Positions 1-64,000 of a DNA stretch of 64,000 nucleotides are shown in pieces. This DNA is from Candidatus Woesearchaeota archaeon (GTDB lineage Archaea > Nanobdellota > Nanobdellia > SCGC-AAA011-G17 > ARS1403): positions 1 through 64,000 of the forward strand of contig JACPIN010000010.1 of NCBI GenBank assembly GCA_016188065.1, given 5' to 3'. The notes beneath the pieces were generated by a model. The model worked only from the letters and a program-made list of their open reading frames with translations. It made no database searches and was not told the origin of the DNA. How positions within the stretch are numbered: the first letter of the stretch is position 1; every line of letters starts with the position of its first letter. The translations under genes were made by a program, and so were the position numbers.

Positions 1-1221
1 AGACATAATTGTCTCTTTAATCCTTATTCCTTTCTCATTCCATAAAGAGCTTATCTTTCTCTGCACTACTGGTTCCCTTAATGCTCTCTCTGCTTTGTTA
101 CTTGTCATATCTATTTCAGGATGCAATAGACAAGTAAACCAGTGCTCTAGTTCATTCTCTAATTTCTCTGCAAGTTTCCTTAAGTCTTTATTTGCTTTAC
201 AACCTGAAATAAAGAATTGCATTTTACGAATGCAATTCTTGTAAAAATTCTCTCTCAATTCTCTTGGTTCATTCAAGCAGGATTTTATCTGCTGGAATAA
301 TTTGCATAATCCTTCATACACTACTCTTGCCTGTCCTTCACATTTCTCAGCATACCACTTAGCTTCTCTCAAGAGATGCGCCCAGCATCTTTGGATTATT
401 TTTACAACTTGATTGTAAGGTGTCCAGCCATCACAAGTTACCTTTCCATTGTAATTTCCTAATGCTTCTTTAATTGGCTCTTGCCCCCTACTTTTCCTAA
501 TGAGAAAAAGTACTGAAGTTAAGGATGCAAAAACCCATAACCAGAAACTCTTTCCCCGCACTTTTAGTCCTGTTTCATCTGCAACTACTTGCTTGGACTT
601 TCTTATCTCTTCTTTAATTGCATTATAAACTGCTTGCAGTTTATCAGCTACTCTTCTTGTCACGTCGAGAACCGTAGCTGGAGTTAAATGCAATCCATAT
701 TGTCTGTTTAATGTTCTTGCTATTTTTCTGTGTGGCAATCTATCTTCATATTTCATCAAAGCTATTTGTGCCTGCAAATTAGGTCCTAGTATTCCTTCAC
801 TTGGCAATCCAGGATGGGAAGGAATTACTTCTGCATTGCAATGAGCGCAGAAGTAATGTGGGATAGTGAATTGCGTTATGATTAATGGTTGTGGATAGGG
901 TATATCCTCTATGATTTTCTTCTTAACACTTCTTGGTCTTCCTAATTGCTTGTTGCAATTAGGACATGAAACAAGTTTGAGTTCCTCAAACTTGTTTGGT
1001 TCTGGAGTCGGTCTTGTAGTTCCTTCATGACCTTTGGGTGCTCCCACTCCATTGCCAGATCTTTCTCTCTTGGGATATTTTCTCTGCTGGGAAGGAGGAG
1101 TATGTGCATTCTCATATGCAAGAATTCTTTTCTCTAATTTAGAAATCCTCTCTTCAAACTTACGCTGCATCTCTTCAAAAAAAGGTTTGCAATTTTCACA
1201 TATTTCATTGGGGGTTTCCAT
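1..1221 (-). CDS. IS66-like DDE transposase, 3' end beyond window
   Basis: The minus strand is open from the ATG at 1221 to the window edge (about 407 codons, no stop), so the C-terminus is cut off. The protein has a short coiled coil, a basic Pro/Arg-rich stretch, and a zinc-finger pair (CPNC and CAHC). A DDE catalytic core follows, with VADETGLKV, then CDGW and CWAHLLREAKW, and a final NKAERALRE box carrying the Glu. This order is that of the IS66 family, which moves DNA by cut-and-paste. No accessory TnpA/TnpB genes are visible. The coding DNA is full of perfect hairpins (for example 212-240, 824-857, 941-963, 970-996). The insertion has broken the gene at 1258-1467. The family call is by motif memory, not a search. 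Confidence 0.85.
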   Translation of the reverse strand, partial: METPNEICENCKPFFEEMQRKFEERISKLEKRILAYENAHTPPSQQRKYPKRERSGNGVGAPKGHEGTTRPTPEPNKFEELKLVSCPNCNKQLGRPRSVKKKIIEDIPYPQPLIITQFTIPHYFCAHCNAEVIPSHPGLPSEGILGPNLQAQIALMKYEDRLPHRKIARTLNRQYGLHLTPATVLDVTRRVADKLQAVYNAIKEEIRKSKQVVADETGLKVRGKSFWLWVFASLTSVLFLIRKSRGQEPIKEALGNYNGKVTCDGWTPYNQVVKIIQRCWAHLLREAKWYAEKCEGQARVVYEGLCKLFQQIKSCLNEPRELRENFYKNCIRKMQFFISGCKANKDLRKLAEKLENELEHWFTCLLHPEIDMTSNKAERALREPVVQRKISSLWNEKGIRIKETIMS

Positions 1222-1244
1222 TCGTTTCTCACTCCAACCCCCAA
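1208..1244. promoter_or_regulatory. Hairpin around the transposase start codon
   Basis: A perfect 9-bp inverted repeat (TTGGGGGTT / AACCCCCAA) spans 1208-1244, with the ATG (1219-1221) and its upstream GGAG inside the 19-base loop. Folding in mRNA read from outside would constrain translation initiation, as is known for several insertion sequences. It may equally be part of the element's end. Confidence 0.5.
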
Positions 1245-1257
1245 GAATTAATAGTTA

Positions 1258-1467
1258 GAACTACTATTTGTTATTTTCGGTCAGCTAAACGGATACTTCT
1301 ATGACGACGGTATAGAGGCGGTAGTAAATGAAAGGACAGTAGAAAATATGACTATATATCATGCAATATTAGTGGACGAAAAACGAAAACAACTTATTAT
1401 GTTTAACTATAGAAAAGAGGAAACACAAGTAGGGGGATACACTTCACCAGATGAACGACTAGGATGA
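1258..1467 (+). pseudogene. 3' remnant of a gene cut by the IS66-like insertion
   Basis: A reading frame of about 69 codons, without a start, begins just after in-frame stops next to the transposase element and ends in TGA at 1465-1467. Its amino-acid composition is protein-like (for example GYFYDDGIEAVVNERTVENM and a TSPDERLG end) with charged, mixed residues. It ends three bases before the DP2 stop codon, so it is convergent with DP2. The 5' part would lie across the element, left of this window. I do not recognise the family. Confidence 0.5.
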
Positions 1468-1469
1468 AG

Positions 1470-4400
1470 TTAAGTTTTTATTTCATGAAACCATTTTCCT
1501 AGCCCCATCTGCTTCTCCTTATCCTGCAAGAAGATACTTTCAATCATGTCTCTGGTCAGTTCAAGTGTTTGCCTTAAATAAACAGGCAGCGCATATTTCT
1601 CAACCAAGCTCATGGCCGGCTCCATATATTTTACGATGCTTCCTTCGGCGATAGTGAAAATTATTCTTCCATAGCACTTGCTGCAAACTCCTGCAAGCGG
1701 GACTCTTCTGAATTTCATATTGCAGTCAACGCATCTAAACTGTTGTTGGCTAAATTTCCTCAGATTGCCTCGAATGTCCCTCATAAAGTGCCTCTCAATT
1801 ACAAGTCTTGCAACATCATTCTCATCGACGGCCCTTATCTTCTCGGCCAGTTTCATCTGTCCTAATACCTTCTCCTGCATAGTCGGTAATTTCTTATAGC
1901 TACTGCATAGCACCCCTGCATTTATATCGCTGACACTATGTGTATAGCCATAGTCCTCATATTGCTTCTCAGTTCCAAGTCGTTTGTTAAGCTGCGGAAT
2001 GTTTATCTCCCATGGATCCTTAAACTTCTCAGCAGCCTCGTAAAATTCTAGAGGATATCTCCAAGAAACATCCATGTCAAATACCATATCATCAACTTCT
2101 GCAGGTATCAATTTGGTTGTCAGGACCAGAGGGGCATCCTGCCTCGCACCCCTATGTCCAGGCAGTAACCTTCTTGAAAAATTAAGCAGGGCATCCATCA
2201 ATAAAACAACGCAGGCCTCGTCACCATCGGCATCTCTCCTCATAATACTGTGCAGCAATGGGTGTGCTAAAAGTCCTTGAAGTTTGCTAAATCCAATTAT
2301 CCTACAAACAACGCCGGCAGAAGTATGCGGGCTCATTGCAAGCACTAAATGGCCGATGAGATCATTTTTATCTTTTAAACAATAAAATTTTTCAAGCCCA
2401 TAAAACTTTTCTAATAAGCTGTCTGCAAACCTGCTGACTCTAAAAAGAACTTCATCCGCACCATCCTCAGCACAGTCTACACAGCCAGGAAGGATAATGT
2501 CCTGCGGCATTATTTCAATTACCTGATTATCATCGATAATCTCATTCCCATTAACATCGGTTTCATATCCAAGATGCTTGAGTTTCTCAAGGGTAATGCC
2601 TATCTCTCTCGGCTTGAAATGGGTAATGCACATTTCAGTCATATCATACCTAGTTGTTCCATCCCTATTAACATAAACATCTTCGGTTGCTCTCAAAATA
2701 CCTTTGGCAAGATGTTCTGGAGCATGTCCGGAATTACTCGTGCCTTTGACGCCTTTGATCAAATCAGGATAGTTTCTCAGGCCTAATTTATTTAAGAGAT
2801 TCCTGAAATGTTCTTGCACATCGAGCCTCATGCTTTTATACTCTTTCAACACTCCATGCCTTTCACACTTATCCTGAAGATAGTCCTGCTTGCACCCCTC
2901 GCAATACCACTTTTTAACGGCCTTGTTCCAGCACCTATCGCATACAGGATAAATGCTGTCTTTGTCACATCTCACACAGAAATAAATGCTAAACTCTGAT
3001 TTTATGTATCCCTTTTCTAATGCTGCTTGCAAGCTCCTCATCTTTCCCCCTTGCTCGCCAACAGGGAAGAGACAATGTGGATTTCCAATTAGCTTTCTCA
3101 TCTTTCCTTTTTCTGGTCTTCCCATTCTCGCTCCGATGAAAAAACCGCTTTTATCTCTTTGTTTCACAACACCAATCTCATTAATTATCTCTAAAACCGT
3201 TTTGTTTCCATCGATAGAGATTTCTTTCAGTTTATTCTCATCGTCCAAAAATCCAAGGCTTGCAGCTAGGCCATAGGCATCATCTTTTTCAATCACAATA
3301 TGCTCATTAGAAACAACCGCATGTGGCAGTCCGATCATCTCCAAAATATTTTTAGGATCGTCAACAAGCATCTCTTTTTCAAATGGCAAAATTATTTTCT
3401 CTATCCCATTATTATTATTTTTAACCGCCATCTTTTCAAATAGCCAGCGGGCAAACATTGAGAATTCTTCGGCATTTATATCATTCCAATGATAAGTATA
3501 CCTGGGATGTAAAGGGATCCCAAGTTTCATTGAGAGATTCACCGCATCCTCTCCGCGAATGTTCAAGTCGCCTCTAAACAAATTTTTAAGCACGTCTTTT
3601 TCTATTCCAAATTCAGAACTTAGCTCGACAATTCCCTTCCCTTTAATCGCATTTTCAAATTCGAGCAGCCACCATTCTTCGCAATATCCGGGCTTCACTA
3701 ATTTATGCCCCCGATTAAAAAAATCCCCGTAATTAATTAAAATATCTCCAAGAAATAATATCTCCTCGACGTCTTTAGAAAGATTTCTGGCTTTATCTTC
3801 AGTATCGAGAAACATCACGCTGCCGTCGATTAATTTGACAATGGGCCCTTCTATGCTGTCGCACACACTAAGCGTGCTGGATTTGCCAGGCCTCTCCATT
3901 TTAAGTTGAGTGCCATTTGCAATAAAGCAGTCAAGCGCAACCATCGTAGCCGGGTGCAAAGAAGTAGAGCTCAATCCATTAACCCTGCTTCGCCCATACC
4001 TCAATCTCAATCCCCCTTTCCTCATTGGAAATCCAAGGATGGGTCTGCCGGCAACAAGGTCTTTCAAGTAGTTATAATCGGGAAGGACTTCTCCGCTGCT
4101 GCTTTTCTCTCCCTTGCTTCTGATTTTTTTCTGCAAATCGACAAAGTCACCAAGCCATTTCCAGTCTTTCATCTCAAAATCCTTGCACCAGCCGCTAAAT
4201 CGTTTCCAGAATTTCCCTCCTTTTTGCGTAAGCCCTTCTGCAATCACCAAGCAAATCCCATTGCTCAGATAATTGCTCGAAAATCTGTCAAGGTCTTTGT
4301 AGTTGCTCACTTCAACACTCTCGCTCGCATCACCGCATATTTGCACCGGCAAGTGCTTTATCATGAACTCTATTTCTTGCTCGCTTGGAAAATATTGTAA

Positions 4401-5021
4401 ATTTGTAACACGCTCATGAAAATCTCTGACTTCCATCAGGTATCTCTTCACTTCAATTTCTTCTGGATCGTATTCAGCATATCCCATTTTTCTCCTTACA
4501 TAATCGCATAAAGCAACAAACACGCAAGTAGCGGTAGTTCCAGCACTCCTTATCGGTCCGGAAAAAAATAAGGCAAAATATTCCCCGTTTCCATTTCTTC
4601 TTTTCCTCAGCTCAAGTCTGACAAATCCTTCAAGTGGGGAAGCAACAACACCGACGGTAATGTATGCAAGCCCTACCCTCAAGCCGACCTCCATCGCTTC
4701 TAATTTATCTTTAAATTTGCAAAATTTTTCCATTGCAATCTCTTCTGCAACAATAAAAGCGACTCTCCAATCCTGCATTCCAAACTCTTTTTCAAGCTCC
4801 TGCAGTCTTCCTACAACACCACTTCCTTTTATCTGTGGAGCAGCAGTTCCTATTAGCCCCTCTACTCTCTCTGCCATATTTTCGGCAAGAACAATTTCAA
4901 CGTCGTCAACAGGATCAAATCCCCTTCCTCTCGCTATCTTCGCATATCCATAAGCTCTGCTAATCTCCTTGTCAAGAATTCCAAAATAATTCAAGATCTG
5001 GTGGCTAGCTTTCATCTCCAA
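1470..5021 (-). CDS. polC: DNA polymerase D large (catalytic) subunit DP2
   Basis: This 1183-residue protein is the catalytic subunit of the archaeal replicative polymerase PolD. It carries the N-terminal SGPIRSAGTT region, a cysteine cluster in the middle (CVRC...CDRC...CEGC), the catalytic loop DADGDE near residue 930, and a C-terminal zinc ribbon (CVDC...CSKC) that contacts DP1 and PCNA. Length is normal and there is no intein, although this gene carries one in several archaea. The loop reads RRDADGD where many species have NADFDGD; both Asp are kept. The gene overlaps DP1 by 17 bases and lies last in the cdc6-DP1-DP2 operon. Confidence 0.97.
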   Translation of the reverse strand: MEMKASHQILNYFGILDKEISRAYGYAKIARGRGFDPVDDVEIVLAENMAERVEGLIGTAAPQIKGSGVVGRLQELEKEFGMQDWRVAFIVAEEIAMEKFCKFKDKLEAMEVGLRVGLAYITVGVVASPLEGFVRLELRKRRNGNGEYFALFFSGPIRSAGTTATCVFVALCDYVRRKMGYAEYDPEEIEVKRYLMEVRDFHERVTNLQYFPSEQEIEFMIKHLPVQICGDASESVEVSNYKDLDRFSSNYLSNGICLVIAEGLTQKGGKFWKRFSGWCKDFEMKDWKWLGDFVDLQKKIRSKGEKSSSGEVLPDYNYLKDLVAGRPILGFPMRKGGLRLRYGRSRVNGLSSTSLHPATMVALDCFIANGTQLKMERPGKSSTLSVCDSIEGPIVKLIDGSVMFLDTEDKARNLSKDVEEILFLGDILINYGDFFNRGHKLVKPGYCEEWWLLEFENAIKGKGIVELSSEFGIEKDVLKNLFRGDLNIRGEDAVNLSMKLGIPLHPRYTYHWNDINAEEFSMFARWLFEKMAVKNNNNGIEKIILPFEKEMLVDDPKNILEMIGLPHAVVSNEHIVIEKDDAYGLAASLGFLDDENKLKEISIDGNKTVLEIINEIGVVKQRDKSGFFIGARMGRPEKGKMRKLIGNPHCLFPVGEQGGKMRSLQAALEKGYIKSEFSIYFCVRCDKDSIYPVCDRCWNKAVKKWYCEGCKQDYLQDKCERHGVLKEYKSMRLDVQEHFRNLLNKLGLRNYPDLIKGVKGTSNSGHAPEHLAKGILRATEDVYVNRDGTTRYDMTEMCITHFKPREIGITLEKLKHLGYETDVNGNEIIDDNQVIEIMPQDIILPGCVDCAEDGADEVLFRVSRFADSLLEKFYGLEKFYCLKDKNDLIGHLVLAMSPHTSAGVVCRIIGFSKLQGLLAHPLLHSIMRRDADGDEACVVLLMDALLNFSRRLLPGHRGARQDAPLVLTTKLIPAEVDDMVFDMDVSWRYPLEFYEAAEKFKDPWEINIPQLNKRLGTEKQYEDYGYTHSVSDINAGVLCSSYKKLPTMQEKVLGQMKLAEKIRAVDENDVARLVIERHFMRDIRGNLRKFSQQQFRCVDCNMKFRRVPLAGVCSKCYGRIIFTIAEGSIVKYMEPAMSLVEKYALPVYLRQTLELTRDMIESIFLQDKEKQMGLGKWFHEIKT

Positions 5022-6594
5022 AATAAAGTATTTTAGTCTCCATGGTATGTAAGTTTACAACAATCGCTCTTGAAGGCTCTGGCTCGATTCCCCTCTTCTC
5101 TTGATAGTCGCTCTGAGGAAACCAGCACCCGCAGTTTAGCATCATGATATTGTTATAGCTTGCAACAGTGCATCTGTGAATATGCCCGGAGATAAAAAAA
5201 TCGGGAATTTTGCTAATCACTAAATTATCCCTGCTGTTTGCAAGATAAGAAGTTGAAGTATGGGTTGGTGCTAGGTGCCTTTTTTTTAGCAGCAGTTTCA
5301 TTATAAGGTCAGCCCTAGTAACTCCTCCTTTTAATCTTATGTCGTCGACAACATCAGCATAATAAGTGAAGCTTCCACCATGATAAATCAAAACATCGAA
5401 TCCGGGAAAATCCTTGGTTGCTCCAATCGTTACAAGAGAAGGATTGCTCACAGAAAAAAGATTCTCTCTATCGAGTAAATCTCCAAGGTGGTCTCTGCCA
5501 AGCACAGGTTGTGGCTCATCAAGTCTCACCGCATCATGATTTCCAGCACATATAATTATACTTATCCCCTTAGGTATTTTATCGACGAGTTCAGAAAATT
5601 TCCTATACTGCTCACGATAATCCTTTATCTTTAAATCATTCTCCTGGCCAGGATAAATCCCCACACCCTCTATCAAGTCCCCGACAATAAATAAATATTT
5701 TACTTTGGCTGCAATCTGGTTTTGAGTCTCGTCGTTATTTCCACAGTTGAGCCAATCAAGAAAGCGGTGAAAATCTGCCTCCAAAAAATTCTTGCTCCCT
5801 ACATGCAGGTCAGATATAAAAACAGCATATTCTTCAACATGGCTCTTCTTCAGTTCTTTTGTCAGGGGAATATCTGGGAAGAAAATCTTGTCGGCAAATA
5901 AGAATCCATTGCTTATATTTCCCGTAACCCCTATGACCTCGTCCAAAACAATCTCCTTGGCAATCTCTTTCATCTCAGTTTTATTTTTATTTATCAGGAC
6001 TTTTATTCTTCCGCTCAGATCTTCCAGCTCGAGCAGCAGGTTATCATTTTTCGTTACTCTCTTATTGTCAACCAATCCCACAAGCGCAATTTTTTCATTG
6101 TTTTTATTTATCACCCTGCTGATAGAAACCGCTTCTCTCAATTCAGTTCTATTGCACAAAATTTCTCTAAGAGCCTTATATCGATTATTAAATAAGGCAA
6201 CAAAGTCTTCCACACCTGTTTTTTTCGGCTTCTCGTTGTAAGATTGCAATACTGCCACGCTTCCATTTACATCTTCCTGTTCAAGAGGGTTTTCTGTACC
6301 GACGCCATTGCCGTCGATTTCAGTTTTTCTCTCGAAAATCACGTCGAGGAAGGAAGTATATTCCTCATCGGCACCGCTCTTTTCAAATGAAACTCTTGCT
6401 TCATCAAAGCTAATCCAGTTAAGCTCTTTGCTTCTGCCCTCTTCAAGATACTTTACTAATTCTTTATTTATCACAACTAAATCCTTGTTCAAGAAATTGA
6501 TAATTTTTCCGTCATCAATAGAATCAATATCGTCAAGTAGCTCCGGGCTAATCAAAAAGCCATTGTCAGCAAAATAGCTAACAGTTTTCTTCAT
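5005..6594 (-). CDS. polB: DNA polymerase D small (exonuclease) subunit DP1
   Basis: The 529-residue protein is the 3'-5' proofreading subunit of PolD. An N-terminal helical part is followed by an OB fold (about residues 150-240) and a calcineurin-like phosphoesterase domain with all metal motifs: DLHVGS, GDLIEG, AGNHD, YHGG and SGHIHR. Start and stop overlap its operon partners: ATGA with the upstream cdc6 stop and 17 bases with DP2. This suggests translational coupling so that initiator, proofreader and polymerase are made together. The symbol polB is the archaeal convention for DP1 and is not the family-B polymerase found at 55463. Confidence 0.97.
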   Translation of the reverse strand: MKKTVSYFADNGFLISPELLDDIDSIDDGKIINFLNKDLVVINKELVKYLEEGRSKELNWISFDEARVSFEKSGADEEYTSFLDVIFERKTEIDGNGVGTENPLEQEDVNGSVAVLQSYNEKPKKTGVEDFVALFNNRYKALREILCNRTELREAVSISRVINKNNEKIALVGLVDNKRVTKNDNLLLELEDLSGRIKVLINKNKTEMKEIAKEIVLDEVIGVTGNISNGFLFADKIFFPDIPLTKELKKSHVEEYAVFISDLHVGSKNFLEADFHRFLDWLNCGNNDETQNQIAAKVKYLFIVGDLIEGVGIYPGQENDLKIKDYREQYRKFSELVDKIPKGISIIICAGNHDAVRLDEPQPVLGRDHLGDLLDRENLFSVSNPSLVTIGATKDFPGFDVLIYHGGSFTYYADVVDDIRLKGGVTRADLIMKLLLKKRHLAPTHTSTSYLANSRDNLVISKIPDFFISGHIHRCTVASYNNIMMLNCGCWFPQSDYQEKRGIEPEPSRAIVVNLHTMETKILYFGDES

Positions 6595-7796
6595 ATTCCC
6601 AAGCTTCCCTCCAAATTCTTCTTTAGCTCCTCGATAGAGCTATCAGGTATGGCGAGAGATATCTCTCTTGTTCTTCCATATCTCCCCTTGCTTATCACTC
6701 TCGCATTGATTATCCCGAGCATATCCAGCTCCGCAATTATATCGCTGACTCTTCTCTGTGTCAATGGCTTTAGCCCGCACAACTTGCAGTTATCCTTATA
6801 CACCCCATATGCATCTCCAGTAAACACTTTATCCTCAGGATCAAGGTTAAAGATACTATACAGGACTATTTGTCCTTGTTTCGGCTGGGTCTTAACCATA
6901 TCAACAATTCTATCCCTCTCAATTTTCTCTTCCGCCTCATCCAAGTTGCCGACATTAACTTTATTTTTATTTTTTCTTTCAGCAATCTCGCCAGCAACTC
7001 TAATCAGCTCCAGCGCTCTTCTTGCATCTCCGTGCTCTCTTGCAGCATATGCAGCGCACTTCTCTATAACCCCCTCTTCTATAACCCCCTTCTTAAACGC
7101 AAGCTCGACTCTTTCTTTCAAGATATCCTGCAGCTGCAATGCATTATAAGGTGGAAAAACCAACTCCTCCTCGCTCAAGCTGCTCTTAACTCTCGGATCT
7201 AGATTATCAGCAAACACAAGATCATTGCTTATCCCAATAAAAGAAATCTCCGCTTTCTTCAATTCGGAGTTTATCCTTGTGAGATTATACAATATCCCAT
7301 CGCCAGTCTTGCTTACTAGCTGGTCTATCTCGTCAAGAATCAATACAACAATTTTGTCCTCCTCATCAATCTTTTCCAAAAAAAGCCTATAGACTTCATC
7401 AGTAGGCAATCCAGTTGCAGGAACTTTTGCTCCAAAGTTATTTGCAAGCTGTGCCATCATCCTATATTCAGTATCAGCAACCTTTTTCATCTTACAATTC
7501 AGATACATAATCTCTAAGCTGATGTTTTTCTTCCTCGCAGTCTTCATGAGCTGGTCTGCAACATACTGGCTAACAACTGTCTTGCCAGTCCCTGTTCTTC
7601 CATACAAAAATATATTACTCGGCTTCTCCATTCTTAAAGCAGGAGCAAGAATGCCTGCAATTTGCTGTACCTGTTCATCTCTATGTGGTATAGTCTCAGG
7701 AGTATAATTCCCTTGTAATGCTTTTTTATTCATAAACAGAGGATCCTTCTTCATATAATTCTCAAAGAAACCACTTAATTGTTTAGGCCTGTTCAT
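6591..7796 (-). CDS. cdc6: Orc1/Cdc6 replication initiator
   Basis: An AAA+ origin-binding ATPase with Walker A (GRTGTGKT), Walker B (LILDEID), sensor regions and a C-terminal winged helix (LTQRRVSDIIAEL). I start it at the ATG at 7796 (MNRPKQL, 401 residues), not at 7838. A TATA box at 7816-7828 lies the usual 26 bases upstream of 7796, which indicates a leaderless mRNA, and the extra 14 residues would overlap that promoter. It is the first gene of the cdc6-DP1-DP2 operon and sits next to a long AT-rich gap, the usual place for an archaeal origin. Confidence 0.95.
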   Translation of the reverse strand: MNRPKQLSGFFENYMKKDPLFMNKKALQGNYTPETIPHRDEQVQQIAGILAPALRMEKPSNIFLYGRTGTGKTVVSQYVADQLMKTARKKNISLEIMYLNCKMKKVADTEYRMMAQLANNFGAKVPATGLPTDEVYRLFLEKIDEEDKIVVLILDEIDQLVSKTGDGILYNLTRINSELKKAEISFIGISNDLVFADNLDPRVKSSLSEEELVFPPYNALQLQDILKERVELAFKKGVIEEGVIEKCAAYAAREHGDARRALELIRVAGEIAERKNKNKVNVGNLDEAEEKIERDRIVDMVKTQPKQGQIVLYSIFNLDPEDKVFTGDAYGVYKDNCKLCGLKPLTQRRVSDIIAELDMLGIINARVISKGRYGRTREISLAIPDSSIEELKKNLEGSLGI

Positions 7797-7815
7797 GATA
7801 AAAGGGAGAATTAAC

Positions 7816-7828
7816 TTATATATAAAAA
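7816..7828 (-). promoter_or_regulatory. TATA box of the cdc6-DP1-DP2 operon
   Basis: On the minus strand TTTTTATATATAA lies with its centre about 26 bases before the ATG at 7796. This is the spacing expected for a leaderless archaeal transcript and sets the start of cdc6. Confidence 0.7.
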
Positions 7829-7838
7829 ATACTTCCAT

Positions 7839-8332
7839 AGGAAGTTACCCTCCCACCTTTATTGCATTTGCAACTCATATAAACTAAATTTAAGCATCCT
7901 TAACTAAATAATCACTGAAAAAAGGGAACTGTTTTCATTAAACAACCAAGCAGTCATAACACTATAAGATATATATTAAATAAAATATAACAAATAATAT
8001 ATATTATAAACAACAGAAATTCTTAAAAACTAAAATAAAAATATCGTCGATAAACAATTTTTCATAAAACCAAACTATAATAAAAATATTTTAGAAATAA
8101 TAAAATTATATAATCAAAAAAAGTAAAAATCTCTAATTTGTCATTTCCTTAAGACAAAACAAGGACAAATTACAATAAAATAGGCTTAAAACAAAGAATT
8201 TTAATGATTATTCTGGAGTGGAAATCATGGTGTGAGAGGGTAGTAAAATTTAAAGATAGGGCAAAATCCAATTTCTATAACAATATTTCTAAATAAGAAA
8301 AATTTATAAACAAACTCTAATTATAAGAGGGA
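7839..8332. other. AT-rich gap beside cdc6, candidate replication origin
   Basis: About 490 bases without a gene, extremely AT-rich between 7975 and 8130. A 9-bp inverted repeat (TAATTTGTC at 8134-8142 and GACAAATTA at 8164-8172) surrounds further GACAAA-like words. GGAGTGGAAATCATGG at 8215-8230 loosely resembles the archaeal mini-ORB core (CCASTGGAAAC). Genes diverge from the gap: cdc6 to the left, the PRC-barrel gene and lonB to the right. The promoter of the latter (AATTTATAAA near 8298-8308) is at the right edge. The origin role is inferred from position and composition; only one weak ORB-like site was seen. Confidence 0.4.
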
Positions 8333-8596
8333 ATGCCAGATGATGACAAGAGATACTCAAAGCAGCTATTAGGGAAAACAGTAGTAAGCAAGACAGGAAA
8401 AAGATTTGGAGAAGTTGCAGACATTGTATTTGAAGCCAAGACAGGAGAGCTAATTCAAATTATTCTTAAAAACCCGACTTCATACACCCGCGAGCTAGAG
8501 TTAGAATCCTCAAAAGCAGGAGAGCTTTTAATTCCGTTTTCGGCAGTCATAGCACTTGGTGACTTCGTAGTACTAGCTGAAGAAGACATTATCTAA
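8333..8596 (+). CDS. PRC-barrel domain protein
   Basis: An 87-residue protein with the PRC-barrel pattern: LLGKTVVSKTGKRFGEVADI opening, an acidic loop, IPFSAVIALGDFVVL closing. Short stand-alone PRC-barrels are common in archaea and are thought to be adaptor or RNA-linked proteins; the partner is not known. A TATA-like box about 28 bases upstream supports a near-leaderless start. It lies between the candidate origin and lonB, but separate promoters and an 80-base gap argue against one operon. Confidence 0.8.
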   Translation: MPDDDKRYSKQLLGKTVVSKTGKRFGEVADIVFEAKTGELIQIILKNPTSYTRELELESSKAGELLIPFSAVIALGDFVVLAEEDII

Positions 8597-8677
8597 TCAA
8601 TAAGTTTTAAAAACTTCTTTTACATCTTTAATGGTGGTAAAACTTAAAATCTCTTAAAAAAAGGTGATTCTGAAAAA

Positions 8678-9679
8678 ATGTTGAACTTCAAGACAACAGC
8701 AGAATTGAAAGTATCAAGCAAAATAGCAGGGCAAATCATAGGGCAGGATCAAGGATTGCAGCTAATCAAGAAGGCAGCCCAGCACCGTCGTCATGTTTTG
8801 CTCATAGGTCATCCAGGAACAGGAAAATCTCTTCTCGGTCAGGCATTAGCAGAATTATTGCCAACAGCAAACGAGTTGCAAGATGTTCTCTGCTATCCAA
8901 ATGAAAAAGACCCAAATAATCCAATAATAAAAACATTCCCTGCAGAAGAAGGGGAAAAAACAATAGTCAAGCTCAGAAACAGCTTTGAAAATAGTTTATC
9001 ATCAAGGCGTTTTTATCTGCTGATAATGGGCTCAATATTCGTATTTTTCTTAGGTTATTTTCTCTGGAATGCATTTCGGGAATCCCCTTATGGCCCAATA
9101 GCAATTGTTCAGGGTGTCTCAACAGTAATCTGGATATTATTCATCGGTTTCATGTTATTTTCAAGGGCACCAGGATTTTTAAAAACATTAACAGGGTTGG
9201 CAATGATACCAAAGCCCTTAATCACACATAAGAAAAATGACCCAGCACCATTCCTAGATGCTACTGGCTCGCATTCAGGAGCTTTACTCGGCGATGTACT
9301 TCATGACCCGTTACAATCCTTTAGTGGTAACAAAATAATTAAGCGAAATAACAAAAAAGTGAATATTTCAACAGAAGTAAACAAATTATTGAAGAAACAC
9401 GAAAAGGAATTAATAAAAGAAAAAGGCTATCAAGCTGTTTATTTGAAAAAAGGTGAATTATATATTTTAGCAGAAAAAAATGGCAAAATCCAACCCGTAG
9501 AAGTCATTTCAGTTAATAAATATAAATCAGACAAGCCCCATCTAATTAAAATAACGACAGGATCAGGAAAGACATTAACCGTAACTTCAGAACACAAAAT
9601 AGCAATTAAAAAAATAGGAAAAATAATCTATAAAGAAGCAGGGAAATTGACAAGGTTTGATAAGGTTATAACCTCTTAG
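8678..9679 (+). CDS. lonB: LonB protease N-terminal half fused to split-intein N fragment
   Basis: Residues 1-213 are the start of the archaeal membrane protease LonB: Walker A GHPGTGKS at 44-51, two membrane helices at about 110-165, and the conserved ALLGDVLHDPLQ that ends the N-extein. At residue 214 (base 9317) an intein begins with SFSG, a Ser1 version of the CFSG seen in archaeal Lon inteins. It runs 120 residues, includes the block-B motif TVTSEHK (TxxH), and ends at a stop after KVITS. There is no Walker B or protease domain; these are encoded 5.4 kb downstream at 15035. An AAGGTGAT Shine-Dalgarno sequence precedes the ATG. I read it as one half of a fractured gene restored by protein trans-splicing; a dead fragment is the alternative. 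Confidence 0.9.
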   Translation: MLNFKTTAELKVSSKIAGQIIGQDQGLQLIKKAAQHRRHVLLIGHPGTGKSLLGQALAELLPTANELQDVLCYPNEKDPNNPIIKTFPAEEGEKTIVKLRNSFENSLSSRRFYLLIMGSIFVFFLGYFLWNAFRESPYGPIAIVQGVSTVIWILFIGFMLFSRAPGFLKTLTGLAMIPKPLITHKKNDPAPFLDATGSHSGALLGDVLHDPLQSFSGNKIIKRNNKKVNISTEVNKLLKKHEKELIKEKGYQAVYLKKGELYILAEKNGKIQPVEVISVNKYKSDKPHLIKITTGSGKTLTVTSEHKIAIKKIGKIIYKEAGKLTRFDKVITS

Positions 9680-9712
9680 ACTTGCATTGTTAATTCTTCA
9701 GTGCCCAAAAGA

Positions 9713-9747
9713 TTAATTAGATAAATGAAAAAATTAGACCTAATTAA
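9713..9747. terminator. Hairpin between converging lonB-N and decarboxylase genes
   Basis: TTAATTAG (9713-9720) and CTAATTAA (9740-9747) form an 8-bp stem with a 19-base AT-rich loop, covering the stop codon of the decarboxylase. It lies where the two transcripts converge and could act in both directions; archaeal termination mainly needs U-tracts, so the role is uncertain. Confidence 0.3.
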
Positions 9748-10864
9748 CTACTATAATATTAGGTTTCTTAAAATGCAGAAAATCACTGGAAAAGTTATAC
9801 GCTCCAGCATTTTGAAAAAAGATATAATCTCCGGATTTTGTTTTTGGTAAAGAAACATTTTTTGAAAAAAAATCTAAAGAATCAGGACTTCTCCCCCTTA
9901 TATAGTAATTAACAAGATTTTTATTATTATTTAAGGCTTTCACAGGCAAATTTAATCCAACGATTAAAGTATCCATAGAAGAATTATAGGTAGAAGCATC
10001 TATGATTAAAATATTTTTATCCCCGAACTTTTTGTATTGTTTAACCTTCGCAATTAAAATCACAGCATCTCCAATAATTGCTCTCCCCGGTTCAAAAACA
10101 AATTCAACATTAGGATAAACATTCTTAGTTTTTGTTTTAAACTCATTTATTATTCGTGCGATTTTATTTAGGGAAACAATTGGTCTATCATAAACTATAG
10201 GATATCCTCCACCAAGATTTATTGAATTTAATTTTAGTTTTTTCTTTTTTATTTGTTCAATAATTTCAGATAAAATCCCTAAATTTAATTTCCATGAATT
10301 TAAATTACTATTTTGGGAAGCTAAGTGATTATGGATCCCCAATTTGAATTTTTTATCCTTTAATTTTTCTAAAACTTTTAAATATTCTTCAATATGAATC
10401 CCCAAAAACGAATCTTTTCCATAAACAAATTTTTGGTTATTATGTTTTAGCTCAGTTGAAATTCTTAAAAAAACTTCATTTAATCTATGCGGGGATTTAA
10501 TAATCAGATTAAATTGATTTAAAGAATCAACACAAATTCTTTTAATTCCTAAATTCAAAACTTTTCCTAATTCTTCTTGGTCCAAAGAAGGAGAATAATA
10601 AATTACTTTTGATATATTTTTTATAACTTTCTTTAAAATTTCTAATTCCTCCAATGAGCAAACTGAAAAATTATTCCTATTCAAGTTTATCGTTTTGATA
10701 ACTTCTTTCTCCGAGTTTGTTTTTAGAGAATAAGCAATTTCTCCATTAAATAAATTGTTAAATTTATTTAAATTCTTGATAATAATACTTTTATCATAAA
10801 CAAAACAAGGAGTATTATTCCTCCATAAACCTTTGTGTTGTTTTATTTTCTCAAGAGTATTCAT
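9740..10864 (-). CDS. Fold-III PLP-dependent decarboxylase (Orn/Lys/DAP group)
   Basis: A 374-residue alanine-racemase-fold enzyme. The PLP lysine sits in AYSLKTNS near the N-terminus. GIHNHLAS, the glycine loop LGGGYP and EPGRAIIGDA hold the cofactor, and the C-terminal domain ends with NAGAYNFS. The CDSLD box of typical ornithine and diaminopimelate decarboxylases reads SPDSLD, so the substrate-binding cysteine is replaced. The enzyme should act on an amino acid or peptide-like precursor, but the substrate is unknown. It overlaps the QueC-like gene by four bases, so they are co-translated. The gene looks more A/T-biased than lonB, consistent with acquisition as cargo. Confidence 0.85.
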   Translation of the reverse strand: MNTLEKIKQHKGLWRNNTPCFVYDKSIIIKNLNKFNNLFNGEIAYSLKTNSEKEVIKTINLNRNNFSVCSLEELEILKKVIKNISKVIYYSPSLDQEELGKVLNLGIKRICVDSLNQFNLIIKSPHRLNEVFLRISTELKHNNQKFVYGKDSFLGIHIEEYLKVLEKLKDKKFKLGIHNHLASQNSNLNSWKLNLGILSEIIEQIKKKKLKLNSINLGGGYPIVYDRPIVSLNKIARIINEFKTKTKNVYPNVEFVFEPGRAIIGDAVILIAKVKQYKKFGDKNILIIDASTYNSSMDTLIVGLNLPVKALNNNKNLVNYYIRGRSPDSLDFFSKNVSLPKTKSGDYIFFQNAGAYNFSSDFLHFKKPNIIVVN

Positions 10865-11577
10865 TTTGCAAGAAGAAGTAGTGGGTCTTTTGCTCCAGCA
10901 CTATTAAAAGCTTCCTTTCTCCATTTACATTGATCACAATTGTCACAAGGTTGTTCTTCTCCAAAGTAACAAGACCATGTGTACTGCAATGGTGCTCCTA
11001 TTTCAACTCCTGTTTTAATCACTTCATACTTCATCATCTCAATAAATGGAACAGACACAGACATAGATTTCCCTATTTTGTTGCAATATTTTGTATCCAA
11101 TATCCCTTTAATACAAGTGTAAACTTCGGGTCTTATATCCTCAAAATTAAGAGTATCTTCCTTGGTTGTTGCAATAACAACTTCTCCTTCTCCATAATCT
11201 TTGTTTTCAATAAGCAACCGCTCTAACCAAGAAGCAACCAAAAGAATAAACATCTCATCTCTTGTAAAAGGATATCCCTGAGGAATTAAATTGCCCCTTT
11301 CAACAGTTCTTAATTTGATATATCCATTCAATCTAACTTGCTCATGTTTTTTCACATTCTTAAAATTAGTTAGAAGCCAGTTAATTATTTTATTTCTTGA
11401 TTCTTGCTCTTTTTGTGTTGGTGGAGATTCATAATCAACAGATAAAAGATAAACTTCATTACCTTCCTTAGCTTTCATAACTGCGGCTACACAAGAGTCC
11501 AATCCTCCGCTTAATAAAACTACTGAAACTTTTTTTCCAGTTTTTTTCATAGATTTAATTTTATTTTTCATCTTCAT
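10861..11577 (-). CDS. QueC-like PP-loop ATPase (7-cyano-7-deazaguanine synthase family)
   Basis: The 238-residue protein has the PP-loop SGGLDSC near residue 19 and a C-terminal zinc site (CYFGEEQPCDNCDQC) followed by KWRKEAF, the signature of QueC. QueC turns 7-carboxy-7-deazaguanine into preQ0 using ATP and ammonia. A housekeeping role in archaeosine is possible. However, there is no queD, queE or tgt nearby, and the neighbours are a B12-type radical-SAM enzyme and a PLP decarboxylase, so a specialised metabolite or modification pathway is more likely. It lies nine bases after the radical-SAM gene. Confidence 0.8.
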   Translation of the reverse strand: MKMKNKIKSMKKTGKKVSVVLLSGGLDSCVAAVMKAKEGNEVYLLSVDYESPPTQKEQESRNKIINWLLTNFKNVKKHEQVRLNGYIKLRTVERGNLIPQGYPFTRDEMFILLVASWLERLLIENKDYGEGEVVIATTKEDTLNFEDIRPEVYTCIKGILDTKYCNKIGKSMSVSVPFIEMMKYEVIKTGVEIGAPLQYTWSCYFGEEQPCDNCDQCKWRKEAFNSAGAKDPLLLLAK

Positions 11578-11586
11578 ACTCCATTA

Positions 11587-13083
11587 TTAGAATTCATGTC
11601 TTGTTATATTATCATTATTCAATTCATCATCTATTTCCTTACTCCTAGAAGCAATTTCATAAGGAGAAAAGTCTCTGCTTTCCATAACGGATACATAATT
11701 AATGTATAGTTCAGGAAAGTTCTCTGCATCATATCTGATATGGGGTAGATAGTTTCTTGCATCAGGAGTACCCGGTATTGGAACAGAGCACCAAGGATAA
11801 AATCTTGGAGTTGAATGTCCTTCAGAAGCATGATTTATTAATTCTCCAAATTCCTTAGCTTTTTCTACTGAATATTGTAAAGACTCTTCTGTTTCTCTGG
11901 GATTTCCTATAATGAAGCCAAGATTAAGATGGGGGACTTGGCGTTTAGATATTGCTTCAACAATTTGCATTTCTTTTTCAAGAGGTAATAATTTAGGCAA
12001 TTTTAGCATTTCATCAGGCCAAAACTTTTCCAACGGAAGATATGCCCTAAAGCAACCTTCAAATTTTTCTTCATTTTTCCTGTTGCCGTATAAAGAATCT
12101 ATCAACTCAGAATCTAAAACACCATCTCTATAAAGGAGGCTAATTTGTAATCCATTGTAAAAAGACCAAGCAAATCCCTGATCTCTTAATTTATTAAAAA
12201 ATTTAATAATCTCATCACGTCCATCCTTTCCTCCATATTTTGGTAAAGATCTATATAGTAAGTTATCATCTACAAAAATCAAAGTTTTGGTATCAGCCTC
12301 ACTAAGAGCATCTATTTTTCTTTCTAGAGTTTCAAAGGGAAACATTTTATATTTTCCAATTACAAAAGTACTATCACAAAAAGAACAAGCTTCATCACAT
12401 CCTCTACTAGTCTCAATGGCTGCAATAGAATCACTAACTCCTGCAGGGAGAGGACCATCCGGAATCTCATTAAATCTATATCTTTTTAATAAATCTGCAG
12501 AAGGGAATCCAATTTTTGTTAAATCTTCTCTTGGTGCTTTATATTTATGTCCTTCTGAATCTAAAGTAGCTATGCCTCTTGTATTTTTTAAATCCGTTTT
12601 ATCTAAACCAAGAGATAGATTCCGTGCAATTGTTTCTCCATCACCTATCACACAGATATCTGCTCCTCTTTGTAAATAATAAGAAGGGCATACGGTAGCA
12701 TCGTGACCACCAAGAATAATGGGGAGATTAGGATTTTTCCTTTTAATAGCTCTAATAGTATCAACAATTACATTTCTTTCAGAGGTAAAATTGGCAGTGA
12801 TTCCTATAAGGTCATATTCACTAAGCCTTTCAGAGGCATCATCTAAAGATGTTCCCCTTCTTAAACATTCAATACTTCTTCCTTCGTATTCTATTTCCCT
12901 ATAACTTTCTGATTTTACAGGAGGAAGGGTTTTTAAGTCAACTAAATCTACCTCAATATCCTCGGGCATATTTGCCATTAATTGTAACTGACTATACTTG
13001 GGATGATTTGTAACTGCATCTCCTAAAATCTCTCCTTCTAAAGATAAGATGGATCCAGGTGATTCCACAAATGCGATTTTCAT
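11587..13083 (-). CDS. Cobalamin-binding radical-SAM protein
   Basis: The 498-residue protein starts with a B12-binding-like Rossmann domain (GITANFTSERN, LGGHDATVCPSYY, GDGE). A radical-SAM domain follows, with the CxxxCxxC cluster CDEACSFC at about residues 235-242. A C-terminal region rich in aromatic and Pro residues completes it. Members of this class methylate or rearrange unactivated carbons; the substrate cannot be told. It is the first gene of the three-gene minus-strand operon and diverges from the TrmB-type regulator, with a shared 119-base promoter region. Confidence 0.85.
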   Translation of the reverse strand: MKIAFVESPGSILSLEGEILGDAVTNHPKYSQLQLMANMPEDIEVDLVDLKTLPPVKSESYREIEYEGRSIECLRRGTSLDDASERLSEYDLIGITANFTSERNVIVDTIRAIKRKNPNLPIILGGHDATVCPSYYLQRGADICVIGDGETIARNLSLGLDKTDLKNTRGIATLDSEGHKYKAPREDLTKIGFPSADLLKRYRFNEIPDGPLPAGVSDSIAAIETSRGCDEACSFCDSTFVIGKYKMFPFETLERKIDALSEADTKTLIFVDDNLLYRSLPKYGGKDGRDEIIKFFNKLRDQGFAWSFYNGLQISLLYRDGVLDSELIDSLYGNRKNEEKFEGCFRAYLPLEKFWPDEMLKLPKLLPLEKEMQIVEAISKRQVPHLNLGFIIGNPRETEESLQYSVEKAKEFGELINHASEGHSTPRFYPWCSVPIPGTPDARNYLPHIRYDAENFPELYINYVSVMESRDFSPYEIASRSKEIDDELNNDNITRHEF

Positions 13084-13130
13084 TTTTTCTCCATTTTATT
13101 TTTACTTAGTAGTAGTGGTTCTACAGACGT

Positions 13131-13183
13131 TTTTATAATTAATCTTCCCCTTAGGGGGGGAATATAGAAAGGCTTATATAGTA
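13131..13183. promoter_or_regulatory. Divergent promoter region with CCCCTTAGGGG operator-like site
   Basis: CTTATATAGT at 13173-13182 is a TATA box about 25 bases before the regulator ATG at 13203. On the other strand ATTATAAAAA near 13131-13140 can serve the radical-SAM gene. The near-palindrome CCCCTTAGGGG (13147-13157) lies between the two boxes, well placed for one regulator to control both directions. Confidence 0.5.
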
Positions 13184-13202
13184 AATATTCATAATATAAT
13201 CT

Positions 13203-13964
13203 ATGGTAGAATTAATTTTACTAAATAAGGCAGGACTTACAGAAGGAGAAGGGAAGGTATATTTAGCATTATTAGAGACAGGTCAATCTTCTATAACAGA
13301 GATTGTAAAAAAATCGGGAATTTCAACTTCTAAATCTTATGATGTTTTGAACAGGCTGGAAGAAAAAGGATTAGTAAGTCACGTTATAATGAATAATATA
13401 AAATATTTCAAAGCTGCTAGTCCACATAGAATCTTGGATATTTTACAAGATAAGAATAAAGAGATAGAAGAAACTCTTTCCAAAATTGAACAAATTATTC
13501 CCGAGTTAATCTCAAAACAAGAAGCAAAAGAAGGAGAAGAAGAGGCAGAACTTTATGTTGGAATTAAAGGTTTAATCTCTGTGTTCAATGAAGAAACCGA
13601 ATGGATGAAGCAAAATAATGGAGTCTCCTATGCAATTGGACTGACAACGGGTGGAAAATCAGGAAAAGAAGTAGATAATTATTTTGAGAGAATGCAATAT
13701 AAAAGAGATAAACTTAAATTAAAAGTACAAATAATTGCAAATAAAAATTCCAAAGGATTATTCCCCTATTTAGAAAAATCAAAATATGTAGATATTAGAT
13801 ATATAGAAGCTGGATCTGAAATGGTATCTATGAATACTTATGCGAACAAATTAATAATCGCTGTCTATTCAAAAAGACCCCTTTTATTTGTTATCAAAAG
13901 TAAAGATTTAGTTAAAGATTTTAAAGAATACTTCAATTCCTTATGGAAAATAGCTAAAAGATAA
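13203..13964 (+). CDS. TrmB-family transcriptional regulator
   Basis: The 253-residue protein has an N-terminal winged helix (residues 1-75: LNKAGLTEGEGKVYLALLE, SSITEIVKKSGISTSKSYDVL, then LEEKGLVSHV). A coiled coil follows at about 80-110, then a TrmB-type C-terminal domain with GIKGLISVFNEE. TrmB proteins repress or activate sugar and metabolic genes. Here the gene diverges from the radical-SAM operon and is one base upstream of the homing endonuclease, so it may regulate the cargo operon and its own transcript that includes the endonuclease. Confidence 0.85.
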   Translation: MVELILLNKAGLTEGEGKVYLALLETGQSSITEIVKKSGISTSKSYDVLNRLEEKGLVSHVIMNNIKYFKAASPHRILDILQDKNKEIEETLSKIEQIIPELISKQEAKEGEEEAELYVGIKGLISVFNEETEWMKQNNGVSYAIGLTTGGKSGKEVDNYFERMQYKRDKLKLKVQIIANKNSKGLFPYLEKSKYVDIRYIEAGSEMVSMNTYANKLIIAVYSKRPLLFVIKSKDLVKDFKEYFNSLWKIAKR

Positions 13965-13965
13965 A

Positions 13966-14994
13966 ATGAAAATCATAACCCAACAGGACATAATAAATAC
14001 ATACAGCAAAAGACAGCAAGAGCAATCAAGGCTTTATTACGAATATAAAAGGATAAAAAGAGAAAATCCAGAATTTGGTTACAAAAGAATCTCAAAACTT
14101 CTAGATCAGCCAGAACATAAAACGAGATGGTGGAATGCAAGAAAACATACTCCTGTTCCAATCCAAACAATCAACTGGCTAAAAGAAAAAGAATTAATTC
14201 CATTAAATGAAGATGATAAAAGACTTCCATTAATATCAAGAATTCTAGGAACAACATTTGGAGATGGAGGTATTGATATTAATCACAATATGATTTTTCT
14301 ATCAAGCTCAGAGTTAAAGTCATTAGAAGATTTTAAGCAGGATTTTATAGAAATATTTGGAAAAGAAATAGAAAAGAACTTTGATATAAGAAGAGGAGGG
14401 ATTAATGAAACTTCATACTGTATAAGGAATACAAACAGAAATGCAATAAGGTTTTTCAAAGCATTAGGAAGTCCTATCGGAAATAAAACAAAACAAGTTT
14501 TAAGGTTTCCAGAATGGATGGGGGTGAATCAAACTGTAGAAGATGAGTTTTTCTTTTCATTATTTGGGTCCGAAGTAGGGATTCCAAAATGTAGAGGAGG
14601 ACAAGCAAATACCTTCGACATAGCGATTGGAGGGTTACCTGAGCTTCATGAAAATAGATACAACTTAATGAATCAAATAAAAGACTATCTCCTAACTAAA
14701 GGAATTGAATCAGGGAAAATCTCAATTAATAAATCAAAATCTGGAAAAAATCAACATACTTTCATTTACAGGTTATTAATCTCAACCAAAGTAGAAAATA
14801 TGATGAACTTCCTTAAGAAAGTTAGATTAAACTATTGCTATTACAAAACAGACAAACTAAAAAATACAATCGATGAAATCCTAATAATAAAACATAAAAG
14901 ATTCAGAGATATAGAAAAGATGTATGGTTGGAATAAAAAAATAATTCTTAAGGTATTGAATGTAAAAGGAAAAGAGATTCCATTTAGAGAATAA
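13966..14994 (+). CDS. Free-standing LAGLIDADG homing endonuclease
   Basis: The 342-residue protein has two LAGLIDADG motifs: ISRILGTTFGDGGI at about 90-103, with the acidic residue in GDG, and FFFSLFGSEVGI at about 194-206. An N-terminal helix-turn-helix-like part (GYKRISKLLDQPEHKTRWW) and a C-terminal helical tail (RDIEKMYGWNKKIILKVL) would add DNA contacts. In ordinary inteins this enzyme is embedded between the splicing blocks. Here it has its own start and stop and lies between the two intein halves of lonB, one base after the TrmB gene and 40 bases before the C-half start. The likely target is the unoccupied lonB insertion site. Confidence 0.88.
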   Translation: MKIITQQDIINTYSKRQQEQSRLYYEYKRIKRENPEFGYKRISKLLDQPEHKTRWWNARKHTPVPIQTINWLKEKELIPLNEDDKRLPLISRILGTTFGDGGIDINHNMIFLSSSELKSLEDFKQDFIEIFGKEIEKNFDIRRGGINETSYCIRNTNRNAIRFFKALGSPIGNKTKQVLRFPEWMGVNQTVEDEFFFSLFGSEVGIPKCRGGQANTFDIAIGGLPELHENRYNLMNQIKDYLLTKGIESGKISINKSKSGKNQHTFIYRLLISTKVENMMNFLKKVRLNYCYYKTDKLKNTIDEILIIKHKRFRDIEKMYGWNKKIILKVLNVKGKEIPFRE

Positions 14995-15004
14995 AACATC
15001 AACC

Positions 15005-15012
15005 TTTTAAAT
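15005..15012 (+). promoter_or_regulatory. TATA box for the LonB C-half
   Basis: TTTTAAAT lies about 26 bases before the ATG at 15035, just after the endonuclease stop. It gives the C-terminal half its own leaderless promoter, as a separately expressed split-intein partner would need. Confidence 0.55.
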
Positions 15013-15034
15013 CTTCTTTTCTAACAAAAAACGT

Positions 15035-16393
15035 ATGAAACTCACTTCAGAAAGAATCAAGAAAATAGAAAAAATTCCCTATAAGGGGCATTTATACAAC
15101 CTTACGACAGAAACAGGAAACTTATTTGCAAATAATATTTTAGTAAAAAACTCAGGAGGCCTAGGAACTCCCGCACATGAAAGAATTGTTCCGGGCATGG
15201 TTCACAGGGCAAACGGAGGAGTTTTATTTATAGATGAAATCTCTTTGCTGTCTCCAAAATCACAGCAAGAATTACTAACAATTCTCCAGGAAAAAAAATA
15301 CCCCATCACAGGTCAGTCAGAGCATTCATCAGGGGCAATGACAAGGACGCAGCCAGTTCCATCAGATTTTGTTTTAGTGGCAGCAGGCAATGAAGAGACA
15401 ATTGCAAAAATGCATCCAGCTTTAAGATCAAGAATTCGTGGTTATGGTTACGAGATACATATGAATCATGACATGGATGACGCTTTAGAAAATCAAATGA
15501 AGATTGCACAATTCATAGCACAGGAAGTTGTCAAGGATAAAAAAATTCCGCATTTCTCATTAGCTGCGGTAGAAGAGATAATTAACGAGGCAAAGCGCAG
15601 GGCTGGTACCTCAGGAAAATTAACATTGCATCTGCGAGAATTAGGAGGGTTAGTAAGGGCAGCAGGAGATCTGGCAAAAGAGGAAGGGAAGCAAATAACA
15701 GAGAAAGATCACGTAATCAGGGCAAAGATTTTAGCGCGCCCATTAGAGCAGCAGCTTGCAGACAAATACATAGAAGAAAAAAAGAAATATGAAATAATAA
15801 TCACAAAAGGAAAAATCATCGGAAGAGTTAACGGATTGGCAGTAATGGGCTCAGAAACTTCTCTGTCAGGAATCGTTCTCCCAATAGAATCAGAAATCAC
15901 CCCTGGAGGAATGCAGGGAACAGAAATTGTTGCAACCGGTCAATTAGGCAAGATAGCAAAAGAAGCAGTAAAAAATGTTTCTGCAATTATCCTGAAATAC
16001 TTCGGCAAAGACTTGAAAGAAAAGCATGATATCTTCGTCCAATTCCTTTACACTTACTCAGGTGTAGAAGGAGACTCAGCATCTATAGCAGTTGCAACAG
16101 CAATAGTCTCAGCATTCACAAAAGCCCCTGTAAAGCAAGATTATGCAATGACGGGCTCTTTATCAGTCCGTGGAGAAGTATTAGCTGTAGGAGGAGTTAC
16201 GCAAAAGGCAGAAGCAGCAATTGGAGCAGGAATAACACATTTAATAATTCCAAAGACAAATCTCAACGATGTTATCTTGTCAGAAGAAAAACGAAATCAA
16301 ATAAAAATTATTCCAGTAGAAAGAATCGAGGAAGTTTTGAAAGAAGTGCTGGACTGGAAAGGCAAAGAAAAAATCCTGAAAAAGTTAAAGTAA
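15035..16393 (+). CDS. lonB: Split-intein C fragment fused to LonB C-terminal half
   Basis: Residues 1-39 form an intein C fragment: [14 protein letters not shown], block F ([17 protein letters not shown]) and block G ILVKN, followed by Ser40. The size matches known natural split-intein C fragments. The C-extein then continues LonB exactly where the N half left off: [15 protein letters not shown], Walker B GVLFIDEI, the arginine region ALRSRIRG and the Lon protease domain. That domain has the catalytic Ser in EGDSAS and the Lys in GVTQKAEAA. Joined, the exteins make 626 residues, a normal LonB. The penultimate intein residue is Lys instead of the common His, which some active inteins also lack. 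Confidence 0.92.
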
Positions 16394-16486
16394 TTGTAGT
16401 TGTTGTCTTCTTCCTTTTAGAACTTGATTTTTAGTTCCGGTACTTAAGACCAAAAGTTTATAAATCCTTACTAAATAATGGTAATT

Positions 16487-16807
16487 ATGGCTACAGAAAA
16501 TTGGCAAATCGAATATAATATGCGAACACCAACAGGGATTATGCATGTAAAAGAGAAGCTTCCATGCAGAGCAGGATATCATCAAAAATTAGTTGAATGG
16601 TATGGCCAAAATGGTTTTGATCCTAATGAAGCCCAACCACTCTATAAAGTGAGAGGTAATTATATAGAACTGTTATCTCTAGGAATAGAGGGCGGAAGAG
16701 ATTTACCTTTGGAACAAAAACTGAAATTAATAGGCGGAGAACTACTTGCAGATAGGAATCATCCGATTACTTTAACTGCCCCAAACGGATTCTGTAACAT
16801 TAATTAA
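16487..16807 (+). CDS. Hypothetical protein, 106 aa
   Basis: A small soluble protein beginning MATENWQIEYNMRTPTG. I choose the ATG at 16487 over that at 16478 because a TATA box (GTTTATAAA, 16456-16464) lies about 27 bases upstream. No known motif is visible; the Glu/Leu-rich middle (LPLEQKLKLIGGELL) suggests a small alpha/beta fold. It ends nine bases before the palindrome that marks the IS6-like element. Confidence 0.55.
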   Translation: MATENWQIEYNMRTPTGIMHVKEKLPCRAGYHQKLVEWYGQNGFDPNEAQPLYKVRGNYIELLSLGIEGGRDLPLEQKLKLIGGELLADRNHPITLTAPNGFCNIN

Positions 16808-16815
16808 TGATAAGA

Positions 16816-17740
16816 ACACTCTTTTTAGCTAAAAAGAGTGTGAAATAGGGGGCACACTCCCGAAAGAGGTGATCCCCATGCATTGTCCCCAATGCAATAA
16901 AATAAGCATAAAGAACGGAAGATATAAAGATTTCCAAAAATTCAAATGCAAGAATTGCAGTCTGCAATTCTCAGAAAGAAGCTTAAGCTTCTTTCATAGG
17001 CATAGATATCCTGAAGAAATTATAAGAAATTCAATTCTCTTCTGCATGTTTGTCTCAACAAGGATATCAAAATTCATGCTGCAGGAAACCCTGCAGTTCA
17101 AGCCAAGCCATGTTTCCATCTACAGATGGACACTTAAGTTTGCTAATCACTTAGCAAACTTAAAGAGAAGCAGAAGCTTCTCTAACATCTGGCATGTGGA
17201 TGAGAAATTTATTAGAGTTAGGGGCAGTAAAGATGATTTTGCATATTTGTGGGTAGTTATCGACGATAAGAACAATATGATAACAGCTCATGTCTCTCTC
17301 AAAAGAGACATTAATGGTGCAGTTGCAGCTTTAACAAAAGCAAATAAAATCGCTGAGAAGCCCCCGGACATTCTGATAAGTGATGGTCTGCAGGCTTACA
17401 AGAAAGCCTGCAAAAAAGTGTTTGGCAGAAAAACCAAACACTTTCAAGCTCATTTCAAAACAGTTGTAAAAATGATTGGAAATAGGCTTTATTTTCTGAG
17501 CAACAACAGAATAGAAAGCCTAAACTCCAAAATAAACCTCTGGTACAAAAGATTCAGAGGCTTCAAGAGATTGGCAACTGCCAATCTCTGGTGTGAAATG
17601 TGGATGCATTTCTACAATTTGATAAGACCGAGGGTCATTCCTCACAAAACAATAAGCATCCATGCAATAATCTAGAAATTTCTTATCAAAATTCCTTAAC
17701 TAAGGATTCCCATCATTAGTTAACTTAACAGAGTCCCCAA
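16816..17740 (+). mobile_element. IS6-like insertion sequence, ends approximate
   Basis: The element starts near a perfect 26-bp palindrome (16816-16841: ACACTCTTTTTAG and its complement). It holds one transposase gene and ends after a cluster of short inverted repeats (TTAACTAA / TTAGTTAA near 17696-17723). Possible end words GGGGGCACACTC (left) and, reversed, GGGGACTC (right, near 17735) are only loosely alike, and no target duplication could be fixed, so the borders are guesses. Confidence 0.5.
16878..17675 (+). CDS. IS6/IS240-like DDE transposase
   Basis: The 265-residue protein has an N-terminal zinc ribbon (CPQC...CKNC), a helix-turn-helix (FKPSHVSIYRW) and a DDE core: WHVDEKFIRVRG, ISDGLQAY and NNRIESLNSKIN. 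The ATG at 16878 is preferred over the GTG at 16869, because that GTG is part of the Shine-Dalgarno word GAGGTGAT five bases upstream. At least ten perfect stems of 7-12 bp lie within the coding sequence (for example 16951-16971, 16974-16995, 17134-17163, 17415-17444, 17566-17589). The 5' leader can also pair GGGG with CCCC around the ribosome site. Confidence 0.88.
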   Translation: MHCPQCNKISIKNGRYKDFQKFKCKNCSLQFSERSLSFFHRHRYPEEIIRNSILFCMFVSTRISKFMLQETLQFKPSHVSIYRWTLKFANHLANLKRSRSFSNIWHVDEKFIRVRGSKDDFAYLWVVIDDKNNMITAHVSLKRDINGAVAALTKANKIAEKPPDILISDGLQAYKKACKKVFGRKTKHFQAHFKTVVKMIGNRLYFLSNNRIESLNSKINLWYKRFRGFKRLATANLWCEMWMHFYNLIRPRVIPHKTISIHAII

Positions 17741-17774
17741 ACGGCGCCAAATATAGTCGTAGAAAATTCTAAAT

Positions 17775-18050
17775 TTAACCCTCAATCAAACGCTTTTCTT
17801 TATCCCAAGCCTTCAACAACCCCTTGCTTATCCTCCATCTCTTCCTGTTCCCTCTTGCATTCTTTCCAAATACCTCTTCAACCCAGTTTAGTTTTTTCAT
17901 TTCCAATAGCAATTTAAGGGTAAACTCCTTGTCTCTTCTCAGCTCCTTGGCAATCTCTTTTGTAAATCTGCTTCTGCTAGGGTTTTCATTCAATATGCTT
18001 AGAATGTCATCTTTCAGCAATTTAACAGTATCTTCAGATAATCTTACCAC
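17775..18050 (-). CDS. Winged-helix DNA-binding protein, 91 aa
   Basis: A small basic protein with a helix-turn-helix layout: VKLLKDDILSILNENPSRSRFTKEIAKELRRDKEFTLKLLLEMKKL, then a wing (GKNARGNRKRWRISK). It resembles MarR/ArsR-type archaeal regulators but lacks a sensor domain. It stands alone between the IS6-like element and argS, on the opposite strand. Its target is unknown. Confidence 0.6.
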   Translation of the reverse strand: MVRLSEDTVKLLKDDILSILNENPSRSRFTKEIAKELRRDKEFTLKLLLEMKKLNWVEEVFGKNARGNRKRWRISKGLLKAWDKEKRLIEG

Positions 18051-18165
18051 AACCCATTTAAAACCAACGTATATTTAAATTTTACTGAGTTAGGCGTTTT
18101 ACCAAAATACAAGGTTTTTACGATTTTCAGCAATATTTAATAACTTCCTTCAATTTTCAAAGGCA

Positions 18166-19818
18166 ATGCAAACACAAATAATTAATTTATTAAAGAAATA
18201 TACGAAATTAAAAGAAGTAAATTTAGAAACACCCCCCTCTCCAGAATTAGGCGATTACACATTTCCTTGCTTCCAATTGGCAAAAATAGAAAAAAAGAAT
18301 CCAGCAGAGATAGCAGCCACTCTGGCAAAGCAAATTAAGCCAATAAAAGGTATTGAAAAAATCCGCCCAGCAGGTCCTTACTTAAACTTCTTCATCAACA
18401 AAAACATCCAAGAAGAGCTTATTTTATCTTCTATTCTAAAGCCAAAGAAACTCAAGAAAAGCAGAAAAAAGGTTGTGATAGAGTCTCCTGGTCCAAATAC
18501 AAACAAGCCGCTGCATCTCGGTCATCTAAGGAACATGGCTCTCGGCATTTCAATCAAGAATCTTCAGGAAGCAATAGGAAATAAAGTAATTCCAGTAGAT
18601 ATTATCAACGATAGAGGAGTTCATATAGCAAAATCCGTGCTTGCTTATAAATTATATGGAAGGAACAAAAAGCCAGATAAGAAGCCGGATCATTTCGTCG
18701 GAGATTTCTATGTTCTGTTTGCAAAAAAAGCAGCAGAAGACCCGCAGCTGGAAGATGAAGCCCAGAAGCTGGTGCAGAAATACGAGGCAAAAGACAGGGC
18801 AACACTTTATATTTTTAAGAAAATGAATGCGTGGGCAATCCAAGGGTTTAATCAAACTTACAAGAGAGTAGGGATGAAAATCCAGAAAGCCTATCTGGAG
18901 AGCCAACACTATGAAAAAGGAAAGGAAATAGTTATCAACGGGTTAAAGAGGAAGATATTCGTAAAGAACAATGAAGGTAGCATCGTCGTAAATCTGGAAG
19001 AATTCGGGGAAAAAGTTCTCCTGCGGGCAGATGGCACCTCAATTTACATCACTCAAGACCTCTATGTGGCAATTAAAAGGCATAAAGATTTTCACATGCA
19101 TAAGATGATTTACATCGTCGGTTCAGAGCAAATTTACCATTTCAAGGTATTGTTCAAAATCCTGGAATTGCTAGGCTATAAATACGCAAGAAATTATCTC
19201 CACTTGCCCTATGGTATGGTTTATCTTCCAGAGGGAAAAATGAAGTCAAGGGAAGGAAAAATTATTGATGCAGATTCTCTCCTTGATCAAATGCACAATC
19301 TGGCAAAAAAAGAAATACAAAAGCGCTATAAAAATCTATCAAAGAAAGAAGCTGAAAAAAGATCAGAGATCATTGCGCAGTCGGCAATAAAGTTCTTCCT
19401 GTTAAAATACGATTCGTTAAAGGACTTTACTTTCTTCCCAGAAAAATCTCTTTCATTCGATGGCGATACAGGCCCTTATATTCAATACACTTATGCAAGA
19501 GCATCTTCAATCCTGAGAAAAACAAGAGCATTCAAGCCGGCTTATCATTTCACAGAGGAGACAGAGCACCAGATTATAAATCACTTGTCAAGATTCCAAG
19601 AAACGATCAAAGAGGCAGCTGAAAAGTACAGGCCGCATCTGATTGCCCATTATTCATTGGATCTAGCCCATTTATTCAATGAGTTCTATCATAAATATCC
19701 GGTATTAACAGCAGAAAAAATAATTAAGGAATCCAGGCTAGCTCTAGTGAAAGCAACACAGCAAGTTCTTAAAATAAGTTTAGAGCTGCTAGGAATAAAA
19801 CCGCTGGAAAAAATGTAG
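18166..19818 (+). CDS. argS: Arginyl-tRNA synthetase
   Basis: A class I synthetase of 550 residues that charges tRNA-Arg. The N-terminal Add-1 domain (PPSPELGDYTFPCF) contacts the tRNA D-loop, HIGH-type PLHLGHLRN is at about 114-122, and the KMSK counterpart KMKSREGK at about 357. The all-helical anticodon domain follows (FDGDTGPYIQYTYAR, then LSRFQETIKEAAEKYRP). It is short for the family but has all core parts. It is followed 37 bases later by the 144-residue conserved gene. Confidence 0.97.
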   Translation: MQTQIINLLKKYTKLKEVNLETPPSPELGDYTFPCFQLAKIEKKNPAEIAATLAKQIKPIKGIEKIRPAGPYLNFFINKNIQEELILSSILKPKKLKKSRKKVVIESPGPNTNKPLHLGHLRNMALGISIKNLQEAIGNKVIPVDIINDRGVHIAKSVLAYKLYGRNKKPDKKPDHFVGDFYVLFAKKAAEDPQLEDEAQKLVQKYEAKDRATLYIFKKMNAWAIQGFNQTYKRVGMKIQKAYLESQHYEKGKEIVINGLKRKIFVKNNEGSIVVNLEEFGEKVLLRADGTSIYITQDLYVAIKRHKDFHMHKMIYIVGSEQIYHFKVLFKILELLGYKYARNYLHLPYGMVYLPEGKMKSREGKIIDADSLLDQMHNLAKKEIQKRYKNLSKKEAEKRSEIIAQSAIKFFLLKYDSLKDFTFFPEKSLSFDGDTGPYIQYTYARASSILRKTRAFKPAYHFTEETEHQIINHLSRFQETIKEAAEKYRPHLIAHYSLDLAHLFNEFYHKYPVLTAEKIIKESRLALVKATQQVLKISLELLGIKPLEKM

Positions 19819-19855
19819 TAAAGCTTATATAAGTTCCCAAATCCCCACTTGATAT

Positions 19856-20290
19856 ATGCCTATCGTCGGATTTCATTTAGAAAAAACAATTGCAGAGAGA
19901 AGTAAAAAGCTGCAAAAAGGTATGAAAGCAACCCACAACATCACAATTACTTCTGTTCAAAATGAAGACATTGAAATGGGGAAATCCACAAAGAAGCCAG
20001 GATTAAAATTTACTTTCGAATACAACGTAGATTATCAGCCGAAAATAGGCAGGGTACTGATCGAAGGAAGTGTTCTTTATTTAGATGATGAAAAAATAGT
20101 GAAAGGAATCCTGGGAGATTGGAAGAAGGATAAAAATCTCAACCCAGAGGTGTCTGCCCAAGTTCTAAATACAGCAATTGTCCGTTGCACAATAAAAGCA
20201 TTAAACATGGCCCAAGAAGTAAATCTCCCACCGCATATGCCCATCCCAACAGTAACATCTAGAGGCAGAGAACAAGATTATATTGGATAA
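19856..20290 (+). CDS. Conserved hypothetical protein, 144 aa
   Basis: The protein starts MPIVGFHLEKTIAERSKKLQ and has a beta-rich middle (LKFTFEYNVDYQPKIGRVLIEGSVLYLDDEK) with a helical end (VNTAIVR-like CTIKALNMAQ). This looks like a small SecB-like or chaperone-type beta sheet with terminal helices, but I cannot name the family. A TATA-like AAGCTTATATAAG lies about 30 bases upstream, so it has its own promoter even though it follows argS closely. Confidence 0.6.
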   Translation: MPIVGFHLEKTIAERSKKLQKGMKATHNITITSVQNEDIEMGKSTKKPGLKFTFEYNVDYQPKIGRVLIEGSVLYLDDEKIVKGILGDWKKDKNLNPEVSAQVLNTAIVRCTIKALNMAQEVNLPPHMPIPTVTSRGREQDYIG

Positions 20291-20314
20291 TTAATAAGTT
20301 AAAGAGGAGAGACC

Positions 20315-20485
20315 TTAAAGGTCCCTGCCAGAAACAGTTTTTCTGTTATTCGCTTTTGCTCTATCAGCAGCCTTTCTGATCAAGCCAACAACCTCTTTAT
20401 TCAATTCCTCAGCAAAGTCACCAGAGACATTACAGCCCTGTGCATGCTCTTTTATCTTAGACCTAACCACAACCAAATCAGCCAT
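20315..20485 (-). CDS. Small DUF1931 histone-fold-like protein, 56 aa
   Basis: The minus strand encodes MADLVVVRSKIKEHAQGCNV...EELNKEVVGLIRKAADRAKANNRKTVSGRDL. The pattern of a short first helix, a long middle helix rich in Lys/Arg/Ala and a final RKTVSGRDL matches the DUF1931/archaeal histone-fold family. Such proteins bind DNA or act as small nucleoid proteins. It is shorter than a normal 66-70-residue histone. A GACCTTAAAGGTC palindrome overlaps its stop codon and may end transcription. Confidence 0.75.
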   Translation of the reverse strand: MADLVVVRSKIKEHAQGCNVSGDFAEELNKEVVGLIRKAADRAKANNRKTVSGRDL

Positions 20486-20590
20486 TTATTTCACACTCCT
20501 ATTATTTGTTTATTTAGCTACCATTAGCCTTATTTATAAAATTTATGGTTATTAGCCCTATAAACCCCAAATATCGCATTTCCAGGCATA

Positions 20591-20690
20591 GTTCAACAAA
20601 CCAACAAACAAACCAAACACAACTTCAACACTTAAACACATAAAAATATATAAACTTCAACACATCAACATAAAACTTCAACACATTCGC
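20591..20690. repeat. AACTTCAACAC direct repeats upstream of the Q/N-rich regulator
   Basis: AACTTCAACAC occurs at 20621-20631, about 20653-20663 and about 20674-20684, with a looser GTTCAACAAA at 20591. A TATA-like AATATATAAAC lies among them (20645-20653). The CAACAAACAAACCAA stretch at 20603-20615 is echoed inside the next gene (20871-20925). The layout suggests an autoregulatory operator, by inference. Confidence 0.5.
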
Positions 20691-20705
20691 TACCACTATT
20701 TAAAC

Positions 20706-21275
20706 ATGAATCCAGATGAATTCTTCAAGGAAAACGTAGTTAATTCTTTCAAAAAAGCCCGTAAAGACATACTAGAACTACAAAATACGCTATTTTCAAT
20801 AAAACAAGAGTTTGAGCAGATAAAGGCTATTCCTACCCCGAAAAGTTCCACAGGAAATGAAGGGGTCTTCAACAAACAAACAAACCAACAAACAAACCAA
20901 CAGTTAAACAAACAAACAATTATTCAACAAACAAACGCAATTTCAAGGCTAAATGAGGATCTAGAAGCCCATTTTAGCAGTTTAACCAGGCAGGAGTTCC
21001 TTGTTTTTCTCTCACTTTATCAGATTGAAGAGGAGATAGGAGATGTAAAGTTCTCGGATCTGGCAGCTTACTTACACCTCTCAGAAAGTTCCATTCGAGG
21101 TTATGTTAACCGATTGATTCAGAAAGGGTCTCCAATACTCAGAAAAAAGGTCAACAATAAGGTCATAAACCTCTCACTTTCATCCGATTTCCGCAGTTTG
21201 AACATAAAAAAGCGCCTTACAGACCTATATTATCAATCAGACACCTCTCAGAAACGGATTTTTGATCAATATTAA
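20706..21275 (+). CDS. Winged-helix regulator with Gln/Asn-rich linker
   Basis: The 189-residue protein has an N-terminal coiled coil (ARKDILELQNTLFSIKQEFEQIK) and a linker of NKQTNQQTNQQ repeats coded by AACAAACAAACC units. A winged helix follows (LTRQEFLVFLSLYQ, VKFSDLAAYLHLSESSIRGYVNRLIQKG) with a basic tail. It shares this design with the next gene (21516). The linker is low-complexity, and slippage in the repeat may change its length. Target unknown; the repeats in front may be its own operator. Confidence 0.65.
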   Translation: MNPDEFFKENVVNSFKKARKDILELQNTLFSIKQEFEQIKAIPTPKSSTGNEGVFNKQTNQQTNQQLNKQTIIQQTNAISRLNEDLEAHFSSLTRQEFLVFLSLYQIEEEIGDVKFSDLAAYLHLSESSIRGYVNRLIQKGSPILRKKVNNKVINLSLSSDFRSLNIKKRLTDLYYQSDTSQKRIFDQY

Positions 21276-21414
21276 ATGATTCTACCTCCTTTCTCACATC
21301 TTAGAATCTCTTAGATCAGCACATTCTCCAAATCCTTATCTTCTTTTTTCTCTCAGTATTCAACATCCCTCTTTCTTCTCCTAATTTTGTAAATTTGCTA
21401 TTAAAAACGGTCTA

Positions 21415-21471
21415 CGACACATATCGACATATCTACAGACGTCTACGACAGTCGACGACATATCACCGACA
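21415..21471. repeat. Helix-phased CGACA repeat array
   Basis: CGACA occurs at 21415, 21425, 21446, 21456 and 21467, with a degenerate ACAGA at about 21435 filling the one gap. The spacing is 10-11 bases throughout, one DNA turn, so all copies face the same side. The array ends just before a TATA box (CTTATATATT, 21482-21491) and the start at 21516. This looks like a multi-site operator. Confidence 0.65.
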
Positions 21472-21515
21472 AGTCGAAAAGCTTATATATTTGGCAGTCA
21501 TTGCATCGTTATTGT

Positions 21516-22100
21516 ATGTTTAAATGGTTTACAAAAAAGTGGGCTAAAGAGGAGATAGAGGACGCATTAAGAAAACTTAATTTTCATATTTCGACTTCTT
21601 TCCTTAATGTTAAAAAAGACATGGATCAACTGACTTCACATCATTCAAGGCATGGTGATAAGCTGAAATCCTTAGAACAAAGATTGGGATTTTTGGAAAG
21701 GCAAATTCTTGCAATCGTTTCAAGCAAGGACCATAGGCCTTCACAGGAAAAAAGACAGGTCCCTTCTTCCGAGGCGCTTCAATTGATGTCTCCACCGCAA
21801 AATACAATTCTAGACGAACTAACGGACACGCAAAAAGGTCTATTAATCGAGATTTACAGGCATCAGTCAGAAATGAATACCCCCCTCACAATAAAGTATC
21901 TGGCAGAAGCCCTTTATCCAGGAAGGTATGAGCAGGTAAGGACAACTCTAATAGAATACCTAGACACTCTAAGTTCTTACGGACTAATTAAAAAGGTAAG
22001 GAAAAAGCGATTAATCTATGTACATACCACTGAAAAAGGGGCATCTATAGTTAAAAACTACTTAAAGGATAAAGGAAAGAAAAAACAAAGAATTGATTAG
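21516..22100 (+). CDS. Winged-helix regulator with N-terminal coiled coil
   Basis: I start at the ATG at 21516 (MFKWFTKKW, 194 residues), about 27 bases after the TATA box, not at the upstream TTG. Residues 15-75 are a heptad-rich coiled coil (EEIEDALRKLNFHI, LKSLEQRLGFLERQILA). Residues 110-190 are a winged helix (LTDTQKGLLIEIYRHQ, LTIKYLAEALYPG, then VRKKRLIYVHTTEKG). The gene probably binds the CGACA array in front of it. It is eight bases before the 128-residue gene, so the two are likely one transcript. Confidence 0.65.
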   Translation: MFKWFTKKWAKEEIEDALRKLNFHISTSFLNVKKDMDQLTSHHSRHGDKLKSLEQRLGFLERQILAIVSSKDHRPSQEKRQVPSSEALQLMSPPQNTILDELTDTQKGLLIEIYRHQSEMNTPLTIKYLAEALYPGRYEQVRTTLIEYLDTLSSYGLIKKVRKKRLIYVHTTEKGASIVKNYLKDKGKKKQRID

Positions 22101-22108
22101 GGTTCAAA

Positions 22109-22495
22109 ATGTTAACAATTGCTCATTACCTCGATAGATTAATTGAATCTTATGGCGAAAATTTCATTCTCTTAGAAAGTATTGCAGCTATTAATGATGC
22201 CTTCCTTGGGGATGCAATTCCCTATCTCCAACAAGTATTCAAAGAAGGCCCATTCAGCCCAGTAGGACTCCAAGAAAGGCTTCTGGATCTTTATAAGGAA
22301 TTAGGAGATGTTCAATATCTTCAAGCCTATAATGAAATTGCTATAAGGGCGCAAAGAATGAACAAATTTAAAGAAATATTCCCCATCTCAGCTACCTATC
22401 CACGATTTGAAGAGGCCTTGAAAGAAAATGGCCTGACTTTAAGTGGCCTAGCCATGGAACGAAACAATCTATTAAATATTTTAGTTAAAACCTAA
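22109..22495 (+). CDS. Hypothetical protein, 128 aa
   Basis: A mostly helical soluble protein (MLTIAHYLDRLIESYGENF... LLDLYKELGDVQYLQAYNEIA). No motif is recognised. It follows the coiled-coil regulator at eight bases and is probably its operon partner, perhaps a co-factor or ligand sensor; this is inference from position only. Confidence 0.55.
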   Translation: MLTIAHYLDRLIESYGENFILLESIAAINDAFLGDAIPYLQQVFKEGPFSPVGLQERLLDLYKELGDVQYLQAYNEIAIRAQRMNKFKEIFPISATYPRFEEALKENGLTLSGLAMERNNLLNILVKT

Positions 22496-22588
22496 AACTT
22501 TCAATCATAAAACTTCCTCTTTTTTCTCAAAATATTTAAGAATTTAGCCATAACAAGCTATATAAATGGGTTTCACTAAGAATTCCCT

Positions 22589-22798
22589 ATGAAAACAGAA
22601 AGAAGTGTCAAAGAGGTTGAATCCTTATGGGGATTAATAACTTTAGTCCTCGCCAGATTGATGGCCCCGATGCCTACAGCAAACAGATGGCTCTACAAAA
22701 TGGGTGAAACTATCAACAACCTGGGAAATTATGGGTTCCTAAACCGCAATTTAAGTAGATTAGAAACATCATTACAATACAGTTTATCTAGTTATTAA
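22589..22798 (+). CDS. Hypothetical small protein, 69 aa
   Basis: A short basic, amphipathic protein (SLWGLITLVLARLMAPMPTANRWLYKMG). A TATA box (GCTATATAAAT near 22556-22566) about 25 bases before the ATG gives it a leaderless promoter. One hydrophobic stretch could touch membrane. No family recognised. Confidence 0.45.
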   Translation: MKTERSVKEVESLWGLITLVLARLMAPMPTANRWLYKMGETINNLGNYGFLNRNLSRLETSLQYSLSSY

Positions 22799-22955
22799 TT
22801 TTGTTTATGAATAATTTAGAATAGCCTACTTAATTGAAAAGATAAAATAATGAACACAAAAATTAAATATTTTTATTAAATCCTAAAATTTTTAAGCGGA
22901 AATTGCTTCTAATCAATAAAAAACTATTTAAATCCACTCTGTAAAATGCCCATTA

Positions 22956-23333
22956 ATGAAAAAAAGAAAAGAGGGGCTGCAAGATCAGCGAGAGTTAAGC
23001 CAAGAAGTCGTAGAATTAATGTCTTCTGGTATTACAGAAACGCAGGCAAGGCAAACCCTAGAGATATTTCAAGACCTTGAAACTTCCATAAATGTTGCTT
23101 CTTTTTACATTCAAGATAAAGATAAAAAAACTCATTATGAAAATTATGAGGGATACTTGCAAACTGTTAAAGCTGCCATGGAAAACCCATATGCAAGTAA
23201 ACCCCTTCACCAGCAAGAAGTTGAAGAAAGAGCAAATGGCTTGCCGTTATACATTTTAAAGAGGGCAAATTATAGAAAAGATAGCCCCACACGCTCTTCT
23301 CATTATTGGGAGCACCTCGCAAGCCAGGAATAA
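22956..23333 (+). CDS. Hypothetical protein, 125 aa
   Basis: A hydrophilic helical protein (QRELSQEVVELMSSGITETQARQTLEI at the start, a basic end). The SGITETQARQTL part resembles a UBA- or RHH-like short helix pair, but the match is weak. It has its own TATA-like ACTATTTAAATCC upstream. It lies just before the repeat array and the Xer-type recombinase. Function unknown. Confidence 0.5.
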   Translation: MKKRKEGLQDQRELSQEVVELMSSGITETQARQTLEIFQDLETSINVASFYIQDKDKKTHYENYEGYLQTVKAAMENPYASKPLHQQEVEERANGLPLYILKRANYRKDSPTRSSHYWEHLASQE

Positions 23334-23390
23334 TGTTAACAAAAATTTTTAAGTAATTGTTAAAACATTTAATCATAATCTATTTTCTAA

Positions 23391-23464
23391 AAAACGTCAC
23401 ACAAACGTCACACTTTATACAAAACATGACAAAAAATGTAACAAAATATGCCAAAAACGTAACA
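23391..23464. repeat. Tandem AAACGTCACAC repeats and phased A-tracts
   Basis: AAACGTCACAC occurs twice back to back (23392-23402 and 23403-23413). Degenerate units follow (AAACATGAC, AAATGTAAC, AAATATGCC, AAACGTAACAC), each opened by an A-tract about 10-12 bases apart after one longer step. Phased A-tracts bend DNA. The array sits 90 bases before the recombinase start and may be a regulator or recombination accessory site. Confidence 0.5.
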
Positions 23465-23553
23465 CTTCCGCCAATCATTACTTAATTTTCATATTTTGCC
23501 ACTGCAAGCCTTCATAACAAGATATATAAAGAAATTCGTATAAGACGTATTAT

Positions 23554-24402
23554 ATGAAAAATGAAGAGGTGTTAGAAAAGATTGAAAGAGAACTCAAATT
23601 ACAAGGTAAAAGTCCTTCCACCATAAAATCATATCTGATCTACTTGCAAAATTTATTTGATTTTAGCGGAAAAATACACTCAAGAATCCTTTTTGAAGAT
23701 ATTAAGAAATTCTTAGAATATTTGAGCATTGAAAAAAACTATTCTTCATCAAGTATGACCCTCGCCAAGTCAGCAATTTCATTTTATTATGAAGGCATGC
23801 TTGAGAAATATCCAATTCATAAAATAAGAACCAAGAAGAAAGAAGAAAGGCTTCCCGTCATATTAACAAAAGAAGAAGTAATCAGGATAATAGATGCAGC
23901 AGCAAATCTGAGAGATAAACTAATTGTGCAGTTAATGTACACTTGCGGATTAAGAGTATCTGAAGCTGTAAATATGAAGCTGGAAAATCTCGATTTAAAT
24001 GACATGACCGGAACAATAAGAAAAAGCAAGGGAAATAAGGATAGGAGTATTTTACTCTCTCCCAAACTAATTGACAATCTCCAAATCTACATAAGATCTA
24101 AAACAACCCCTTCTATCTTTCTTTTCTCTAAGTCAAATGGGCTCCAATATACAACAAGATCTTTCCAATTAATAATTAAAGGGCTAGCAGAAAAAGCAGG
24201 CATTGAGAAAAGAGTCCACTCTCATATTTTTAGGCACGCTTTTGGCACCCATTCCATAGAAGATGGAGAAGATATTGTCAGTTTGCAGGACATGATGGGC
24301 CATAAGAGCTTAGATACAACAAGACTTTATATCACCTTATCTAAAAAACATTTGAAAGGAAAGAAGACTCCCTTGGATAGGCTGTATGAGGAGAGGAAAT
24401 AA
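23554..24402 (+). CDS. xerA: Tyrosine recombinase, XerA-like
   Basis: The 282-residue protein has the SAM-like core-binding domain (residues 1-90, SPSTIKSYLIYLQNL). A tyrosine recombinase catalytic domain follows: Arg in CGLRVSEA, Lys in KGNKDR, HIFRHAFG, GHKSLDTTRLYI with the nucleophilic Tyr. Size and layout fit archaeal XerA, which resolves chromosome dimers at a dif-like site, but a mobile-element integrase cannot be excluded because of the accessory genes around it. It has a TATA box (GATATATAAAG) about 30 bases upstream. A direct repeat CGTATaagaCGTAT overlaps the promoter end. Confidence 0.9.
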   Translation: MKNEEVLEKIERELKLQGKSPSTIKSYLIYLQNLFDFSGKIHSRILFEDIKKFLEYLSIEKNYSSSSMTLAKSAISFYYEGMLEKYPIHKIRTKKKEERLPVILTKEEVIRIIDAAANLRDKLIVQLMYTCGLRVSEAVNMKLENLDLNDMTGTIRKSKGNKDRSILLSPKLIDNLQIYIRSKTTPSIFLFSKSNGLQYTTRSFQLIIKGLAEKAGIEKRVHSHIFRHAFGTHSIEDGEDIVSLQDMMGHKSLDTTRLYITLSKKHLKGKKTPLDRLYEERK

Positions 24403-24424
24403 ATAATACTTCAAGTAATCCTAA

Positions 24425-24486
24425 ATACACACGATGTGTATAAAAAACAAAAGATTTATATAATTTAGAATACACACGATGTGTAT
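24425..24486 (+). promoter_or_regulatory. Twin palindromic operators around the Fic promoter
   Basis: The palindrome ATACACA-CGA-TGTGTAT occurs exactly twice, at 24425-24441 and 24470-24486, 45 bases apart. The TATA box (TTTATATAA, 24455-24463) lies between them. The second copy covers the transcription start and the first ATG, so binding of a dimeric ribbon-helix-helix antitoxin there would shut off the operon. Confidence 0.7.
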
Positions 24487-24826
24487 GAATTTAACTAAAA
24501 AAGATATAATTGGGATAAATCAAAAATTTGCTTCAGGAGAATTTCAAAATGAATCCAACCTGGACTTTGCTTTGCAATATATCAAACAGAGCATTCCATG
24601 GACAAAACAATTAGCATACATTATTAGATCTGTTTTAGTAGGTCATTCTTTTGCAGATGGGAATAAAAGGACTGCTTTTATGGTTTTAACAACCACCGTG
24701 GATATGAATTCATGCATAATTGACGATAAACAAGCAATAAATATGGTCAAAAACTGGGTCTTAAAGAATGAAGAGAGCATAACAAACATTCAAAGGAGGA
24801 TAGAAGATGCCATCACAAAAAAGTAA
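24485..24826 (+). CDS. Doc/Fic-family toxin
   Basis: The 113-residue protein carries HSFADGNKRTA, the Fic loop in its Doc form. Doc with Lys in the second part phosphorylates its target (in bacteria EF-Tu) and does not AMPylate; whether that holds here is inference. The size is that of Doc (about 126). The ATG at 24485 is favoured by the TATA position and lies inside the second operator; the ATG at 24479 is the other choice. It overlaps the RHH antitoxin gene by 20 bases and comes before it, an order less usual for toxin-antitoxin pairs. Confidence 0.85.
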   Translation: MNLTKKDIIGINQKFASGEFQNESNLDFALQYIKQSIPWTKQLAYIIRSVLVGHSFADGNKRTAFMVLTTTVDMNSCIIDDKQAINMVKNWVLKNEESITNIQRRIEDAITKK

Positions 24827-25046
24827 GTTCTTATCAAAAGCAATGCAACTAATGGGAGAGAAAGGATCTGCTCTAAAAGCATTGGAAGAATTTGAAAAAA
24901 CCGGAAGAACAATTACAAAAACAAGGCTGAATTTTACAATAGACAGGGAAATAGCCAGGGAATTCAGAGATTATTGTAGAAAACATCGCTTAAACATGTC
25001 CAAACAAATAGAAGATTTAATTAAAAAGAAGATCAAGGCAAATTAA
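24807..25046 (+). CDS. Ribbon-helix-helix antitoxin partner of Fic
   Basis: The 79-residue protein ends with an RHH motif: a beta strand (RLNFTIDRE), helix AREFRDYCRKHRL, turn N, helix MSKQIEDLIKKKI. The N-terminal 35 residues (helical, charged) could wrap or block the toxin. It is translated in overlap with the Fic gene. It should bind the ATACACA/TGTGTAT palindromes upstream. Confidence 0.75.
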   Translation: MPSQKSKFLSKAMQLMGEKGSALKALEEFEKTGRTITKTRLNFTIDREIAREFRDYCRKHRLNMSKQIEDLIKKKIKAN

Positions 25047-25182
25047 AGCAGGCATATAAGGCTTATGCAAACATTATTTCCTAGAAGGTTTAAGGGAAAT
25101 AGTACCGATGGCCAATTTTAAAATTTATCAAATAAAAACGTTTAAAAATCCCTAAATTCCATTTTTTCTAAGGAGAATCTAA

Positions 25183-25374
25183 ATGAAAGGTAAGGTAAAA
25201 TTTTTCAATGAAATGAAAGGTTTTGGGTTCATTTCCGGAGATGATGGAAAGGAATACTTCGTACATCAAACAGGATTAGAGGCAGGAGTAACTCTGCACG
25301 AGAATGATACTGTGGAATTCGTTGTAGAAAAAGGCGATAGAGGCCCCAAAGCTGTCAAAGTAAGAAAAGAATAA
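25183..25374 (+). CDS. cspA: Cold-shock-domain protein
   Basis: A 63-residue CSD protein: GKVKFFNEMKGFGFI (RNP1-like), YFVHQTGL (RNP2-like), then VEFVVEKGDRGPKAVKV. It binds single-stranded RNA or DNA as a chaperone. A strong AAGGAGA Shine-Dalgarno sequence lies seven bases before the ATG, so this one has a leader. CSD genes are typically bacterial but occur in DPANN archaea. The large transposon begins 80 bases after it. Confidence 0.93.
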   Translation: MKGKVKFFNEMKGFGFISGDDGKEYFVHQTGLEAGVTLHENDTVEFVVEKGDRGPKAVKVRKE

Positions 25375-25531
25375 TTAAAACAATTAATTCTTAGTAAGAA
25401 TTGTGTTTGTTTTTTTCTTTTGAATAGCTTTAGCTATACCTTAGGCCATTAGGCTACATTGTAACGTTAAAGGGAGTTAATCCTCAAAGGTAAACGATCA
25501 TTTTATAAATAAATAATCCTATTAGAAAATT

Positions 25532-26514
25532 ATGAAAAAGGTAAATATCTTAATTGTCTCTATTCCGATTCTAGCTTTTATTATTGTTGGTGCTTTGGTT
25601 ATCAACAATAATCCCTCTTCAAATTTAGAAAAAGTTACAATAAATCAAGTTGGTGATTTTGTTTTGTATCTTCCTTTGTATGTTGCAAAAGACAAAGGTT
25701 TCTTTGAACAACAAGGTTTAGAGGTGAGTATTGCAAATAGTGGGGGCGATGACAAATCTTTCGCTGCAGTTTTAAGCGGAGAGGCACAATTTGCCCAAGG
25801 TGATCCGACTTTTGTAGCAATTTCTAAAGAAAAAGGTGGACCTGGAAAAGTAGTTGCTACAGTTGTTAATAAGGCTCCTTTTTGGTTAGTATCTACAAAA
25901 AATATAACCATTGATTCTGCGTCAGACTTTGAAGGCAAAAAAATCGTAACTTATTTAGCTCCTTCAACAGCTTACACCTTAACTGTAAAATTAGCACAGG
26001 ACAAAGGATTGGAAGTTGGAGAAGATTACCAGATTATTCAATCTCAATTTGGTTCTGAGTTGGGACCTCTATTCTCGGGGGAAGCAGATGCCACTCTAAC
26101 ACTACCTCCAACTGTTCAAGAAGCAGTAGATAAAGGTGCAAAGATAATTTTCTCTTATCCACAAGAATTTGGAGACATGGCAGTCACAGGCTTAACAACA
26201 ACGGATGAATATATTTCAGAAAATCCAGAAACGGTTCACAAAGTTGTAAGGGCATATATCAAGAAGCATTAGATTATATTTATATGAATCCTGAAGAAGC
26301 AAAAAGCGTTGCTATTGCCAGATTTCCAAATCTAAATGAGCAGTCGGTAAGAGATGCCATAGATTTAGCAATCAACGATGGAGTTTGGCCAAGAAGTGCA
26401 GAAACTTCGGAAAATTCTTGGGACAAAGCAATTCAAATAAGAGTTCAAGTTGGAGACATAAAAAATCCTCCTGCTTTTAATGAAGTTGTTGATAATTACT
26501 TTTTAGTAGAATAG
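25532..26514 (+). pseudogene. NMT1/SsuA-like ABC substrate-binding protein, frameshifted
   Basis: One binding protein is split in two frames: 25532-26272 ends with a stop after RAYIKKH, and the missing continuation is in the next frame (EALDYIYMNPEEAKSVAIARFPN, on to 26514). Deletion of one A in the AAGAAG run near 26262 would explain it. The N-terminus is a membrane anchor (ILIVSIPILAFIIVGALVI) without a lipobox Cys. The body is type 2 (GDFVLYLPLYVAKDKGFFEQQ). The family imports taurine, sulfonates, nitrate or thiamine precursors. Either the gene is broken or the base is a sequencing error; the other importer genes are intact. Confidence 0.8.
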
Positions 26515-26543
26515 ATTATAAATAACGAAAACGAGTTATTATT

Positions 26544-27284
26544 ATGGAAATTCAAAATCTTAAAAAGAGTTTTAATCAGAATGGTGGGAAATTACGGGTT
26601 CTGGATAATCTAAGTTTTGATGTAAAGGAAGGCGAAACTTTAGTTCTTTTAGGTCCAAGTGGTTGTGGTAAAACAACCCTATTAAATATTTTAGCAAATA
26701 TAGAAATTAAAGATGAAGGAATTATTAATATTGATTATTCAAAAAACGAGATAGGTTATATGTTTCAAACACCTCTTCTTTTTGATTGGAGAAATGTCTT
26801 TAGTAATATTGCTTTGGGATTGGAAATACAAAACAAAATTGATTCTCATAAGAAATCAAATATCTTGAGATTATTAAAAAAATATGATTTGGAAGATTTT
26901 AAAGAAAATTATCCAAAAACCTTATCTGGTGGAATGAAGCAAAGGGTAGCATTTATCAGAACAATAATTACTGATCCATCTATATTGCTTTTGGATGAAC
27001 CTTTTTCTTCCTTGGATTTTCAAACAAAACTTAAACTTGAAGAAGAATTATTTGATTTTCTTAAAAATAAAAAGATCAGAACTATTTTTGTAACGCATGA
27101 TATAGAAGAAGCTATTGCGTTGGGAGATAGGGTTCTTGTTTTAACAAAGAGACCTGCCAAAATCAAAAAAGAATATTCTATAAAATTATATGAGAAAAAT
27201 CCAATAAAAAGAAGACAGGAGCCTAAATTTGGAGAATATTTTAAGAAATTATGGGGGGAACTTAAAGATGAAACAAAAGAGTAA
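26544..27284 (+). CDS. ABC transporter ATPase, SsuB/TauB-like
   Basis: A complete 246-residue nucleotide-binding subunit: Walker A GPSGCGKTT, Q-loop YMFQTPLLFDWRNV, signature LSGGMKQR, Walker B ILLLDEP, H-loop VTHDIEEA. The DWRNV and LFDFL details put it with the SsuB/TauB/NrtD importers. It drives uptake with the permease that overlaps its end. It is 29 bases after the (frameshifted) binding protein and lies inside the transposon. Confidence 0.93.
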   Translation: MEIQNLKKSFNQNGGKLRVLDNLSFDVKEGETLVLLGPSGCGKTTLLNILANIEIKDEGIINIDYSKNEIGYMFQTPLLFDWRNVFSNIALGLEIQNKIDSHKKSNILRLLKKYDLEDFKENYPKTLSGGMKQRVAFIRTIITDPSILLLDEPFSSLDFQTKLKLEEELFDFLKNKKIRTIFVTHDIEEAIALGDRVLVLTKRPAKIKKEYSIKLYEKNPIKRRQEPKFGEYFKKLWGELKDETKE

Positions 27285-28026
27285 GATTCTCCTATATCAA
27301 ATACTAATTTTATTCGGATTCTTAATAATTTGGGAAATATTGGTTTCAGGTTCAAGAACGTCTCAATTTTTATATAGTTCTCCTCTTCAAATCTTAAATA
27401 TCTTGATAAAAGATATTTCTAATTTCTCCCTCATTTATCATTCTTTCATAACTTTTTATGAAACTATTGTCGGTTTCATAATTGGAAACCTGTTAGGTAT
27501 ATCAATTGGCTTAGGGTTGTGGTATTCAAAAGCTGCTTTCAAAATTGCAAAACCTTACATTATTATTTTAGGTTCAATTCCTATATTTGCAATTGCTCCA
27601 CTTTTGATTATTTGGTTTGGGACAGGAATTTTATCAAAGATAGTTTTGGTTATCCTATCTACCTTAATTTTGGCGATGGTTCAATCTTACAAAGGAGCAA
27701 GTGAAATTGATAATAATAGGGTTAATATGATGAAATCTTTTGGAGCAAATAAAAATCAGATTTTTACAATGCTAGTCATTCCTTCTTCGTTGTCTTGGGT
27801 ATTATCGGCCGTTAAATTAAATATAGGGTTTGCATTACTTGGAGCATTTATTGGAGAGTTTATTTCATCTGAAGCAGGTTTAGGACATTATATTATCAGA
27901 GCAAGTGGATTATATGATATTGCCTCTGTATTCGCAGGAATAATTATGATTGCCCTAATTGCCTTATTATTAAACTTCTGTGTAGATATATTGGAAAGAA
28001 AATTAACGCCTTGGTTAAAAGAATAA
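27268..28026 (+). CDS. ABC transporter permease, SsuC/TauC-like
   Basis: The 252-residue membrane protein has about six helices and the cytoplasmic EAA-like loop (KSFGANKNQIFTMLVIPSSLSWVLSAVK). I start it at the ATG at 27268, which overlaps the ATPase by 17 bases and follows a GGGGGG run; the TTG at 27229 is less likely. The ABC importer genes run binding protein, ATPase, permease as in ssu/tau operons. The substrate is not set by sequence. It ends two bases before the convergent transposase stop. Confidence 0.92.
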   Translation: MKQKSKILLYQILILFGFLIIWEILVSGSRTSQFLYSSPLQILNILIKDISNFSLIYHSFITFYETIVGFIIGNLLGISIGLGLWYSKAAFKIAKPYIIILGSIPIFAIAPLLIIWFGTGILSKIVLVILSTLILAMVQSYKGASEIDNNRVNMMKSFGANKNQIFTMLVIPSSLSWVLSAVKLNIGFALLGAFIGEFISSEAGLGHYIIRASGLYDIASVFAGIIMIALIALLLNFCVDILERKLTPWLKE

Positions 28027-28027
28027 A

Positions 28028-28966
28028 TTAAATCTTACTCATTTTAATCAAATCTAACCACTTATTATTTCCCAACTCTAATTGAGGTATAGCAACTTCG
28101 GCGGGTGTCTTTTTATCTAAAGACATATGCTTTCTGTTGAAGTTGTAATTTATTTCCAATCCTTTCATAATTGCATTAGCACTTTCTATGCAACCATGAA
28201 AACCACGCATTACTTTTGTTCTTTCTCTTATTGTATTGTGCAATCTTTCAATAGGATAATTAAAACCTCTTTCATCTGCTATTACAACATTATGAATTAT
28301 CTTGCTCTTTGTTCTTGAGGAAGCGTGATAAGGAGATTGTAAACTGAAAGCCTTTCTTAAAACTCTTGGATAACCTCTTAATCCGTCTGTTGTAACAATC
28401 TCAACTTGTTCTCCTGTTTTGAATTTTGCTCTTTTCATAACTTTAATTAAATTCTCATTAGTTCTACTTCTCATATATTCGCCTGTCACCATAAATTTAG
28501 TTTCTACATCAAAAGTATCAACAAACCAATTCTGCTCTTTTCCTTTTTGATATTTGCTTTTTCTTCTGCAATATTCCATTTCATCGCTTTGCATTTCTTT
28601 TCCACATTTTATTGGAATATTATCAATTAAGTTGCTGACCATTGTAGCATATTTCACAATCCATCTATAAACTGACATATGACTTGAATTATGAGGATAA
28701 AAAGATTGAAAATGTTCTTGCACTTTTCTTAATGAAACACCTTTATAATATAAATCAATTCCAGCAGTTATTTTATTCTCATGATTTCTCATTCTGTAAA
28801 AACCATTATCAATAACAAATCTGAAGTTGCATTCATTACATCTATATCTCTGTATCTTGCCTCTGTCTTCTGTTTTTCTTTTACCATCCTTTTTGGTTTG
28901 GTTAGAATTACATTTAGGACAGATTACATTTTTATACTTCTGTTGAATTATATCTTTGGATTTCAT
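28028..28966 (-). CDS. IS6/IS1-like DDE transposase of the large transposon
   Basis: The 312-residue protein has an N-terminal zinc ribbon (CPKCNSN...CNECNF), a helix-turn-helix (VSLRKVQEHFQ; MSVYRWIVKY), and DDE residues in QSDEMEY, VTTDGLRGYP and YPIERLHNTIRERT. The family lies between IS6/IS240 and IS1-type enzymes. It is the only transposase inside the 9-bp target duplication, so it probably mobilises the whole unit. Its coding DNA is not hairpin-rich, unlike the other two transposase genes. A GAGGGC hairpin (AGAGGGC / GCCCTCT, about 28992-29010) sits just upstream. Confidence 0.85.
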   Translation of the reverse strand: MKSKDIIQQKYKNVICPKCNSNQTKKDGKRKTEDRGKIQRYRCNECNFRFVIDNGFYRMRNHENKITAGIDLYYKGVSLRKVQEHFQSFYPHNSSHMSVYRWIVKYATMVSNLIDNIPIKCGKEMQSDEMEYCRRKSKYQKGKEQNWFVDTFDVETKFMVTGEYMRSRTNENLIKVMKRAKFKTGEQVEIVTTDGLRGYPRVLRKAFSLQSPYHASSRTKSKIIHNVVIADERGFNYPIERLHNTIRERTKVMRGFHGCIESANAIMKGLEINYNFNRKHMSLDKKTPAEVAIPQLELGNNKWLDLIKMSKI

Positions 28967-29144
28967 TTTGGTTGGTAGCCGACTTGGAATCTAGAGGGCT
29001 TTATGCCCTCTTTATATTTACTTAACTAATTACTAATTATATAAGTAAGTTAAAGTATATAAATGTTTCGCTAGTTAATTAGCAACTATATAGTTAATAT
29101 TTTAAAAAGTAAGTTTTATAAAGAATAAATCTCTATATTTGGAT

Positions 29145-29288
29145 ATGGCAGAAGTAAAAATAGAAGTTAAAGGCTATAAATGTGAAAGATGTAATCATGA
29201 GTGGATACCAAGAAAAAAAGAATATCCTACCTTATGCCCAAATTGTAAATCTGCTTATTGGGATAAACCAGCCAGAAAGAAGAAATAA
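29145..29288 (+). CDS. Small zinc-ribbon protein, 47 aa
   Basis: The frame MAEVKIEVKGYKCERC... CPNCKSAYWDKPARKKK has two CxxC knuckles (CERC and CPNC) 17 residues apart. Such short ribbons are seen in archaeal translation- or toxin-linked proteins. A TATA box (GTTTTATAAA, about 29113-29122) lies about 25 bases upstream. It is a passenger near the right end of the transposon, on the opposite strand to the transposase. Confidence 0.7.
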   Translation: MAEVKIEVKGYKCERCNHEWIPRKKEYPTLCPNCKSAYWDKPARKKK

Positions 29289-29396
29289 TTTTTTTGAGCT
29301 AAATAACTCCCGCTTACGTTACAATGTACCATTAGGCATAACTTTATAAATAAATTTTGAGAGATTAAATCATTAACAAATCTAGGTAAAAATAAA

Positions 29397-29771
29397 ATGA
29401 AAGAATTTAATCCAGATGATTACGAAAACACCGGCAGAAGAAGTTCTGGAAGGGCAGGTAGAAGAGGGCCAAGCAGAAGAAACACTGATCGAAAAGATTC
29501 AGGAAGATTTGATAGAAAGCCTTCTATTAGAAAGGATTTCAGGCCAAGGTTCTCAGAAGATCGCTCAATGCATAAGGTAACATGTGATTCATGCGGTGAA
29601 AGCTGTGAAGTTCCTTTCAAGCCGACTGTAGGCAAGCCTGTTTACTGTGATGCATGTTTTAAAAAGAATAAGAGTTCCGGATCAGAAAACAGGGCTAATC
29701 AATCTTCAATGGAGCTAGCTCAGATAAATGAAAAGCTCGACAGAATATTGGAAGCATTAAAGGTAGATTAA
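29397..29771 (+). CDS. RNA-binding-like CXXC zinc-ribbon protein with Arg-rich N-terminus
   Basis: The 124-residue protein has an Arg/Ser/Gly-rich disordered start (GRRSSGRAGRRGPSRRN), a CDSCGESC...CDACF zinc ribbon at about 62-82, and a C-terminal helix (MELAQINEKLDRILEAL). CXXCxGxCxxxxxP-type ribbons of this kind are common in DPANN and bacterial candidate phyla, and likely bind nucleic acid. Its promoter lies directly beside the transposon's right target duplication. Confidence 0.8.
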   Translation: MKEFNPDDYENTGRRSSGRAGRRGPSRRNTDRKDSGRFDRKPSIRKDFRPRFSEDRSMHKVTCDSCGESCEVPFKPTVGKPVYCDACFKKNKSSGSENRANQSSMELAQINEKLDRILEALKVD

Positions 29772-29818
29772 ATTCTCTATAAAAACACTTAAAAACCTCT
29801 TTTCTTCAAATATTTCAG

Positions 29819-30487
29819 GTGATAAAGGAGTTAAAGATCACAAATTACAAATTAAGCCCAAGCACTATAAACTTAATGCTGGAATGCAAGAGATGCTTCT
29901 GGCTGCAGATAGTTAAAGGTATTAAAAGACCTCAAGGGCCATTTCCATCTTTGCCTTCTGGAATGGATCTAATCTTAAAGAAGCATTTTGACAGGTTTAT
30001 GGAAAAAGATAAATTACCCCCCGAGATAAGAGAAACTTGCAAAGACTGCAAATTATTTAATGATAAAAAACTGCTTGAAATCTGGAGGAATAACAGGAAA
30101 GGAATTGGGTTTATTGATAAAAACACAGGAATTTTATTGCATGGAGCAGTTGACAATATTTTAATTTCTAAAAATGGAAAACTGGTTGTCTTGGATTATA
30201 AAACTAGGGGCTTTCCGGTAAAGGAGGATACTCATGAATATTATCAGCTACAGATGGATCTCTATAATTTTTTATTAAGAAAAAATAATTATGAAACAGA
30301 AGATTTTACTTATTTATTGTTTTATTATCCAAAAGAAGTCTTGGAGACAGGAGAAGTTATTTTTGACACCGAATTAGTTAAAATGAAGATTAATGTAAAA
30401 GAAGGAGAAAAAGCTTTTAATGATGCTGTTGCTTTGATTAATGGAGATATTCCAGAAGAAAAGTGTGAGTGGTGCGAGAATAAATAA
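29819..30487 (+). CDS. Cas4/RecB-like PD-(D/E)XK nuclease with cysteine cluster
   Basis: The 222-residue protein has the RecB/Cas4-type nuclease core: HGAVDNILISKNGKLVVLDYKT (the D...D-x-K motif) and YQLQMDLYNFLL. Cysteines in ECKRC, CKDC and CEWC could hold an iron-sulfur cluster as in Cas4 and AddB. No CRISPR is near, so a repair or defence nuclease role is more likely. The start is GTG at 29819, supported by conserved-looking LSPSTINLMLECKRC. Its last 82 bases are present a second time at 31699-31779. Confidence 0.8.
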   Translation: MIKELKITNYKLSPSTINLMLECKRCFWLQIVKGIKRPQGPFPSLPSGMDLILKKHFDRFMEKDKLPPEIRETCKDCKLFNDKKLLEIWRNNRKGIGFIDKNTGILLHGAVDNILISKNGKLVVLDYKTRGFPVKEDTHEYYQLQMDLYNFLLRKNNYETEDFTYLLFYYPKEVLETGEVIFDTELVKMKINVKEGEKAFNDAVALINGDIPEEKCEWCENK

Positions 30488-30554
30488 TAAAGAAAAGGAT
30501 TCATCGAATCTAACAAGATAAGATTTATATAAATAAAAAAACAATGAATAGAAC

Positions 30555-30740
30555 ATGAAAAATAATCGAGTTAAATTCCTAAAAGTATTTGCTAATCTTC
30601 CGGAAGAATTAAGAAAAGACATCATTGCAGTAATTGATGATAAAACCTATACATGGAATGCATCCTACTTAGAGATAAGAGATAAAACTTCGTTAGGACA
30701 AAAAATATTAAAAATGTTGGAGGAGAACAAGATTCTATGA
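30555..30740 (+). CDS. Small protein of the CHAT operon, 61 aa
   Basis: A small soluble protein (VKFLKVFANLPEELRKDIIAVID, then TYTWNASYLEIRDKTSLGQKILKMLEE). The layout of helix, beta pair and helix looks like a tiny winged-helix or adaptor. Its stop overlaps the next start (ATGA). A TATA box (GATTTATATAAAT near 30520-30532) sets a leaderless-type promoter. First gene of a three-gene operon ending in a caspase-like protease. Family unknown to me. Confidence 0.6.
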   Translation: MKNNRVKFLKVFANLPEELRKDIIAVIDDKTYTWNASYLEIRDKTSLGQKILKMLEENKIL

Positions 30741-30988
30741 CAAATAATCTTAAACAAGGGCATATCCCCAAATCGATGAGGGATTTAGCCATCGCAAGAA
30801 TAGAAGTGCAAGTCTCTTCAAATATGAGACTTTCTATGGGATCTTATGGGAATATGTCCAAGGAAGAGATGATAGAACATATAAAAAAAGATGATGAAAT
30901 CGGAAGAAAAATTGTTGAATCTCAATTAAGGTTTATCCGAGCGCAAGCAAGCGGTCAAATAACAAAGGAGTTGGCATCTATAGAATGA
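30737..30988 (+). CDS. Small helical protein of the CHAT operon, 83 aa
   Basis: A helical protein (SKEEMIEHIKKDDEIGRKIVESQLRFIRAQ). It is joined by four-base ATGA overlaps to both neighbours, so all three are translated together. It could be a substrate, inhibitor or adaptor of the protease; no family is recognised. Confidence 0.6.
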   Translation: MTNNLKQGHIPKSMRDLAIARIEVQVSSNMRLSMGSYGNMSKEEMIEHIKKDDEIGRKIVESQLRFIRAQASGQITKELASIE

Positions 30989-31632
30989 AAAAAGGGATGA
31001 TTATTACATTACCCCGTCATGACATCGTTACCGAATATCTGTCTCAATTTTCAAAACAAATTATAAGAGCATCTGAGGACCAAGGAATTCCTTGTAAACA
31101 ACTGAGGGATAAAGAAGCAAGCAAAGAGGTTTTTGAAAACCTTGTTAAAACTCTCGGGTATAAATTGGTTGTCTTAAATGGTCACGGAAATCCTGAAGCA
31201 GTTTATGGGCAAAGCGACAAACCCCTTGTTGAAAAAGGAGTTAACCATCATATCTTATCTGACAAGATTACTTATGCCCGCTCCTGTGATTCTGCATCAT
31301 CATTGGGGCAAGCCATTGCAAAAAATAATAAAGAAGGTTGTTTTATAGGATATGAATTACCATTCCAGTTTTACTGCGATATCACCTGGGAAGGAAATCC
31401 AAGCAAGGATAAATTAGCTCCTATTTTCCTAAATCCTTCTAATCTAATCCCTATTGGAATAGTAAATGGCAAGACAACCGCGGAGGCCCATGTTTCTTCA
31501 AAGACATCAATGTTAAAAAATATGAATAAGGTGCTGAGAAAATCAGACCCAGATTCGTTGGCAATCGCAGCAGCATTATGGAATAATTATGAAGGGCAAG
31601 TTTTAATCGGGAATGAAAAGATGATTCTGTAG
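30985..31632 (+). CDS. Caspase/CHAT-like cysteine protease
   Basis: The 215-residue protein has the order of a caspase-fold peptidase: beta strand LVVLNGHGNPEAVYG with the catalytic His, and TYARSCDSASSLGQAI with the catalytic Cys, followed by a core strand (GCFIGYELPF). CHAT proteases in prokaryotes act in abortive-infection and gasdermin systems, where they cut partner proteins. The two small proteins just upstream are the likely partners. The cassette is bracketed by copies of the nuclease 3' end. The call rests on two short motifs. Confidence 0.7.
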   Translation: MKKGMIITLPRHDIVTEYLSQFSKQIIRASEDQGIPCKQLRDKEASKEVFENLVKTLGYKLVVLNGHGNPEAVYGQSDKPLVEKGVNHHILSDKITYARSCDSASSLGQAIAKNNKEGCFIGYELPFQFYCDITWEGNPSKDKLAPIFLNPSNLIPIGIVNGKTTAEAHVSSKTSMLKNMNKVLRKSDPDSLAIAAALWNNYEGQVLIGNEKMIL

Positions 31633-31641
31633 ATAATTCTT

Positions 31642-31791
31642 ATGCATTATAAGCTTCAGTTCATTATAAACCATAAAAAGGTGGATTCCAGGCCTGCTAA
31701 AGAAGGAGAAAAAGCTTTTAATGATGCTGTTGCTTTGATTAATGGAGATATTCCTGAAAAAAAGTGTGAGTGGTGTGAGGGGAAACTTTAA
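31642..31791 (+). pseudogene. 3' fragment of the Cas4-like nuclease gene
   Basis: A 49-codon frame (MHYKLQFIINHKKVDSRPAK, then the nuclease C-terminal EGEKAFNDAVALINGDIPEKKCEWCEGKL in part). The first 17 residues are unrelated to the nuclease. It is the second copy of the 82-bp repeat and is probably not functional, although it could make a small protein with the CEWC knuckle. Confidence 0.6.
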
Positions 31792-31850
31792 TCATTTCAC
31801 CAATGGACATCTTCGGTTTCCAGGAACCCGTGTTAGAAATTAAATCACAA

Positions 31851-32045
31851 CTACATCGGGGGGTCATAAGCATATCTGCTACAACGTTCTTTAAATTTTG
31901 CATATCTAAAAGATTCTATAATGATCAGAATGATGGTCCCAGCAACGAGAATTGTCCAACCGTGGTTATTTCTTTGTAAAAATAATACTGTTGCCCCTAA
32001 GACTGTTGTTCCAGAAATTGTCAAGTTAGTTATGTTCAATGACAT
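31851..32045 (-). CDS. Small membrane protein, 64 aa
   Basis: Two hydrophobic segments (ISGTTVLGATVLFL and WTILVAGTIILIII), then a short basic cytoplasmic tail. The gene lies 24 bases downstream of the DUF3800 gene on the same strand and may share its transcript. Small membrane proteins next to nucleases are common in defence loci, but no family is seen. Confidence 0.5.
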   Translation of the reverse strand: MSLNITNLTISGTTVLGATVLFLQRNNHGWTILVAGTIILIIIESFRYAKFKERCSRYAYDPPM

Positions 32046-32069
32046 ATTTATTTCCTAAATAAGGAGATA

Positions 32070-32768
32070 TTAAAATGTATCTATAATATTTGAATCGGGG
32101 AATATTTTGATACCATAACCTTTAATTTTCCCTTCTGAACTCCTATCAAAGAAAAGTAGGCATCTAAGATAGTGTTCTTCTTTTTTTGAAGTATAATTCA
32201 AAAGACTGTTCATCGCTGCACCCAATAAGTCTGCAATTTGTAATGCCCTACATTCACAATCATCTTTCTCAAAAAGATGATTAATCAAGCTGAATTCCCA
32301 TCCCCACCAACTACCATGTTCAAGAAGATTTTTATGTTTTTGTTTTATTATCTTAAAATAATTTTGGCTTTTATCATAGATTACTTGTCCGTTCTCAGAA
32401 TTTCCTTTCTTCCTTAAGAATTTATGAAATCTTTCAAGCAAATGTTCATATGCTTTCTCTAAAGTAAATGCATTATCTCTTGCCCAATCATTATCAACAG
32501 CAGAGACAATAAATACCGGAGTTTTTTTCATAAGCAAATCGTAATACCCTTCTCTAAAAGATAAATATTGTTTTTGAGTAAACTCGTTATTATAATAATA
32601 TCTTTTTCTAATTTCTTTTAAAATTATCTTGTTTGTTCCAAATGACTCTAACAACAATCTTTCTATCTCTTTACAAATGAGATTATACCCTCTAGAGTGA
32701 ATTATTACACCTGACAAAATTGTGTACTTTTCGTTAATTCCTGTCTCATCAACATACATTGAATACAT
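32070..32768 (-). CDS. DUF3800 protein, RNase-H-like fold
   Basis: The 232-residue protein starts with YVDETG, the DUF3800 signature, and later has SQNYFKIIKQKH and CRALQIADLLGAAMN, which carry the other conserved Asp. The family is predicted to have an RNase-H-like nuclease or transposase fold and is widespread in mobile and defence regions. The first ATG is 32768; a second at 32759 (MYVDETG) fits the family start better. A GAGGTGAT hairpin lies about 20-50 bases upstream. Confidence 0.8.
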   Translation of the reverse strand: MYSMYVDETGINEKYTILSGVIIHSRGYNLICKEIERLLLESFGTNKIILKEIRKRYYYNNEFTQKQYLSFREGYYDLLMKKTPVFIVSAVDNDWARDNAFTLEKAYEHLLERFHKFLRKKGNSENGQVIYDKSQNYFKIIKQKHKNLLEHGSWWGWEFSLINHLFEKDDCECRALQIADLLGAAMNSLLNYTSKKEEHYLRCLLFFDRSSEGKIKGYGIKIFPDSNIIDTF

Positions 32769-32787
32769 ACCTGTCTAGAAGCAATCA

Positions 32788-32818
32788 AGAGGTGATAGTC
32801 CCCTCTTTAATCACCTCT
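32788..32818. promoter_or_regulatory. Hairpin pairing a Shine-Dalgarno word with its complement
   Basis: AGAGGTGAT (32788-32796) and ATCACCTCT (32810-32818) form a perfect 9-bp stem with a 13-base loop. The arms are the archaeal Shine-Dalgarno word and the anti-SD of 16S rRNA. On the minus strand it lies in the DUF3800 leader region; it may tune translation or be the end of a small element. Confidence 0.4.
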
Positions 32819-32908
32819 CTACATCCATCATGCAGGTTATTCTTTTTATAGATTTCTATTATCTTCTACATAAAAACACTTAAAACCTTTCCTTTCTTAT
32901 TTCTTTCA

Positions 32909-33922
32909 ATGAGACTGGCAATTTACCATGACGGTGAAAAATTTCAAAAACAAAGTTTTTCTAATGAAGAGGAATTTGAGAAAGAAATAAAGAAAAATTC
33001 AAAAAAACTTTTTGGAGAAAAAACAATCTATTTGGACACAAAAAAGAGGATAGAAACAACTTCTTTAGGAGATTCTATTCCAGATGCTTTTTTATTTGAT
33101 TTAGAAGACCCCGAAGATATAAAGTTCTATTTAGTAGAGGCCGAACTTTCTACTCATGGTTTTTATGAGCACATATTCCCACAAATAACAAAATTTTTTG
33201 CTTTTTATAAAAATCCCAACAGCCAAAATAATTTGATAGAAAAAATCTATTCTTTTATAACTAGCAACCCTGAAATAAAAACCGAATTTGATAAACTGCT
33301 AAAAAACCAAGAATGTTATAAATCCATAAAAGATGCTATCGAAAATAACCAAAAGATTTTGTTGATTATTGATGGAGAAAAGCTTGAAATTGAAGAAGTA
33401 CAAAAGACCTATACAGATACTTGGGATAAATTGGTAATCGTGGAAATCTTAAACAAGTATCATTCCAATGGAAAGGACATAATTGTTTTAGAGCCAGACT
33501 TCTTACAGGAAGAGTTAATTGTTTGGGAAGAAGATGAAAAAATTATTCCTTACACAGAAAGTTATCATTTAGAGGGCTCAAATAAACTTATTGTTAATGT
33601 TTATAACACAATTAAGAGTCATATGCTTAAAATTGATTCAGAAATCTCTTTTAATCCACAGAAATATTACATTTCGTTCAGAAAAAATCGCAATTTTGTT
33701 TATTTAGATATTAAAAAAAGCAAAATAAAAATTGCCATAATGCTCCCTTTCGAAAAGGGACAAGAGATGATTAAAACTCACAGACTTAGAAAATTTACAG
33801 AAGGGGTCCAAAGATTTTATGGGAGACCTTCTTTCGAAGTTACTATTGAAAATGAAGAAAATCAAGGAGAGGTTCTGGATTTGCTGACTGAAGCTTATAA
33901 AGCACAAAGGGGCGGCCATTAA
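32909..33922 (+). CDS. PD-(D/E)XK-like nuclease with DUF5655 domain
   Basis: The 337-residue protein has an N-terminal part with DSIPDAFLFDLEDPEDIKFYLVEAEL, a D...E-x-E arrangement like restriction-type nucleases. Its C-terminal domain has SFRKNRNFVYLDIKKSKIKIAIMLP, typical of DUF5655. Proteins of this pair are common in archaeal and bacterial accessory regions; a role in DNA restriction is inferred. TATA-like ACTTAAAACC lies about 25 bases upstream. It stands alone on the plus strand between the DUF3800 gene and the R-M system. Confidence 0.7.
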   Translation: MRLAIYHDGEKFQKQSFSNEEEFEKEIKKNSKKLFGEKTIYLDTKKRIETTSLGDSIPDAFLFDLEDPEDIKFYLVEAELSTHGFYEHIFPQITKFFAFYKNPNSQNNLIEKIYSFITSNPEIKTEFDKLLKNQECYKSIKDAIENNQKILLIIDGEKLEIEEVQKTYTDTWDKLVIVEILNKYHSNGKDIIVLEPDFLQEELIVWEEDEKIIPYTESYHLEGSNKLIVNVYNTIKSHMLKIDSEISFNPQKYYISFRKNRNFVYLDIKKSKIKIAIMLPFEKGQEMIKTHRLRKFTEGVQRFYGRPSFEVTIENEENQGEVLDLLTEAYKAQRGGH

Positions 33923-33979
33923 TAACATTTTTTAACACATAACACAATCTTTATATACTAAGACACTTTTTGCAGTATA

Positions 33980-34141
33980 ATGTCACAAAAAGAAACATCA
34001 AGTTCAACAGTAAGGATAGATAAAAAGCTTTTAAGTGAAATTAAAAATTGGTTAAAAGATAATGGTAATAAATATAAGCATTCCTCCGTCTCTGCCTTTG
34101 TCAATTCAGCAATATATGAAAAATTAAAAAGATTAAGATGA
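33980..34141 (+). CDS. Ribbon-helix-helix regulator, 53 aa
   Basis: The protein (SSSTVRIDKKLLSEIKNWLKDN, then SSVSAFVNSAIYEKLKRLR) is a minimal RHH DNA-binding dimer. Its TGA overlaps the ATG of the methyltransferase. It likely controls expression of the R-M genes, like C proteins in other systems. A TATA box (CTTTATATACTA, 33950-33961) lies about 25 bases before the ATG, so the mRNA is leaderless. Confidence 0.75.
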   Translation: MSQKETSSSTVRIDKKLLSEIKNWLKDNGNKYKHSSVSAFVNSAIYEKLKRLR

Positions 34142-34899
34142 AAACGACGCATAAAATCATATGTGGAGATTGTGTAAACGAACTAAGGAAATTTAAAGAG
34201 GGTAGTGTAGACTTAATAGTTACAGATCCCCCATTCAATATAGGAAAGGATTATGGTGGATATAAAGATAGGAAGAAGAAAGGAGAATATCTTGATTGGT
34301 GTAAAAAGTGGTTAGGAGAATGTATAAGGGTATTAAAAGATGGGGGTGCACTGTACCTTTTCAATTATCCAGAAAATAATGCCTATCTGGTTCCTTTTTT
34401 AGATGAGAATCTGAATTTTAAAAGATGGATGACTTGGCACTATCCGGTTAACACAGGGATGTCTCCAACGAATTTTACAAGAAGCCAGCATTCTATATTG
34501 TTTTATGTAAAAGGAAAAAAACCAAGAATATTCAATAAAAAAGAAATTGCAGAGCCTTACCGGAATCCAACAGATAAACGGATTCTTGAAAGAATAAAAA
34601 ACGGAAGCAATGGGAAAACGCCTTATGATGTATTTCATTTTAATATTGTTAAAAATGTAAATAAAAATAAAACTCCCCATCCGTGCCAACTTCCAGATCA
34701 ACTTGTTGAGATATTTGTCAAAGCATCAAGTCGCGAAGGAGATTTGATATTAGACCCTTTTGGGGGTAGTTTTACTGTAAGTGCAACCTCTAAAAGATTA
34801 GGGAGGAACTCAATTAGTATAGAGATAAATCCCGAATTTTGTAGAATTGGCAAGGAACGACTGAATAAAATAGCAAATTTAAAAGAATTTATTATGTGA
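34138..34899 (+). CDS. Type II DNA methyltransferase (N6-adenine or N4-cytosine, beta class)
   Basis: The 253-residue protein has motif IV DPPFNIG at about residue 30, before motif I DPFGGS at about 205, the permuted beta-class order. HPCQLP (motif X region) follows the target-recognition part. It methylates the site cut by the nuclease on the opposite strand, protecting host DNA. It is translationally coupled to the RHH gene and overlaps the nuclease stop by eight bases, tail to tail. The recognition site is unknown. Confidence 0.92.
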   Translation: MKTTHKIICGDCVNELRKFKEGSVDLIVTDPPFNIGKDYGGYKDRKKKGEYLDWCKKWLGECIRVLKDGGALYLFNYPENNAYLVPFLDENLNFKRWMTWHYPVNTGMSPTNFTRSQHSILFYVKGKKPRIFNKKEIAEPYRNPTDKRILERIKNGSNGKTPYDVFHFNIVKNVNKNKTPHPCQLPDQLVEIFVKASSREGDLILDPFGGSFTVSATSKRLGRNSISIEINPEFCRIGKERLNKIANLKEFIM

Positions 34900-35692
34900 T
34901 TATATCATACTGCCAAGCTTTAATGAATCTTATGGAATTTGGATTCATCTTATCCACAAAATCATACTCATAAAGCTTAAATCTGTCTCTATTATTCTTC
35001 CGAATTCTAACTAAGAATACAAATTTTATTTTATACTCATTTGGCATTTTCCAGCCCCTCATCTTTTCAAAATATTTCATTGGACTAAATAGTTGCCTTA
35101 TTTCAAAGTCTTCATGATCCTGGTTCTTCACTTCTACAACTGCAATGCATTGTCTTTTCTCAGACTCATATATCCCATCCATCTCTATTTGTAACTTATC
35201 GGTTCTTAATGTTTTTCCATCAATTACAAAGTCATAAGAAATTTTGGCTCTTCTAGCAGTATGTAATTTCAAGGGTTCATTTTTATCTTCAAATAAAAAA
35301 TCATGAATTATCCTGTCATTGAATGCAGTCGAAGCAGATTGAGCTTCACTGTCACTTAAAGAATCAATGATACTTTTTTCTATCCTCCATTCCTTAATTG
35401 TTCTAATCTTCTCGAATTTATGATAACCATTTCCTTTAACGAACGCATGATTACCTTTTCCTAGATGGACTATAAAAAACCCAGCAGATTGTAAGCTTTT
35501 AGGCAATAATGCATAGCTATCAAATTTAGTTGCATCAAATTGATTTCTAAACTTTATCCCTTCCCTACTAGAAACTTCTTTTACCTTTTCATTATGAAAA
35601 TTTAATATTTCTGATTTAGGATATTTCTGAACTAGTTCTCTAAAAATTACATCTATGACCCTTCTTTTGTTCCCTTCCTCAAAAGATTCCAT
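34892..35692 (-). CDS. Type II restriction endonuclease
   Basis: The 266-residue protein has a PD-(D/E)XK core: EMDGIYE, then CIAVVEVKNQDHEDFEIRQLFSPMKYF. Location convergent with a beta-class methyltransferase marks it as the cutting partner. No match to a named enzyme is recalled. An RHH gene could keep methylation ahead of cutting. The gene's start region has taken over a radC fragment's end. Confidence 0.8.
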   Translation of the reverse strand: MESFEEGNKRRVIDVIFRELVQKYPKSEILNFHNEKVKEVSSREGIKFRNQFDATKFDSYALLPKSLQSAGFFIVHLGKGNHAFVKGNGYHKFEKIRTIKEWRIEKSIIDSLSDSEAQSASTAFNDRIIHDFLFEDKNEPLKLHTARRAKISYDFVIDGKTLRTDKLQIEMDGIYESEKRQCIAVVEVKNQDHEDFEIRQLFSPMKYFEKMRGWKMPNEYKIKFVFLVRIRKNNRDRFKLYEYDFVDKMNPNSIRFIKAWQYDIIT

Positions 35693-35699
35693 AAATTAT

Positions 35700-35826
35700 A
35701 GTAGACAGGTTGTTTTTTAATGGTTTCTGAAATCTTAAGTAAGTCGGAACTGCTCAAAGCCTCAACACCTTTTTGGCTCAATCTCTCTCCGGGTCTGTTA
35801 AACCAGGGAATGTCTTTGATGTTCAT
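35700..35826 (-). pseudogene. Broken 5' end of a radC-like gene, copy 1
   Basis: From an ATG at 35826 the minus strand reads MNIKDIPWFNRPGERLSQKG, then VEALSSSDLLKIS, the start of RadC-type proteins (helix-hairpin-helix, RPGERLxxKGxEALSxxDLL). The JAB domain is missing; the frame runs into the restriction gene and stops. Together with copy 2 it flanks the first MNT-HEPN module. Confidence 0.7.
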
Positions 35827-35916
35827 TAAATAATCAAAATTAACTCTAATATTTAAAATTTCTTAAAAACAAAAACATTTATAAGTGTCAAAATAATTAC
35901 AACGTTTGTTAACAAA

Positions 35917-36519
35917 ATGACAACATTCTTAAAGCCAGGAATAGAAAAGATCATGCATGTATTCTATCATAATAAATCAGAATCTTTTCATCTAAGAGGG
36001 TTATCAAGAAAAGCAAAATTAGAAGGCCAAAGCATCACACGCTACCTGAATTTCCTGGAAGAAAACAATTTTTTAAGGTCAAAACGCGAAGGAAATCAGA
36101 GAAGATATAGTGTAAATCAGAATAAACTTATCAGTTCTATTTTCACAATTTTTGATGTGGAAAAGTTTGAGAAGCTGCCGCAAATAAGGAAACAAGCAAT
36201 AGAGACATACTTCGATAGTCTTTCAAAACAGCCGGTATATGCCCTAATTTTCGGCTCAACAGCGAAAGAAAATTATGCCAAAGATTCAGACATTGATATT
36301 CTGCTTATTACAAACGAAAAAATAGATGCTAAAAATGCAGAAAAAGAGGCAGATGTTCTGCATTCAATAAAAATAAGTACTTTTCAAATGACTTACAAAG
36401 CATTCATCATAGAACTAAAGCTTAAAGAAGACAAGGTTGTACAATCTGCAATACAAACAGGGTACCCGCTTATAAATCACATAAGATACTATGAGGCATT
36501 AAGACATGAAAGAGTATGA
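35917..36519 (+). CDS. Winged-helix MNT nucleotidyltransferase, module 1
   Basis: The 200-residue protein has a winged helix (residues 1-75: FHLRGLSRKAKLEGQSITRYLNFLEENNFL) and a minimal nucleotidyltransferase domain (IFGSTAKENYAKDSDIDILLIT, the GSxxxxxxSDxD motif). MNT enzymes of this kind modify or regulate HEPN ribonuclease partners in toxin-antitoxin systems. It overlaps the HEPN gene by 14 bases. The winged helix could bind its own promoter, and a TATA box (CATTTATAAGT) lies about 35 bases upstream. Confidence 0.85.
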   Translation: MTTFLKPGIEKIMHVFYHNKSESFHLRGLSRKAKLEGQSITRYLNFLEENNFLRSKREGNQRRYSVNQNKLISSIFTIFDVEKFEKLPQIRKQAIETYFDSLSKQPVYALIFGSTAKENYAKDSDIDILLITNEKIDAKNAEKEADVLHSIKISTFQMTYKAFIIELKLKEDKVVQSAIQTGYPLINHIRYYEALRHERV

Positions 36520-37024
36520 ACTAGATAAATTATTAACGGACAAAGATCTGGTAGAAGAAAGAATAAAAGAGTTTCAGGAACAAAAAATACTCAAAAAACA
36601 AAAAATAGATATCAATGAAATCCAGGGGCATTTGCTGAAAGCAGATCATAATCTGCGGTTTGTTTCTGAAAACATCCGTCTTGGATTCTATGATTGGGCG
36701 ATTACAGGATGTTATTATTCATGCTATCATGCTGCACTTGCACTGATCCTCACTAAGGGATATTCTTCAAAAGATCATCTCGCAACATTGTGCATTCTCA
36801 TAAAGGAATTTTACAAGAAGGGATTAAGTCAAGAGGATATTCAAATTTTATCACGATTGCTAGATTATCAGGATGTGCTTTTCTATGTCGAATCCAAAAA
36901 TAAAAGGGAAGATGCAACATACTCAACAAAAATAAAATTTGATAAGTCAGAATCCGAGCAGTTAAGAATAAAAGCAACTCTATTTGTTTCAAAAATAAAG
37001 TCTATACTAAAAGACAGTCAATAA
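36506..37024 (+). CDS. HEPN-domain protein, module 1
   Basis: The 172-residue protein is helical, with SENIRLGFYDWAITGCYYSCYHAALALILTKGY, typical of HEPN partners of MNT proteins. The usual Rx4-6H ribonuclease motif is not clear; SKNKREDATYS sits where it would be. It may therefore act as a binding partner and not as a nuclease. It is translated in overlap with MNT and is followed by radC fragment copy 2. Confidence 0.8.
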   Translation: MKEYELDKLLTDKDLVEERIKEFQEQKILKKQKIDINEIQGHLLKADHNLRFVSENIRLGFYDWAITGCYYSCYHAALALILTKGYSSKDHLATLCILIKEFYKKGLSQEDIQILSRLLDYQDVLFYVESKNKREDATYSTKIKFDKSESEQLRIKATLFVSKIKSILKDSQ

Positions 37025-37025
37025 A

Positions 37026-37092
37026 TCAGAACTGCTCAAAGCCTCAACCTCTCTCCAGGCCGGTCAAACCAGGGAAGGTCTTTGATGTTCAT
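37026..37092 (-). pseudogene. Broken 5' end of a radC-like gene, copy 2
   Basis: From the ATG at 37092 the minus strand reads MNIKDLPWFDRPGERLRL and stops, because about 16 bases present in copy 1 are missing. The remaining bases still match copy 1 (TTGAGCAGTTC). The two copies are direct repeats that bracket MNT-HEPN module 1, so the module may have entered or been duplicated by recombination there. Confidence 0.65.
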
Positions 37093-37189
37093 CTAAAATA
37101 AAACAAGATAAAACTATGCAACCTTTTCAAATGAGCATTCTGAAATAGATACCATTGTCAGATTTCAATAAGAATCAAAAGATTTAAAT

Positions 37190-37223
37190 ATTGAAATATC
37201 AATAATATTATTGAAATATCAAT
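37190..37223 (+). promoter_or_regulatory. Two palindromic operators before MNT-HEPN module 2
   Basis: ATTGAAATATCAAT occurs at 37190-37203 and 37210-37223, 20 bases apart (two helical turns), each with inverted ATTGA/TCAAT arms. They end eight bases before the ATG at 37232. They also supply the AT-rich promoter. Autoregulation by the winged helix of the MNT protein is likely. Confidence 0.65.
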
Positions 37224-37231
37224 AATTAAAA

Positions 37232-37870
37232 ATGACAAGAAAACAAAGAACAGGATTTGGGTCTTTCGGAGCGATGGAATTATCTTTTTTAGAGGGGGTT
37301 ATAATTAGCTCATTTTTTCCAGAAGGCAAAGATATGACGATAAAAGAAATAATGAAAAGAGTAGAATATTCTTATGAAAGGGTCAACACCGCCTTGAAAT
37401 CACTTGCCAATAAAAAGATTATAGCTGAGAAGAAAGTTGGAAAAACCCTCACTTATTCTTTAGATGTACAGCATTTATACTCTGAAATAGGATTTGACCA
37501 TTATGTGTTGGAGAGAGAAATAGAGTTCATGAAAAAACACAGGATTTTATATAATGCAATCAAAGAAACAATAAATAATCCTATCATTTGGATGGTTGTA
37601 TTATTTGGAAGCTATTCTAAAGGGACAGAATCAAAACAAAGCGATGTCGATCTTATTTGCGTTTCAGATAAAAAGAAAGAAACCGAGCAATTTGTCAAGT
37701 CATTAAGATACAAATATAATTTAAATTTTACTCCAGTGGTACTCTCCCAGCATGAATTTCCACATATAAGAAGAGATAATCCCGAGTTATGGAACGATTT
37801 AAAGATGTATGGAATTGTATTCAAAGGAGAAGATTCATTTTATTATTGGATGTATAAAGATGAAAAATAA
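37232..37870 (+). CDS. Winged-helix MNT nucleotidyltransferase, module 2
   Basis: The 212-residue protein has a winged helix (MTIKEIMKRVEYSYERVNTAL) and an MNT domain (VVLFGSYSKGTESKQSDVDLICVS). It is the paralogue in design of the module-1 protein but diverged in sequence. It is coupled to the HEPN gene by an 11-base overlap. The twin operators in front fit autoregulation. Confidence 0.85.
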   Translation: MTRKQRTGFGSFGAMELSFLEGVIISSFFPEGKDMTIKEIMKRVEYSYERVNTALKSLANKKIIAEKKVGKTLTYSLDVQHLYSEIGFDHYVLEREIEFMKKHRILYNAIKETINNPIIWMVVLFGSYSKGTESKQSDVDLICVSDKKKETEQFVKSLRYKYNLNFTPVVLSQHEFPHIRRDNPELWNDLKMYGIVFKGEDSFYYWMYKDEK

Positions 37871-38375
37871 AATTGATTTTTACTTGAAAAAAGGTCAGAT
37901 TGTTAAAGATAAAACCGTTATGCCTCTTGCTAAAAGATATTTAGACAAAGCCAAGAATAATCTTGTAACTATGAAAATCCTTTTTGACTTAAACAATAAA
38001 GAAGAAAGAGAATTATTTGAGATACCCAGAGATTATGATCCAAATGAATGGGTTGTAATCACAGGATATTATGCAATGTATGCCTCGGCTTTGGCTTTGC
38101 TTGCCAAAATCGGGTTTAGGAGCAAAAATCACACAGCTACACTTTTGGTTTTAGAAGAATCATTTGTTAAAAAGAGGCTATTAAATGAAAAAGATTTATT
38201 GTTAATAAAAAATGCACATTTTCAAAAAGAAGAAATAGAGAAACTTTCGGATGCAAGACATAAAAGAGAGATTGCTCAATATAGCATTACAAAAGAAACT
38301 ACAAAAAATATAGCCGAAAAAATTAAAAAAGATGCATATGACTTTGTAAACAAAGTTGAATTGATCTTGGCGTAA
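37860..38375 (+). CDS. HEPN-domain protein, module 2
   Basis: I start it at the ATG at 37860 (MKNKIDFYLKKG, 171 residues), which overlaps MNT by 11 bases. It has YLDKAKNNLVTMKILF, then WVVITGYYAMYASALALLAKIGF, and near the end ARHKREIAQYS, the same place as KREDATYS in module 1. In HEPN ribonucleases this position holds RxxxxH. The partner gene and 54-residue gene after it complete a three-gene unit. Confidence 0.8.
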   Translation: MKNKIDFYLKKGQIVKDKTVMPLAKRYLDKAKNNLVTMKILFDLNNKEERELFEIPRDYDPNEWVVITGYYAMYASALALLAKIGFRSKNHTATLLVLEESFVKKRLLNEKDLLLIKNAHFQKEEIEKLSDARHKREIAQYSITKETTKNIAEKIKKDAYDFVNKVELILA

Positions 38376-38377
38376 AA

Positions 38378-38542
38378 ATGAAGAATTTAAAAAAAGAATA
38401 TGAAGAGTTTGAAAAGACTTTTGCTAAAACTTGGGATATTGCAATAGCTCGAAATCTTTCTATAGACGATGTAGAAAAAGAAATTTTAAATTATAGGAGA
38501 GATATAAAGGCATCAAGATTATTAGGACAAAAGAAGTATTAG
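38378..38542 (+). CDS. Small charged protein after HEPN module 2, 54 aa
   Basis: A helical charged protein (MKNLKKEYEEFEKTFAKTWDIA, then SIDDVEKEILNYRRDI) two bases after the HEPN stop, so it is in the same operon. It looks like an added antitoxin-like or adaptor piece. Module 1 has no such gene. Confidence 0.6.
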   Translation: MKNLKKEYEEFEKTFAKTWDIAIARNLSIDDVEKEILNYRRDIKASRLLGQKKY

Positions 38543-38598
38543 CTATTTTGGAAAAACAAAATTCATATTAAAAGTTTATATATACAAATGAATTGACC

Positions 38599-38712
38599 AT
38601 GAACTTAACAGTGACCATAGATTCAAGTAAGCAAAGCCTAAAATCTTTCTTTTTGGACTTGATTTTTCTTTTTCTTTGGACACGATTTCTTTTTCCTAAA
38701 AAGAAAGTGTGA
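38599..38712 (+). CDS. Possible small membrane peptide, 37 aa
   Basis: A leaderless-type promoter (AAGTTTATATATAC, about 38572-38585) lies about 22 bases before an ATG that opens 37 codons: MNLTVTIDSSKQSLKSF, then FLDLIFLFLWTRFLF and a KKK tail. One membrane helix with a basic end is typical of type I toxin-like peptides, but short frames occur by chance; weak support. Confidence 0.3.
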   Translation: MNLTVTIDSSKQSLKSFFLDLIFLFLWTRFLFPKKKV

Positions 38713-38790
38713 GGGGAAAGGCAAATGGAAAACTTCGTTGTCCATCAGCGAAGCGGTTAAAAGTTAATTCTTGTCCTCTGAATTTTCTAC

Positions 38791-39609
38791 TTAAAGGGCT
38801 TCTTTCAGCAATGGCAAAAGAGGAACTAATTTGTCTCTTATTTCAGGATACTGGTTCATTGCCGGCCAGTCTCTTACAACATCTCCAAGAGCGTTCTCAT
38901 TAAAACCAGTAAGCTCATTGAGGATTCTTATGTCATAAATATCTGAGAGAAATCTGAATTTAGAATAAAGCAATAAGTTTTCAGGGTCATTAAGCAGCTG
39001 ACTCTTCATATCTCTATTTCTATTTAATGTATCCCTAATCAATTCGTCGCTCATAGGTCCAGTATAGGGAGTTATCAGAGGCTCATATTCAGGTTGCCTT
39101 TGAAGGATAATCACAGAGCGCGCAAATTTTGGAACAGCAATGTCTTCTGGAGAAACAACTCTATATCTGTCTTCTCTGGCTTCCACTGTTTTCTGCCTGG
39201 CATTTTCAAGTTCTCTTTCAATCATCTCTTTTTTCTTTTCAAAAGCATCAGGGCTAAATCTGGAAAACTCTAATAATATCGTTTCATCATTAGGGGAATT
39301 AACTGTAAGGTTCCAAGACCTGCTTTTTCTTGCAATCTCAATGGAGAATCCCTTGTCCTGTAAGTATTCTTTAACAGAAGAGATATAAGATAAGAATCCT
39401 TCTCTGTCAAGTGAATTTCCAACTAGGACGTCTATGTCTGCAGTGTCTCTTCTGCATGAGGAAGGGAGATAACTCTGGGTTGCTATCCCTCCAACTACTG
39501 CATATAAGTCTCTCTTGTCAGCAAATGAATCAAGTGTAGACAGTGCGCTTAATCCATCCCTTACTATTCTATCATCGATAGTCCTGGATACATATCCTGC
39601 TTTTTTCAT
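38791..39609 (-). CDS. AbiEii-like nucleotidyltransferase
   Basis: The 272-residue protein has a nucleotidyltransferase core: YAVVGGIATQSYL, then RRDTADIDVLVG with two catalytic-type Asp, then SWNLTVNS and VVSPEDIAVPKFARS. These place it with AbiEii/toxin-type nucleotidyltransferases. No HEPN or AbiEi partner is beside it. TATA-like TTATAAATAAT lies upstream of its ATG on the minus strand. It probably ends the defence island. Confidence 0.75.
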   Translation of the reverse strand: MKKAGYVSRTIDDRIVRDGLSALSTLDSFADKRDLYAVVGGIATQSYLPSSCRRDTADIDVLVGNSLDREGFLSYISSVKEYLQDKGFSIEIARKSRSWNLTVNSPNDETILLEFSRFSPDAFEKKKEMIERELENARQKTVEAREDRYRVVSPEDIAVPKFARSVIILQRQPEYEPLITPYTGPMSDELIRDTLNRNRDMKSQLLNDPENLLLYSKFRFLSDIYDIRILNELTGFNENALGDVVRDWPAMNQYPEIRDKLVPLLPLLKEAL

Positions 39610-39798
39610 GATTTTTCAGATAGTTTTATTATTTATAAGCCTTTCTAATTTACTCATTAAGAAGTAGTGTCAATATCTGCTATTTTACTAGGGTTTTCCA
39701 CGACGAAGATTCCTAATTTTACGACGATAAATTTATATACTTTTAAAACATCTCATTCTTAATCCCAATTAAACAATCTGGGAAAAAGAGGTGAAAAA

Positions 39799-39930
39799 AT
39801 GGGTAAAGTTTTAGTCAAGAACGTGATAAAAAGAAAAGCCGGATATTTATACTACGTAGATGGGAAAGGAAATGTCTGCGAAGCAAAGATGTCCAGAGGC
39901 GGAAGAAAGAAATCAAAGAAGAGGAGATAA
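39799..39930 (+). CDS. Small basic protein, 43 aa
   Basis: MGKVLVKNVIKRKAGYLYYVDGKGNVCEAKMSRGGRKKSKKRR in short: a beta hairpin (GYLYYVDGKGNV) and a lysine/arginine tail, as in small ribosome- or nucleic-acid-binding proteins of DPANN archaea. A strong GAGGTG ribosome site lies five bases before the ATG, and a TATA box (AATTTATATAC, near 39727-39737) about 60 bases before it. Likely real despite its size. Confidence 0.7.
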   Translation: MGKVLVKNVIKRKAGYLYYVDGKGNVCEAKMSRGGRKKSKKRR

Positions 39931-40022
39931 ATCCTCTTTTTTTCTTTTCAATTGATAAATTGATATTATCCTTTTCTAACTAAATATTTATATACAAGTT
40001 ATTCTCAGCTAATTAGCAAAAG

Positions 40023-40115
40023 ATGGTGATCTACCTTTGCAAATATTGTGGCTCGACAGCCGTATCGCAGAAAGACTGCTGTGATGAAGAAATGGTGTTG
40101 GTCGCAAGCAAATAA
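40023..40115 (+). CDS. Tiny cysteine-knuckle protein, 30 aa
   Basis: MVIYLCKYCGSTAVSQKDCC followed by an acidic end. CKYC and CC could bind one zinc. The TATA box (ATATTTATATACA, near 39984-39996) is about 30 bases before the ATG, and the glutaredoxin-like gene begins nine bases later, so they form a transcript. Metal or thiol handling is a plausible role. Confidence 0.55.
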   Translation: MVIYLCKYCGSTAVSQKDCCDEEMVLVASK

Positions 40116-40123
40116 AAAACAAA

Positions 40124-40360
40124 ATGGAAGAAAAAGATTTGGTTTTATTTAGGCTGGAAGGCTGTCCTTATTGCAAAAGAGCAGAAGATGCTTTGAAAAA
40201 GAAAGGCATAAAATACAGAAAGATTGAAGTCATGCCGGAAAAGTCCAAGCGGGAAATTCTAAAAAAAGTTTCAGGCCAGGATTCTGTTCCTGTTTTAGTT
40301 GAAGTCATCGGCGCAAAAAACCAGGATGACGACATTATTGAATGGCTGGAAAAGAAATAA
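40124..40360 (+). CDS. Glutaredoxin/thioredoxin-like protein
   Basis: A 78-residue glutaredoxin-fold protein with the active site GCPYCKRAE at residues 13-21 and the cis-Pro in DSVPVLV. It transfers electrons between thiols. It follows the cysteine-knuckle gene by nine bases and likely shares its transcript. Confidence 0.88.
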   Translation: MEEKDLVLFRLEGCPYCKRAEDALKKKGIKYRKIEVMPEKSKREILKKVSGQDSVPVLVEVIGAKNQDDDIIEWLEKK

Positions 40361-40376
40361 AAAAGAAAATAAAAAA

Positions 40377-40652
40377 TTAAAGCAAGTCTTTTATTCTTCC
40401 AATGTGGTCTGCTATCTTATTTCCATTATCCGTCAGTTGTATTATTTTAATTCTTCCCTGCTTCTCAAAACCAACTAATCCGGCTCTTTCCATCTCCTGC
40501 AGTATCTTTACAGTATGCGAATATGTACAGTCAACTTCCTTTGCCAGAACACTGCCATACCTATTCCTTAAATTCTTCTTCAAAGCCACCAGTATCATTG
40601 CCGGCTTTCTCCTGAAAAACACTTCAAAAATATCTTTCTTTTGCTTAGACAT
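40377..40652 (-). CDS. MarR/ArsR-like winged-helix regulator, 91 aa
   Basis: The protein has a helix-turn-helix (NRYGSVLAKEVDCTYSHTVKILQEME) and a wing (GLVGFEKQGRIKIIQLTDNG) ending in a helix (IADHIGRIKDLL). It converges on the glutaredoxin gene. Size and form fit small archaeal one-domain repressors. A single Cys (DCTYS) in the recognition region could sense redox state, but this is speculative. Confidence 0.7.
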   Translation of the reverse strand: MSKQKKDIFEVFFRRKPAMILVALKKNLRNRYGSVLAKEVDCTYSHTVKILQEMERAGLVGFEKQGRIKIIQLTDNGNKIADHIGRIKDLL

Positions 40653-40840
40653 GTATTCCCCCTATTCACCTCAATTTATATCTTCAAAAGGTTATGTTTT
40701 GGTATATGTTTAAATACCTATCGGTTAAATTTTAGCTAATGCAACCTTTTTGTTAAGATATGCACTTCTAAAAATTTATAAGCTTAACTATAGTTTAGCC
40801 AGACCATAAGTTTTAAATTACCATTCCTATTAGCGATAGC

Positions 40841-42121
40841 ATGCTCGACATAAAATTACTTAGAGAGAACCCAAACATAGTTAAGAAAAATCTTGAAAAA
40901 AGAAGAGACAAGGAAAAGCTGTCATGGGTTCAAAAAGTACGCGAGCTAGACGCAAGCCATATCAAGATAAAAAAAGAGGTTGAGGAACTGCGCCACAGGA
41001 GAAATCTTGTTTCTGAGGAAATTAACACACTGCAAAAGCAGGGAAAAGACATCAAGGAAAAGATAAAAGATATCAGAAAAATTCCGGATGAGATAAAACG
41101 ATTGGAAGAAAAGCTGGCATCATTGAAGCAGGAACTTGATTATTATTTATTGCGGTTTCCAAATCTTCTTCACGAGTCCGTTCCATATGGGAAGGATGAC
41201 AAGGGCAATGTCGCAATAAGAAAATGGGGAGTGGCTAAGAAGCCAAAGTTTGAGCTAAAGCCGCACGGAGATCTGATTGAGCAGCTTGAAATTGGAGATT
41301 TCACAAAGGCAGCAGAGGTTTCAGGAGCAGGATTCTACTACATGTTTGGAAAGTTAGCTCAGCTTAATTTGGCTTTGATGCAGTTTGCAGTCGGCAGTCT
41401 TGTAAAAAAAGGTTTCACTCTTTGCATTCCTCCGTTGATGCTGAGGAAAAAGCCATATGAAGGGGTCACAGATCTGGCGGATTTTGAAAAAGTCATGTAC
41501 AAGATAGAAAGTGAAGACCTGTACTTGATTGCAACTTCAGAGCATTCAATCGCAACATATTATACGAATGAAGCAATTCCAGAGGAAAAACTTCCGATAA
41601 AGATTGTTGGATTCTCTCCATGTTTCAGAAAAGAAATTGGGAGCCATGGAGTAGATACTCGGGGGTTATTTAGAACCCATCAATTCTGGAAGATAGAGCA
41701 GTTTGTATTCTGCAATCCAAAAGATTCTTGGAAGCATCACGAGGAAATTCAGAAAAATTCAGAAGAGCTCTATAAAAAGCTAAAGATTCCTTATCGCGTC
41801 GTAAACGTCTGCACAGGGGACATTGGAATAGTAGCTGCAAAAAAATATGACACAGAAGCATGGTTTCCAAGGCAAAACGAATACAGGGAAGTAGGCTCAA
41901 ATTCAAACTGCACAGATTATCAAGCTCGGCGTTTAAATATAAAGTTAGTCGATAAAGATGGAGGGAAAAAATTCCTGCATACATTAAACAATACGGCAAT
42001 AGCAACATCAAGGGCATTAGTGGCAATCCTCGAGAATTATCAGCAGAAAGATGGCAGCATTGTTATTCCGGCTGGATTGCAAAAATACTGTGGCTTTAAG
42101 AAAATAGAAAAGCGCAGCTAA
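40841..42121 (+). CDS. serS: Seryl-tRNA synthetase
   Basis: A class II synthetase of 426 residues. Residues 1-110 form the antiparallel coiled coil that holds tRNA-Ser (MLDIKLLRENPNIVKKNLEKR start). The catalytic domain has motif 2 (CFRKEIGSHGVDTRGLFRTH), NCTDYQARR and motif 3 (LNNTAIATSRALVAILENYQ). It is the common bacterial/archaeal type, not the methanogen type. The gene's stop overlaps the next minus-strand stop by four bases, tail to tail. Confidence 0.97.
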   Translation: MLDIKLLRENPNIVKKNLEKRRDKEKLSWVQKVRELDASHIKIKKEVEELRHRRNLVSEEINTLQKQGKDIKEKIKDIRKIPDEIKRLEEKLASLKQELDYYLLRFPNLLHESVPYGKDDKGNVAIRKWGVAKKPKFELKPHGDLIEQLEIGDFTKAAEVSGAGFYYMFGKLAQLNLALMQFAVGSLVKKGFTLCIPPLMLRKKPYEGVTDLADFEKVMYKIESEDLYLIATSEHSIATYYTNEAIPEEKLPIKIVGFSPCFRKEIGSHGVDTRGLFRTHQFWKIEQFVFCNPKDSWKHHEEIQKNSEELYKKLKIPYRVVNVCTGDIGIVAAKKYDTEAWFPRQNEYREVGSNSNCTDYQARRLNIKLVDKDGGKKFLHTLNNTAIATSRALVAILENYQQKDGSIVIPAGLQKYCGFKKIEKRS

Positions 42122-43176
42122 AACGGAACTTCTTCAAGATACTTGTAAAAAGGAATCTCTCCGACGTTCAGCCACTGGCTTAGTCTTCTTAAATGATTAA
42201 ACTCATCGATTCTCAATTCTGTAAGAAAAGATGGATCTGTTGCCCTTTTAGTCTGCACCTCTTCCAAGTCATCAAATAATTCTATATCATTATATTCGCT
42301 GATGTTTTTTAGTAGATCTAAAGCCTCTCTCCTTTCCCGATGAATCCTTTCAATTATTGGAATTCGTTTCGCAACAGCCTGCCTTAACTGACTATCAAAC
42401 AAATCCACGTGGTCCTGCTCTGCAAGTATATAGATAGTAGTTTTATTTGGTCCTTCTATTGTAATTTTTTCTAGAGTGTCCAGCCCAGAATAAATCCTTC
42501 TAAGGTTTTCAACCCTTTTCCTCCCGTATTTTGTTGTTATATCAGGTTCATCAAGAAATATTGATAAAATATCGGTTGCATAAATATTTTGAAATGTCTG
42601 AATGTCTCTTTCATCATAGTGGGAACGCTTTTCTCGAGCATCATACTTCATCTTTGCACTTAGTGCACTAATCACTTCACTAATGTGCTCTTTTGTACGC
42701 ATCGACCTGCTAACAGCAAATGCATAGAATCCAAACTCGTTAGGCACTATGAACTGTTCTTTCCATTCCAATAAGATGGACGAAAACGGTTTTGTTATAT
42801 GGTAAGACCTAACTTCATCAGCACGATTAATTATATTATAGTAATAGGCAATGTCTTCAGAGAGATTTTGCCTCCTTGTAGCATTCCAGTCTATTCCATC
42901 AAACATTCCGTGGTTAATCTCAATTATATTTCGGTTTTGCAGTTCTGAATAATCACCATTTAACGTTAATGCATAATGCAACTGATAGTCGTTAAGTATC
43001 CCCTTCATATTCTTCCCGGATTTAACCTCCATCGTTAATCTCGGAGTAAATGTTCCACCCATAGAAAGCAAATCTGGCCTTCTAGTTCCATTTGGATTTT
43101 TCAGCATCATAAAGAGGCTGGCAGCATAGTACTCAGCATCATTCCCGAAAATCGCATTTCTACGTTTATATTCCAT
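42118..43176 (-). CDS. Conserved hypothetical protein, possible nuclease fold, 352 aa
   Basis: A soluble protein; near the N-terminus RRPDLLSMGG and RLTMEVKSGKN give a D...E-x-K order like the PD-(D/E)XK fold. The remaining 280 residues are alpha/beta and charged, without known motifs. Its own promoter is upstream of 43176. It lies between serS and a zinc-finger gene. Function unknown; the nuclease idea is a weak guess. Confidence 0.5.
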   Translation of the reverse strand: MEYKRRNAIFGNDAEYYAASLFMMLKNPNGTRRPDLLSMGGTFTPRLTMEVKSGKNMKGILNDYQLHYALTLNGDYSELQNRNIIEINHGMFDGIDWNATRRQNLSEDIAYYYNIINRADEVRSYHITKPFSSILLEWKEQFIVPNEFGFYAFAVSRSMRTKEHISEVISALSAKMKYDAREKRSHYDERDIQTFQNIYATDILSIFLDEPDITTKYGRKRVENLRRIYSGLDTLEKITIEGPNKTTIYILAEQDHVDLFDSQLRQAVAKRIPIIERIHRERREALDLLKNISEYNDIELFDDLEEVQTKRATDPSFLTELRIDEFNHLRRLSQWLNVGEIPFYKYLEEVPF

Positions 43177-43238
43177 TTCAATATGATCTAAAATAAAAGG
43201 AAATCTTTATTAATATTTACTGTAGGTCATAATCTAAA

Positions 43239-43526
43239 ATGCCGAGAAAACCGAAAGACCAAGTTGAAAAAGAAATAGAAGCAGGCGACAGGGATGAAGA
43301 TATTTACACAGAAGAGGGAAGGGAAGTAGCAGAAGATGAGGATGTAATTACCGACGCAGAAGAAGGCTTCATGGAAGGGTATGAAGAGGATGAGAGGGCA
43401 GCTAAGTGTGCTAAATGCAAAAAAATCCTGGAAGAAGACTTTATTGAAGAAGAGATAGATGATGAGGAGTACAGGTTCTGCTCAAGGCGCTGCGCGGAAA
43501 CTTTTAAAAAGGCGAAAGAAGACTAG
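43239..43526 (+). CDS. Acidic protein with TRASH-like zinc finger, 95 aa
   Basis: The first 55 residues are very acidic (GREVAEDEDVITDAEEGF). Then AKCAKCKKILEEDFIEEEI and FCSRRCAETF form a CxxC...CxxxC zinc finger of TRASH/YHS type. TRASH fingers bind metals or assist regulators. It is six bases before the phosphoesterase gene, so the two may be co-transcribed. Confidence 0.7.
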   Translation: MPRKPKDQVEKEIEAGDRDEDIYTEEGREVAEDEDVITDAEEGFMEGYEEDERAAKCAKCKKILEEDFIEEEIDDEEYRFCSRRCAETFKKAKED

Positions 43527-43532
43527 TTCTTT

Positions 43533-44135
43533 ATGAAAATATTTGCAGCTTCAGACATTCATGGCGACATAAACCTAGCTAAAAGCCTTGCAGAAAAAGC
43601 AGAAAAAGCAAAAGTAGACATGGTTTTATTATGCGGAGATTTAACCTTGCAGGAGTCTTCAACAGAAGGGATCATCAGCCCATTCAAGGAAAAAGGGCTG
43701 AAAGTAGGAATAATTCCGGGAAATCACGAGTCTACAGCAACCTCAAATTTTCTGATAGAAAGATACAAGCTAGTTAACCTTCACGGCTATTCATATTATA
43801 TGGACAGGGTTGGAATGTTCGGATGCGGCTCAGCAAATATTGGCATGTTTCAGTTGTCAGAGGAAGAGATATTCGATTTTCTTGAGAAGGGCCACAACTA
43901 TGTAAGAGATAAGCAAAAGAAAGTCATGGTGACTCATGTTCATCCCTCAGGAAGTTTAATAGAAAAATTCACAAAGTTCTTTCCAGGCAGCATGTCTGTA
44001 AGGAAAGCGATAGAAAAATTCCAGCCAGATCTCGCATTATGCGGCCACGTTCATGAGGCAGAAGGCATTGAAGAGAAAATCGGCAATACAAGATTGATAA
44101 ATGTTGGCAGGCAAGGAAAGATTATTGAAATATAA
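43533..44135 (+). CDS. Metallophosphoesterase, calcineurin-like
   Basis: The 200-residue protein has the metal motifs in order: ASDIHGD, CGDLT, GNHES, VTHVHPSG, CGHVHE. It is a single-domain phosphodiesterase or phosphatase; its substrate is unknown. It follows the TRASH-finger gene and precedes topA at 21 bases. Confidence 0.9.
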   Translation: MKIFAASDIHGDINLAKSLAEKAEKAKVDMVLLCGDLTLQESSTEGIISPFKEKGLKVGIIPGNHESTATSNFLIERYKLVNLHGYSYYMDRVGMFGCGSANIGMFQLSEEEIFDFLEKGHNYVRDKQKKVMVTHVHPSGSLIEKFTKFFPGSMSVRKAIEKFQPDLALCGHVHEAEGIEEKIGNTRLINVGRQGKIIEI

Positions 44136-44156
44136 TGAAATGGGTCCTGTTTTAAA

Positions 44157-46358
44157 ATGGTAGAATTGATTGTCTCAGAGAAGCCCAGCCAGGCACAAAA
44201 AATAGCAGAGGCATTGGCAGACGCAAAGCCGAAGAAAATCGTCGAGAACAAAGTTTCTTATTACGAGCTGACGCATAATGGAAAAAAGATTCTTGTAGGC
44301 TGTGCAGTCGGCCATCTTTTTAACTTGAGGGAAAAAAACAAGAAAGGCTGGACATATCCAGTGTTTGATACAGAGTGGGCGCCAAGTTATGAATTAAATA
44401 AGAGCTCGGATTTCACAAAAAAATACATCGAGGTTTTGTCAACGCTTGCAAAGAGCAGCAATGAGTTCGTCGTTGCCTGCGATTACGATCTTGAAGGTAG
44501 CCTTATCGGATACAATGTTCTTCGCTTTATCGCAAACAAGAAAGACGGGAAGAGGATGAAGTTCTCTACATTGACAAAAGAAGAATTGCAAGAGTCTTAT
44601 GAGAATGCAGCAAAACACCTAGACTTTCCTCTGATAGAATCTGGAGAAGCGCGCCATCTCATTGATTGGATAACAGGCATCAACTTATCAAGGGCATTAA
44701 CTTTGTCGATAAAGAATGCAACAAAGTCTTTCAAAATTTTATCTTCAGGAAGGGTTCAAGGTCCGGCATTAAAAGTTCTGGCGCAGAGGGAATTAGAAAT
44801 CCAGAAATTCAAGCCAAAGCCATACTGGGAATTAGAGGCCCTTGGCGACATTAATTCATTGCATAAAAACGGAAAGTTCTGGGAAGAAAAAGAAGTTAAA
44901 AAAATCTACGAGAAAATAAAAGATGAGAAGTCCGCAATAATTAAGCAAATAGCAAAAAAAACCCAGCTCCAATCTCCTCCAAATCCATTTGATTTAACCT
45001 CATTGCAGTTAGAGGCTTATAGGATTTTTAAGATAAATCCAAAGGATTCCCTGGCAATAGCTCAAAGCCTTTACACAAAAGCATACATCTCATATCCAAG
45101 GACTAGCTCGAATCAGTTCCCTGCAAATATAAATCTAAAATCAATATTGCAAAAATTAGAAAAGCAGAAAAAATATTCAAAATTAATCCAGGAGCTGCTG
45201 TCAAAAAACAGGTTAAAGCCGAACAATGGAAAGAAAACGGATCCAGCGCACCCCCCAATAAGCCCGACAGGAGTAGAGCCGAAAAAGCTTTCTGATAAAG
45301 AGAATAAAATTTACGATCTAATAGTTAGGAGAACGCTTGCAACACTGGCAGAGCCTGCAAAGCGGGAATCAATTTCTGTAGAGCTTGATATAAAAAAAGA
45401 GCCGTTCATCGCAACAGGAATAAGGACAATCGAGCCGGGTTGGCACAAGTTTTATGGAAGGTATGCAACATTTGAGGAGAAAATTATTCCAGACATAAAA
45501 GGAGGTGGCATAGTAAAAATAAAAAAAATAACGCTTCTATCAAAAGAAACCCAGCCGCCAAAGCGCTACACGCCAGCATCAATAATCAAAGACCTAGAGC
45601 AGAAAAATCTTGGAACAAAAGCGACGAGGGCAAGCATAATCGACGCACTTTATCAAAGAAACTATGTTACAGGCCAGTCAATCCAGGTTACAAACCTGGG
45701 GTTAAAGACCGTTCAGACTTTAGAGAAGTACTGTCCGGAAATTCTTGACGAGGAGATGACTCGCAAATTAGAGCAGGATATGGAAAACATCAGGGAGAAA
45801 AAAGAAACAAAGGAAAATGTTTTAGAAAAAGCAGAGAAGCATCTGGCAAAAATCCTGAAGCATTTCAAGGAAAACGAGCTGAAAATAGGAAAAGCATTGT
45901 CAGAGGCAAATATAGAAACCCTCGAGCAGGAATCAAGAATAGGCCAGTGTCCAGAATGTAAAACAGGAATGTTGCATATAAAAAGAGGAAAGTTTGGATT
46001 ATTTATCGCATGTGACAGGTATGAAGAAGGGTGCAAGGCAACTTTTTCAATTCCGAGCAATGCATTAATAAAGACGACTGAAAAAATATGCAAGGAGTGC
46101 AGCTATCCTGAAATCCTCGTTATAAGGAGAGGAAAAAGGCCTCAGTCTGTTTGTTTGAATCTGGATTGCAAGACAAAAGCAGTTCCCAAAAATCTTCTAG
46201 AAGAAAAAAGAAAATGCCCAAAATGTGGAAGCCAGCTCGTCATCAGGAAAAGTTTATATGGTTCATTTTTCTCATGCCCGGGATATCCAAAATGCAGGCA
46301 TATAGAATCGATACAAAAGAACAATGGAAACAAAAAAAATATTGAAATTCCTAAGTAG
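44157..46358 (+). CDS. topA: DNA topoisomerase I, type IA
   Basis: A 733-residue type IA topoisomerase that relaxes negative supercoils. The Toprim domain is at the N-terminus (IVSEKPSQAQKIAEALA, then VACDYDLEGSLIG with the DxD-type acidic residues). The active-site Tyr is in SYPRTSSNQFP at about residue 312. Three or four C-terminal zinc ribbons (CPEC, CKEC, CPKC) close it. It overlaps the following membrane-protein gene by 35 bases, with both starts and stops intact. Confidence 0.96.
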   Translation: MVELIVSEKPSQAQKIAEALADAKPKKIVENKVSYYELTHNGKKILVGCAVGHLFNLREKNKKGWTYPVFDTEWAPSYELNKSSDFTKKYIEVLSTLAKSSNEFVVACDYDLEGSLIGYNVLRFIANKKDGKRMKFSTLTKEELQESYENAAKHLDFPLIESGEARHLIDWITGINLSRALTLSIKNATKSFKILSSGRVQGPALKVLAQRELEIQKFKPKPYWELEALGDINSLHKNGKFWEEKEVKKIYEKIKDEKSAIIKQIAKKTQLQSPPNPFDLTSLQLEAYRIFKINPKDSLAIAQSLYTKAYISYPRTSSNQFPANINLKSILQKLEKQKKYSKLIQELLSKNRLKPNNGKKTDPAHPPISPTGVEPKKLSDKENKIYDLIVRRTLATLAEPAKRESISVELDIKKEPFIATGIRTIEPGWHKFYGRYATFEEKIIPDIKGGGIVKIKKITLLSKETQPPKRYTPASIIKDLEQKNLGTKATRASIIDALYQRNYVTGQSIQVTNLGLKTVQTLEKYCPEILDEEMTRKLEQDMENIREKKETKENVLEKAEKHLAKILKHFKENELKIGKALSEANIETLEQESRIGQCPECKTGMLHIKRGKFGLFIACDRYEEGCKATFSIPSNALIKTTEKICKECSYPEILVIRRGKRPQSVCLNLDCKTKAVPKNLLEEKRKCPKCGSQLVIRKSLYGSFFSCPGYPKCRHIESIQKNNGNKKNIEIPK

Positions 46359-47046
46359 GTCCTTCGCAGGGCTTTTATTCGCAGCAGCATTCTTCATCCT
46401 GTTTACTTCATTATTTTTTTCAGGCTTGCTGGAAAATCTTCCTGCTTTAGAGTTATCTCTGCAGAAAAACCTGGTGAATTCAGATTTCATTGCAGCACAA
46501 ATAGCATCAGGATCAGGCCTTAGTGTGCAAGAGGTAAAGGAAGTATGCAAAAATGATCCTGCCCAAGAAGCATGCAAGCAGTTGAATAATCCGGGCTCGT
46601 TGGCATCGTCGCTGGTTAAAGAAATTGAAAATCAGATCAATCCTTATTATGAGCCGTTAAGCAAATTAAAGCCGGTAATGATTTTCCTGTTCGCGTTAAG
46701 CTTGGCATTTTATTTTCTAGGAACCGGATCAGTTTATGGAGCATTATTTAAAATCTCGCTTAACATTTTAATATCTGCAGCATCAGTGTATCTGATATTC
46801 AGTATCCTTCCATCTCTGCTTCCAGGAATTGTAGGTCAGGCATTAAGCATAGCCTCCGCAGACATTTCTCAAAGCTTGCCAGCAGGATTTAAAGAAAGCA
46901 TAATCGAGGTTGTCAATGACTGGATGAAAGTCCCGATCTCAAATTTAAATAAATTATTTATCTATTCGGCAGTATTCTCTCTATTATCATCTATAATTTT
47001 CTATTTTCTTAAGAGGAAAAAACATAGCAGCAAATCTAAATCTTAA
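46324..47046 (+). CDS. Membrane protein, 240 aa
   Basis: About four membrane segments: an N-terminal anchor (SFAGLLFAAAFFILFTSLFF), then a long outside loop (residues 45-110) with Cys-x4-Cys pairs (CKNDPAQEAC), then MIFLFALSLAFYFLG and more hydrophobic stretches, and a basic C-terminus. The overlap with topA suggests co-expression. Family unknown. Confidence 0.7.
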   Translation: METKKILKFLSRSFAGLLFAAAFFILFTSLFFSGLLENLPALELSLQKNLVNSDFIAAQIASGSGLSVQEVKEVCKNDPAQEACKQLNNPGSLASSLVKEIENQINPYYEPLSKLKPVMIFLFALSLAFYFLGTGSVYGALFKISLNILISAASVYLIFSILPSLLPGIVGQALSIASADISQSLPAGFKESIIEVVNDWMKVPISNLNKLFIYSAVFSLLSSIIFYFLKRKKHSSKSKS

Positions 47047-47085
47047 GACCGCAATGTTTATATTTTAAAGAAATATTTTCAGCAT

Positions 47086-47625
47086 ATGGGTCTAAGCAGG
47101 GATTTCTCAGAAATTTTATCTTCCCAATTAGTTGCATTAACAGGAGGGGTAATCGCAGGCACGTTGTTGGCGATATTTACCGATAAATTATTCCTTCTGC
47201 CAGGATTCTTAATACTCCTCCCCGGGTTTTTAGAATTAAAAGGGGCAATAGCAGGCTCAATGGCAGCCCGCCTAGGCACAGAACTCCATACAAAAAAGAT
47301 TAAAGCAAGCGGAAAAAGCAAGCTGGTCACAGAAAATGAAGAAGCCTCATTTATCTTAATCTTCTTCGTCAGCTTGATCCTTGGCATTTTTACTTATCTG
47401 CTTACCTATTATCTATTCGGCAGCAACAATCCAAGGCTAATCTTAATCCCTTTGGTTGCCTCGATTATCTCTAGCATTTTGCTATTTCCTCTAACCGTGA
47501 AATTAACTTTATGGATCTACCGAAATCACAAGGACCCGGATAATGTCATGGGCCCGTATATAACAAGCATCGGGGATATTGAAAGCATAATCGCCCTGCT
47601 TATTACAATCGCAATACTCACATGA
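47086..47625 (+). CDS. Half-size MgtE-type divalent cation transporter, A
   Basis: The 179-residue membrane protein has the MgtE/SLC41 pore region: LVALTGGVIAGTLL, LLPGFLELKGAIAGSMAARLGTELH (the conserved acidic pore site) and GPYITSIGDIESIIA. It lacks the cytoplasmic N and CBS domains of bacterial MgtE. It overlaps gene B by four bases (ATGA), and the two together make a full transport unit. It imports Mg2+ or a similar cation. Confidence 0.82.
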   Translation: MGLSRDFSEILSSQLVALTGGVIAGTLLAIFTDKLFLLPGFLILLPGFLELKGAIAGSMAARLGTELHTKKIKASGKSKLVTENEEASFILIFFVSLILGIFTYLLTYYLFGSNNPRLILIPLVASIISSILLFPLTVKLTLWIYRNHKDPDNVMGPYITSIGDIESIIALLITIAILT

Positions 47626-48179
47626 ACCTGGAAAGAAGGATATTGAAGGAAAGTTTTGGAATATTGATTTTAGCTTCTATACTGAGTAGCATCGGCGGCA
47701 TAGGACTGGAAACAATCCAGGAAAAAATATTTTTAATTCTTCCATTGCTTATTCTCCTTCCAGCATTAAATGGGATGGTCGGAAATTTCGGAATAATTTT
47801 CTCCTCAAGGTACACAACTCTGCTCTACCAAAAAAAGTTAGGAAAAACAAAATTCATAAACAAGGCATTAAAAAAGCATTTTATTCTGGTCTTGCTAATC
47901 TCGATCATATGTGCATTCTATATTTCAACGCTGTCATTTGCAGTCTCATTTTTGAAAGGCTTTGAAATTGAGCCATTGTTATATCTGAAAATCTTAATTA
48001 TAACGATCCTATCAGCAATAATACTGATATTTATTATAGCTGCAATGACAATAATCGCTGGAAATTATTCTATAAGGAAAAAAGAAGATCCCGACAATCT
48101 TCTTGTCCCATTAACAACTTCAATTGCAGACTTGGGGTCAATGATAATCTTCTCATTGCTAGTTTATTTTATTCTCTAG
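47622..48179 (+). CDS. Half-size MgtE-type divalent cation transporter, B
   Basis: The 185-residue membrane protein repeats the MgtE half: LLILLPALNGMVGNFGIIFSSRYTTLLY and DPDNLLVPLTTSIADLGSMIIF. It pairs with A as inverted or parallel halves of one pore. No gating domain exists, so regulation must differ from bacterial MgtE. Its 3' end overlaps the radB stop by 21 bases, tail to tail. Confidence 0.82.
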   Translation: MNLERRILKESFGILILASILSSIGGIGLETIQEKIFLILPLLILLPALNGMVGNFGIIFSSRYTTLLYQKKLGKTKFINKALKKHFILVLLISIICAFYISTLSFAVSFLKGFEIEPLLYLKILIITILSAIILIFIIAAMTIIAGNYSIRKKEDPDNLLVPLTTSIADLGSMIIFSLLVYFIL

Positions 48180-48785
48180 CTTGAATACACCATTGCTTTT
48201 AATTTCAAATTTCACAAAATCTCCAGATGGTTTTTCGAATATTAATTTTCTAGGATTATTTTCAAGCCTTATTATCCTATTGCTATATTTTCTAAACCTC
48301 TCTCCGCCAATCATCTCTATGTTTTTCTTTTTTATGTTGCTATATACTTGATTAGTGATTATCACAGGAACATTTTTGCTCAATTCATTCAGGATTTTAA
48401 ATTGCTTCCACATATGCAGATTATAAACATCAGGTTTTTCTCTCACCTTGACCCTGTAATGATTGCTAATCGTATCAATAACAATCAGAGAAATGTTTTT
48501 CATCTCGGGCAGTTTTTTTATTATTCTATTCTGTTCAGAAAATCTGCCGGGCTTGAACAAAATTATATTTTCCAACACGTTTTGAAATTCATCTCCAGCA
48601 AGCTGCTTTATTCTTTCAAGATTGAATCCATTTTCAGTATCGATGTAAACAATTTTTTTATTTTTCTTTGCCTGCTCAATAGCAGCCAGTTCAGCAAAGG
48701 TAGTCTTTCCGCTGCTGGCCTCTCCATAAATGCAAGTTATCTCCTTATGATAGCTCTGAAAAAGATCACATCCGCTTTCAATCAT
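48159..48785 (-). CDS. radB: RadB recombination protein (RecA-like)
   Basis: The 208-residue protein has a minimal RecA core: Walker A GEASSGKTT, Walker B ISLIVIDTI, and a loop VPVIITNQVYSNI. Small size without the N-terminal HhH domain is RadB, an archaeal Rad51 paralogue that helps RadA. I start at the ATG at 48785 (MIESGCDLF), 15 bases inside the longer frame from 48800. Tail overlap with MgtE-B. Confidence 0.88.
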   Translation of the reverse strand: MIESGCDLFQSYHKEITCIYGEASSGKTTFAELAAIEQAKKNKKIVYIDTENGFNLERIKQLAGDEFQNVLENIILFKPGRFSEQNRIIKKLPEMKNISLIVIDTISNHYRVKVREKPDVYNLHMWKQFKILNELSKNVPVIITNQVYSNIKKKNIEMIGGERFRKYSNRIIRLENNPRKLIFEKPSGDFVKFEIKSNGVFKLENKIN

Positions 48786-48808
48786 GATGGAAATAAACAA
48801 AAGAGAGT

Positions 48809-49120
48809 TTAAGAAGATAGATGCTTCTCAATTGCGTCGTTTTCGGCAGCTACAAGATTGTCTATTTTTACTATATTTCGCAATTTAAGCTTTTTGCAGT
48901 CAAACCAATTGGCAGAATCAGGATGTCTTTTCGAAATTGTCAAATTCTCTCTATCAAATCGATAAACGAAACCAACATATTCGTCTTTTACAGTGCTTTC
49001 AATACTTTTCGATTTCCCGTCTAAAAGATAATACGTTCTACCTGTGACTATCCTTGTATCATATATAACACGCACACAATCATCCATCCTAACCATTTCA
49101 CGTATTTCTTCGTAAAACAT
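48809..49120 (-). CDS. Hypothetical protein, 103 aa
   Basis: A beta-rich small protein (DCVRVIYDTRIVTGRTYYLLDGKSKSIES, then YVGFVYRFDRENLTISK), probably a small barrel. It is ahead of radB on the same strand with nine bases between, so the two may share a transcript. Family unknown. Confidence 0.55.
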   Translation of the reverse strand: MFYEEIREMVRMDDCVRVIYDTRIVTGRTYYLLDGKSKSIESTVKDEYVGFVYRFDRENLTISKRHPDSANWFDCKKLKLRNIVKIDNLVAAENDAIEKHLSS

Positions 49121-49200
49121 CTTCCCTCGGTATCTTTATCTACTACAAAACAAGAATTTAAAATACTATCTGTGCAAAGCCAAAACCAATACCAATCGAA

Positions 49201-49251
49201 AGATTTATAAATTTTAGTATACACAGTGAGTATACACAAAAAGGATATACA
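49201..49251 (+). promoter_or_regulatory. TATA box and GTATACAC repeats before the AbrB-like gene
   Basis: A TATA box (GATTTATAAATT, 49202-49213) is followed by GTATACAC at 49217-49224 and 49230-49237, 13 bases apart. A looser GATATAC lies at about 49244. These sites cover the transcription start and leader of the gene at 49254 and so should act as repressor sites, perhaps for the AbrB-like product itself. Confidence 0.55.
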
Positions 49252-49253
49252 AA

Positions 49254-49604
49254 ATGTCAGATATATTTAATGCAAGAGTGTTGTGTGATGGATGCAACAT
49301 GAAGATGGAAAAAACAAATCTTGTTCGAGACGGTTTTAATGTTCGCGCTTTAGAGTGTCCAGGATGCGGAAAAAACTATCTCCATCCAGAGGACGAATAT
49401 AAATTAGATCAGTTCTCAAAGCTTAGAAACAAGCAGTTTCAAGTTAAACTAAGGATTGTAGGTAATTCTTACACAGTTTCAATTCCAAGAGAGATAATCG
49501 ATTATCAAGATGAAATGCAAAAAAAGTTAAATAAGATGCTTTTTATGGCGTTGGAAGAGCCTGAAAAGCTAAGCATATTTTTCAGAAAGAGGATATTCGA
49601 ATAA
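49254..49604 (+). CDS. Zinc-ribbon plus AbrB-like DNA-binding protein
   Basis: The 116-residue protein has CDGCNMK and CPGCGKNY (a four-Cys ribbon), then a SpoVT/AbrB-like beta fold: [22 protein letters not shown]. AbrB folds bind DNA as dimers. It lies one base before cdc48, so they share a transcript, and the GTATACAC repeats may control both. An alternate view is a nucleic-acid-binding accessory protein to Cdc48. Confidence 0.7.
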
Positions 49605-49605
49605 A

Positions 49606-52600
49606 ATGTCAGAAAAAAAAGAAACTCAATTAAAAGTAATGGAGGCCCTGCAGGAGGAGGCATACAAAGGCATAGTCAGGATAGATAGCAATACAATGAA
49701 TTTTCTCGGAGTCAGGCCAGGAGATGTTATAGAAATTGAAGGTACAAGGGCTACTGTCGGTGTTGTTGACCGTGCCTATCCTTCTGATGTTGGTCAGTCA
49801 ATAATCAGGATGGATGGTATTTTAAGAAGGAATGCAAAAACCGGTATTGGAGAGACAGTTAAGATCAGGCCGGCTGAAGTCAAGGAGGCAAAATCTATCG
49901 TGATTGCCCCGGCTCAAAAAGGAATAATGGTTCAAGCCCATCCTGATGTTTTCAAGCGCGGTTTATTGGGAAGGGCAATGCTCAAAGGTGACATTGTTGC
50001 ACTTGGAGGGACAAGAAGAAGGAGAAGGACAATGGCAGAGTCTCCTTTTTACGACGATATTTTTAATTTTGAAGACACATTATTTGATAACTTCGGTTTC
50101 TCTTCGTTGAAGTTTATAGTAGTTGATGCAGTTCCTAAGCAGCCGGTTATAATTACAGAGACAACTGAAATAAAGGTAAATTCGAAAGCAGTTGAAATTA
50201 TAGAAGAGTCAATTCCAGAAGTTACATACGAAGACATCGGGGGATTGAAAGAAGAAATTAAAAAGATAAGGGAGATGGTAGAACTTCCATTGCGTCATCC
50301 GGAAATTTTCAAAAGATTGGGAATTGAGCCGCCAGCAGGAGTGTTATTGCATGGCCCTCCAGGATGCGGTAAAACTCTTCTTGCAAAAGCAGTCGCAAAT
50401 GAATCTGACGCTCATTTTATTTTAGTAAATGGTCCTGAAATTATGAATAAATATTATGGGGAATGTGTTGCTAAAGATTCTCTGATAATCACTAATGGGG
50501 CAGGATTAACAACAATCGAAGAAGCCGTCAAAGAAAATAAATCCCATAAGATAGCAGCAATCAACATGGAAAATCAAAAATCTGAGCTCTTGTCGATTTC
50601 AGATAATTATGATAAAGGAATACAAAAGACTTTGAAGATAGCAACACCACATGGATTTATAGAAGTAACTCCAACATCTAAATTATTAACCTTAAAAGAT
50701 TTAGAGCCAACTTGGATTTTTGCTCAAGATCTTAAGCCAGAAGACAGGGTTGCTATTGCAAATGCATTGCCAGAAATAAAAGAATCAATACCTGAAATTT
50801 TGAATTTTATCGATGATAATGTCCTATTTTCAGGAGAGTGGATAAAAGATCTATTTAACTTGCATGGCCAAAATAAAAAAGTTGCAGAATTTTTGGGAAT
50901 AACTCCTAAAAAAGTGAATGGCCATAAATATAATGAATCTGCTCCAGCATGGATTATAAAAAGATTATACAAACTAGGTATAATAGATAGATTAAACCTA
51001 ACAAGAAAGGGGTCAATACCTGTAAAAATTACTAAAGACCTGTTATATTTATTGGGATTACTATCCGGAGACGGGCATCTAAGGTATAATTACAAAGATA
51101 AAGGTGTATCTACAATATCCTTGACAAATGCAGATCAAAATATTATTGATGAATATAAAAGAATTGTAAAAGAACTTTTCGAAATAGAGGATATTAAACC
51201 TGATGGAAACTATGGTTATTATTTTTCATCTCGACCAATTGGAAACATGCTGAAGAATTTAGGAATTCCAATTAGAAATAAATCTAAAACAATAACGGTG
51301 CCTGCATATATTGTTGGACTTCCAAAAAAGTATATTGCTTCATATCTGCAAGGTTTATTTGATACAGATGGTCACGTGCATAATGTTCCCGGAGGAATGC
51401 AAATCTCCTATTATACATCAAGTAAGCAGATGTTAAATGGAGTTAAATTATTGCTATTAAGATTGGGAATACAATCCACTTTCAGATTTAAGAAGGATGG
51501 AACATATGAATTAACAGTAAGCGATAGAGAATCATTAAATAATTTTAAAGAACAAATAAGTTTTAACAACGTAAAAAGAAAAAAGAGTCTTGAAGTTGAA
51601 TCTATAGTTAATTATTCAAAGCCGGTTTACAACAGAATCCCCCTAGCAAAATTCTTAAACAAAATTATAGAAAAACATAATTTATCAAAGAGAAAGCTTA
51701 TCAGAGAAGGTTTGAATCCAAATATAGAAGCATTTTCAAGAGAACAAGTTGAGAAGTTTATTGCTCTCTTAAAACAATTAGGGGAAGACCCTGCAACGAT
51801 AGAAAAAATAAGAATTTTGAAAGATAATGACATCATATGGAGCCCAATCAAGATTATTGAAGAATCAGAAAACCATGTTTACGATTTTACGGTTCCAAAA
51901 AATCATAACTTCATAGCAAATGGGTTTGTTATTCATAATTCTGAAAAACGCATAAGACAGTTGTTCGAAGACGCAGAAAAAAATGCTCCCTCAATTATTT
52001 TTATTGACGAGATAGATGCAATAGCTCCAAAAAGAGAAGACGTGCATGGAGAACTAGAGAGAAGAGTTGTAGCCCAGTTATTATCAATGATGGATGGTTT
52101 GAAAAGCAGAGGAAAAGTTGTAGTTATCGCAGCAACTAACAGGCCGAATGCAATTGATCCTGCATTAAGAAGGCCGGGAAGGTTTGACAGGGAAATTCCA
52201 ATCTCAGTCCCAAACAAGAAAGGCAGATTGAATATTCTAAAAATCCATACAAGAAACATGCCTATGTCGGAAGATGTCAAGCTCGAAAAGATATCAGAAC
52301 TAACTCACGGCTTTGTTGGGGCGGATGTTTCAGCACTGGCAAAAGAAGCAGCAATGAACGTTCTTAGAAGATTGCTTCCAGAAATAAAGCTTCAGGAAAA
52401 AGAACCCATTCCAAAAGAAGTATTGGAAAAATTAATTGTTACAAAAGAAGACTTTGATGAAGCCATGAAGATTGTAAGGCCGTCTGCAATGAGGGAGATT
52501 TTAGTAGAGATACCTAATGTAAAATGGAGCAGAGTCGGCGGTTTAGAGTCGACAAAGCAGGAATTAAAAGAAGCTGTTGAATGGCCTCTGAAATACCCGA

Positions 52601-53367
52601 ATGCATTCAAAAATTTAAGCATTAAGCCGCCTCGGGGAATCTTGCTGTATGGCCCTCCTGGATGTGGAAAGACTTTATTGGCAAAAGCAATTGCAAATGA
52701 ATCACAGGCAAATTTTATATTGGTTAAAGGTCCAGAGCTGTTGAATAAATTTGTAGGAGAAAGCGAGAAGGGGGTAAGGAAAGTATTTGAAAAGGCAAGA
52801 CAGCTAACGCCGGCAATAATTTTCTTTGATGAAATAGATTCATTAGTTCCTCGACGTGGAGGCTACGATAATTCAGGAGTTACTGAAAGAGTTGTCAACA
52901 CTTTATTGTCTGAACTAGATGGCTTGGAGGAGTTAAATGATGTTATTGTTATAGCTGCAACTAACCGGCCAGATATGCTCGACCCTGCTTTATTAAGGCC
53001 GGGAAGATTTGACAGAATGATATTGGTCACAGTTCCAGATGAAAAATCAAGGCTAGAAATTCTCAACATCAACACAAAAGACATGCCGCTCGCAACCGAC
53101 ATTGATCTTGCAAAGTTAGCAAAGGAAACCAAGTTCTATACAGGAGCAGATATAGAAAATGTTTGCAAAGAAGCAGGAATATTGGCATTGAGGGAGGATA
53201 TCAAGGCAAGAGAAATTACTATGAAGCACTTTGAAGATGCATTAAAGAAAACAAGAGCGAGCGTGACAGAAGAAGATTTGGAAGCATACAAATTGCTGGA
53301 AGAAAGGTTTTTCAAATCAGCAAAAGGTGCAGCGATAAGAAAAGAAGTTCCGACATATTTCGGATGA
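49606..53367 (+). CDS. cdc48: Cdc48/VCP AAA+ ATPase interrupted by an intein
   Basis: The 1253-residue precursor is Cdc48 (N domain 1-190; D1 with Walker A GPPGCGKT and Walker [11 protein letters not shown]2 with GPPGCGKT and [10 protein letters not shown]). Residues 287-778 are an intein in D1, between NKYYGE and SEKRIRQ, in the pore-loop region. Spliced Cdc48 would have 761 residues, normal for the family. The enzyme unfolds substrates for the proteasome and other fates. It follows the AbrB-like gene at one base. The C-terminus overlaps a frame that begins further on at 53388. Confidence 0.96.
50464..51939 (+). mobile_element. Full-length LAGLIDADG intein in Cdc48
   Basis: The 492-residue intein starts with Cys ([13 protein letters not shown]), ends VIHN before Ser, and has block F ([17 protein letters not shown]). 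The endonuclease has [16 protein letters not shown] (about residue 480) and [17 protein letters not shown] (about 580), both with intact acidic residues. Splicing and homing should both be active. Unlike the lonB intein, both halves and the endonuclease are in one frame. Confidence 0.93.
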
Positions 53368-53387
53368 GATTTCTAAAAGGAGACAAA

Positions 53388-54059
53388 ATGCAACAATCAA
53401 AAACTTTCTTATTCGAATATCAGAATCCAAGAACTGTAAAGTTAGCAGAGCTATTTCCATCTGGCTGTGGCGGTTTGGGAGCATTAAAAGAAATTTCTAG
53501 CGTAGAAAACCTTGCACAGGAATTAAATACTTCTCCTGATCAAGAAGCATTTATTGTTGAGTCAGTAGAATGTTATGGGGACTTAAAAGAATCAGGATGG
53601 CCATTCCAAAGAAAAACTAACGGAGAACTCTCAGATCTTCTAGAAAAAATCAAAAAGTGGTTTGATATTCGGTTGTATCGAGAGCCAGAAAACTTGAATA
53701 TTTTGGTCAATCAAAAACTTAATATAAACGGCGAAACTTATGCTCTGAAAGTAGAAAAAACTTCCTGCGTTGTTCAAGGAGAGTCAACAATTAGCATTAT
53801 TCTTCACACAAAAGATTCTCTTTCTGATCATACGGCAAAAGGCTTTGATGCGACGGTAAGTACACAAGGGGTTCTATATTACATGACTAATTATCGAGGA
53901 GATGGAAGTTGCAGAGTAGTAACAAGAGCAGATTTTGGAGATGTAATGAAACAATACAAACCGCACTTAGAGCAGATGGATAGAATATTAAAAGAGCACA
54001 TGATTTTCGAAAACAGCCCATTCAATTTATCTTTAGAGCATAAGATTTATCAAGGTTAA
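53388..54059 (+). CDS. Hypothetical protein, 223 aa
   Basis: I start at the ATG at 53388 (MQQSKTFLF), which has an AAAGGAG ribosome site five bases upstream, not at the ATG inside the end of cdc48. The protein is soluble, mixed alpha/beta (SGCGGLGALKEISSVENLA, then TAKGFDATVSTQGVLYYM). No known motif. It follows cdc48 by 20 bases and may be co-transcribed. Confidence 0.6.
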   Translation: MQQSKTFLFEYQNPRTVKLAELFPSGCGGLGALKEISSVENLAQELNTSPDQEAFIVESVECYGDLKESGWPFQRKTNGELSDLLEKIKKWFDIRLYREPENLNILVNQKLNINGETYALKVEKTSCVVQGESTISIILHTKDSLSDHTAKGFDATVSTQGVLYYMTNYRGDGSCRVVTRADFGDVMKQYKPHLEQMDRILKEHMIFENSPFNLSLEHKIYQG

Positions 54060-54060
54060 A

Positions 54061-54477
54061 TCAATAAAACGAAATAAATCTTCTCTCGATAGCATGCTCA
54101 ACAATATCTAAAATTCTAGTTTCAATAATTTTCAATCCTTTCTTTTTCCAATCTTTTTCACTTATTTCTTCTACAATATCTCTACTTACCCCTGGTCCTT
54201 TTTGACCTGCAAATGGTCTAAACTTAATTCTAATCTTTTCACTTTTAGATTTCTTATCTCCTCCGTAAACTTCTACATCTTCTAAATATGCACCCACATT
54301 AATTGGGTCTTTGGAACCGCAATTAAAAAGAATTTGAAATCCATCCTTTATATTTTTCACAGAAACACCGACAACTTTTCCACCATTCTTATTGATAAGT
54401 TTTGCAACATCTTTCTCTAGCTCTTTTCTTAACTTATCTTCAAATAAAGCAACAACCTCTCTTTTATCAACAACCAT
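54061..54477 (-). CDS. Hypothetical protein, 138 aa
   Basis: A basic, alpha/beta protein (VVALFEDKLRKELEKDVAKLINKNG, then SKSEKIRIKFRPFAG). Its stop abuts the previous gene's stop (54059) on the opposite strand. Promoter AAATTCTATAAAAG-like sequence is upstream of 54477. No family recognised. Confidence 0.5.
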   Translation of the reverse strand: MVVDKREVVALFEDKLRKELEKDVAKLINKNGGKVVGVSVKNIKDGFQILFNCGSKDPINVGAYLEDVEVYGGDKKSKSEKIRIKFRPFAGQKGPGVSRDIVEEISEKDWKKKGLKIIETRILDIVEHAIERRFISFY

Positions 54478-54528
54478 ACTATTAGTTAACTCTAAATTCT
54501 ATAAAAGCTTTTCTATGATTTAGAATAT

Positions 54529-55410
54529 CTAAATCTGCGTCAGCACAATCGGCTTATCAGCAACGAAAACAGTATGCTCTGCCTGGCTTACTTTAGCCCT
54601 TTCATTTTCAACTAACTCCGGATATCTGTGAATTATTCCTTGCTGCTCCAAAATTCTAAATCCATTATTTATTTTAAAGGCATCAAACTTTCCATGCAGC
54701 CAGTCTTTTGAAAAAGGCAGCTCCCTGTAATTCTCATGAATATAATTTAGCAGTTCTTTTCCAGTCCTGACTTTTTTCAATTCCTGTATTTTGTATACTC
54801 CGCTTAATCTCCCTTCATTTACTTTCCCAACCCCGGTGGTTGCAAAAGGCTCGACAGCAAATACCTGCCCTTCCTCCAATTCAGCCCCGCTTTTATTGTC
54901 GTAATTAGGGATTATCATTCCAGCATGCAGGTTCCACTTCTCAACTTCATGCCCGCTTAAGTTTCTGATAGGATTAAAGCCGTAGCCGACGATAACCTCT
55001 TCAACAGCTTTTCCAATCTCTCTCAGCTTCACACCGGGTTTCATTAAACTTATTGCTTCTCTCAATGCATCCTCGCTGGCTTTTATTAATTCAAGATCAT
55101 TATCCTCAGCAACATTAATACTCAATGCGTTGTCTCCTATGTATCCGTTGACATGAACACCGACATCCAGCTTGACTAAATCACCAGCCTTAAACTTTTC
55201 CTCACTATCACTTCCAGAATAGCAATGAGCAGCTTTGTTATTCAGAGAAATTTGCGCAGGAAAAGCCAATCTCCCGCCTTGCTTATAAATAAAATCTTCT
55301 GTTTTCCTTGTAACTTCCCTCAATAGGGCATCTTCTTTAACTAATTTCTTGCCAAACTGCAGTGCCTCAGCAGCAATCTTTCCTGCCTTTTTATAATCTT
55401 GAAGACTCAT
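54529..55410 (-). CDS. map: Methionine aminopeptidase type II
   Basis: The 293-residue pita-bread enzyme removes the first Met from proteins. Metal ligands lie in LDVGVHVNGYIGDN, the His in GHEVEKWNLHAG, VFAVEPFATTG and QAEHTVF. The type II insert is present, as in archaea and eukaryotes. It diverges from polB with a shared short promoter region (55411-55462). Confidence 0.95.
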   Translation of the reverse strand: MSLQDYKKAGKIAAEALQFGKKLVKEDALLREVTRKTEDFIYKQGGRLAFPAQISLNNKAAHCYSGSDSEEKFKAGDLVKLDVGVHVNGYIGDNALSINVAEDNDLELIKASEDALREAISLMKPGVKLREIGKAVEEVIVGYGFNPIRNLSGHEVEKWNLHAGMIIPNYDNKSGAELEEGQVFAVEPFATTGVGKVNEGRLSGVYKIQELKKVRTGKELLNYIHENYRELPFSKDWLHGKFDAFKINNGFRILEQQGIIHRYPELVENERAKVSQAEHTVFVADKPIVLTQI

Positions 55411-55462
55411 GAAAAATTTCCTTGCAACAATATATTTAAACCTATCTTTAGACTTTATTCTT

Positions 55463-57760
55463 ATGAAAGGTTTTGTTTTATATCCGACTTATAGAATACT
55501 CAATGGCAAACCGCACGTTTTATTATTTGGCAAGCTCGAAAACGGCCAGTCATTTTTAACAATAAACTCATTCAGGCCTTATTTTTACATAGAAGAGTCT
55601 CATCTAAGAGCAATTCCAAAAGAATATGATTACACAAAAACAGAGTACAAAAATTTCGGCAATGAAAAATTAATCAAAGTATTCACTGAGCTGCCTCAAG
55701 ACGTTCCGAAATTAAGAGGGTATCTGGAAGAAAGAAGCGTCGAGTGTTACGAAGCAGATGTTAGGTTTGCATATCGTTTCCTTATTGACAATAACATAAA
55801 GTCAGCAATAGAAATATCTGGAGAAGACTATGAGCAGAATGAATATGTAGACAGAATTTATCATGAGCCTGCAATAACTGCTGCATATCTGAAGCCAAGC
55901 TTAAAAGTATTTTCAATAGATATAGAGACTTCAAAGAATGGAAAGAAGCTCTATTCAATTTCAATATTTTCAGAAAACTTTCAGAGATCATTAATCGTCA
56001 ATAAGAAAAAAACTAAGAATGCAGTTACATTCAAAGATGAGGAATCGCTGCTGGAAAAATTTAAGGAAATAATTATCGAGGAAGATCCGGATGTGATAAC
56101 GGGATGGAGCGTGATTGATTTCGATTTGAAATTCCTGATGGAGAAGTTCAAGCAGCACAAAATTTCATTTGTTTTGGGTAGGACAGATCAGCAGTGCAAG
56201 TTAAAGATAGAGTCAGACTTTTTTAAGACTTCAAAATCAGATTTCCAGGGAAGGTTAGTGCTGGATGCAATTGGCATGTTAAAAGGCTCTTTTATTCAAC
56301 TGGAAAATTACAAGCTCAGTACAGCAGCTTCACACTTCTTGAATCAGGACAAGCTTATAGATGACTACAACAAAGCAGAAGAGATCGAATCCCTCTATAA
56401 GAAAAATCCAGAAGCATTAATCGAATACAACTTGAAGGATGCCCAGCTGGTCCTGGAAATTATTAGAAAAACAAGGGTTTTGGATTTAGCAATCCACCGC
56501 TCGCTGCTGACAGGAATGCCGCTAGATAGAGTAAGTGCATCTATCGCTTCTTTCGACTCATTATACTTAAGAAGATTAAAGGAGAGAGGATATGTCGCTC
56601 CATCAGCAAGCTTCAAAAACAAAGAAACAAGAATAACTGGCGGGTATGTAATGGAGTCATTTCCAGGAATTTATGAGAACATAATTATTTTGGATTTTAA
56701 ATCTCTATACCCTTCAATAATAAGGACTTTCAATATAGATCCTCTAACCTTTGTTGGAAAAAATCCAGGAAGAAATTTAATCGTCGCACCAAATAGGGCA
56801 GCATTTAAAAAAGAACCCGGGTTGCTGCCTGAGATTATAGCGGGGTTGATGGAAGAAAGGGAAAAAGTTAAGAGAGAAAAAGACGAGCTGACCTCTTATG
56901 CAATCAAAATTCTGCTAAATTCTATGTTCGGGGTTATGGCAAATCCATCTTTTAGATTCTTCAATACAGACATGGCAAATGCGATTACACATTTCGGGCA
57001 ATTTTTAATAAAGCTTACTGCAGAAGAAATGAAGAAGAGGGGATATGAAGTTATCTATTCCGACACCGACTCAATTTTTGTAAAATCTGGAATTGAAAAG
57101 TATGAAGATGCTGAAACAGAGGGAAGGAAAATTGCAGGAATTATGAATGCTTTCTTTGAAAAATATATAAGCAGCACATATGGAACGAAAAATCACTTAG
57201 AGCTGGAATTTGAAAAAGTTTACAAGGTATTTTTGATGCCAAAAATCAGGAGCGCTGAAGCAGGAGCAAAGAAAAGATATGCAGGATTAAGAGTTATTAA
57301 TGGAGAAGAAAAAATTGAATTCACAGGAATGGAATCCAGAAGGAGAGACTGGACAGATCTCGCAAAGAAATTCCAGCATGAATTACTAAATAAGATTTTT
57401 CATAAGGAAGAAGTTTCAGTTTACGTAAAATCTTTTATAGATGATGTCAGGAATGGAAAATATGACGACTTATTAGTATACAGGAAATCTATAAGGAAGA
57501 GCTTAGAAAAATACACGAAGACAACACCCCCTCATGTCAAGGCAGCAAGGAAATTAAAAAAGGTTGGAAGTAGCGTGATAGAATATGTAATCACGGAAGA
57601 CGGTCCAGAGCCAATTCAAAATAAAAAACATAAGATAGACTATAACCATTATATCAATAAGCAGCTAAAGCCGATAGCAGATTCAATCTTAATTTTCTAC
57701 AATAAGAAGTTTGACGATCTAATCAAAGGAAGCAGGCAAGTATCTTTATTTAATTTCTAA
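55463..57760 (+). CDS. DNA polymerase family B
   Basis: A 765-residue family-B polymerase. Exonuclease motifs are FSIDIETS and GWSVIDFDLKFL; polymerase motifs are A DFKSLYPSIIRTFN, B LLNSMFGVMANPSFRFF, C YSDTDSIF. I start at the ATG at 55463 (MKGFVLYPTY); a TATATTTAAA box lies about 25 bases upstream, and the earlier ATG at 55409 is inside the map start. Coexists with PolD and probably serves repair or a replication subset. Downstream overlap of four bases with a convergent nuclease gene. Confidence 0.95.
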   Translation: MKGFVLYPTYRILNGKPHVLLFGKLENGQSFLTINSFRPYFYIEESHLRAIPKEYDYTKTEYKNFGNEKLIKVFTELPQDVPKLRGYLEERSVECYEADVRFAYRFLIDNNIKSAIEISGEDYEQNEYVDRIYHEPAITAAYLKPSLKVFSIDIETSKNGKKLYSISIFSENFQRSLIVNKKKTKNAVTFKDEESLLEKFKEIIIEEDPDVITGWSVIDFDLKFLMEKFKQHKISFVLGRTDQQCKLKIESDFFKTSKSDFQGRLVLDAIGMLKGSFIQLENYKLSTAASHFLNQDKLIDDYNKAEEIESLYKKNPEALIEYNLKDAQLVLEIIRKTRVLDLAIHRSLLTGMPLDRVSASIASFDSLYLRRLKERGYVAPSASFKNKETRITGGYVMESFPGIYENIIILDFKSLYPSIIRTFNIDPLTFVGKNPGRNLIVAPNRAAFKKEPGLLPEIIAGLMEEREKVKREKDELTSYAIKILLNSMFGVMANPSFRFFNTDMANAITHFGQFLIKLTAEEMKKRGYEVIYSDTDSIFVKSGIEKYEDAETEGRKIAGIMNAFFEKYISSTYGTKNHLELEFEKVYKVFLMPKIRSAEAGAKKRYAGLRVINGEEKIEFTGMESRRRDWTDLAKKFQHELLNKIFHKEEVSVYVKSFIDDVRNGKYDDLLVYRKSIRKSLEKYTKTTPPHVKAARKLKKVGSSVIEYVITEDGPEPIQNKKHKIDYNHYINKQLKPIADSILIFYNKKFDDLIKGSRQVSLFNF

Positions 57761-58413
57761 TAAAAATCCAAGACGTTTTTTATTTTAGGCAGGCTGCATT
57801 CATCAGGCCTGAATAAATAGCAGTCATTCAGATCAAAGTATCCGCATCTAAATTTTTCAATTGGTATCTTAGTTCTCTTGCTCAGCATTAGGGCATAAAA
57901 ATAAACCTGCGTTGCAGCAAATTTTTCCATATGTGCATTAGGCTTGTAGTCAAGAACCCAGATTTTGTTATCTTCAACTCTCAGTAAATCTATGTGTCCT
58001 GTTAGAGGATCATTTGTCCTAAAAAGGCTCTGGTAAAACTCAGCTTCTTCAGGCTCAAGCCACAACGGAATTTCAGTAGCAATGGTTTTATCATCGTTTT
58101 CCAGCATAAAAACCTGTACTTGGGAATGAGCAGTATTATATCTTTCATTGTTCTTCTCCAAACCAAGTTTAGTCCAATCGCACAAATCATGATGTTTTGC
58201 ATGTTTAATATTTAGATTATCAAGCCTGAATTTTAATGCAGAACCCCTCGGTCCAATCTGAAAATAATCATGAGGGCACTGCTCAAACATATCTTCAAGG
58301 TATTTTCTCAACGGGGATAGAAAATCTTTGCACAATTCATTTATTTTTAAGGCATGAATCCTATAATGATATCGCCCACCTTTATGGTCAAAACTAGTAT
58401 GCCTTATCACCAC
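57757..58413 (-). CDS. PD-(D/E)XK nuclease, RecB-like
   Basis: The 218-residue protein has the nuclease motifs LTGHIDLLRVEDNKIWVLDYKPN (D...D-x-K) and AATQVYFYALMLS, as in RecB/Cas4-type nucleases, without the helicase. The N-terminus has HYRIHALKINELCKDF. Its place between polB and fen suggests a DNA-repair role. Tail overlap of four bases with polB. Confidence 0.8.
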   Translation of the reverse strand: MVIRHTSFDHKGGRYHYRIHALKINELCKDFLSPLRKYLEDMFEQCPHDYFQIGPRGSALKFRLDNLNIKHAKHHDLCDWTKLGLEKNNERYNTAHSQVQVFMLENDDKTIATEIPLWLEPEEAEFYQSLFRTNDPLTGHIDLLRVEDNKIWVLDYKPNAHMEKFAATQVYFYALMLSKRTKIPIEKFRCGYFDLNDCYLFRPDECSLPKIKNVLDFY

Positions 58414-58498
58414 TTTTTATAATCACCTACCCCTGAAAAAATATTTTTGCATATAAATCTTTGCATAAATTTAAAAATAATCTTATCATTAGGATTTT

Positions 58499-59515
58499 AT
58501 GGGCGTTAAATTACCAGGAATCCTTCCAGTAAAAACCATAAGTTGGGATGATCTGAAGAATAAAAAAATAGGGGTAGATGCTTCAAACACTCTTTATCAA
58601 TTCCTCAGCTCAATAAGGCAGAAAGATGGCACACCATTAATGGATTCAGCTGGAAGGATAACTTCACATCTCTCAGGGATATTTCATCGTAATTTGAATT
58701 TGATGCAGAAAGGGATTTATCTTTGCTATATTTTCGACGGAAAACCTCCGGAATTGAAGTACCAGACACAAAAAGAAAGAAGAGAGAGAAAGGAAAAAGC
58801 ATTCGAAAAATATAAGGAAGCCAAAGATGAAGAAGACTTGGAATCAATGCACAAATATTCAAAACAGGTCACTTATCTGAATAATGAAATGGTCGAAGAG
58901 TCTAAAGAATTATTAAGGGCTATGGGCCTGCCAGTGATACAAAGCCCAAGTGAAAGCGATGCCCAAGGATCTTTCATGTCAGAGAGAGGAGACATATATG
59001 CCTTTGCAACTAGTGATGCAGATGCGTTAATGCATAGCTGTCCAAGAACTATTCCGAATCTAACTTTATCACAAACAAGAAAATTACCAGGAGGAAAATT
59101 TGTTTATATCCAGCCGCAGATAATTGAGCTTGAAGACGTTCTTTCGCATTTAGGGATTAATCAAGACCAATTGATTGTTATGGGAATATTAACAGGAACA
59201 GACTACAATCCAAAAGGAGTTCCCGGTATAGGTCCTAAGAAAGCTCTTAATTTAGTAAAACAATTCAAGAAATTCGACAAATTATTTTCAGAACTTAATC
59301 CTGATTTCGATTGGAAAAAAATCTATGCAATCTTCAAGTCAATGCCGGTAATGAAGAATTATCAATTAAAATGGAATCCTCTCGATGAGAAAAAAATAAA
59401 AGAAATTTTAGTTGAAAAACATGATTTTTCAGAGGAAAGGATAAATAATTTACTAAAGAAATATAGTGAAAATAAAGAAGAAAATAAACAAAAAGGTTTA
59501 AGTGATTTTATTTAG
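58499..59515 (+). CDS. fen: Flap endonuclease FEN1
   Basis: The 338-residue structure-specific nuclease removes RNA-DNA flaps during Okazaki processing. N region MGVKLPGILPVKTISWDDL, IGVDASNTLYQFLSS, I region SPSESDAQGSFM and TGTDYNPKGVPGIGPKKAL (HhH) are in order. The C-terminus QKGLSDFI is a PIP box for PCNA. The I region reads ESDAQ where archaea usually have EGEAQ, so one Glu is an Asp. A TATA-like AATAATCTTATCATT precedes the ATG. Confidence 0.95.
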   Translation: MGVKLPGILPVKTISWDDLKNKKIGVDASNTLYQFLSSIRQKDGTPLMDSAGRITSHLSGIFHRNLNLMQKGIYLCYIFDGKPPELKYQTQKERRERKEKAFEKYKEAKDEEDLESMHKYSKQVTYLNNEMVEESKELLRAMGLPVIQSPSESDAQGSFMSERGDIYAFATSDADALMHSCPRTIPNLTLSQTRKLPGGKFVYIQPQIIELEDVLSHLGINQDQLIVMGILTGTDYNPKGVPGIGPKKALNLVKQFKKFDKLFSELNPDFDWKKIYAIFKSMPVMKNYQLKWNPLDEKKIKEILVEKHDFSEERINNLLKKYSENKEENKQKGLSDFI

Positions 59516-59909
59516 CATATTTCAAAACAGTAGCTCTGATTCCTTCAAGTACTTTTCTTATCCCGCTTAATTTTTTCTGGAAGTCTTTAAGGTGGTTATA
59601 ATTAGCATGCTTGGCTACTTTATTGCTAAAATCTTTCATGTCAGTAGTCCTGATTGTTCTAACCCAGGCTAATCCCCTCATCTCTTTGCCAGCCGATTTC
59701 ATTTTTCTTTCAAGATCATCGATCTCTTTCTCTAACTTTCTAGCCCCGCCCTTGTTGCTTTCTTTCAATTTAGCAGCAAATACTTTCATAGGGCCAGTAA
59801 CCCTCACCGCATTATTTATGATATCAAAAGATCCAAAATTTCTCATAAGCATAAATCCAACGACATTTGGATTGTTTACAACATCCTTATCAAAAATTTT
59901 AGTTACCAT
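59508..59909 (-). CDS. Hypothetical helical protein, 133 aa
   Basis: A basic, coiled-coil-rich protein (ARKLEKEIDDLERKMKSAGKEM and KDFQKKLSGIRKVLEGIRATV). Its ATG overlaps the stop of the next gene (TAATG), so it is the last gene of a three-gene operon with two membrane proteins. Perhaps a cytoplasmic part of a membrane complex. Family unknown. Confidence 0.6.
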   Translation of the reverse strand: MVTKIFDKDVVNNPNVVGFMLMRNFGSFDIINNAVRVTGPMKVFAAKLKESNKGGARKLEKEIDDLERKMKSAGKEMRGLAWVRTIRTTDMKDFSNKVAKHANYNHLKDFQKKLSGIRKVLEGIRATVLKYAK

Positions 59910-60799
59910 TAAATCAAATCCTCCAATTCGTCTAAAACATTTCTTGCAAGAGGTCTTAGTTCATCTCCAACATCTTCTCTTGCTTCTCTTTGTCCTCTTT
60001 CTCTTTCATCTCTCTGACCAGCAGCTTCCCAAGCAGCCTGACCTACTCCGCTAAGCGCACGAACAAGTTCAACAATAAACATAATGAGTGCAAAGATAAA
60101 TACAATTAAAACAACCCAATCAGTAATATTCCTGAATGCTCCTGAAGGGAGGGCATTAGAGATCATGTCTTCTATTTCTGAAATAATAATAAATGCTAGG
60201 AAGTAGCCAAGCGCTTTTAATCCATGGCCTGCTCTGCTATCTACTTCTCTAGTAAATAACCAATATAATCCACCTATTAAAATCAAAACTGCACCAGCAA
60301 CAGAAATAAATCCAGGAATGAACTGTATGATATAAAGATTAATAATCGAATCTGGAAGCAAAGCAGCACCTAAAAATGCTAGTATCCCTGCGATAATGCT
60401 CCCTTTACCGCCAAAACGATTTCTCATTCCAGCAGCATATGATAGTAGGACATAGAAGGCAACTACTAAAAGCAATTTTATAAATAAAATATTTGGAGTT
60501 GGAGCTAAGAGATCAAAAAATGGTTTGCCAAATCCTTCAGTAAGCAAGGAGATTACCAAAGTAATCTTTTGATTTAAATCTTGAGGGCCAATAGCAGCTC
60601 CAGTAATCGCATTCAAATTATCGCTATTTGTACTGAATGCAACAATCCCCATGAATACAAGTAAAGCAATAAGCAAAGTTTTCTCTGTTAAAGGAATTTC
60701 TTTCATAGAAAAATTTTTGCTGAAGGGATTCGGAATATTTTGTCCAATTTTAAATTTATTACCCTTAGAATTTCTACTTAGCACCCTCTTTTTTGCCAT
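59909..60799 (-). CDS. Multi-pass membrane protein, 296 aa
   Basis: Six or more hydrophobic helices (TLLIALLVFMGIVAFS, FIKLLLVVAFYVLLSYAAG, IAGILAFLGAALL, VLIVFIFALIMFIVELV). The soluble C-terminus is charged (QRDERERGQREAREDVGDEL). It shares its order of helices with the next gene (60836), so the two are paralogues. Role unknown; a secretion or pilus platform is one idea without proof. Confidence 0.65.
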   Translation of the reverse strand: MAKKRVLSRNSKGNKFKIGQNIPNPFSKNFSMKEIPLTEKTLLIALLVFMGIVAFSTNSDNLNAITGAAIGPQDLNQKITLVISLLTEGFGKPFFDLLAPTPNILFIKLLLVVAFYVLLSYAAGMRNRFGGKGSIIAGILAFLGAALLPDSIINLYIIQFIPGFISVAGAVLILIGGLYWLFTREVDSRAGHGLKALGYFLAFIIISEIEDMISNALPSGAFRNITDWVVLIVFIFALIMFIVELVRALSGVGQAAWEAAGQRDERERGQREAREDVGDELRPLARNVLDELEDLI

Positions 60800-60835
60800 T
60801 GCTACTCTAAAACCTCCATTTATTTATAAACTTTA

Positions 60836-62068
60836 TCATACCGAATCTAATTCAGATAATGCCTTTACAAAATTCTGAAAACCCATTTCAATGTTTCTAA
60901 GTATCCCGGCTATGTTTGTAAAAAAATTAAATAGACTATGATGCCCCCTAAACCATTGAGAAAAAGGCCGGGCATCATTTGGGCTGTAAACAGGGCAGTG
61001 CCTGCAATTTTGTATCTGTGTATGGATCGCACTCCTATGGTTGCTGTAATTTACAATTGCATTATGCAAATGATTGTATTGTTGTGTTATTCTGGCGGAA
61101 ATCTCTCTTGCACGTTTTTTCTTCTTTCCCTTAACAGAATCTAGCGCCCTATTTATCACTAATGCATTTTTATGCAATTCATGCATATTATGCCGATTGA
61201 TAAAATTTAATCTGCTTGGATTTCCAGTTAACTCATATGCAAGCGCAGCCGGGGTATTTCCAGTATTGTGCAGCTGCTCAATTATTTCATTTGATAAAGA
61301 AATTGTGTTTCTAACCGTCTCTCTTATATTGCCCAATTCATCCCTCTCCTCCGCAGGACCTTCTTCTCTCACTTCAGCCTCTCCATCTTTTTTCTTAAAC
61401 CCCATATACAGCCTATGAATCATCATTATTAGTGCAAAAATAATAGCAAAGATAACCATCAGGCTAGTTACGCTTTGTACAAATCCGTAATTAAGCGCAT
61501 TGACAAATTGGTCATGCAATTCTGTGAAAACAATCAGCAATAGGAAAAACAATAAAGCAGAAACTAGGTTTACAGCCCTGTCTTCAGGATGGTCTTTGCT
61601 CCATTTGTACAGGAAATACGAGGGTAATCCAACAGCTGCAGCCAACAGCAAGAAACCAATTAATCCTCCAAGCAAGTCTCTAAATACCAGATCCAACAAT
61701 CTTTCAGGAATAAATGCAACTGAAAATAATGCAAGAATGGCAGCAATTATTTTTGAGAATTTATCATGCATTCCCTTGCCACTGAAAAACTTCTTGAAAA
61801 CATTCGCGAAAATTAAATATAATATAATCCACAAAGCCAATCTAGTAGCACCATAAAAATTAAATTTAATCGAATCAAAAATCGGATTTACAATTCCTCC
61901 AAGAATAAGATCAAGGGCAGAACTTATCGCATTTGAAACGCCGCTTCTCGCTCCGAATCCACTTGCTCTTCTTCCGTATTGAAAATCAAATCCAAAACTC
62001 TGAGCATAAGCATCAACGCCCAATAAAAAAATAAGCAGTATGAGAGCGAAGCCTCTTTTTGTAAACAT
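60836..62068 (-). CDS. Multi-pass membrane protein with signal peptide, 410 aa
   Basis: The start has a signal-like peptide (GFALILLIFLLGVDAYAQS), five or more helices (LALWIILYLIFANVFKKFF, IIAAILALFSVAFI, LLGGLIGFLLLAAAVGLPSYFLY and others) and a helical charged C-terminal half with CRHCPV. An AAGGTGAT ribosome site is just before the ATG. Helix order matches the 296-residue neighbour. First gene of the three-gene operon. Confidence 0.65.
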   Translation of the reverse strand: MFTKRGFALILLIFLLGVDAYAQSFGFDFQYGRRASGFGARSGVSNAISSALDLILGGIVNPIFDSIKFNFYGATRLALWIILYLIFANVFKKFFSGKGMHDKFSKIIAAILALFSVAFIPERLLDLVFRDLLGGLIGFLLLAAAVGLPSYFLYKWSKDHPEDRAVNLVSALLFFLLLIVFTELHDQFVNALNYGFVQSVTSLMVIFAIIFALIMMIHRLYMGFKKKDGEAEVREEGPAEERDELGNIRETVRNTISLSNEIIEQLHNTGNTPAALAYELTGNPSRLNFINRHNMHELHKNALVINRALDSVKGKKKKRAREISARITQQYNHLHNAIVNYSNHRSAIHTQIQNCRHCPVYSPNDARPFSQWFRGHHSLFNFFTNIAGILRNIEMGFQNFVKALSELDSV

Positions 62069-62150
62069 GAAATCACCTTTCTTTTAATCAGCCTAAATTC
62101 TATATAAACATTGTGGTAAATTTTATAACAAGAAGAATTAATGTAGATTT

Positions 62151-62906
62151 ATGAAAATTCCATCATCTTACGATATCATAGGCAGCATTGCAGTGCTTTC
62201 AGAAAAAACAAAGAATCCTAAAAAGATTGCCCAAGAATTATTAAAGAATTTTAAGAATATAAAAACGGTAGCCGTTAAAATCGGAATTCACGCAGGCAAA
62301 TACCGTTTGCAAAAAACAAAAATACTCGCAGGAAAAAAAACAAAAATAGTTTTGTATAAAGAAAATGGCTGCTTATTCAAGTTAAACATAGACAAGACAT
62401 ATTTTTCTCCAAGATTGGGAAATGAGAGGCTGAGAATCTCAAAGCTAATTAAAAAAAACGAATCTATTTTAGTGATGTTTTCTGGAGTCGCCGTCTACCC
62501 GATAAATATTTCAAAGCATTCTGAAGCAAAAGAAATTTATGCAATTGAGATAAATAAATCCGCTCACAAATTTGCAGAAGAAAATTTAAAATTAAATAAA
62601 GTTGAAAATGTAAAACTATTTTTAGGCGATGTGAGGAAGGTTTTTCCGAAAATTGAAAAGAAGTTTGACAGGGTTATAATGCCGCTGCCTGGAGATGCCG
62701 AATCATATTTAGGCATAGCAATTAAAAAACTCAAAGCCAAAGGCATTATTCATTTCTACGATTTTCAAAGAGAAGAAGATATTCCAGAAGCATCAATAGA
62801 GAAAATAAAAAAACACTGCAATCCAAAAATATTAAACGTCGTTAAAGTTGGGCAATATTCCCCAAGAAAATTTAGATTGTGTATAGACTTTATTGTGAAA
62901 AAGTAA
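62151..62906 (+). CDS. Trm5-like tRNA (guanine37-N1) methyltransferase
   Basis: The 251-residue enzyme has the Trm5/Met-10+ features: FSPRLGNERLRI, an AdoMet fold (ILVMFSGVAVYPINISKHS, YAIEINKSAHKFAEENLKLN, GDV) and MPLPGDAESYL in place of NPPY. It methylates G37 next to the anticodon, preventing frameshifts. It is the short form without the N-terminal D1 domain. The 3' end overlaps the next gene's stop by 17 bases, tail to tail. Confidence 0.9.
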   Translation: MKIPSSYDIIGSIAVLSEKTKNPKKIAQELLKNFKNIKTVAVKIGIHAGKYRLQKTKILAGKKTKIVLYKENGCLFKLNIDKTYFSPRLGNERLRISKLIKKNESILVMFSGVAVYPINISKHSEAKEIYAIEINKSAHKFAEENLKLNKVENVKLFLGDVRKVFPKIEKKFDRVIMPLPGDAESYLGIAIKKLKAKGIIHFYDFQREEDIPEASIEKIKKHCNPKILNVVKVGQYSPRKFRLCIDFIVKK

Positions 62907-63495
62907 CTCCAACACTGAGCTTTATTCCTTTGCTTTTATCTGAGTCAAAAAAGTGATCATAAGTTCCTCTAAAAAATACCCCTGTTTTTTTGTTCTTCTT
63001 AACAGGAGCGCCAACGCTAACCTCTCCATAGATTCCATGCAAACTCTTTCTGTCAATAGATCGTTTTAACTCCTGTCTTAGAAATTTTCTATCCGCAGCT
63101 TCAAAAATATTACTCCCCTCCATAGCGACGCCGCCAATGCCAATGTAAGTATATCGATTTCCAAATCTTAATCCACCGTAGAATCTAGTTAGTTCAGCTC
63201 TTTCTTGCTCTCCTTCAACAAGATTTTTGCCAATCAATCCGAACTCTCCTCTTCTGTCTCCAAATTTTGTAAACCAACCTCCCCCTATTCTAGCCCCATA
63301 TCTTTCATTGCCATAATCTCCATCAATCTCAAAGCCGTAGGGTATACCATTCAAAGCAACAACGTCGCCAAATGGGCTATATGCTCCAAGGCTTCCAGAA
63401 AGAGAAAATTTTTCCTCTGCATTAACATCACTAAAATTTAACAGTCCGATTAGTCCAGCGAATCCAACAGTTTTAGCAATTAAAGTTCTTTTCAT
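62890..63495 (-). CDS. Secreted protein resembling a small outer-membrane-type beta-barrel
   Basis: A signal peptide (KTVGFAGLIGLLNFSDVNAEE) is followed by alternating short amphipathic strands: FSLSGSLGAYSPFGDV, GARIGGGWFTKFG, TRFYGGLRFGNRYTYIGIGG, GIYGEVSVGAPV, TGVFFRGTYDHFF. The C-terminus SVGVTFSQ ends in an aromatic strand, as in Gram-negative barrel proteins. Eight strands could be counted roughly. Archaea of this kind have no outer membrane in the usual sense, so the fold is surprising. May be a surface protein or bacterial gene gained by transfer. Confidence 0.6.
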   Translation of the reverse strand: MKRTLIAKTVGFAGLIGLLNFSDVNAEEKFSLSGSLGAYSPFGDVVALNGIPYGFEIDGDYGNERYGARIGGGWFTKFGDRRGEFGLIGKNLVEGEQERAELTRFYGGLRFGNRYTYIGIGGVAMEGSNIFEAADRKFLRQELKRSIDRKSLHGIYGEVSVGAPVKKNKKTGVFFRGTYDHFFDSDKSKGIKLSVGVTFSQ

Positions 63496-63532
63496 TACTA
63501 CTTTAAAGTCAAAAATTAATTTATAAAACTTT

Positions 63533-63796
63533 CTATTTATCCAGGGAGACCAAGATTTCCTTCAACCTCTTAATAACCGAGCTATCGATAGACTCTTTAT
63601 TCTTCAGGGACTTATAAATCCACTCCAATTTCTCTGCAGGTTTAATAAAAGCCTTTTCTTCAAGTAGTCTTGCAAAGATTTCAATCTCTCTAAGATAATT
63701 TATTATCTCTCTCTTACTTAATTTTTTTCCGTTATTCTTGGAAATCTCTTCTACAAAGCTAGCAAAACTTCTTTGTATCGTTTCTATTGAAGCCAT
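63533..63796 (-). CDS. Hypothetical helical protein, 87 aa
   Basis: A charged helical protein (QRSFASFVEEISKNNGKKL, then LREIEIFARLLEEKAFIKPAEKLEWIYKSLKN). No motif recognised. It diverges from the membrane-protein gene at 63840 across a short AT-rich promoter (TTAAATATATAAAAA near 63812-63826). Confidence 0.5.
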   Translation of the reverse strand: MASIETIQRSFASFVEEISKNNGKKLSKREIINYLREIEIFARLLEEKAFIKPAEKLEWIYKSLKNKESIDSSVIKRLKEILVSLDK

Positions 63797-63839
63797 TTAC
63801 AAAGGCAATTCTTAAATATATAAAAATCTTCTGTTAGTC

Positions 63840-64000
63840 ATGCATTCATCATTAAAAAAATTAGAACACATCACAGACCGAGTTATCCCCTATCTGCTTA
63901 TCCTTTTAGCGGCAATCTTAATCGTGGAATTCTTCTTCAAGGAAATTGCTCTTGCATATCACAACTTGATCACTACCGGTGATTTGATTATAGTTTTATT
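63840..64000 (+). CDS. Membrane protein, 3' end beyond window
   Basis: An open frame from ATG at 63840 to the window edge, starting MHSSLKKLEHITDRVIPYLL and then ILLAAILIVEFFFKEIAL. A TATA box (AAATATATAAAAA, 63814-63826) about 20 bases upstream supports a leaderless start. A membrane helix appears at residues 15-40. The rest is out of view. Confidence 0.6.
   Translation, partial: MHSSLKKLEHITDRVIPYLLILLAAILIVEFFFKEIALAYHNLITTGDLIIVL

What the first reader, a model, noticed from the sequence alone, without database searches (positions are those of the whole stretch)
8678..16393. Fractured LonB: split intein with 5.4 kb of cargo and a free-standing homing endonuclease between the halves
Seen in sequence: the N half (to 9679) is the LonB Walker A and membrane part plus a 120-residue intein N fragment starting SFSG with TxxH. 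The C half (15035) has a 39-residue intein C fragment ending ILVKN-S, then Walker B and the Ser/Lys protease. Exteins join without gap to 626 residues. Between them are a radical-SAM/QueC-like/decarboxylase operon, a TrmB-type gene and a LAGLIDADG gene, each with own start and stop. Known: 'fractured genes' with split inteins and a separate endonuclease have been described in metagenomic and phage-like settings. A membrane-bound archaeal protease assembled by trans-splicing around a biosynthetic cargo looks new. The separate TATA box at 15005 lets the halves be made independently, so splicing could control LonB.
Basis: partly seen in the sequence, partly recalled or inferred. Interest (0 to 1): 0.97.

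Follow-up and report, generated by a model that had tools for sequence, protein, structure and literature searches.

The report
Broken protease gene hosting cargo genes
In one archaeal genome the only gene found for the membrane protease LonB is broken into two separate genes, each carrying half of a protein-splicing element that is predicted to stitch the protein back together, with four unrelated genes and a predicted DNA-cutting homing enzyme lying in between; relatives carry the same break with other contents, and the splicing element has likely spread between lineages.

Summary
lonB is fractured at HDPLQ|SGGLG: an N half (213 LonB residues + 120-residue IntN) and a C half (39-residue IntC + 413 residues). 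The exteins add up to the 626-aa intact LonB of a same-genus genome. No second lonB was found (genome 91% complete).

It is not an assembly accident. In the window's order 17 of 85 genomes with a lonB match have a split lonB, in 7 families; 18 more were found outside the order. Forms seen: intact; continuous intein; single split (IntN-endonuclease fused, IntC separate); double split (IntN | free LAGLIDADG endonuclease | IntC); double split with the endonuclease decayed or lost, or with cargo. 9 of 14 double-split loci with both halves on one contig hold extra genes.

Splicing residues are kept in every copy checked, dN/dS is well below 1, and intein and endonuclease similarity often disagrees with LonB similarity, so the element likely moves horizontally. 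Trans-splicing, cleavage and transport of cargo are inferred, not shown. "Fractured genes" are known; an archaeal essential-type protease, the graded forms and multi-gene cargo make this a new variant. The regulation idea has no evidence.

The parts
8678..9316 (+). LonB N-extein (213 aa: Walker A, membrane part, ends HDPLQ)
   Evidence: TIGR00764 positions 2-198
9317..9676 (+). Intein N fragment (IntN), 120 aa, Ser1, block-B TSEH; stop codon 9677-9679
9740..10864 (-). Cargo: PLP-dependent decarboxylase (Orn/DAP/Arg type)
   Evidence: PF02784, PF00278
10861..11577 (-). Cargo: QueC-like ATPase
   Evidence: PF06508; below the TIGR00364 cut-off
11587..13083 (-). Cargo: B12-binding radical SAM protein
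   Evidence: PF02310, PF04055; at E<=1e-30 relatives in only 2 other genomes of 103, at 30-31%
13174..13180 (+). TATA-like TTATATA, 29 nt before the TrmB ATG
   Evidence: read in sequence; untested
13203..13964 (+). Cargo: TrmB-type winged-helix regulator
   Evidence: PF01978
13966..14994 (+). Free-standing LAGLIDADG homing endonuclease with helical N-terminal domain (342 aa); one base lies between it and the TrmB stop
15005..15012 (+). TATA-like TTTTAAAT, 30 nt before the C-half ATG
   Evidence: untested
15035..15151 (+). Intein C fragment (IntC), 39 aa, ends VKN
15152..16393 (+). LonB C-extein (413 aa: starts SGGLG, Walker B, Lon_C protease domain)
   Evidence: PF05362, TIGR00764 600.3 bits

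Best explanation
The only lonB found in this genome is split into two ORFs carrying complementary halves of one intein, and the two proteins are predicted to join by protein trans-splicing into a 626-residue LonB. Shown: the break, the intein halves, conservation of the splicing residues, the forms in relatives, and intein and endonuclease similarities that disagree with the host protein. Inferred: (1) IntN and IntC associate and splice through Ser1, the block-B His, the last Asn and Ser+1. (2) The LAGLIDADG endonuclease cuts intein-free lonB at HDPLQ/SGGLG, and repair copies the split form into the new host, so the fractured allele spreads as a mobile element. (3) Once IntN, endonuclease and IntC are separate genes, the space between them no longer has to keep a reading frame, so other genes on either strand can settle there without harming LonB; in this genome these are a three-gene biosynthetic-type operon and a TrmB regulator. 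(4) A C half detached from the endonuclease gene uses its own promoter.
For: Halves and junction. No second lonB; each of the 17 split genomes of the order has a single match at E<=1e-60. Splicing residues: N1 is S, T or C in 30 of 30 IntN; block-B Thr and His 30 of 30; last Asn 35 of 35; +1 Ser 35 of 35 (of 35 split loci, G006 was left out of the IntN counts as partial, and G010, G039, G070 and G295 have no IntN on the contig). dN/dS where finite, over 15 pairs that I chose: IntN 0.15-0.39, IntC 0.03-0.24, HEN 0.05-0.31, dS near saturation. Mobility: G022 and G080 (same family) share 88% of the C-extein but only 55% of intein and 55% of HEN; G081 and G089 (different families) share 69% extein, 74% intein, 68% HEN; G000 and G082 (different families) have sister HENs (100/100), 68% identical at 71% extein, while G000 and same-family G002 (83% extein) have HENs 36% identical, G002's being a decayed piece. 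Patchiness: well-supported branches force at least 10 changes of the split label, and G000 is sister to intact G001 (quick tree, 60 rows). HEN fold; Asp100 invariant in 51 aligned sequences (50 chosen of 81 found besides the window's). Cargo: 9 of 14 double-split loci against 0-2 of 15 single-split (Fisher 0.0002-0.008). LonB is essential in Haloferax volcanii (PMC9263693, passages).
Confidence: 0.82

Rival explanations
1. The cargo travels: homing copies the whole stretch between the intein halves, cargo included, so the fractured intein is a cargo-carrying island whose damage to lonB is cancelled by trans-splicing.
For: A 101-aa ORF sits between HEN and IntC in G090 (family f5) and in G034 and G078 (f12), 61-63% identical, while the other matches in 103 genomes are at most 42%; the HENs of G034, G090, G078 and G020 form one starred group, 99/98. 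The window's HEN is full-length and starts right after TrmB.
Against: G082, which has the sister HEN of G000, lacks the G000 cargo. TrmB genes in the gaps are only 26-37% identical to each other, so they are not one recently travelling gene. One relative (40%) of the 101-aa ORF lies just downstream of an intact lonB (G054), so this ORF may be a neighbour of lonB rather than cargo of the element.
Confidence: 0.3
2. The halves work as two subunits held together without splicing, or LonB activity is lost or replaced.
For: Walker A and Walker B are on different proteins that could pair; no splicing data exist.
Against: Intein splicing residues are kept in all copies checked and dN/dS is far below 1; there would be no clear reason to keep them without splicing. 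LonB exteins stay conserved.
Confidence: 0.07
3. The split regulates LonB: independent promoters and splicing act as a switch.
For: TATA-like box at -30 of the C half; TrmB regulator nearby.
Against: In 5 of 17 double-split loci the C half overlaps the HEN gene by 10 nt, and in 9 of 15 single-split loci it overlaps the fused ORF by 4 nt, an arrangement that would tie the halves together; a TrmB gene was found in only 4 of the 14 double-split gaps (G078 not part).
Confidence: 0.1
4. Assembly or binning artefact.
For: Most of the genomes are in many contigs; some loci end at contig edges, and G078 has frame breaks.
Against: The same break in 35 genomes with differing contents and recurring neighbours; related N halves and endonucleases on many contigs in the protein database.
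Confidence: 0.01

Closest known systems
Fractured genes with split inteins in metagenomes (Dassa et al. 2009, recalled; seen here only as a reference-list title)
   Same: Host gene broken at an intein site, halves kept side by side, free-standing homing endonuclease between them (as recalled).
   Different: As recalled, phage-like or bacterial-type genes with another endonuclease family; here a cellular archaeal protease, a LAGLIDADG enzyme, forms from continuous to double-split, and multi-gene cargo on both strands.
Nanoarchaeum equitans DNA polymerase split intein and cyanobacterial DnaE split inteins (recalled; passages in PMC8861304)
   Same: Naturally split inteins in essential genes.
   Different: As recalled, halves far apart on the chromosome and no endonuclease between; here halves in place at one locus with an endonuclease, and signs of horizontal movement.
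Intein-embedded endonucleases in Hef-, RFC- and RtcB-like proteins of the same archaea (host proteins named by eye)
   Same: Endonucleases related to the window's (27-30% identity), inside continuous inteins of these genomes.
   Different: Those are in one reading frame with the host protein, which leaves no room for cargo.
HEG-islands of phages (PMC10448857, passages)
   Same: Homing endonucleases proposed to move cargo genes.
   Different: Flanked by endonuclease genes on both ends; no intein and no broken host gene in the passages seen.

Membership tests
Split intein (class 1 type) | Nucleophile (C/S, here also T) at residue 1 of the N fragment | tested here: met
   16 S, 9 T, 5 C of 30; window Ser. 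Thr as residue 1 is unusual (recalled).
Split intein (class 1 type) | Block-B TxxH | tested here: met
   Thr and His 30 of 30
Split intein (class 1 type) | C fragment ends in Asn, next residue C/S/T | tested here: met
   Asn 35 of 35, Ser+1 35 of 35. The penultimate His, common but not required as I recall, is present in 1 of 35.
Split intein (class 1 type) | Halves on separate ORFs and no second intact host gene | tested here: met
   genome 91.29% complete; exception among relatives: G295
Split intein (class 1 type) | Ligated protein product | not testable with these tools
   needs protein chemistry
Fractured gene arrangement | Free-standing homing endonuclease gene between adjacent halves | tested here: met
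   window and 8 other double-split loci with full-length HEN (G039 lacks its N half on the contig)
Fractured gene arrangement | Endonuclease of the family named in the 2009 report (recalled as non-LAGLIDADG) | tested here: not met
   LAGLIDADG fold; so same arrangement, other endonuclease family. The 2009 paper itself was not held.
LAGLIDADG homing endonuclease | Two-repeat LAGLIDADG fold with an acidic residue in each motif | tested here: met
LAGLIDADG homing endonuclease | Cleaves the empty site | not testable with these tools
   needs enzyme assay
Archaeal LonB | Family match over both halves | tested here: met
   TIGR00764: N half positions 2-198 (160.9 bits), C half 195-606 (600.3 bits, cut-off 516.6)
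HEG-island | Cargo flanked by endonuclease genes at both ends | tested here: not met
   one HEN only between the halves

The most novel reading that the evidence does not exclude
A new kind of mobile island: a fractured intein whose halves are the island's borders. Its endonuclease inserts it into an essential gene, trans-splicing heals the host protein, and the freed interval carries arbitrary genes (operons, regulators, helicase, transporter) from lineage to lineage.
Probability: 0.28. Interest if true: 0.95.

Novelty: new variant of a known kind. Interest (0 to 1): 0.82.

Why it matters
Split inteins are called rare in nature (PMC10663303, passages). Here one gene gives 35 natural cases in the genomes searched, beside intact and continuous forms in related hosts, so the origin and fate of split inteins become testable by comparison. 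It also shows how an essential-type gene can be cut open in place and turned into a site that holds other genes. The new natural split pairs, 9 of 30 beginning with Thr, are candidates for protein-splicing tools.

Tried and rejected
Co-conversion of LonB flanks: windows of 90 nt show no tract near the junction between G000 and G001 (the last N-extein window was only a short remainder). A viral vehicle: no HEN relative confirmed in viral contigs (79 pattern matches) and none in 50,697 phage records. A travelling TrmB: rejected, copies only 26-37% identical; TrmB is nonetheless enriched: 98 matches over the cut-off, counted by hand, in 13 double-split genomes of about 11.6 Mb (rounded sizes; G001 not counted), 5 of them in 29.8 kb of lonB gaps at 4 loci; expected 0.25; Poisson 7e-6 for 5, 1e-4 for 4. 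Conserved cargo operon elsewhere: the two other genomes with a radical-SAM relative show no QueC-like or decarboxylase partner on the stretch held (contigs of 8.8 and 7.3 kb). Sequence search of the PDB with the HEN profile found nothing at E 0.1. Polarity of single versus double split: unresolved. Rows dropped or reclassed: G024 from the LonB tree (junction pattern not matched), which used 20 of the 64 intact forms of the order plus that of G295; G006 from the IntN residue counts; a 76-aa minus-strand ORF of G002 beside the decayed HEN not counted as cargo; G081 HEN counted as broken although labels it full, because its first 32 residues are cut off by a break; G078 is a low-quality contig with frame breaks.

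Full report
Observation. The window holds the two halves exactly where stated. The N half (8678-9679) ends the LonB sequence at HDPLQ and continues with 120 intein residues. The C half (15035-16393) begins with 39 intein residues ending in KN and continues with SGGLG. Together the exteins make 626 residues, as in the intact LonB of G001, a genome of the same genus. Walker A is in the N half, Walker B and the protease domain in the C half (motifs named from recall, domain), so neither half looks like a complete enzyme. The genome (881,203 bases, 91.29% complete) gave no second lonB.

Relatives. In the window's order 103 genomes were searched with the C half; 85 gave a match at E<=1e-60. Seventeen have a split C half, in seven families; 64 have an uninterrupted frame of 616-663 aa; G021 has an intein at another site (Walker A); G033, G043 and G075 are incomplete; no continuous intein at this site was seen in the order. 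Across 371 genomes drawn from the phylum, 261 gave a match at E<=1e-12; 27 have a split C half (9 in the order, 18 outside) and 4 have a continuous intein at this site (the weakest matches are not listed). A named-genome scan found 11 loci, nine titled Candidatus Woesearchaeota, one Nanoarchaeota, one 'archaeon'; the window's own name is not given.

Forms. Continuous: G203 has an in-frame intein of 474 residues whose endonuclease resembles the window's; G120, G189 and G241 have another endonuclease type (by eye). Single split: in 15 genomes outside the order IntN and endonuclease are one ORF and IntC is separate; in 9 of these the second ORF overlaps the first by 4 nt. Double split: in the order IntN, endonuclease and IntC are three ORFs. 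Endonuclease state in the 17: full in 9 (G000, G020, G022, G034, G039, G080, G082, G089, G090), broken in 4 (G002, G036, G078, G081; G078 is a poor contig), absent in 2 (G006, G018), unknown at contig ends in 2 (G010, G070). Outside the order, G141 keeps an endonuclease remnant, G128 has none, and G295 has a diverged split form plus an intact lonB. The direction of change between single and double split is not settled by the trees.

Cargo. Fourteen double-split loci have the end of IntN and the C half on one contig (in G006 the rest of the N half is on another contig or missing). Nine hold genes besides the endonuclease: G000 (four), G006 (two TrmB, a Pif1-like helicase, a PQ-loop protein, a haem-oxygenase-like protein, a small ORF), G018 (two small ORFs), G020 (one), G034 (TrmB and four ORFs), G078 (the 101-aa ORF), G081 (GDSL lipase, TrmB), G082 (one 390-aa ORF), G090 (the 101-aa ORF). 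Several of the small ORFs have no family match and may not be genes. Of 15 single-split loci 13 show no ORF of 75 aa or more in the gap besides the endonuclease and two have short ones of 75 and 110 aa. Fisher's test gives 0.0002 to 0.008 depending on how those two are counted. An 86-97-aa ORF, alike by eye, sits upstream of the N half in the loci that reach that far, so the gene was opened in place.

Selection and mobility. All splicing residues checked are kept (30 of 30 IntN, 35 of 35 IntC). dN/dS of both intein fragments is well below 1, though synonymous sites are near saturation. The LonB C-extein tree (60 rows: 35 split, 21 intact, 4 continuous; quick method) largely keeps the family codes of the order together, while the split label needs 17 changes, at least 10 forced by well-supported branches; shuffled labels need 19.4 on average, so the label is barely clustered. 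Intein and endonuclease identities often do not follow LonB: G022 and G080 (88% extein) have 55% identical inteins and endonucleases, and G000's endonuclease is sister to that of G082 from another family. Against this, the intein tree keeps G000, G006 and G002 of one family together with G022 (83/78). On balance this is what homing of the fractured form would give; cleavage itself is untested.

Expression. C halves that do not overlap the endonuclease gene have a TATA-like box 24-34 nt upstream in 9 of 12 double-split cases by script (G034 makes 10 when its upstream start is read by eye), against 1 of 5 overlapping ones and 4 of 15 single-split ones; random positions give 5.4%. In 5 double-split loci the C half overlaps the endonuclease gene by 10 nt.

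Literature. Seven searches (two searches listed 20 of 28 papers) listed no title or abstract start on a split LonB intein or on split inteins in Woesearchaeota. Fractured genes (Dassa et al. 2009) I know from recall and from reference lists. LonB is essential in Haloferax volcanii (PMC9263693, passages). Phage HEG-islands are the nearest idea of endonuclease-borne cargo (PMC10448857, passages). Split inteins in replication genes have been discussed as constructive neutral evolution (PMC10643990, passages).

Verdict. A real fractured gene, predicted to be mended by trans-splicing, part of a likely mobile split-intein family in Woesearchaeota-type archaea (group name from relatives' titles), with an interval that repeatedly takes up genes. 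Whether homing also carries those genes is the open and most interesting question.

Noticed in passing
relatives G080, G126, G246, G157, G284, G306, G339, G154, G354: Residue 1 of IntN is Thr in 9 of 30 split LonB inteins; Thr there is unusual as far as I recall.
   Followed up: partly
window 16869-17675: IS240-type DDE transposase gene between the lonB C half and a downstream neighbour ORF (17775-18050) that in G001 follows lonB directly.
   Followed up: no
L094 (G000:C9), 310-2502: A tsaD/kae1-like gene (named by eye) reads CLGIESTA in one frame and DTFSAAVVTEDG in another, about 16 nt apart, with a free-standing ORF related to the endonuclease (26%) just upstream; tiny intron, frameshift or assembly error.
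   Followed up: partly
L051 (G020), L056 (G021): A LonB intein inserted at Walker A; G020 has both that and the split one.
   Followed up: no
L121 and L127 (G295): A diverged split lonB C half with endonuclease in one contig and an intact lonB in another contig of the same genome.
   Followed up: partly
L131 (G054): A relative (40%) of the 101-aa cargo ORF begins about 170 nt downstream of an intact lonB.
   Followed up: no
L093 (G000:C1): An RtcB-like protein of the window's own genome carries a continuous intein with an endonuclease related to the lonB one (27%).
   Followed up: no
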